Of a DNA stretch of 28,638 nt, positions 1 to 28,638 are shown piece by piece (within the stretch, counting starts at the first letter, position 1; every line of letters begins with the position of its first letter). The DNA is from Zygnema cylindricum. Its lineage: Eukaryota; Streptophyta; Zygnematophyceae; Zygnematales; Zygnemataceae. The notes below the pieces were generated by a model. It did not search any database. It was not told the DNA's origin and saw only the letters and a list, made by a program, of their open reading frames with translations. The stretch covers positions 64,001-92,638 of the forward strand of contig JBBHKE010002802.1 in NCBI GenBank assembly GCA_037447655.1. Direction: 5' to 3'. A program made the position numbers and the translations under genes.

Positions 1-443
1 TGAGTAATATTGACTGTACAATGATAGATTGGGTTGGCACGATCAAGAACACGTAGATCTCAGTAGGTGGGTTGATTCTGGACGTACCTCTCAGGTACAC
101 TGTTATCGGCGGTAGAACACCGAAAGTATAAGACTTAGGACTTAGAGCATTTTTAAGTATCCAGACTTCCAAGTAGTAAAACTGCATACAGTTTTTGGGA
201 AACTTCTGAGTATTATATCTTGAGTGTTGTTGGATCAATTGTGCTGAAACTTTGGGAGTTGTCAGTGTTTATGTTACTCTATATTCTGATAGAGTTTTGT
301 GAGATTTGGATGCTTGTATAAGAATTGGTGATCACTTAAGAACAGCTGTTTGGTAGGATTCTTGGTAGCTTCTAAGAGTGTATCATGTCTACTTCTACTA
401 CTACTGCTGCTCCTCCACCTGCACCGGTGGTTCTAGAACAACA
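1..443 (+). repeat. 5' LTR of element A (last 443 of 840 bp)
   Basis: Position 1 aligns to 5105 and position 443 to 5547 with no indel. It ends GAACAACA, immediately followed by a primer-binding site. The gag ATG at 385 lies inside this LTR, so the first 19 codons and two bases of the next codon are LTR-encoded. Confidence 0.93.
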
Positions 444-1443
444 GGTTATGGGCCTGTCATCAAGAATTCCTATCTTTTCCGAGGATAAGTATGTTTACTG
501 GGCGGATATGGTGGAGACACATTTTGAAAATGTCAATCTTTTGGATATATTGGATGGTTCTTTGGATGAATCTGATCCGTCATGGTCTAAGAAAAATACG
601 CAGGCTCGTTCTATTTTGAAATTTTGTATATCTGAGGACTTAGCTATGTCTCGGATAAAAATGAAAAAAGCAATTGATATCTGGAAATCCATTAAAAGTG
701 ATTATGAAAAGGCTAATGTTCAGGAACAACTTCTATTGGCTGGAAAAATTTGGGACTATAAGTACACTGGCGGTACAATGGCTGAATATTCTAACAAATT
801 TCGTATTCTTATAGATGCACATGCTTGTGCCGGTGGGGTGTTTCCTCAGTTTCAACAGGCAGCATTGCTCATGCGGGGTCTCCCTCGTAGTATGAAAGGA
901 GCATTTGACATGCTCAAACAGAAAGATAAAGCTAGCTGGACCTTACAGTTAGCAATCAATATTTTATTAGAGGAGGAAGCTACATCTAATATTCTCAATG
1001 TTGAGCAAGTAGAAGCTTTTAATTCAGAATTTGGAAAGAACGGTCAATTTAATCAGCAAAGTAATCAGTTTACACAATTGAGACAGTTTAATCTGGGGGG
1101 AAATAGAAAATCCAACAATGCATGTTTTTATTGTAGTGAGAGAGGTCATGGATACAAATTCTGTCCTAAACTTAAACAAGCTAACGATACAGGTTTATAC
1201 AGGCCAGGATGGCAACAAAGTCAGTTTTACAAAAACTTCACGAGGCCTACACCTCGTGGAAATGCACTGTTTTCAGCTTCTTCATCACTCCAAGACGAAA
1301 CTCTGACATTTTTTCTGAGGAGGACGACACGGATCTATTTGCTATGGCGGCAGCAATGGAAGGCACAAAGGACACTTGATGGATTATGGATACAGGAGCG
1401 TCAGCGCATATGTGTTGGAACAAGGCCATCTTCAAAAATCTGA
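385..1443 (+). CDS. gag: Gag of element A (frame broken near its end)
   Basis: Capsid/nucleocapsid precursor that packages the element's RNA into cytoplasmic particles. The 352-codon frame opens with an S/T/A/P-rich tail encoded within the LTR, followed by a copia-type Gag body (roughly residues 30-200). A CCHC zinc knuckle, CFYCSERGHGYKFC, has C247, C250, H255 and C260. From about residue 305 the frame no longer makes sense: an acidic stretch continues in another frame from about 1302, pointing to a one-base loss there. True homology therefore ends near 1302 and the last ~45 codons are out of frame. The ATG at 385 is the first in frame. Because it is in the LTR, Gag translation crosses the LTR/PBS boundary as Q-V-M. 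Confidence 0.9.
   Translation: MSTSTTTAAPPPAPVVLEQQVMGLSSRIPIFSEDKYVYWADMVETHFENVNLLDILDGSLDESDPSWSKKNTQARSILKFCISEDLAMSRIKMKKAIDIWKSIKSDYEKANVQEQLLLAGKIWDYKYTGGTMAEYSNKFRILIDAHACAGGVFPQFQQAALLMRGLPRSMKGAFDMLKQKDKASWTLQLAINILLEEEATSNILNVEQVEAFNSEFGKNGQFNQQSNQFTQLRQFNLGGNRKSNNACFYCSERGHGYKFCPKLKQANDTGLYRPGWQQSQFYKNFTRPTPRGNALFSASSSLQDETLTFFLRRTTRIYLLWRQQWKAQRTLDGLWIQERQRICVGTRPSSKI
444..457 (+). other. Primer-binding site of element A (half-tRNA, initiator Met)
   Basis: GGTTATGGGCC directly abuts the LTR end. It is complementary to the anticodon arm of eukaryotic initiator tRNA-Met (which contains GGCCCATAACC), not to its 3' CCA end. This is the priming mode known for Drosophila copia and yeast Ty5, where a cleaved half-tRNA is used. 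The next bases could pair only by G-T wobble. The site also lies inside the gag reading frame and encodes V-M-G. Confidence 0.8.
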
Positions 1444-1802
1444 AAGCAACGCCGGAGAAAAATATTTATTATGCTTGTGGAATGAGTGTCCAAACTCGTG
1501 CAATGGGTGATGTGTCCTTGCTAGTTGATGTGGATGGAAAACCAATTGAAAGGACTCTTCACAATGTCTTATTTGTGCCTGACTTTAAGAAAAATATGTA
1601 TTCTACGTCGTTGGTTGAGAGTAAAGGCTTTGAGGTCAGTTTGAAAAATGGTCGGCAGGTTGTTAGCAAAAACGGCAAGGTTGCGGTTATAGGTACTAGA
1701 GATAGTAGCAAGATGTATCGCATGGATATGGCTAATACAAAAGAAAATGATGTTATGTACTCCGGTGTTTCCACTCAGATGAGTTGTGGCATAAAAGATT
1801 AG
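1386..1802 (+). pseudogene. pol: Protease and pre-integrase part of element A pol
   Basis: Aspartic protease that would cleave the polyprotein. The active-site motif MDTGASAHM lies at the start of the open frame (about 1386-1412). In the same frame just upstream are an acidic linker (from about 1302) and a TGA stop (about 1375-1377). The rest matches the copia protease plus the segment before the integrase zinc finger (F-V-P-D-F-K-K-N-M-Y-S). The frame ends at 1802 only because of an indel near 1775: the integrase start (W-H-K-R-L-G-H) continues in another frame. Broken, but domain identity is secure. Confidence 0.85.
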
Positions 1803-2353
1803 GCCATGTCAACTATGATAGTTTGAAAAAAATGGTTGTTGCTGGAAAGATAGAGGGTGTATCAATCACAGATGGGCCGGTCAAAACTTGCGATGGTTGC
1901 GCTTTAGGCAAAATCCACAGATTGCCATTTCCTAACGAGTCTGAGCATCGGTCGACCACACTTTTACAACAAATTCATTCGGATGTCTTTGGTCCGGCGA
2001 AGGTTCCTTCTGCCGGAGGAATGAAATATATGGTCACCTTCACAGATGATTTCTCACGGTTTACAAAAGTTTACTTCATGAAGGAGAAGAGTGAAGTATT
2101 TGGTCACTTTAAACACTATAAAGCATGGGCTGAAAAACTTCATAATTCATCTATTTTGCAGCTCAGATCGGACAATGGTGGTGAATATACATCAAAAGAG
2201 TTTGAAACCTTTTTACTCGAGGAAGGCATTAGTCATCTACTGACTGTTCCATATTCACCGGAACAAAATGGGGTGTCGGAACGGCTGAATAGAACTCTCA
2301 CGGAAAGCTCTAGATCTATGCTCGCCGATAAAGGTGTGGATCCGAAATTCTAG
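1784..2353 (+). CDS. pol: Integrase zinc finger and catalytic core of element A
   Basis: Integrase joins the cDNA to host chromosomes. Counting from 1784, the HHCC finger is H3, H8, C36 and C39. The catalytic triad is D67 (H-S-D-V-F-G), D130 (R-S-D-N-G-G) and E166 (N-G-V-S-E-R), a textbook D-D-35-E spacing. The frame ends at a TAG (2351-2353) where family members normally have tryptophan (F-W-A-E), so this looks like a single G-to-A nonsense change. The frame is otherwise continuous with the downstream 2354-4612 segment. The start shown is just the first possible codon after the upstream frameshift, not a real initiator. Confidence 0.9.
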   Translation: MWHKRLGHVNYDSLKKMVVAGKIEGVSITDGPVKTCDGCALGKIHRLPFPNESEHRSTTLLQQIHSDVFGPAKVPSAGGMKYMVTFTDDFSRFTKVYFMKEKSEVFGHFKHYKAWAEKLHNSSILQLRSDNGGEYTSKEFETFLLEEGISHLLTVPYSPEQNGVSERLNRTLTESSRSMLADKGVDPKF

Positions 2354-4612
2354 GCTGAGGCTCTAAATTGTGCAGTTTATATTAAAAATAGGATAGGATC
2401 CAGATCGGTAGAAACAACTCCATACGAAATATACACTGGTAGCAAACCAGATGTTAGCCATTTCAAGGTCTTTGGTAGTCAATGCTTTATATTGGATACG
2501 TCTACAGATAGATGGAAAATGGAACCGAAGGGATTACCGGGTATTCTGTTAGGATATGATGATCACTCGAAAGGTTATAGAGTCTTTGTGTTTGAAAGGC
2601 AGAAAATAGTTGTAGCTAGAAACATCATTGTTAAGGATGAACTAGACTCCATAGATTTATTTCAAATGACAGAGCAGCAAAGGCAACAGAAAGTACAGGA
2701 GTATGTCATCTTAGATTGCATGCAGGAACTTGTCCCGCAGATTCCACAAACTCCGGTAATGACTCAGGAATCAGACTCCCTCCAACTTCCTCACCAACTT
2801 CGGGTCCAGACGGACCAAGAGCAGTCAATACAGACGGAACGCAATCAGCGCAATCACGAACACACGGATCGCAACCAGCGCAATCAGCAAGACACGGATC
2901 GCAACCAGCGCAACCAGCGCAATCACCGCAATGCGCGGGATCCGACGATCTCAGCCTCAGAATTTCCGGGGGGAAGAAGATCAAGCAGCCGCCTGCAAGC
3001 AAGCTCTCACTTTACCTACTCGGCAGTCTCAGGGGAGCCCTTGACCATCCAAGAAGCTTTCTCATCACCAGAGCGGAATCACTGGATTGAGGCGGCAAAC
3101 GACGAAATGAAGTCCATCATGGAGGCTCAAACATGGGAGCTCGTGGACCTTCCTCCAGACCGAAAAGCGATCGGCAGCAAATGGGTATTCAAGGTGAAGT
3201 TAAATCCCGATAACACCATTGAACGCTATAAGGCCAGACTTGTGGCGAAGGGGTACAATCAAAAGGAAGGAATCGATTTTGAAGAAACATTTTCTCCGGT
3301 TGTAAGATTTCCAACAGTTAGGATTTTGCTGTCCCTAGCTGCTATAGAAGATATGGAAATTCATCAGATGGATGTAAAAACGGCCTTTTTGAATGGAGAA
3401 CTAGAAGAGACCATTTACATGCAGCAACCTGAAAAGTATGTAGAACCAGGAAAAGAGCACTTAGAATGCAAGTTGCTAAAATCTTTGTACGGCCTAAAAC
3501 AGGCCCCGAGACAGTGGAATATAAAGCTTGATGAATTCTTGACTAGTCTAGGATTTCAAAGGATAAGTTCTGATCACTCTGTCTACGTTCTAAAGGGTGA
3601 AAATGGGATAGTGTATATAGCGGTATATGTAGATGATTTGCTATTAATTAGCAAATCAATGGCTGAAATTAACAAAATCAAAACTGCTCTAAACTCACGG
3701 TTCGAGATGAAAGACCTCGGTGAGGCAAAATATATTTTGGGTATCCAGGTAGAGAGGGACAAAAACAAGAAAATAATAAAACTGACTCAAAAAGAGGCTA
3801 TTGGAAACATGTTAGATGAGTACGGAATGCGGGGGGCAAAAGGGTGTTTAACTCCAATGGAGTTTCGGCAGAAGTTAGAGGGAGAAGAGACAGAACCAGG
3901 TGTTATTGTTAGCGAGTATTTAGAATCAGGGGAGAATGATCCTATGGCAATAATACCTTATAGACAGATAGTGGGAAGCTTAATATACTTCATGAACTGT
4001 ACCGGTCCTGACATTGCTGCAGCAGTCGGGGTACTGAGTAGGAGTCTAGAAAATCCGAGAAAATCTGATCTGGATGCAGCAAAGAGAGTCTTAAGATATT
4101 TGGCAGGAACTAAAGATCTCAAACTCACTCTAGGCGGAGGAGAAATCAAGCTGCAAACATGGAGTGATGCAAGCTATGGCGACATGCCAAGGCGGAAATT
4201 TACCACGGGATTCGTTCTACAAATTGGGAACGGTACTTGCTGCTGGAGCAACAAACTTCAAAAGGTGACAGCACAATCGACAATGGAGTCCGAATATATG
4301 GCAGCAAGCTTGGCCCTCAAAGAACTCTTATGGGCAAAATCCATGTTACAAGAACTAGCATACATGCAAGTTGGTCCACAGGTGATCTGGTGTGATAACC
4401 AGGCTGCCATTGCCATTGCTTCTAACCCGAGTCATCACTTCAAAAGCAAACACATGGATGTACGATTACACTTTGTAAGAGAAAAAGTGTTCTCTAGAGT
4501 GATTAAATTATGTTACTTACCACATGCAAAAATGATTGTTGATATGCTCACTAAAGCTCTTCCTGCTCCTAAGCTGAAGTATTGTAGGGAAGCAGTGGGA
4601 TTAAGTGAATAG
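2354..4612 (+). CDS. pol: Integrase C-terminus, reverse transcriptase and RNase H of element A
   Basis: Same frame as the integrase core after the TAG at 2351; open for about 750 codons to TAG at 4610-4612. In order: the integrase C-terminal region (P-Y-E-I-Y-T-G-S-K-P, then G-Y-R-V-F), a low-complexity linker of repeated N-Q-R units (about 2815-2940), reverse transcriptase from about 3085 (G-S-K-W-V-F, V-A-K-G-Y, M-D-V-K-T-A-F-L-N-G, and catalytic Y-V-D-D-L-L at 3626-3643), and copia RNase H from about 4155 (D in W-S-D-A-S, E in M-E-S-E-Y, D in W-C-D-N-Q). It copies the RNA into DNA within the particle. All catalytic residues I can place are present, so this half is intact; the breaks lie upstream. 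Confidence 0.95.
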   Translation, partial: AEALNCAVYIKNRIGSRSVETTPYEIYTGSKPDVSHFKVFGSQCFILDTSTDRWKMEPKGLPGILLGYDDHSKGYRVFVFERQKIVVARNIIVKDELDSIDLFQMTEQQRQQKVQEYVILDCMQELVPQIPQTPVMTQESDSLQLPHQLRVQTDQEQSIQTERNQRNHEHTDRNQRNQQDTDRNQRNQRNHRNARDPTISASEFPGGRRSSSRLQASSHFTYSAVSGEPLTIQEAFSSPERNHWIEAANDEMKSIMEAQTWELVDLPPDRKAIGSKWVFKVKLNPDNTIERYKARLVAKGYNQKEGIDFEETFSPVVRFPTVRILLSLAAIEDMEIHQMDVKTAFLNGELEETIYMQQPEKYVEPGKEHLECKLLKSLYGLKQAPRQWNIKLDEFLTSLGFQRISSDHSVYVLKGENGIVYIAVYVDDLLLISKSMAEINKIKTALNSRFEMKDLGEAKYILGIQVERDKNKKIIKLTQKEAIGNMLDEYGMRGAKGCLTPMEFRQKLEGEETEPGVIVSEYLESGENDPMAIIPYRQIVGSLIYFMNCTGPDIAAAVGVLSRSLENPRKSDLDAAKRVLRYLAGTKDLKLTLGGGEIKLQTWSDASYGDMPRRKFTTGFVLQIGNGTCCWSNKLQKVTAQSTMESEYMAASLALKELLWAKSMLQELAYMQVGPQVIWCDNQAAIAIASNPSHHFKSKHMDVRLHFVREKVFSRVIKLCYLPHAKMIVDMLTKALPAPKLKYCREAVGLSE

Positions 4613-4617
4613 TTGAA

Positions 4618-4700
4618 TTGCTGCACTGCTATATTGCTATGCTGCGATACTGCGCTAGTTTATCACCGCAGCTGTGCTGGTATACTGAGTCTAAAGCTTT
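4618..4700 (+). repeat. Short CTGC/GCTAT-rich 3' untranslated stretch of element A
   Basis: Between the pol stop and the polypurine tract the sequence repeats ctgcactgctatattgctat-like units. It resembles the GCAGC/GCTGCTATAC units found just inside the LTR, suggesting the repeat spread across the LTR boundary. No coding potential is claimed. Confidence 0.5.
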
Positions 4701-4707
4701 AGGGGAG
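4701..4707 (+). other. Polypurine tract of element A
   Basis: aggggag immediately precedes the TGTTGT that opens the 3' LTR, the expected plus-strand priming site. Confidence 0.8.
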
Positions 4708-5547
4708 TGTTGTCTTTTGGAAAGCTCTCAGTCTCTCAGAGCAGCGCAGCAGCGCAGCAACTATACAGACAGCAGCGCAGCTGCTATACGGAAGAGCAGC
4801 GCAGCTGCTATACAGCAGAGCTGCACAGCAGTGGAGCTGCAGAGCAGCGCAGCAGCGAAGCTGCAATACTGACAGGACAAACGCAGCTGCGGTCACTTTG
4901 GATAAGATCCGTACAGACAACGCAGCTGCTACTATCTTGGATATGATTTGGTGCAGGACACCGCAGCCGCGGGTGATATAAATGTGATCCGGTACGGGAC
5001 AACGCAGCTGCGATTAATATGAATCTAGTCAACTGACAAGATTCTTAATAGTATCACAAGTGACTTAGCCGACAAGTATTTGTACAGTAACTTAATATAG
5101 AATCTGAGTAATATTGACAGTACAGTGATAGATTGGGTTGGCACGATCAAGAACACGTAGATCTCAGTAGGTGGGATGATTCTGGACGTACCTCTCAGGT
5201 ACACTGTTATCGGCGGTAGAACACCGAAAGTATAAGACTTAGGACTTAGAGCATTTTTAAGTATCCAGACTTCCAAGTAGTAAAACTGCATACAGTTTTT
5301 GGGAAACTTCTGAGTATTATATCTTGAGTGTTGTTAGGTCAATTGTGCTGAAACTTTGGGAGTTGTCAGTGTTTATGTTACTCTATATTCTGATAGAGTT
5401 TTGTGAGATTTGGATGCTTGTATAAGAATTGGTGATCACTTAAGAACAGCTGTTTGGTAGGATTCTTGATAGCTTCTGAGAGTGAATCATGTCTACTTCT
5501 ACTACTACTGCTGCTCCTCCACCTGCACCGGTGGTTGTAGAACAACA
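4708..5547 (+). repeat. 3' LTR of element A (840 bp)
   Basis: Runs from TGTTGT after the polypurine tract to ACAACA at 5547, followed by non-element DNA (ttaaggtag). It contains GCAGC-rich repeats, four ~41-bp tandem units, a possible TATA box (tataaat, 4977-4983), and near its end an orphan copy of the gag start (ATG at 5489) that meets a TAA just outside the LTR. Confidence 0.92.
4735..5037 (+). promoter_or_regulatory. Repeat-rich U3 with recurring GCAGCTGC
   Basis: 4735-4870 is a degenerate series of agcagcgcagctgctatac units. It is followed by four units of about 41 bp starting near 4875, 4916, 4957 and 4998, each opening with a close match to gacaacgcagctgc and most continuing with a gat(a)-rich stretch and ggtac. 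The palindrome GCAGCTGC contains CAGCTG, an E-box core. Tandem U3 repeats commonly act as enhancers in retrotransposons; that role is inferred here. Confidence 0.6.
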
Positions 5548-6003
5548 TTAAGGTAGTCCGTTGATCGTATAGAGGGACCGTGGTTGGAGTGGATAAGTGT
5601 TAATCCACTTGTATTGATCATTGCATTTGTCCAGCTTTCCTTGCTTGCTATCTGGCCCTGAGTGGCCTTGGCTGAGTTTGCTTTGCCCGAAGTGGGATTT
5701 CTTCCATAGATCTTGCCGTTGGAGGCATTGGTTAGCACTTTTGTGGAGTGTGCCGCTTTAGATCTGCACTTGGGAGCGCTTGGATAGTAAGTTATTTGCC
5801 TTTATAGATCTGGCCCTTCGGCCTTGTCCCCTTGTTTGCAGGGTAGAAGGTTTTGGTAATACGGCTTCCTGATAGATCTGGCCATCGAGGCCCTGTTAGA
5901 GATTGATTGGCTGATTGGACAAAAGAATGGTGTGGCCGTGCATTTGAAGCATATCGGATAGATCGGCTTTGTTATCTGGTCATCATTTGGTGTTATCATT
6001 TTT
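5548..6003 (+). other. Leader of element B downstream of the element A insertion
   Basis: Untranslated stretch of 456 bases ahead of the gag ATG. It contains a spaced series of AGATCT-type words each followed by a short GGCC or TGCC inverted repeat (near 5651, 5708, 5759, 5806, 5874 and, weakly, 5959). No long reading frame is convincing. It is probably the 3' part of the 5' untranslated region, where packaging and dimerisation signals would be expected. Confidence 0.6.
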
Positions 6004-7256
6004 ATGCCCACCGATTGGGATAATCTTGATTATCCTGTCGGAACCACTCGATCGTCGGCCTCGTTTAGGCCCACGGAATCCGCACCATCAGATTTTTCTA
6101 GTCTTTTGGACCATCATTTTCTAAATATTTCGGGTCAAATTTCCCCTTCGGTTCGATCTACTCTCACCTCGGTATCTTCCTTATCATCAGTCTCTTCCAC
6201 ATTTTTCGAAGAGGAACCTGACCACGATTCCCTTGACGGGTCGAATTCCGATTCATTATCTTTTTGGTTTCCACAAATTACCAATCCAGTTTTATCCCCT
6301 AGCATTCCATTATTGGAAATGGCTTCCACATCCGAGGGAGGGGGGCGCCTTCATTTCTGTTTTTCAGGAATGAAGGACACCATGACTTTATCGCATTTTC
6401 GCATGCTATTCGATACCGAAATGCGTGATCTTGCATTTCGGTACCAAGATCGGTTTGACCTACGAGTCGCTTTCTCTCTTTTAGGTCGTTACCTTCGCGG
6501 TTCATACCTTACTCTTTATTCCCGCAAGTATGATTCCGTACTTGCGATGACTGAGTTTTCTCCAGCGTTCGCTGGGAGTCCTGCTATTATAGGACAACCA
6601 GAAATTCCTTATCAACCGGCTATCCCGGAAGTTCTTGATCTCAACGGCGATGTTATTACAGCAGCAGTTGCGGAAATACCGCAACAGTTTGCTATAGCCG
6701 CACGTGCTGGAATTCCAGCACGACCAGCGATGACTATCCCTATATTGGATCCGCTCTCTGTCATGTTTGAAATGTTGCAAGCGGAATACCGTATGCAAAA
6801 CCCTGACCAAGTTCGCGAGTTAATGAACTTCGAACGGAAGTCAGGAGAGACTGCCCCTGCCATGCGTGCTCGTATGGAAGCTCTTCGTGAAGCATTGCCG
6901 GACTTAATGTCGGATGCTGAAGCTGTCCAAAAATTTGTAGGACAGTTTCCGAGTCAGTCTAAGAAGTTTATCCAGAGTCACTTGACTCAAACGTATGGCT
7001 TGAAGTTCACTTTCCACCAAGCCGCCCAGCATGCCGTGGAATTCGAAATGCAAAATTGTTGGTGGGAAGCCCATGACCAACCTAAAGTGGTCCCGAAAGA
7101 ACCGATTGTTCCACCATGGAACAATCCTCGTCCTAACAACCAGCCTCCTAAAGTCCCGCCCATGGGAACCCCACCTGTTGCTCCCGGAAACCGATTATGT
7201 TTCCGATGTGGGAAGACCGGGCATGATGCCCGAATGTGTCCAGACAAAACTGCTAC
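6004..7256 (+). CDS. gag: Gag of element B, N-terminal 417 codons up to the LTR insertion
   Basis: Structural protein of the particle. An S/T/D-rich N-terminal region (residues 1-100) is followed by a Gag fold with a proline/alanine-rich insert (about 190-250), the conserved retrotransposon-gag segment (about 255-345), a proline-rich linker, and a first CCHC knuckle CFRCGKTGHDARMC near residue 400. The ATG at 6004 opens a clean frame. As the DNA now reads, the frame runs 14 codons into the inserted LTR and stops at 7299. True gag continues beyond the LTR at 8309. Body free of stops, unlike the RT section. Confidence 0.88.
7252..7256. repeat. Target-site duplication GCTAC, left copy
   Basis: The same five bases recur at 8309-8313 directly after the inserted LTR. 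Confidence 0.9.
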
Positions 7257-8308
7257 TGTAGAAACTAATGGTTTTAAAGTATTTTCTAGGTCTGAATAGA
7301 AATAAAGAAGCCGAGGCAGTCTACCTCTAACTTCTCTCTCCAAACTCTCAAACTTGTCGCAGTCACTGAGAAATTGGAGAGGAAGCTGGAGCCATGGCTA
7401 CCTAGGCTATCCTGAGGTTTACGGGAAATTTATACTAGTTAGGGAGGAGATTATTTACTAAAAGGTATATGCCGGCCACAGGATTTGATCCTAGTACCTG
7501 CCGGCCGACAGATAGTAGATAGCCGGTAGCCTTAGCCGTTAGGTCTAGAAGTAGTCTTACGTATTATATAGTACGATAATTAATTAAACATTAATTCGTA
7601 GGATAAATCATTTAACTATAGTTGTTAACGGGATACATAGATCTGGTATGTAAAAGTACGAATTGCGGTACGGATAAAGAATCAATACCGCGCATAGATT
7701 TCGTAAGCGAAACAAATACCGCGCATGTATTTATTACGGCTACGATCAAATACGAGTTTAATCGGACGGCCGGAATTAGCGCCGAGATCGCGGAAGAAGA
7801 ATTTGGCGGTTTGTGGGCATCGCCACATCGGATGACACGTGGCGATGTCACATTGGAGCGCGGCATCTCCGAGGATTAAAGGAGCGAATCCGGACATACC
7901 ACGTGTCGACATTTAGGGCATGTCGTACAGTGTCCGTACATAAAGTACACCGGCAGCTGTACTTTTGCGTACGGAACTGTAATCTGATTGGTTCCGTACA
8001 TCAGTAGATAGAGTCTGTGAGAGAGATAGGACTTAGAAAAATTAGAAGATAGGACCCTCTCTCCCAGAGAGCTTCTGTACAAAAGGTCAACTTTGACCCT
8101 CCATAACTTACTGCTCAGGGGAGCAAATTCAGAGATTCTTTTTGCTATCCACTCAGGGGAGTCTTGTCTTCACAGGGGTGAAGTTGATCAAAGTTTTTGT
8201 TTGTCAGGGTGGCAGTTATTTTTGCTGAAACACAAAGGGGTCAGGGTTATCCTAGAGGCTTCTTGGAAGCTGTCCACTCTGAGGACTTATGGAGGTCCCA
8301 GAGTTTCA
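7257..8308 (+). mobile_element. Solo LTR of the element E copia family inserted in gag of B
   Basis: 1052 bp starting TGTAGAAAC and ending GAGTTTCA, bounded by GCTAC duplications. It matches 23366-24393 along most of its length (for example the cttgtcg...ccatggct block, the gcggatgacacgtgg block and the gagcaaattca block) and its first ~70 bases match 21949-22016. No internal region remains, so it is a solo LTR left by LTR-LTR recombination. The site corresponding to the TATA box of the other copy (24162-24169) reads tacaaaag here. An ATG at 8289, 20 bases from the LTR end, is the family's LTR-embedded gag start. Short frames in it are spurious. Confidence 0.9.
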
Positions 8309-8533
8309 GCTACCTGTACACATTGCAAGCAAACCGGACATTATGTCCATCGTTGTCATATAAAAAACCCGGAATATTCCTATCAGAACCAAATTAAAAG
8401 TGGTGGCATCCCCGCTCGATCTGCAAGACCGGTTCAACCGGTTAAAGAACCGGAGAAAGACACCACTCCACCTAAGGTATCTCGAAGAGAGAGAGAGCGT
8501 TTAGAAATGCAAGAGCAAATGGCGTGTGGGTAA
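8309..8533 (+). CDS. gag: Gag of element B, C-terminal part after the LTR insertion
   Basis: Starts with the right copy of the GCTAC duplication and reads in the same frame as 6004-7256 once the LTR and one duplication copy are discounted. It carries a second CCHC knuckle, CTHCKQTGHYVHRC, then a basic/proline linker ending in a charged R-R-E-R-E-R-L-E-M-Q helix and a TAA at 8531-8533. B's Gag therefore had two zinc knuckles with the insertion between them. The last ~100 bases overlap the antisense methyltransferase frame. Gag-like content stops near 8525, where the methyltransferase similarity begins. Confidence 0.8.
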   Translation, partial: ATCTHCKQTGHYVHRCHIKNPEYSYQNQIKSGGIPARSARPVQPVKEPEKDTTPPKVSRRERERLEMQEQMACG

Positions 8534-9366
8534 GAAACTAAGGTAGGAAGCACCTTGAGAGCTTGACCCGGGACATTGACACTAAAATTAGGGGGACAAT
8601 CTTTTTGAATGCAAGACTGCGCCTTATGAAAAGGAAGAAGGGCAGCCTGAATGTCTGTAGGAGGAGGACGAACTAACAAGTTGGCCTCCCGAAGTCTACC
8701 AATATCGATCAGGTTCGTCCATTTGGAGCGAACCCAGTCTGCTAGTGAACCATGGCGAGCCGCATCAATAATAAGAGGCGGACCAATTAATTGTTCGATT
8801 CGTTGATAATCAGCCAAAACCGTAGGTCTTGGATCATTATAGGCCGCGACATTTTCCAAGATATACCCCATAGGATAATCTAAAAAGTGTAGAAAATGCA
8901 AGATGCGAACCAACTCAAAAAATAATTTGGTGCGGGGATCGGCTAATCCGAGACCTTTCTTGGCCCGGGACATTCCCTGGCACTCCCATCCGCCAAAAAC
9001 TAGATCGATTGGACCAATCTCCAGTAAGTGATGGTTGCCCTCAATCCGGATATCTTGTGGGAGGGCAGTATGCATATGCTCGTATGCAGATTTCGGGAAC
9101 AAATGCGGGTATTGGGAATGCAATAGATTACAATGATGTAATTGTGCTTTCCGTGCTAACGGATCAATCTCCACCGAATAATAAAATCGGATTAATAATC
9201 CGTTCCGCAAACATGCAAGGAGAGAAGTGCCTATTCCAGCGAAAAGGTCCAAAATCACTAATCCATTTGGATGAGGTTTCAATTGGACCGGATTCCAATC
9301 AATGGGAAGAAACCCAGAAGAGTCTGTAGGGATTGAGATTGGGGAAGAGATCGGAGAAAGTGGAAT
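8434..9366 (-). CDS. Cytosine-5 DNA methyltransferase-like protein, antisense inside element B
   Basis: Open for 310 codons on the minus strand. Numbering from the TTG at 9282: motif I LDLFAGIG (11-18, SAM binding); motif II-like V-E-I-D-P-L (37-42); motif IV G-G-W-E-C-Q-G (97-103) with candidate catalytic C101; motif VI I-L-E-N-V (141-145); a motif VIII-like stretch D-A-A-R-H-G...W-T-N (173-190); then K-V-L-P-T-L-V-S-Y-P (243-252). It would transfer methyl groups to cytosine C5 in nuclear DNA. Odd points: P-C of motif IV is E-C, motifs IX/X are absent, and no ATG precedes motif I although the frame extends upstream to 9366. The tail after residue ~254 is antisense of gag and probably not part of the domain. 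It occupies the place of the protease and RT N-terminus. Related proteins in algal and dinoflagellate retrotransposons are known; activity here is unproven. Confidence 0.8.
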   Translation of the reverse strand: MPLSPISSPISIPTDSSGFLPIDWNPVQLKPHPNGLVILDLFAGIGTSLLACLRNGLLIRFYYSVEIDPLARKAQLHHCNLLHSQYPHLFPKSAYEHMHTALPQDIRIEGNHHLLEIGPIDLVFGGWECQGMSRAKKGLGLADPRTKLFFELVRILHFLHFLDYPMGYILENVAAYNDPRPTVLADYQRIEQLIGPPLIIDAARHGSLADWVRSKWTNLIDIGRLREANLLVRPPPTDIQAALLPFHKAQSCIQKDCPPNFSVNVPGQALKVLPTLVSYPHAICSCISKRSLSLRDTLGGVVSFSGSLTG

Positions 9367-9466
9367 TTACAAGGTTTGGTTATAGATTCGGTCAAATTCC
9401 CTCGAGTCTATAAGAAAACCTGGATCACTAAAAAGAGATTTCGAGGGAAATTTTACTGAACGTCGA

Positions 9467-10104
9467 ATGTGTGGTGACTATCGTGAACTAAATGCTAGAA
9501 CACTTCAAGATCGTCATCCCATGCCTCTTGCCGAAGAAATATTTGATCATGTAGGCGGAGCAAATTATTTTAGTATCCTTGACCTCCGTCAAGGATTCAA
9601 TCAAATCGAGATAGAGGAGAAAGACTGGCATAAAACTGCCTTTTGGGGTAGCGACGCCCGATGGGAATGGGCCGTAATGCCATTCAGACTGAAAAATGCT
9701 CGGGCAGTATTTCAAAAAGTCATGGACTCCGTTCTTGGAGGCTGTAAGTTTGCTAGATGTTACATCGATGACCTCATCATTGCCTCGGCTACTACGAAGA
9801 GCACGCTGCTCACATCGAATGGGTATTGACTGAATTGAAAAAGGTCCGATTAAAATGTCATCTAGCGAAATGCACCTTTGGAGGCGAGGGAGTGCCTTAC
9901 CTCGGCCATTTTATCTCGGCTGAGGGGATCACTCCTCTCGAAGCAAAGGTAGAGGCAATCAGTAAATTGCCTGCTCCTGCAGATCTCACAAGTCTGCGAG
10001 CCTTTCTCAGACTTGCTAATTATTATCGCAGGTTTGTATCTAATTTTAGCACCATCGCATCTCCGTTAAATGACCTTCTCAAGAAGGAAATGGCGTTTAT
10101 ATAG
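9467..10104 (+). pseudogene. pol: Reverse transcriptase of element B, N-terminus missing
   Basis: Copies element RNA to DNA. The fingers/palm start is seen as R-M-C-G-D-Y-R-E-L-N and the frame stays open some 20-25 codons upstream of 9467. Catalytic D39 (I-L-D-L) and Y-I-D-D (residues 99-102 from 9467) are present, with M-P-F-R-L-K-N-A-R where most gypsy elements have M-P-F-G-L-K-N-A-P. A frameshift just after Y-I-D-D (about 9790-9800) moves homology to the frame ending at 10104 (Y-L-G-H-F-I-S, L-R-A-F-L-R-L-A-N-Y-Y-R-R-F). That frame ends at a TAG where tryptophan is expected. About 80 N-terminal residues usual in the family are absent; upstream lies the antisense methyltransferase. Confidence 0.87.
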
Positions 10105-10556
10105 GGTCCCGATCAGATTTCCGCATTTCAAAAATTAAAAACCGCTTTATCGAGTGCTCCAATTCTTCGTCCTCCCAATCACAAACTCCCTTTTTGTCTC
10201 CAAACAGATTTTGGGAAACCCGGAATCGTTGCCATTTTGACACAATGGGAGTTGAGCGGAGAGGAATACGTAGTTCCTTCGCGAGTAGGAGCAGTAATCG
10301 CGTTGAATCAAATTATAGTAGCTACGAAAGAGAGTGTCTAGCCGCGGTTTGGGGAGTCGTTCACTTCCGCAATTATTTGTACGGAAAACCTTTCACACAC
10401 CTAACTGACCATCAACTGTTACATTGGCTGATAACGAACGATAAGCTTTTCGGGAAGCTAGCCTGATGAGCTTTAATCTTACAAGAATATGACGTTGAAA
10501 AAATTCACCGACCCGGTCTGCTTAGTCTAAACGCAGACTGAATTTCCATAAATCCT
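10105..10556 (+). pseudogene. pol: RNase H and connection of element B
   Basis: Continues from reverse transcriptase after the TAG: F-Q-K-L-K-T-A-L, then L-Q-T-D-F-G (first acid), a frameshift near 10275, N-Y-S-S-Y-E-R-E-C-L-A (second acid), L-T-D-H-Q-L-L-H-W-L (third acid). It degrades RNA in the RNA:DNA hybrid. At 10464-10469 two consecutive TGA codons stand where family members have R-W, and a further TGA lies near 10539, after which the frame leads straight into the integrase. The catalytic acids are present but the frame is broken. Confidence 0.83.
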
Positions 10557-12155
10557 TTGCCCCGAACAACAGATAACAAAGTTCGACAGGATTTCGATGA
10601 CGACGATGTTCCCGTCATGTCAATGGGTTCTTATCTTACTTACTGCCTGGCGTCTATTCCGAACCCCCGTCCCGCCACAGATCCTTGGCGTGATGGGCCT
10701 CTCATTCTTTTCCTATCCTCCCAGACCTTCAGGTCCGGCACCACCTCTGATGAAGAAGACAGAGTGAAAAAGAGGGCCAAAAGTTACCTTTGGCTCGGGG
10801 GATCTTTAGTTCGGTTGTTGGCAGACGGAAGCCATAGGCACGTTCCACGGCCTACCGAGCGTCTTTCTCTCATTGGGCAGATTCACACCGAGCTTGGTCA
10901 CTACGGTACCAAGCGAACGTTAAGTCTAGTTCAGGCACGGTATTGGTGGTCAGGAATGCAAGCTGATGTCGCTGCTATTCTACACAAGTGTGCCACCTGC
11001 GACCGTCTCCGAACTTCTTTCTCTAACCGGCAGACTACGCTCCAACCTCTACCTATTAGAGGTTTATTCTATCGATGGTCGGTCGATCTGGCCGGACCTT
11101 TTCCTATCTCGCGTAGGGGTAAACAATATATCATGATTATGATTGAAAATTTCAGTAAGTGGGTAGAAGTCGTAGCCCTGCCTCACAAGACCGCTAAGTT
11201 AACCACCGCAGCTTTTAAGGAACATGTCTTTATGAGATACGGTGCCCCAGCCGAGGTCCTTACGGATCAAGGTACAGAATTTCGGGGAGAATTTCAAGAG
11301 ATGCTTGATGAGGCTCTCATCGATCATCGTCGTACTAGTCGGGATCACCCCCAGGCCGATGGCCTGGCTGAACGAGCAGTCCAGACATTTAAGCGTGCCT
11401 TGCGTAAGCATTGCTTAGAAAAACACATTTCAGTTTGGGACGAGTCCCTCGGTTACATTACCATGGGATATCGCATGTCGGTTCAGGCTAGTCTGGCTAA
11501 TTTCAGTCCGTATTATGTTTTATTTGGGCGACAACCGTTGCTTGGTCGCAATATTCAGAAGGCCGCAAGCTTCCCACTTCCGCTGATGTCTGACACTATT
11601 TTTTTGGAAGAACTCACTCGTCGTGCTTTGCTTTTTGCCCGTGAAATGCCCATGGCTTTTGATAACTTGCAGATTGCCCAGCATCGGGACACACTTCGGT
11701 TTGCCACCACTCGCAGCGGCAGTTACAGGCCGCAACAAAAGCCCTATCGGGTGGGAGATTATGTTTATCTTCGCAGGCATTCTTTTGACACTTTGGACAC
11801 AGATGTTTCTGCACACATCCTACGAATAATCGAGGTGGATCCGAACGGGATGTTGGGATTACAAGGAGCGAACACGCGGACTTTTCGAGAGCACTCTAAG
11901 AATTGTGCTCCATGTTACTTACCAGATTTGTCGCAGGATATGGATCCTATGCGGATGCCGATTACGGAGGCGACGGCATGTACCTTTTGTCATCGATCGG
12001 ACGGGGAAACTACCATGTTACTTTGTGATCATTGCAATCAGGGGTTTCACATGGAGTGTTTGGTGCCACCTTTATTGGCAGTTCCGGACGGTCACTGGTT
12101 TTGCCACGGATGTCGCGAGCTAACGGTCGTGTTGGCCAGCTCCTCTGCCGGCTAA
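10557..12155 (+). CDS. pol: Integrase of element B with a C-terminal PHD finger
   Basis: Open for 532 codons. HHCC zinc finger: H110, H115, C145, C148. Catalytic core: D177 (W-S-V-D-L-A-G), D237 (L-T-D-Q-G), E272 (G-L-A-E-R), 34 residues after the second D. The C-terminal domain around 405-450 contains the gypsy R-V-G-D-Y-V-Y module. At 475-519 follows a complete C4HC3 PHD finger: C475, C478, C490, C493, H498, C501, C516, C519, with the usual M-L-L-C-D core and V-P-D-G-H-W-F-C end. PHD fingers bind histone H3 tails, so this module probably steers integration, in the position where chromoviruses carry a chromodomain. The indicated start is only the first codon after the upstream stop; the protein would be made from a Pol precursor. 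Least damaged part of pol. Confidence 0.93.
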   Translation: MPRTTDNKVRQDFDDDDVPVMSMGSYLTYCLASIPNPRPATDPWRDGPLILFLSSQTFRSGTTSDEEDRVKKRAKSYLWLGGSLVRLLADGSHRHVPRPTERLSLIGQIHTELGHYGTKRTLSLVQARYWWSGMQADVAAILHKCATCDRLRTSFSNRQTTLQPLPIRGLFYRWSVDLAGPFPISRRGKQYIMIMIENFSKWVEVVALPHKTAKLTTAAFKEHVFMRYGAPAEVLTDQGTEFRGEFQEMLDEALIDHRRTSRDHPQADGLAERAVQTFKRALRKHCLEKHISVWDESLGYITMGYRMSVQASLANFSPYYVLFGRQPLLGRNIQKAASFPLPLMSDTIFLEELTRRALLFAREMPMAFDNLQIAQHRDTLRFATTRSGSYRPQQKPYRVGDYVYLRRHSFDTLDTDVSAHILRIIEVDPNGMLGLQGANTRTFREHSKNCAPCYLPDLSQDMDPMRMPITEATACTFCHRSDGETTMLLCDHCNQGFHMECLVPPLLAVPDGHWFCHGCRELTVVLASSSAG

Positions 12156-12170
12156 AGAGCTGGGGGGGGG
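12156..12170 (+). other. Purine-rich tract with a nine-G run after pol of element B
   Basis: agagctggggggggg directly follows the pol stop. It could be the polypurine tract, but the next bases are a copy of the LTR end, not the LTR start at 12365. Confidence 0.45.
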
Positions 12171-12362
12171 AATAAACCGACCTAACCATAACCAGCTAAG
12201 TCGTTGACCTTTCTTTTCCTTCCACCTCCCTTGTTGTTGTATTTATCCATTTTTACTTTTGTGTTTTATTTTGTTTACGATATCTCGCTATTATTTGAGT
12301 TTAAGTTGAGCGCAGCTGATGATATTGCATGCACCTTCATGTTATTTGACACATGCACGACA
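12171..12362 (+). repeat. Extra copy of the LTR 3' end of element B (192 bp)
   Basis: Near-identical by eye to 13831-14022, the last 192 bases of the 3' LTR; both end gcacgaca. Two bases (gc) then separate it from the TGTC that opens the full LTR. The copy starts about 36-43 bases downstream of the TATA position, close to where transcription should begin, so it corresponds roughly to R-U5 without U3. Confidence 0.85.
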
Positions 12363-12464
12363 GCTGTCATGCCGCATCTCGTCGGCCATTTAGTTGTTTA
12401 TATTTAGGTGTTAGGAAGGGCAGCCGCTACACTAATTTGTATTTGGGTATTATTTGGGTTTCGC

Positions 12465-12910
12465 AGGACCGTACGACGTGTACCGTACGACCTAGATTTT
12501 TCGTGATTTCCGGTATGGCAATTTGGGTCGTACCCGCGGTCCTACCGTACGACGTATCTTTTCCGCGATTTCCGCCGACGGCGGATTTGATTATTTCGCG
12601 TCGACCGTACGACTTACGTCGACCGGAATTCCCGCGGCCACAAATTGGACCGTACTTGCGGTCCTGCCGTACTTATTTATTTTTTCCGGATTTCTCGCCG
12701 ACGACACATTTTCGAATCGCGTCGAGACAAACAAACTTACCGTATTATATATATTTTGCGCGATTCTCGCCGACGGTAGCTTTGATCATTTGACGTCGAC
12801 CGTACGACTTATATTATCCGGAATTCGCGCGACGACAAAGTGGACTGTATCTGCGATCCTGCCGTACAAGCTTTCATTTCCTTGAATCCCGGCCGACATC
12901 AAATTTTAAT
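12465..12910 (+). repeat. ccgtacgac-rich diverged tandem repeats in the LTR of element B
   Basis: Blocks such as ...cgccgacg...cgtcgaccgtacgactta...ccggaattc...gcggtcctgccgtac recur two to three times with a period of about 190 bases plus shorter partial copies. The palindrome cgtacg and cgtcgac recur. Possibly U3 enhancer repeats. Confidence 0.55.
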
Positions 12911-13787
12911 CATTTCGCGCGGAGTAGCATCTCGACCGTCGACGCAAAGTATACGATTCTCGTAATATCTCATCTTGACCGTTGACGCGTGTGACAGACA
13001 AAGATACTGTCAGTTCTGACGAAGCTACGCTATTGGACTATTTTAAGTCGTGAACCATTTGGAGGTTCACGCATTCACATGTAGATAGGAAGGGTTTTAA
13101 TCCGTAGGTTATAGATTTTGTAACGTAGGGCATAGGATTTCGGCTTCCTATTGGCTGAATCCAAACTAGACGCAAATATTTGCATAGCACGCTGTACTTT
13201 GATTGGCTTGTTTTCGCTAGGCGTAGTTTTGGTTACTTAGTTCATTTCGCATCATTTCTTGCACACAATTTTCAAGTGCAGGAATTATTCATTTGATTTA
13301 TTTTCAGTATTGAGGATTCTCTGCAGCCATCTTTTTATTTGTGAAATTGTCCGGACAGCTTAGAGGCGATTTTCTGCCTTTGCGTGAAGCGTCTAGTTTT
13401 CTATTATATTATCATATCTTGTAAAGCCTTACAAATTAATCTATACGGCTTCGGCTAAGACCTACACGGTTTCCCTTCATTTTTCTCATCTTTTTGAGTG
13501 GATTTCGACCGCGATCTCACAACACAAACTTCTTTCCCGATTGTGGCTGAACTTTAATTAGTGTGGAAGTTGCATGTTGGAATTATTGTTGTGTTGTTTT
13601 TATTTATTGTGATTTTGTATTTATTTCTATTTGGCTTTTGCGCATCTTTTGAGTTTGGTTATCTCAAACCTCATAAGTGTCGGGCATATTGTCATTTGCG
13701 GTTTTTATTTATCTCTCCCGGTTGTTTGATTTATTATATTTAAGTATAAATTCAGATTATCCTTGATAAGATAACTCCTGCAAGGAA

Positions 13788-13795
13788 TATAAATA
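13788..13795 (+). promoter_or_regulatory. TATA box of element B LTR
   Basis: tataaata in ggaatataaatagactg, about 36-43 bases upstream of the 192-bp repeated end segment, as expected for the start of R. Confidence 0.65.
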
Positions 13796-14022
13796 GACTG
13801 TGGGGCCTAGTGGTCATCCATCGGCTTAGTAATAAACCGACCTAACCATAACCAGCTAAGTCGTTGACCTTTCTTTTCCTTCCACCTCCCTTGTTGTTGT
13901 ATTTATCCATTTTTACTTTTGTGTTTTATTTTGTTTACGATATCTCGCTATTATTTGAGTTTAAGTTGAGCGCAGCTGATGATATTGCATGCACCTTCAT
14001 GTTATTTGACACATGCACGACA

Positions 14023-15260
14023 CCGGGATGGCAAAGGAGGTGTCGAAACACGTGGAAAGTTGTGTCTTTTGCCAACAGAGTAAACCTAGTAACCAAAAAC
14101 CTAGAGGTCTCTTAAAACCATTAGATATCCGCAAAAGACCATGGGAATTTATCAGTATAGATTTCATTGTCAAGTTGCCAGCTACATCTAGAAGAAATGA
14201 AAGTATCATGGTCGTAGTCGATAGGTCCAGTAAAATAGTTATCTTTATCCCTTACAAAACTACTCATTCAGTTGTAGATATTGCAAAGTTATATTTTGAC
14301 AACGTGGTTAGACATCATAGAGTTCCCCTGTCTATAGTCAGTGATAGGTATTCTAAATTTAGGTCTGGATTTTGGAAATAATTGCAACAAAATTTACGCA
14401 CTGAATTAAAAATGAGTACCTCTTATCATCCTCAGACAGATGGACAGATATAAAGGATGAACTCTACACTGGAAGAAATGCTTAGGATTGTTTGTATTCG
14501 AGCTCATAACAGATAGGAATCTAAACTGCCATTAATAGAATTTGCATACAATTCATGTAAACAAGCTAGTACAGGATTCTCACCATTTGAAGTTGCATAT
14601 GGATACCAACCCCGAAAATCATTAGGCTTTATAACGAGGTCACTTAAGAGAATATAGTTTCTGGAAGAGAGTTTTGGGAATACATTAAAACAATTTGGAA
14701 AACACTACGGGATGCATTAGTGGAGACACAAAGGAGGCAAAAATTAAATGCTAACCGCAAACGAGGTGATTGGGTGGTAAGCACAGGTGACAAGGTTTAG
14801 CTTTCTACAACTCATTACAATTACAAGATCGATTGACAATCGGATCCTACGGGGAAATTTGCTCCTAAGTACATTGGACCATTTACTGTAATCGAGATGA
14901 TATCGTCAGTTGCTGCCAAATTGGACTAACCGCCTTCAACAAAAATTCATCTAGTAATACACATCAGTCAGTTGAAACTAGCAAATCTTCCACCAACTGA
15001 TGGAGAATTGAAATTAGAACCCTCAATAATTATAGAACTTGAGGTCCACAAATGGGTAATAGATTGGGTTGGTCAACAGATCTAAGTCAGAAATACTATA
15101 TTGTGGCAACTGCATCATCTAAGAAGGCCAAAAGATGAGTTGACTTTAGAAGATAAAAATTCTGAGTTTTTACAAAGGTATTGGAGGGATACTAATATAG
15201 AAGTCCCGTCTTTAGAGTGAAATGTGCTTTAACTAAGGTCGGTTAAAAATAAGGAGGGGA
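14023..15260 (+). pseudogene. pol: Element C: gypsy integrase C-terminal half with chromodomain-like tail
   Basis: Starts mid-integrase at the LTR end of element B (G-M-A-K-E-V). The second half of the zinc finger is C-V-F-C-Q-Q; the catalytic core shows I-D-F-I-V, I-V-S-D-R-Y-S-K-F and, after a stop near 14380, Y-H-P-Q-T-D-G-Q. At least six further stops follow. The end has F-T-V-I-E-M-I, H-I-S-Q-L-K-L-A and a stretch starting I-I-I-E-L-E-V, placed and spaced like a chromodomain, so this is probably a chromovirus. The N-terminal part would lie beyond the 5' LTR of B. It differs clearly in sequence from B's integrase. Old and inactive. The apparent ATG at 14013 belongs to the LTR, not to this gene. 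Confidence 0.85.
15251..15260 (+). other. Polypurine tract of element C
   Basis: aaggagggga precedes tgatgtaaca, a typical gypsy tract-plus-LTR start. Confidence 0.7.
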
Positions 15261-16228
15261 TGATGTAACAGTAATAGCGGATCGAGCTTGGTCGTAAATA
15301 GGTATTTAAGAGTTACAAATATAAAGTTTTAATTTGGTAGACGTTCGCAAAAGAATCGCGCGATTTCGAGTTCTATTTCAAAAGATATAGTGATGGGTGT
15401 ATTTAGGTGACAGCGTGGGGTCAAACTAACAAGTGGGTATCATTGTAACTGGTTAAGGGTCAACAGTAGCCGCGGAATTTCAGGCGTAAGTCTATAAAAT
15501 ATGAATAGTCGTTTAGTACATATGATGGTTCGTTTCGTAAAAATTTTAGTACGAAACGTCATAAGTTAAAATTTGTAAATTTCGTAGATAGTTTCGCGTG
15601 TAAATTTTGTTACGCGCGAACGTGCGAAGTCGCGTTTCAATTCGCGCGCACTTTTGCATGTAAATGTTACCTAGTAAAATGTAGCGTTTCATTGGTTAGA
15701 AAATGCTACGTAGTTAGTGGGAGATTTCGCACGTTTTTCATTGGTCAGTCTAACTCATTGTTGATCAATGATTGGCCTAGGTAAATCCTGTTCAACAGAG
15801 CGTTGACTCTGGCTTGGCGAGTCTAGGGCGATGATGGATAAATAGTGAAGTCTAAGAGAAGAGTAGACATATTTTCTTTTGGAAAAGTTTGTGGAAATTG
15901 TGACTGATCTTAGTCGTGAGCGAATAATACCAAATTGGAGCAATGGCATTTTAACACCGAAATATCATACTAACTAAATAGTGTTTTAGTAGTTAAGAGA
16001 TAGAATATTTATGAGTGGAGGGTAGTGGAAAATACTTTAATAAGAAAGGTTGAGCCACGAGGGCAAGAGACCAAGCTAATGTTATGTGGACATAAGCTTT
16101 TTCTAATTTAAAGTTTATCCTTATGTGAGTGCTTTCCAATGTGGATGTGTATTTTTATATGTGTGGAATGTATGGTTAAAATTGGTTGTAGTAATGGGAT
16201 TTTGTGAGAGGTAGGAAATATTATTACA
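15261..16228 (+). repeat. Probable 3' LTR of element C
   Basis: Begins TGATGTAACAG (or TGTAACAG at 15264) after the polypurine tract; a plausible end is ttattaca at 16228, giving near-inverted TGTAAC/ATTACA ends. A TATA-like gataaata lies near 15837. No second copy is in the window, so the right end is uncertain. No gene is seen in it. Confidence 0.5.
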
Positions 16229-17274
16229 TATATAGTTCGGCATGCCAAGGATGACAGCCTGTTCCGTTCCTTGTATAACGAGATGACGGAATTTTAGTAA
16301 AACGGGATAAACCGTACATTTGTACCAGATGAACCGTACAGTTATTGAAGATAGTTATCGAACCGGTGGTATCGCGATAAAAATTTGATAGTATCGATTT
16401 TTCATCGCGATAACACCAATACAAATATATCGTTCAAATATATCGATTATCGGTAGGCCAAAAAAAGGGGCATATCGGTTATCGACAACTACAGTAGCTA
16501 CCGAAACACAACACTTTAATTTTTTGCTCTTGCTCGCCTGAGAAAGTATATAAAGCACACAAAAAATATAATACTTTAGCGTACCGTACGGACTTAAAAG
16601 TTCACGTCAGAGTCGTCATCGCTTCACACCCTACAAACGCTAGCCAACAAAATTGTAAGATCGTAGATGCGCCAGGTTTCCCATAATCGGATGACGTAGG
16701 GAATTGTTTAGCATAGTTCTTCACACCGTTTAGTGCAAACAATTCAATTGCGACGAATTATACGTAACGAACGCATTGAACTATTTGAAAAAATCGTAAA
16801 AATCGTTAATGAATTTTCGTCGTTACTATTCCGTACATGTAAACAAAAATGAATTCTACATATACCGCAGTTTGTACAATTTCCGTATAGTTCCTGTCTC
16901 TTTTCGTCATTGTGTGTACATTTTCGGTACAATTCTGTACGTTTCCCCTAAAAATTTTGTTCAGTTTACAGGACAAAAAGTACTACGAAGTGCAACGTAT
17001 CTTTTCGTCAAAGTCCGTACTTTTTTCGTACAAAACCATACATTTACAGTAAAATACCGTACTATTTCCGTAAATTGTCCATTCAGTTTACCGGACAGAA
17101 AGTTCATCGCGATTTTTTGCGATTTTTTCAACAGTCACGAATTATACGTAGCAATCGGAAAAAAGGAAAAAATCGCACGATTTGAACAACAACGTTGTTT
17201 TGCAAACTTGCGGAAAAGTACAGTACCAATTAAACTCGTAAAAAAACGCGTATAATATGGCGTGCCCCAACACA
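16229..17274. repeat. Non-coding repeat DNA rich in cgata/tatcgat and ccgtac words
   Basis: 16340-16512 resembles the right half of the hAT-like MITE at 20183-20523, ending in the same c.aaacacaacact words, and contains a long hairpin (16365-16417). From 16737 to 17160 two partial copies of a ~390-base unit recur: aattatacgtaacg/aattatacgtagca, and cagtttacaggaca/cagtttaccggaca. The 148-codon frame at 16809-17255 lies in this repeat and has no recognisable motif. No gene supported. Confidence 0.5.
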
Positions 17275-17279
17275 CCACG
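17275..17279. repeat. Target-site duplication CCACG, left copy
   Basis: Repeated at 18497-18501, exactly flanking the LTR between them. Confidence 0.88.
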
Positions 17280-18496
17280 TGTTGGTTTTTGAAAAGTTAG
17301 TTTCGTGCGCACACGACGTTTTGTGCGTGCGCGTGGTCGCGAGCGTATTTAATTACCGAAAGTAATGTGGTGGTTCGAATGGTTTGCGGATTGGGGGAGT
17401 AGATGTACGAGGAAAATTAAAGGGACGTGAAGAAGTAATTAAGTGGCGGGGAATGCGTTGGGAAATGGACGGCAGATCGCGTAGCGATCCGATTTGAAAT
17501 ATTCGAAATATTGAAAATGTACGTTTCCCGTACGGAACGTAATTTGGCAAGCGGCCTCTATGGCGAAGGACGTGCTTACGGTACAGGCAAGATTTGGATA
17601 GAATGACGTCGTTTTGTCTAAGTGTACTTTGGAACCACGCGGCACGACATCGTCGGTGCCGAATAAGAGCTACGGACGGCGGAAAAATGCCGCCGTTATT
17701 TTTCAACAAGTGGGACGCGAAATCGCGTCCATCACATTATATTTATTTTGGACGGTCAAGATTCGTTCGATGGAATTCTTAAGGTTTGTAGCGGCGCCGT
17801 CAGTTTGGTCATTTTGGTGAGGGACGCGAAATCGCATCCATCATAAGATATTTATTCTGGACGGTCCAGATTCGTTCGATGAAATTAGAAAGGTTTGTAA
17901 ATATTTGCAACAATGTTTTGTCCTATGTGTATTAGGTATTAGTGTATATCTATTCATTCTGACACGTCACGAAGTATTCGGGTTACGTACGGCTGGTATG
18001 CCTCCGTACAGGTAGTAGTAACCTGTAGTGTATATTTGTAGGACTTACTCATTTTTAGACTTAGGAACTTTTGGACAGAAACTGTTTTCTGCTCCTTTTT
18101 GGGAATTTCATCTGAGAATTTCTCTCAGTTATATTGGCAGAATTATCTGAAATTTTGCATGTGTGTTCCTCCTTATATTGGAAATATTGTGGAAAATTTT
18201 TAGACCTAGTGTGTTTATGGTTTGCTTGGGGCTTCATTGTGAAGTTGGTCAAATTTATCAAAGTTCTGGCAGGCTGTTTTTCTGCAACTTTGACTGGGTG
18301 ATGTGGGAATTCTAGCTGGTATATTTATATGAGAATTTGTGGGAATACTTAGTGGCTTAGAAAATATCTGCTTGTGTAGTTTCAGCTTGGTTTGGTAATT
18401 CTGTAGAATTCTGAGTGGAATCAAAGTAGGCTGTTTTGGGGTAGTCTTTGGTGCTTCCGAGGGTACATTCATGGCTGAAAATGGCTATGAACAACA
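17280..18496 (+). mobile_element. Solo LTR of a third copia family (element D)
   Basis: 1217 bp from TGTTGG to GAACAACA with TGTTG/CAACA inverted ends and CCACG duplications on both sides. The 3' end reads atggctgaa...gaacaaca: an ATG at 18471 followed by 26 bases to the LTR end, so the start of Gag (M-A-E-N-G-Y-E-Q) is LTR-encoded, as in element A, whose LTR also ends gaacaaca. It includes two ~80-bp repeats, each led by a small hairpin (17713 and 17822). No internal region remains. Short frames within it are spurious. Confidence 0.85.
17711..17899 (+). repeat. Two tandem units with a GGACGCGA hairpin in LTR D
   Basis: Two units 109 bases apart share about 80 bases (gggacgcgaaatcgc...gacggtc.agattcgttcgatg...aggtttgta). 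In the first, GGACGCGA-aa-TCGCGTCC is a perfect inverted repeat; in the second one base of the right arm differs. Confidence 0.75.
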
Positions 18497-18557
18497 CCAC
18501 GTCGACGTCAAATTTTCTCTACATGGATAGAACAGACGTAAGATAAATTTATCACTA

Positions 18558-19088
18558 CACCGCGAATCGTAATTAGCATCCTATACGCTAATTCTGTCAC
18601 CCCTAATTTTGACTCTATCACACTAATAATTCTAAATTATTTTTTTCATTATTTAAGGTACTTTTTGAATCAGCGTTAACAACTCTAATGTAGTTCCGTT
18701 TTAGATAGTGTGGCGTTATGGTCGGTGTCTGACCGTGCAAAATTATGCTATATTAATTAGAAAAGTACTTTATTAACTAAAAAAGTACAAAAAATGATTT
18801 AATACAGGTCGTTATCATGTAACTGCATTTTCACAAGCCGCGTAATGCAACGTCATAATGACCTGAAACTGTACGTTTTGTCAGATTCTGTACGTATACC
18901 TAATTTACAGTAGAGATATTCAGCTCGGATAATTATTACGGCAAGAAACCCAAATTAGAGCTATTGATAAATTAGATTTTTTTTTTTTTGAAAAGGGTTG
19001 ATTACCCAAATTAGAGTTAATAACTCTAATTATTTTTTTTCATTTTTTTACTCTAATTATTTCTTTACTCTAATTACGATTCGCGGTG
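18558..19088. mobile_element. MITE with 19-bp perfect terminal inverted repeats, TA-flanked
   Basis: Left end CACCGCGAATCGTAATTAG (18558-18576), right end its exact reverse complement (19070-19088). TA lies directly outside both ends (18556-18557 and 19089-19090), as for Tc1/mariner-type elements. The interior (531 bp in all) is AT-rich with repeated ctctaatta words near the right end and no coding potential, so it would depend on a transposase elsewhere. Confidence 0.82.
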
Positions 19089-19144
19089 TACTGTACTTGC
19101 GTCAGAGTACAATACTTTTTATTGAGGCTGTGCTGATGTAACCG

Positions 19145-19790
19145 ATACTTCGAAGTGGTACTTTGTATTTTAGTGAAGACTCTCCGTACCACTTTTCAGA
19201 GCGTTCCAATGTGCTAAAATGAACTTAAAATCTTCTTCTTTTTATTTAAATAAAATCGTTACTTTGGAATGTGACGGTTCAGACGTGGGTAAAACCTGTG
19301 CCAGTTGTAGACGACTACAAAACTTGCGACAAAGTCTACAAAAATAGCGACGGTTGAAGACATTTAATGTAGTTTTGTGTGACATTGTAGATGTTTATGG
19401 TTTGTGACATTGTGACGTAGTGCTCGCTTGTGATAGTGTCAACGCCACTAATTTTGAAACTTTTCGGCTTGGCTCCCCGATTTTGATTTTTAGTCTTTTC
19501 TCACTTGATCCGTCATAAAACTGTTGTTCTTTGGTCTAAAATAGACCGCAGAAGCAACCCAAACTATCATGCAAGAAGCTAAGCGAAGCTAGGCCAATGA
19601 ACAATCATTTGAAATGCATCCTCCATTTAACATACAACAACATTTAGGTGGCATAGACTTTTGCAAAGCACCCATGAGTGAAAGTCGAGGTTCAAGACCC
19701 TTGCAATCTTTTTCCAAACATCTGTGTGATGGGCAAGAAAAAAAAATAGCGTGTACTCTTCCTCGTGCAAAAAAAATCATATTCGTGTGG
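19145..19790. repeat. Dispersed repeat, copy 1
   Basis: Matches 19990-21010 in the same order: the gtggtacttt..attttagtga segment, the cgttccaatgt segment, the tagcgacggttg segment, the cttttcg.c.tggct.cccgattt segment, the gtagacttttgcaaag segment and the gggcaagaaaaaaa.tagcgtgtactct segment. No reading frame is convincing. It may be an old non-autonomous element; class unknown. Confidence 0.65.
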
Positions 19791-20182
19791 CACGTGGCTG
19801 AACGTTTTATCGTTCGTTGTTCATGCAATACTTTAACTAAAATCAGCCCTCAAAGTCATTTTGGTTAAATTTTCTAGATGAGCTAAGATCGCATGCCATG
19901 TGGGTCAAAAAGACTCGGTGCAAATTTATTTTTTAAGGGAAAAGACAAAAAAACCCGATACTTTACGACATTGGCACACCTTTTGCAAAGGTTTCCGTAT
20001 GTAACCAAAACTTTGATGTGGTACTTTGAATTTTAGTGAGGTTTCTCCGTACTTGCGAACCGTTCCAATGTTCAAAAATGATTTTTTAATCTAAAATGTG
20101 ACGGTCGTAGACGCGGGTAACAATTGTGACAGTTGTAGAGGACTTCAAGTCTTGCAACCATTGGTGATGTCTACAAAAACAC

Positions 20183-20523
20183 TAGTGTTGTGTATCAGTG
20201 AATTTCGTATCGGCGATAAGTTCAATAACCGATATATCGATTATTTTTGGTAATTACGATATATCGTTATTGGTAATTAAATCCCGATATATCAGTACTA
20301 ATAACCGATCATAGTTGATTATCGATGTAAACCCTCGGGAGAGGGGGGGGGCTCAACGCGGAGGGGGGCCTGGACATATTTTCTATGTAGGGAAACGAGA
20401 ATTTGAGTACGTAGCAGAGATCTATAAGTATGAAGTACAAATCGATATACGTATTGATTATCGATAGGTAGAAAAATATATACATATCAGGTATTGGTAA
20501 AAGGCTTCCGATTCACAACACTA
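20183..20523. mobile_element. hAT-like MITE with tatcgat-rich interior
   Basis: Ends TAGTGTTGTGTATCAG and CCGATTCACAACACTA are imperfect inverted repeats (13 of 16 match). Flanks are A-rich (aaaaacac / aaaaaata), compatible with a decayed 8-bp duplication. Copy 1 of the host repeat (around 19335-19350) shows the uninterrupted site ctacaaaaatagcgac. The interior has many cgatatatcga words and a G-rich patch at 20339-20370. Confidence 0.65.
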
Positions 20524-20655
20524 AAAAAATAGCGACGGTTGTATACGTCTAGTTTTTTGTGGCACTCTCGAATTGTACGGTTTTGTCACTAAAAAAATAG
20601 CGACGGTTGTATACGTCTAGTTTTTTGTGGCACTCTCGATGTGTACGGTTTTGTG
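20520..20655. repeat. 68-bp tandem duplication
   Basis: Two adjacent units (20520-20587, 20588-20655) differing at about two or three bases. The unit starts actaaaaaaatagcgacgg and ends at gtacggttttgt. Confidence 0.85.
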
Positions 20656-21010
20656 ATGTTGAGACTTCAAACTTACTTGTGAAGACCTCGAAGTCACAAA
20701 TCCCAGAACTTTTCGCCATGGCTTCCCGATTTTCTATTTTTATCTTTTCTTACTTGACATGCCATCAAACTACGCCCAAAGGTGATTTTTTTTTTAAGGG
20801 CTCTTTAATTCCATACCAACATTGGCGTGTTTTATTTTGAGGGAGAAGGAGAGAGGAACATTCTTGCGAGAGGGAGAGGCGTTGACAACGTAGACTTTTG
20901 CAAAGATCCTATGGATGAAAGTGGAGGCCCGAGATCCCCGCAAATTTTTTTCTGTACATGTGCGTGACGGGCAAGAAAAAAATAGCGTGTACTCTCCCTT
21001 GTGCAAAAAA

Positions 21011-21948
21011 AACACTATCACTTCTTAAAATGAAAAAATGACAATATTAGTATGAAATGAAAAAGCTCTAAAAAATAAAAAAAATAGTATCTTTGGGCTT
21101 AATTGGGCGACAGGTCGAGAAAGAAATGATAAATTAATAGAATCGGGAACCCATAGCAGAATGATCCAAAATTAATGACGTCGACGCTTGGTCAGCCCGT
21201 TGAACAACTTTGACTTGCGAAATATTGTAACAACCGGTTAAAAAAGTGTCGCGCTTGCGAACATCGAGCGTCATCAAAAAGACAACAATTCACACGGTCG
21301 GCCAAGGTTTCCGTAACCAAATTGCGCCAACCACACGTAAATAAAATTGCTGCGCGCAGTCATTTTCTCACTTCAGGTGAACTCCAATGTGAGAGCACAT
21401 AGTGGCATTAAACTTTGCCGCAAAAATGGAATCTAATCGCGAAGCGTTATGTTGAACATGGACGCAAAGTAAAGGATAACGTGATACAGATAAATTAACT
21501 AGCACCAAACGAAATAAACTTCATGCACGATAAGAAAACGGACCTGCTTATAAATATCGATGAAAATAAATGATAAAAACCGCGCGTGACCAAATCAAAC
21601 CACACTATTTACGATTCAATATTGATAGCGTGCTACACGTTTATTCTCATCATCGCAAATTTTGAACAACAAGTTCTACCTAGATGGGAAAAATTTAGGC
21701 GCATGTACGCAAAGTTTTGAAGTGCGAAGGGAAACTTTTAGTTGAACATTTACATCAGCGGACTTCATCATCGATATAACGTAACTTTTTTTATGTTTTT
21801 TGTATTTTGATATATCCTTCTAATTTTTTTTGAGAAACACTTCAGTGTAAACTATTAGGACAATGGTCAAACCCTCGTCTTTTTCAACAACAACTAATAA
21901 GTAGCAGTCGACGACTTATATGTCCATTTCGTGTTTGCGGGTATAAAA
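21011..21948. other. AT-rich stretch without recognisable features
   Basis: No coding frame, inverted repeat or strong similarity to other parts of the window is seen, apart from a weak echo of the dispersed repeat near 21300-21390 (aaggtttccgtaacc, ctccaatgtgag). Confidence 0.4.
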
Positions 21949-22016
21949 TGTAGAAACTAATGGTTTTATTAGTATTTTCTAGGTCTGAAAAGAAATATAG
22001 AAGTCGAGGCAGTCTA
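21949..22016 (+). repeat. Truncated LTR start of the element E family
   Basis: About 68 bases starting TGTAGAAAC match 7257-7322, the start of the solo LTR in element B, with about five or six differences. Similarity stops at the ATG of the MULE frame, so the rest of this LTR was lost or displaced. Confidence 0.8.
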
Positions 22017-22018
22017 TC

Positions 22019-22943
22019 ATGGCCCACTCTTTATGTAGAGGAATGGATTACGATGAGATAGAAAAAGCTAAACATTTTTTTAAGACTGGAGCAAAACCTA
22101 GACAAGTTGTGAGCTCTTTACGGTTAGGGAAAAAACCATGCTATGCAACAACTAAAGATATTTACAATTTACGACTAAAAATACGGAAACAAGAATTGAA
22201 TGATAAATCTTCTATTGTAGCTTTGATAATTGAATTGATAACTTTGAAGATGTTCGAGAACGAGTATGAGTTAGATGATGAACATTGCATCTCTCGTCTT
22301 TTTATACCACCAAAAACATCAATTACTATGCTAAAGAGAAAATATACATGTATTTAATTAGATTGTACATATAAAACAAATCAATTTAAGATGCGATTAT
22401 TACATGTAGTTGGGTTGTCTCTGAATAACAAAACTTTTAGTATATGTTTTGTTGTTTAGTGTTCAAAAAAATTAGAGGATTACAAGTGGGCTTTACAACA
22501 ATTAGTTAAGTTATTTCATAAAGACTCTCTTCCAGATGTATGTGTAACAGATAAAGAACTAGCATTAATGAATGCTTTAGAAATAGTATTTCCTGATACC
22601 CAAAAACTCCTTTGCCAATGGCACATTACTAAAAATGTCGTGGCTAAATGTAAACGTGATTTCAATGGGTCGGACAAAGAATGGGGGGGGTTTTTTTCGA
22701 ACATCGAAAGAAGTGGTAAAATCAAAGTTCAAGGACAAATTTGTGGTGTTGTGGGAAAAGTGTAGCACCCTACTTTATGAGAATAAAATAATATTGTCAT
22801 ATTTGGAAGAAATATGGTTTCCTTGGAAAGAGTGTTTTGTGAATGCATAGGCACACCGTTGTCTCCACCTAGGTGGTAAATCCACATCTCGAATTGAGGG
22901 GGCTCATGCCATGCTGAAGTCTTATTTGCAAACCTACTGGTGA
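22019..22943 (+). pseudogene. MULE-type transposase relic
   Basis: DDE transposase of the Mutator-like superfamily, which excises and integrates DNA transposons. The 112-codon first frame (22019-22357) has the family's N-terminal segment (T-G-A-K-P-R-Q-V, then D-I-Y-N-L-R). In the next frame follow L-D-C-T-Y-K-T-N (first acid), a TAG near 22457, V-T-D-K-E-L-A-L-M-N (second acid, about 22548-22577), and F-P-D-T-Q-K-L-L-C-Q-W-H-I. A frameshift at the G/T run near 22683 leads to W-F-P-W-K-E-C-F-V-N-A and, after a TAG at 22848-22850, S-R-I-E-G-A-H-A-M-L-K-S-Y-L-Q. No N-terminal zinc-binding domain is seen. The ATG at 22019 sits on a junction with LTR DNA and may not be the original start. Terminal repeats not found. 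Confidence 0.82.
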
Positions 22944-23139
22944 ATTTTTGATTAGATTTTTTATTTTTTCACTTTTTGTATGTTCATTTTTGTTTAACTG
23001 ATTTTTTCATCATTGTTCTCCATATAAGATTTAAATTATTCTTTTGATTTTTATTGAATTAAACATGTAACAAAGATATAATCATCATTGACCAATCACT
23101 GTGGATTGATACATATTTGGTCATATAATTCAACTTTCG

Positions 23140-23360
23140 TACTATTAATGGTGATTAAATGAATAAACTATGCACGTTATTGATAGTGGTCAATCGAATG
23201 GAATCTTTAATAAATTTATGGTCGAATGAAGACTATGTATACTAATAATGGTCGTTGATCTAGAATCCACACTAGTAATGGTAATTTGAAAAATGTTATC
23301 CACATTGATAGTGGTAATTTAATTAATGAAATCTGTAGTCATTGTGGTGTCAAACAAATA
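23140..23360. repeat. Degenerate ~33-bp tandem repeat after the MULE relic
   Basis: About six or seven rough copies of a unit resembling attgatagtggtaatt...atccac (near 23149, 23184, 23240, 23272, 23304 and 23336). The 200 bases before it (22944-23140) are AT-rich and featureless. Confidence 0.5.
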
Positions 23361-23365
23361 TAAGT

Positions 23366-24393
23366 TGTTGAAAAAGGTATTTTCTAGTTTTCTACTTATG
23401 TTAGTCTGTACTAGCTCTTCTTAAGTCCTCACACTTGTCGAAGTCTCTGAAGACTTGAGACGGCCATGGCTGCCTTAGGCAGACAAGAAGATAGACCAAG
23501 GGAGCAGGAGGAATAGCCCTTTGCAAAAGATAGGCAGACCAAGGGAGCAGGAGGAATGGCCCTTTGCAAAAGATAGGCAGTCAGACTATGATTTGATCCC
23601 AGGTCTTACAAGATGACTGCCGTACAGAGTAGCCGTCTGTTGTATCCATTAGGTCTTTGATCAAGTGTTACACACATGGGGTACGATTCATATTTAAAGA
23701 TGTACTCATGGAAGTATTCCATTTAACGGATTACAGGTCGAAAAGTACATAGGACCAGCTCAGATGCACGATATAAACTGAACGCACAAAATGAACAAAA
23801 CAACATTTACCTGAACAAAAAGGAATAAATGTCAGTTTTGGATCGGGCGGATCCCATTAGAGCTCATGTACCGGAGTGAAAATTTGGCGGTTTATAAGGG
23901 CGACATCATCGGATGACACGTGGCAAGATATCAGTGGGTAGCGGATATTATAGGGAGAGGAACCATGGCTCCAGATCTGACAGGAGTCAGCGGGACGGCC
24001 ATGCCATACCATGGTCGTACAAGAAGTACAGCAGCATCTGTACCTTCTTGTACTGTAGAGTCTTTTGATTGGTTATGTACATCAATAGTAGGGGGTTCAG
24101 GGAGGAATCTAGGACTTAGGACTTAGTAAGTTTGGGGCGCCTATGTCTGAGAGTGCTTATGTATAAATAGACCATCTTTGGTGAGCTATAACTAACTCCT
24201 CAAGGGAGCAAATTCAAAGATTTCTTTTGCGTCTAACTCAAGGGAGTCGCACCCTCAGAGGGATGAGGTTGGTCAGAATATTTGTCAAATTGGGTGGCAC
24301 TTAGTCAGTGGGAAAATCAAAAGGGAAAATATTATCCTAGAGGCTTTTTATAAGCTGCATATTATGTGGGCCAATTGAGGCCACATAATTTTA
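23366..24393 (+). repeat. 5' LTR of element E
   Basis: Diverged copy of the solo LTR at 7257-8308, starting near tgttgaaaaagg and ending cataatttta directly before a primer-binding site. It contains a TATA box (tataaata, 24162-24169) and a 46-bp tandem duplication (about 23489-23580). The LTR-embedded gag start of the family has decayed here: ATG reads ATT and an in-frame TAA follows. Frames within it are not genes. Confidence 0.82.
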
Positions 24394-24408
24394 GGTTATG
24401 AGCCCACC
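24394..24408 (+). other. Primer-binding site of element E (half-tRNA, initiator Met)
   Basis: GGTTATGAGCCCACC directly after the LTR. Only one base (A for G) departs from complementarity to the plant initiator tRNA-Met anticodon arm over the first 14. Same priming mode as element A. Confidence 0.8.
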
Positions 24409-25320
24409 CTCTACGGTGCCAATTTTCAATATAACAGGTTTCATATAAAAGGAGACTATGATGAAAGGTGCACTTTTTATAAAACGTCTATGGGACATTG
24501 TAAATGGTCGTGTGCCACGACCATTTGCAAATCTAGGAGTCCCACCATGTTTTAGAGGACTCAGATTCTCAAGGGGATCTGACCAGAGAGAGGAGATAAA
24601 TGATGACGGAGAAAGCATTGTGTGGGATTAAGTCAAGGAGAAGGGAAAGGAAAATCTCACACCAATAGCTACTGGATGTATACCGGTTGGAGCTGTTCCA
24701 AAAACAAAGGCGAATGATACTAAAATCAGGGATTACAACAACACGGTGGCAACTCATTTTATTCCCATGAATCTTCCTCAAGCAGTTGCTACTCCTCACA
24801 TCAATGTGGTCAAGTCAGCCGATATATGGGAGGTTGTTGTAAACATTTACAGGAGTGAAACGATTAAGCAGCAACAGTAGGCTGATCACAAGTTGCAAGC
24901 ATATGCCTACAAAGGAGGAAAAATGCTTGATTTTTGTAATGATCTCTCCGGGTTGTTTATGGAGTTGGAGAGTGCTGGGAAGCAAGAGATCGAGAAAGAA
25001 AAGGTGAATACTTTACTCGTGAAGCTGCCGAATGATTATCAAAATATTGTTAGCAGAGTACAAGATCTTCCGAACAATCGATCGGTCTAAAATTCTGTTG
25101 TTGGGATGATTCTAGTCCGGGAAAAATACAATTGAGATTTTGAGGGGAGGTAAGAGTGTTCAAGCATCGGCTGCAAGAACTAACTAGAGGAATAACGATT
25201 CCTAAAAACCTTAAGGAATTATAGTGCAAAAGGTAAGGGAAACCAATCTGGTGGATTTGGATCTAGGCCTCGGCTTTGTCACTTTTGCAAGACGTCATGA
25301 CATTACATGGCGGAGGGTAC
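24409..25320 (+). pseudogene. gag: Gag relic of element E
   Basis: The frame crosses the primer-binding site as V-M-S-P-P, then gives P-I-F-N-I-T-G-F, where element A has P-I-F-S-E-D-K-Y. Further on comes the copia Gag region (A-D-I-W-E-V-V-V, L-F-M-E-L-E-S-A-G-K, V-K-L-P-N-D-Y-Q-N-I-V), and at about 25275 a damaged zinc knuckle (L-C-H-F-C-K-T, then a stop). Many stops. The best open piece is 24893-25090. Non-functional; assigned by order and motifs. Confidence 0.75.
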
Positions 25321-25390
25321 TAGATTGACTGAGCTGAGAAATAAAAAAGGACAGATCGTTGGATTTGGTGAAGGAAAGAAGTAGGCACTT

Positions 25391-25729
25391 GTGACAACAC
25401 AAGTCAAGGGAGATGATAATGAGGATTCTGAGGAGGATGACGGAGAACTTCTACTCAACGAGCAGCTGGAGATGAAGGTCGCGACAGAGATTCTAAGGAA
25501 GCACAAGCGTGCCTTCGGCGGAGTGAAAGAAGCTCCCGAAGAAGGTTGGATTATTGACTCAGGTACCTCTATGCACATGTGTAGAGAGAAACATATGTTT
25601 ACTAAAATGAGAATGATCCCTATTGTAGAGGTAAAGAATAGGGATGGGAGAGTAGTAACCACTAACTTGGTGGAATCTGTGGATCTGAAAGTCTTAGTAG
25701 AAGGTAAGACATCAAGAGTCACTTTTTAA
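25391..25729 (+). pseudogene. pol: Protease part of element E
   Basis: A 112-codon open piece: an acidic linker (D-D-N-E-D-S-E-E-D-D) and then the protease active site W-I-I-D-S-G-T-S-M-H-M at about 25549-25581. After the stop at 25727 the same product continues (V-L-F-I-P-Q-V-N-K-N-L). This matches the protease region of element A in content and order. A ~36-base tandem duplication follows at about 25877-25946 (tt.agctgaatttgagtaatga twice). Confidence 0.8.
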
Positions 25730-25969
25730 GATGTTCTTTTCATTCCACAGGTGAACAAAAACCTTGTCTCTACATCAGTTTTAGATGATAAAGGTTTTGA
25801 GACTAGTACCAAGAAAGGAGTCTTTACATCTAGCTAAGAGGATAAAGTATACTTCACAGCTGAAAAAGGTAGCAAAAAAATGTTTCAGCTGAATTTGAGT
25901 AATGAAGAAAAAAAATGTTTTAGCTGAATTTGAGTAATGAAAAGAAGGGAGTTTACTATGCTGGTGTAA

Positions 25970-26870
25970 ATGACTTGATGATATGGCATAAATGATTGGG
26001 GCATGTGCATCTAGATAGGCTAAAGAAAATGAAGAAGATGGGAGTAGTTGAGGGAATTCAGTTTGGGGACAATGAGACTTTGGGTAATTGTAGTGGATGT
26101 GCTTAAGGTAAGACCCACAGATTGCCTTTTCCAAAAACTGCAACCTATAAGGGGGAAAAGGTCCTAGATCTAGTCCATAGTGACATATGGGGACCAGCAA
26201 AGTGCCACAAGTTGGAGGGAAGAGATATATGCTTACTATTACTGATGACTAGTCTAGGTATTCCAGAGTCTATTTTCTGAAGGCAAAATCTGAAGCACCA
26301 GTTTCTTTTAAAGAGTATAAGGCATGGAGTGAGATGCTTCATAAAACTCCTATACAGAGAGTAAGAAGTGATAATAGGGGGGAATAAACTTCTAATCAGT
26401 TTGAGGATATTCTAAAAAAAAAAAAGGTTTAATACCAAAAGACTGTTCCAAGGAATCCGCAACAAAATGGTGTGGCTGAGAGATTAAATCGGACATTAAC
26501 TGATAGTGCCCAAAACATGCTAAAAGATAAAAAGACAAGAAAATGCTTCTGGGCAGAGTGAACTATGCTAGCTACCTTAAGAATAGAGTCCTCACCTCGG
26601 TAGTGAAAGGTTTAATATCTTATGAAAGATGGACAGGGAGAAAACATGATGTCTCACAGTTAAAGGTGTCTGAAGTCAAGTATACAATTTAAGTACAGAA
26701 AAAATTGAATGGAAGTTAGATCCAAGTGGAAAGCCGGAGTATCTACTTGGATATGATGAAAATGTCAAAAGATATAGAGTTTACGATCTTTGGAAAGAAG
26801 ATATTATTCTAGTTAAACACTTGGTAGTTAATGATAAAGGAAAATCAGTCGATCCCTTCAAATACACTAA
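25970..26870 (+). pseudogene. pol: Integrase relic of element E
   Basis: Zinc-finger words I-W-H-K, stop, L-G-H-V-H-L and G-N-C-S-G-C-A. Catalytic words V-H-S-D-I-W-G-P (about 26174), V-R-S-D-N-R-G-E (about 26361) and Q-Q-N-G-V-A-E-R-L-N-R (about 26461-26493) give all three acids, but they are spread over several frames with stops between. It ends with Y-L-L-G-Y-D-E-N-V-K-R-Y-R-V-Y. Inactive. Confidence 0.8.
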
Positions 26871-27189
26871 AACGGTCAGAATTAGAATTGGATCAGAAAA
26901 TGATTTAGATTCAGATTCTTTTACAGTACATCAGTTTAGCAGGACATTGTATCAGTTTAGCAGGACATTGTAGATGCAGGAAAAATTTTGACCGAGAATG
27001 ACTCCATTTTGGAGCCACAGTATCCAGTTCAACCAGAGGAAGAGGACGATGAAAGACCGGAAATGGAATTAATACATAGGGGAGAAGAGGAAATTACTCC
27101 GGAAAAATCCTAGATTACCCTCTATTCTGGCATTGGGTTTTGAAAGAGGGAGAAGAAACTATAAAAGGCTTCAAGAGAGACAAGTTAAC
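26871..27189 (+). other. Integrase-RT linker of element E
   Basis: Acidic, repeat-prone linker: D-L-D-S-D-S-F-T and, after a shift, E-E-E-D-D-E-R-P-E-M-E-L. A ~21-base tandem duplication (atcagtttagcaggacattgt) lies at about 26929-26971. It occupies the place of the N-Q-R repeat linker in element A. Confidence 0.55.
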
Positions 27190-27866
27190 AATAAGGTAGC
27201 CAAGCAGTCACATCTGAGTGAACCTCAAACTTACTTAGAGGCAATTAATAGTCCGGAAAAGAGTAGATGGGTAACAACCATTAATGATGAAATTGCTTCA
27301 ATTATGGAAGCAAATACATGGGAGTTGGTGGACTATCCACTGGACTGAAAAACGGATTCGATGTAAGTGGGTATTTTACTTGAAACTCAATCCAGATAAC
27401 ACCATCGAGCGATACAATGCTAGATCAGTGGCCAAAGGGTACAGACAGAAAGAAGGGATTGATTAAGATGAGACCTCTGCTCTTGTTGTCAGATTTCCCT
27501 CTATTCGAATTCTACTCAGTTTAGCGGCAGCGGAAGACATAGAAGTACACCAGATGGATATCAAAACGGCCTTTTTACACGAAGAATTGGAAGAAGTGAT
27601 CTTCATGCGACAGCCGGAAGGGTTTGTGGAGGAGGGGGAAGAAAGCAAGGTGTGTAGACTAATAAAATCTCTTGATAGAATGAAACAGGCTCCCCATCAA
27701 TATAATAAGAAATAAGACGACTTGTTGACGAATTTGAGATATGTCCGAATTAGTTCGGATCATTCAATCAACCTATTCGAGGATGAGGAAGGTATTATTT
27801 TCATTGCAATTTATATTGATGATTTGCTTGTTCTAAGTAAATCATAGAGAAAATTAATAAACTGAA
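27190..27866 (+). pseudogene. pol: Reverse transcriptase relic of element E
   Basis: S-E-P-Q-T-Y-L-E-A-I leads into the RT start; a frameshift near 27345 precedes K-W-V-F-Y-L-K-L-N-P-D. H-Q-M-D-I-K-T-A-F-L carries the first catalytic D, and Y-I-D-D-L-L-V-L-S-K-S (about 27813-27845) the active-site pair. Stops are at about 27463, 27713 and 27846. Close to element A throughout, with conserved catalytic residues but a dead frame. Confidence 0.87.
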
Positions 27867-27867
27867 A

Positions 27868-28638
27868 ATGGATCTCAAGAGTATATTCGAAATGAAGGAC
27901 TTGGGGGAAGCAAAACATATTTTGGGAATTCAGATGGAGAGAGATAAAGGGAAGAAAATAATTAGACTAACCCAAAAAGAGGAAATCAAAAATATGCTTG
28001 AAAAATTGCAAATGGATAAAGCAAATAGTTATACGACTCCCATGGATTTAAAGAAGGAAAATGAGGAGAGCTCAAAAAGAGGAGTTGTAATTCTTGATGA
28101 TGAGTTAGGACCGGAGGAAAGAGAATTTATGAGAAATATTTCATAAAGACACGTTGTAGGTAGCTTGATCTATTTTATGAATTGTACCACGCCCGATAGC
28201 CTGATATAGCGACAGCTGTAGGAGTACTAAGTAGGAGTTTGAATGACCTTAGGAAGAGAAATTGGGAAGCAGCCAAGAGGGTAATGAGGTACTTGATAGA
28301 AACCAAAGATCGATGGTTGCATTAAAGAGGGGATAATACTGACATCACCACTTGGAGTGATGATAGTTATGCAGATGTTCCATTGAGGAGGTGTTCATCT
28401 AGGTATGTGTTGTAGGTTGGGAATGGGGCTTGCTGTTGAAGCGGCAAGCAACAAAAGGTGATTGTTCAGTCCACCATGGAGTCTGAGTGTATGGCCTCTT
28501 TTTTGCTGTGAAGGAATTAATGTGGGTGAAACCATTGCTTCAAAAACTTGGTTATTTGAAGAATGGAGTGCATAAAATATTTTCTGTGATAATCAGTCTA
28601 CAATTGCAATTGCAATTGCAACAAATCCAAATCATCAC
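27868..28638 (+). pseudogene. pol: RT thumb and RNase H relic of element E, cut by the window edge
   Basis: The open piece 27868-28146 (E-M-K-D-L-G-E-A-K-H-I-L-G-I-Q) is the end of RT. After it come V-G-S-L-I-Y-F-M-N-C-T, the RNase H words T-W-S-D-D-S-Y-A-D-V-P (first acid), S-T-M-E-S-E (second acid) and F-C-D-N-Q-S-T-I-A-I (third acid), in more than one frame with stops. The last bases show A-T-N-P-N-H-H, so the sequence continues beyond the window. Confidence 0.85.

Follow-up and report, generated by a model that had tools for sequence, protein, structure and literature searches.

An antisense DNMT3-like methyltransferase frame in Zygnema cylindricum very probably reflects a one-off inversion in a damaged copy of a Gypsy-type retrotransposon family

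Retrotransposons that carry a cytosine methyltransferase have been reported from charophytes and dinoflagellates (de Mendoza et al. 2018, PMC5890265). In KnitGypsy-Dnmt3 of Klebsormidium nitens, the Dnmt3 domain lies within the Gypsy Pol frame, the repeats are DIRS-like, and Ka/Ks was given as below 0.2. For SymbioDIRS-Dnmt3 of Symbiodinium, de novo CG methylation by the isolated domain was reported in yeast; the yeast result for KnitGypsy was negative, and the authors call it inconclusive. They proposed that in their elements the enzyme methylates new cDNA (PMC5890265). According to a 2025 paper (PMC12344493), some DNMT3 members are embedded in retrotransposons, of which LTR Copia and DIRS are named. 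The 2018 report had already been cited in a preliminary description of the present locus, made from the letters alone, and it proved to be the correct comparison.

The locus lies in a 28,638-bp stretch of the Zygnema cylindricum genome (contig JBBHKE010002802.1, positions 64,001 to 92,638), hereafter the window. Reading-frame analysis of the window yielded a 310-codon minus-strand frame at 9366–8437, with its stop codon extending to 8434. As had been described, the frame is antisense to a Ty3/gypsy-type element on the plus strand (element B), in which it lies between gag and RT. A Pfam search had been proposed in the preliminary description, and the frame matched DNA_methylase (PF00145) with 41.2 bits and an E-value of 1.8e-10 (cut-off 22 bits). 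When it was compared by sequence with solved structures, the top match was DNMT3A (E 9.2e-8). The motifs LDLFAGIG (residue 39), ECQG (residues 128–131) and ENV (residues 171–173) were found, and motifs I, IV (Cys) and VI (ENV) of an active DNMT3-type methyltransferase were all present. Among 11 aligned sequences, the window and nine others read WECQ at motif IV, where PCQ is usual; the remaining one, the predicted protein P0011, had FPCQ.

The extent given for the frame stood in part. The methyltransferase-derived part covers 9366–8525 only, and alignment to native copies showed that the last 29 codons (8524–8437) are the reverse strand of the Gag tail. The domain itself is fragmentary. When the genome was searched with the 310-aa query, the matches ended at query residue 280–288 in 110 of 129 rows. 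The native domain has 335 residues in several copies and the window breakpoint is at residue 282, so that the final ∼55–70 residues are missing, including the C-terminal motifs IX–X. In motif VIII, the window reads ADWVR where its relatives read AHRVR; across 15 aligned sequences, the H replaced here did not vary and the first R hardly did. From its sequence, the fragment in the window would be inactive, and this copy would make no active enzyme. The stop codon 5′ of the antisense frame was due to a TCA to TAA change relative to the copies L083 and L085, within the inverted native frame. Because the earliest Met (residue 98) comes after motif I, the suggested expression of the enzyme opposite to the element's own direction is unlikely.

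The features of element B are collected in Table 1. Its 5′ leader, or part of it, was matched at 76–96% identity in 11 of the 50 loci compared. The 5′ repeat A and ∼470 bp preceding the leader are missing, and at 5547/5548 the sequence abuts a copia fragment. This copia element occupies 1–5547 of the window; 1–443 and 5105–5547 are 98% identical and take in the LTR together with the beginning of gag (ATG at 385), an arrangement that resembles a tandem or recombined copy. Within element B, gag was interrupted by a solo LTR flanked by a 5-bp target duplication, GCTAC, at 7252–7256 and 8309–8313. When the empty site was restored, Gag continued in one frame with two zinc knuckles. A zinc-knuckle frame at 8093–8533 was considered as a separate gene and rejected; its second half is the Gag tail severed by the solo LTR. 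LTR pieces related to the solo LTR were also observed at 21949–22016 and between 23428 and 24357, separated by ∼1.4 kb of other sequence and coming before the copia-like sequence at the window end. At its 3′ end, the window copy retains a B-A-B arrangement of terminal repeats, and a 170-bp pair with 74% identity was noticed inside repeat A (12543–12907). Directly 3′ of the element, a fragment at 14013–14381 resembles a second gypsy-type integrase, with neither profile match reaching its cut-off (H2C2 E 0.0013, rve E 0.003); element B may have landed inside it. Tandem duplications were seen at 20519–20654 (68-bp units) and 23493–23578 (43-bp units). Rfam and tRNA scans of the window gave no matches.

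Table 1. Features of element B in the window
Feature	Position	Strand	Evidence or remark
5′ leader	5548..6003	+	96.5% identical to L129 1042-1497
Gag, first part with first zinc knuckle	6004..7256	+	zf-CCHC
Solo LTR (TG..CA) of a copia element, 1052 bp, later insertion into gag	7257..8308	+	target duplication
Gag tail with second zinc knuckle	8314..8524	+	up to 96.7% identical to native copies (L083)
Inverted block: linker and ∼280 codons, most of the DNMT3-like domain, C-terminal part gone	8525..9434	-	Pfam, alignment
Reverse transcriptase and RNase H, split among several frames	9431..10541	+	RVT_1, six-frame pieces
Integrase (H2C2, rve), single open frame	10542..12152	+	Pfam, integrase search
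PHD finger, C-terminus of integrase	11979..12113	+	PF00628, E 2.9e-10
Terminal repeat B, first copy	12171..12362	+	100% identical to 13831-14022
Terminal repeat A, 3′ copy	12365..13830	+	opens with TGTCATGCC, as does the 5′ end of the C1344 element
Terminal repeat B, second copy; element 3′ end (..CA)	13831..14022	+	repeat comparison

By comparison with native copies, it was found that 8309–8524 was collinear with native gag and the sequence from 9431 onward with native RT. The 910 bp at 8525–9434 matched the native block in reverse, with 96.5–96.6% identity to the forward sequences of L082, L083 and L085 (best L082, 96.6%). The matching segments in L083 are located at 161–376, 1419–2327 and 3233 onward. 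Beside the inverted block, ∼1.04 kb was lost on the 5′ side, which carries the protease, and ∼0.9 kb on the 3′ side; the C-terminus of the enzyme is also gone. The left join was blunt, and the right join shares 4–5 A. With the block inverted and the protease lost, a methyltransferase in frame with pol is absent from the window copy. A 161-bp probe across the left junction gave a full match in the window only; among the best 40 of 232 candidates, the other 39 ended at query position 83–85. Likewise, among the best 40 of 263 candidates for the right junction, the other 39 began at query position 71–72, and only the window spanned it. Within this assembly and these searches, the antisense orientation is private to the window copy. 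These results indicated that the methyltransferase is antisense in the window because this copy is rearranged. Element B is very probably a damaged copy of a family that encodes the methyltransferase in the forward direction, in which a 910-bp piece was inverted in a one-off event and the enzyme was inactivated. The flip may have occurred during reverse transcription or break repair.

In a rival reading, the block would derive from a sister copy, a fragment of which was inserted backwards during repair, and the element's own protease-methyltransferase region would have been lost. The two deletions flanking the block fit such an event, and the nearest copy varied by segment (gag tail, L083; block, L082; RT, L117), although the short 3.8-kb loci could not rank first for RT because they do not span all of that segment. 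However, L117 alone was 96.2, 95.4 and 96.2% identical to the gag tail, block and RT segments, respectively, and a simple inversion takes one event plus trimming, so we consider a sister-copy insertion unlikely. An assembly error, with the contig misjoined inside a repeat of more than 100 copies, is judged quite improbable. The orientation does rest on a single assembly and the junctions fall within a high-copy family, but it would be unusual for an error to produce two clean junctions at a distance of 910 bp and sequence losses to either side. Moreover, the block is not a plain duplicate of a compared copy, because it carries changes that these lack, namely H210D (versus six copies) and the upstream stop (versus two copies).

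It was also considered that the inverted copy might act as a trigger, in which a plus-strand transcript antisense to the family mRNAs could seed small RNAs. Over its 910 bp, the reversed block has ∼96% identity to sense copies, so that pairing with family mRNAs would be extensive. But a copy without the 5′ repeat is probably without its own promoter, and its gag is interrupted by the solo LTR; such a role would be very improbable. A one-off inversion in a damaged copy remains the preferred reading.

The assembly searched comprised 352.8 Mb in 2689 contigs, with the 310-aa frame as query. The 129 rows obtained corresponded to the window, 126 single-row copies and one copy in two rows (C819), which gave at least 127 other copies of the methyltransferase domain; this number is a lower bound, because the best 128 of 1634 candidates were scored. 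The suggestion that the element family carries its own cytosine methyltransferase was thus borne out. Fifty loci were compared in detail: 30 of 3.8–3.9 kb, the window among them, and the 20 ranked next, of 8.8–9.9 kb. The 49 non-window copies are the best-scoring ones rather than a random sample, and 78 further copies lie outside the count. In all 49, the methyltransferase shared its strand with the adjacent protease and/or RT, and none was antisense. Three of them (L112, L118 and L125) had an additional Gag, protease or integrase piece on the opposite strand nearby. A stretch similar to the protease of the predicted protein P0006 was found in 46 of the 49, and in L125 it occurred on the opposite-strand neighbour only. 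Where gag, block and RT segments were all present, they were in forward order in 27 of 28 copies; in the exception, L125, the gag piece is opposite, and block and RT agree. It had been asked in the preliminary description whether other copies have the same arrangement or it exists in this copy only. The orientation was private to the window and the presence of the methyltransferase was not, so the antisense arrangement could not be kept as a property of the element. That the family carries a methyltransferase gene antisense to gag-pol and expressed from the minus strand has next to no probability: the 310-codon open frame with its motifs in order is met by 0 of 49 other copies antisense to the adjacent protease or RT, by two junctions seen in the window only among 40 scored matches each, by a first Met at residue 98, and by a domain with the motif VIII H and R replaced and its C-terminal part missing.

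Integrase positions gave a similar picture. For the non-window methyltransferase-integrase pairs within 4.5 kb, the integrase was downstream on the same strand in 30 of 31, with C1272 counted twice since its integrase was in two rows. The exception was found at G000 C46:193050-193898 and 189768-191381, on opposite strands and 1.7 kb apart, which may represent two elements or another rearrangement. Fifty-one integrase rows (C1653 accounting for two) had no methyltransferase within 4.5 kb among the best 128 of 1634 candidates. These included integrases on C1002, C2234, C1063 and C1506 with 90–91% identity to that of the window, and methyltransferase-free subfamilies may exist. Of the 83 rows from the integrase search, 73, among them that of the window, extended to at least residue 522 of the 537-aa query. 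As the PHD match spans ∼480–524 in this numbering, these rows run through the PHD finger or nearly so.

The native organization was best seen in L120 (contig C1344), a single open frame of 2395 codons. Its domain order was Gag zinc knuckle, protease, DNA_methylase, RVT_1, RNase H, integrase (H2C2 and rve) and PHD. The profile E-values were 2e-11 for DNA_methylase (PF00145), 1.4e-29 for RVT_1, 2.6e-34 for RT_RNaseH and 1.7e-11 for rve, and the PHD finger was located at residues 2338–2382 (E 1.5e-9); Asp_protease_2 (E 0.012) and zf-CCHC (E 0.0086) were under cut-off. Two repeats were identified around this frame. Repeat A (85514–86444 and 94981–95911) was 100% identical between its copies, and repeat B (94737–94978 and 95912–96154) was 99.6% identical, giving a DIRS-like layout of A-coding-B-A-B with TG..CA ends. 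A 4-bp target duplication, TTGG, was recognized by eye. Because its two A repeats are 100% identical, the C1344 copy is regarded as young.

The AlphaFold2 model of the L120 methyltransferase domain (335 aa, 15 sequences) had a mean pLDDT of 88.7. When this model was compared with the PDB by Foldseek, the best 50 of 192 matches (E ≤ 0.001) were all DNMT3 entries, with a best E-value of 3.7e-18. By its predicted fold, the enzyme of the family, which lies inside the Pol frame, is a DNMT3-class methyltransferase.

For the analysis of selection, 12 open domains (11 and the window) were available from 48 full-length domains among the 50 loci. The native methyltransferase showed a median pn/ps of 0.18 over 36 non-window pairs between subfamilies, a value obtained with saturated synonymous sites and biased low because open frames alone were used. 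In a separate dN/dS run, the medians were 0.20 (methyltransferase, 5 usable pairs), 0.36 (RT, 36 pairs) and 0.07 (integrase, 1 pair); the conclusion on selection is drawn from the pn/ps comparison and not from this run. The sequences suggest that diverged lineages keep the same methyltransferase protein, probably under purifying selection. A dN/dS calculation had been proposed for the window frame itself. There, the changes private to the window versus six near copies (6 nonsynonymous and 5 synonymous) were too few to test selection and on their own give no sign of its relaxation; the estimate applies to the native domains. The median CpG observed/expected ratio was 0.87 for the family copies (49 loci); for two copia stretches within the window, the ratios were 0.65 and 0.46. 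The family copies are not strongly CpG-depleted, which argues against a heavy mutational trace of CG self-methylation.

Relatives of the domain were found among proteins predicted from public genomes and metagenomes; no K. nitens sequence was recognized among these matches. In P0006 (1279 aa) and P0011, one forward frame combines the methyltransferase with regions resembling Gag and protease, and the Gag stretch of the window at 6325–7278 showed 35% identity to the Gag of P0006. P0007 and P0012 have a protease followed by the methyltransferase, and P0008 and P0002 likewise but more weakly. P0008 is labelled jgi/Mesvir1 by its source and is taken here to be from Mesostigma viride. The protease matches had E-values of 1e-6 (P0006), 4e-7 (P0007) and 7e-5 (P0012); those of P0008 and P0011 were weak (E 0.03–0.05), and that of P0002 was called by eye. 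Like the family, these six proteins thus have a protease-like region before the methyltransferase, which is 32–47% identical to the window domain; unlike in the family, no RT or integrase was found in the same predicted frame. In another protein, P0009, the methyltransferase was followed by an integrase with no RT match between them, and a second methyltransferase-like stretch was noticed by eye at the protein end (residues ∼1080–1210).

In a tree of 29 rows, the window domain fell within a clade from its own genome (support 100/100), and it was set together with ten other proteins apart from 7 bacterial or phage rows. In this tree, phage_L022 is a long branch, and P0003, P0004 and P0010 are assigned to elements by their tree position alone. 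A scan of viral contigs returned 80 loci, which were taken for ordinary phage or bacterial methyltransferases; six of them were used as outgroups. Recent capture from a phage or bacterium was considered and rejected, since the domain clusters with other element-like methyltransferases and not with the 7 bacterial or phage rows used.

By analogy with the described elements, the methyltransferase of intact copies would be made as part of the polyprotein and then packaged, and it probably methylates new cDNA inside the particle, before or at integration. The PHD finger is a likely histone reader, judged from its profile match, and may steer integration by a histone mark. Combining the two, the family might be a reader-writer retrotransposon, in which one polyprotein picks chromatin by a histone mark and lays down or pre-sets methylation on its own cDNA; we offer this as a tentative possibility and hold it to be somewhat doubtful. 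The window copy alone could presumably do none of this. In place of an antisense methylation writer, a claim that is now removed, the locus leads to a Gypsy family that has many members, encodes a DNMT3-like enzyme and carries DIRS-like repeats; one copy (C1344) is young and open from end to end. As the enzyme appears to be kept across diverged subfamilies, it becomes possible to test why a transposon carries a silencing enzyme. With its PHD finger, the family also offers chromatin targeting as a concrete hypothesis.

Compared with the known systems, the family shares with SymbioDIRS-Dnmt3, as described in PMC5890265, a DNMT3 domain in Pol and DIRS repeats, but it has a DDE integrase where SymbioDIRS-Dnmt3 has a tyrosine recombinase. 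The likeness to KnitGypsy-Dnmt3, as that element is presented in the same paper, extends further. Both have the Gypsy domain set, a DNMT3-class enzyme within Pol, many copies, apparent purifying selection on the domain and the DIRS-like A-coding-B-A-B repeat layout, and the Gypsy order PR-RT-RNase H-integrase with a DDE (rve) integrase is present in the L120 frame. Two differences were recognized: the window copy itself is inverted and broken, and the family has a PHD finger after the integrase, whereas PHD and chromodomain do not occur as words in the main text of PMC5890265. Likened by these features, the Zygnema family resembles the known but rare KnitGypsy-Dnmt3 type as a further representative, with the PHD finger as a possible extra.
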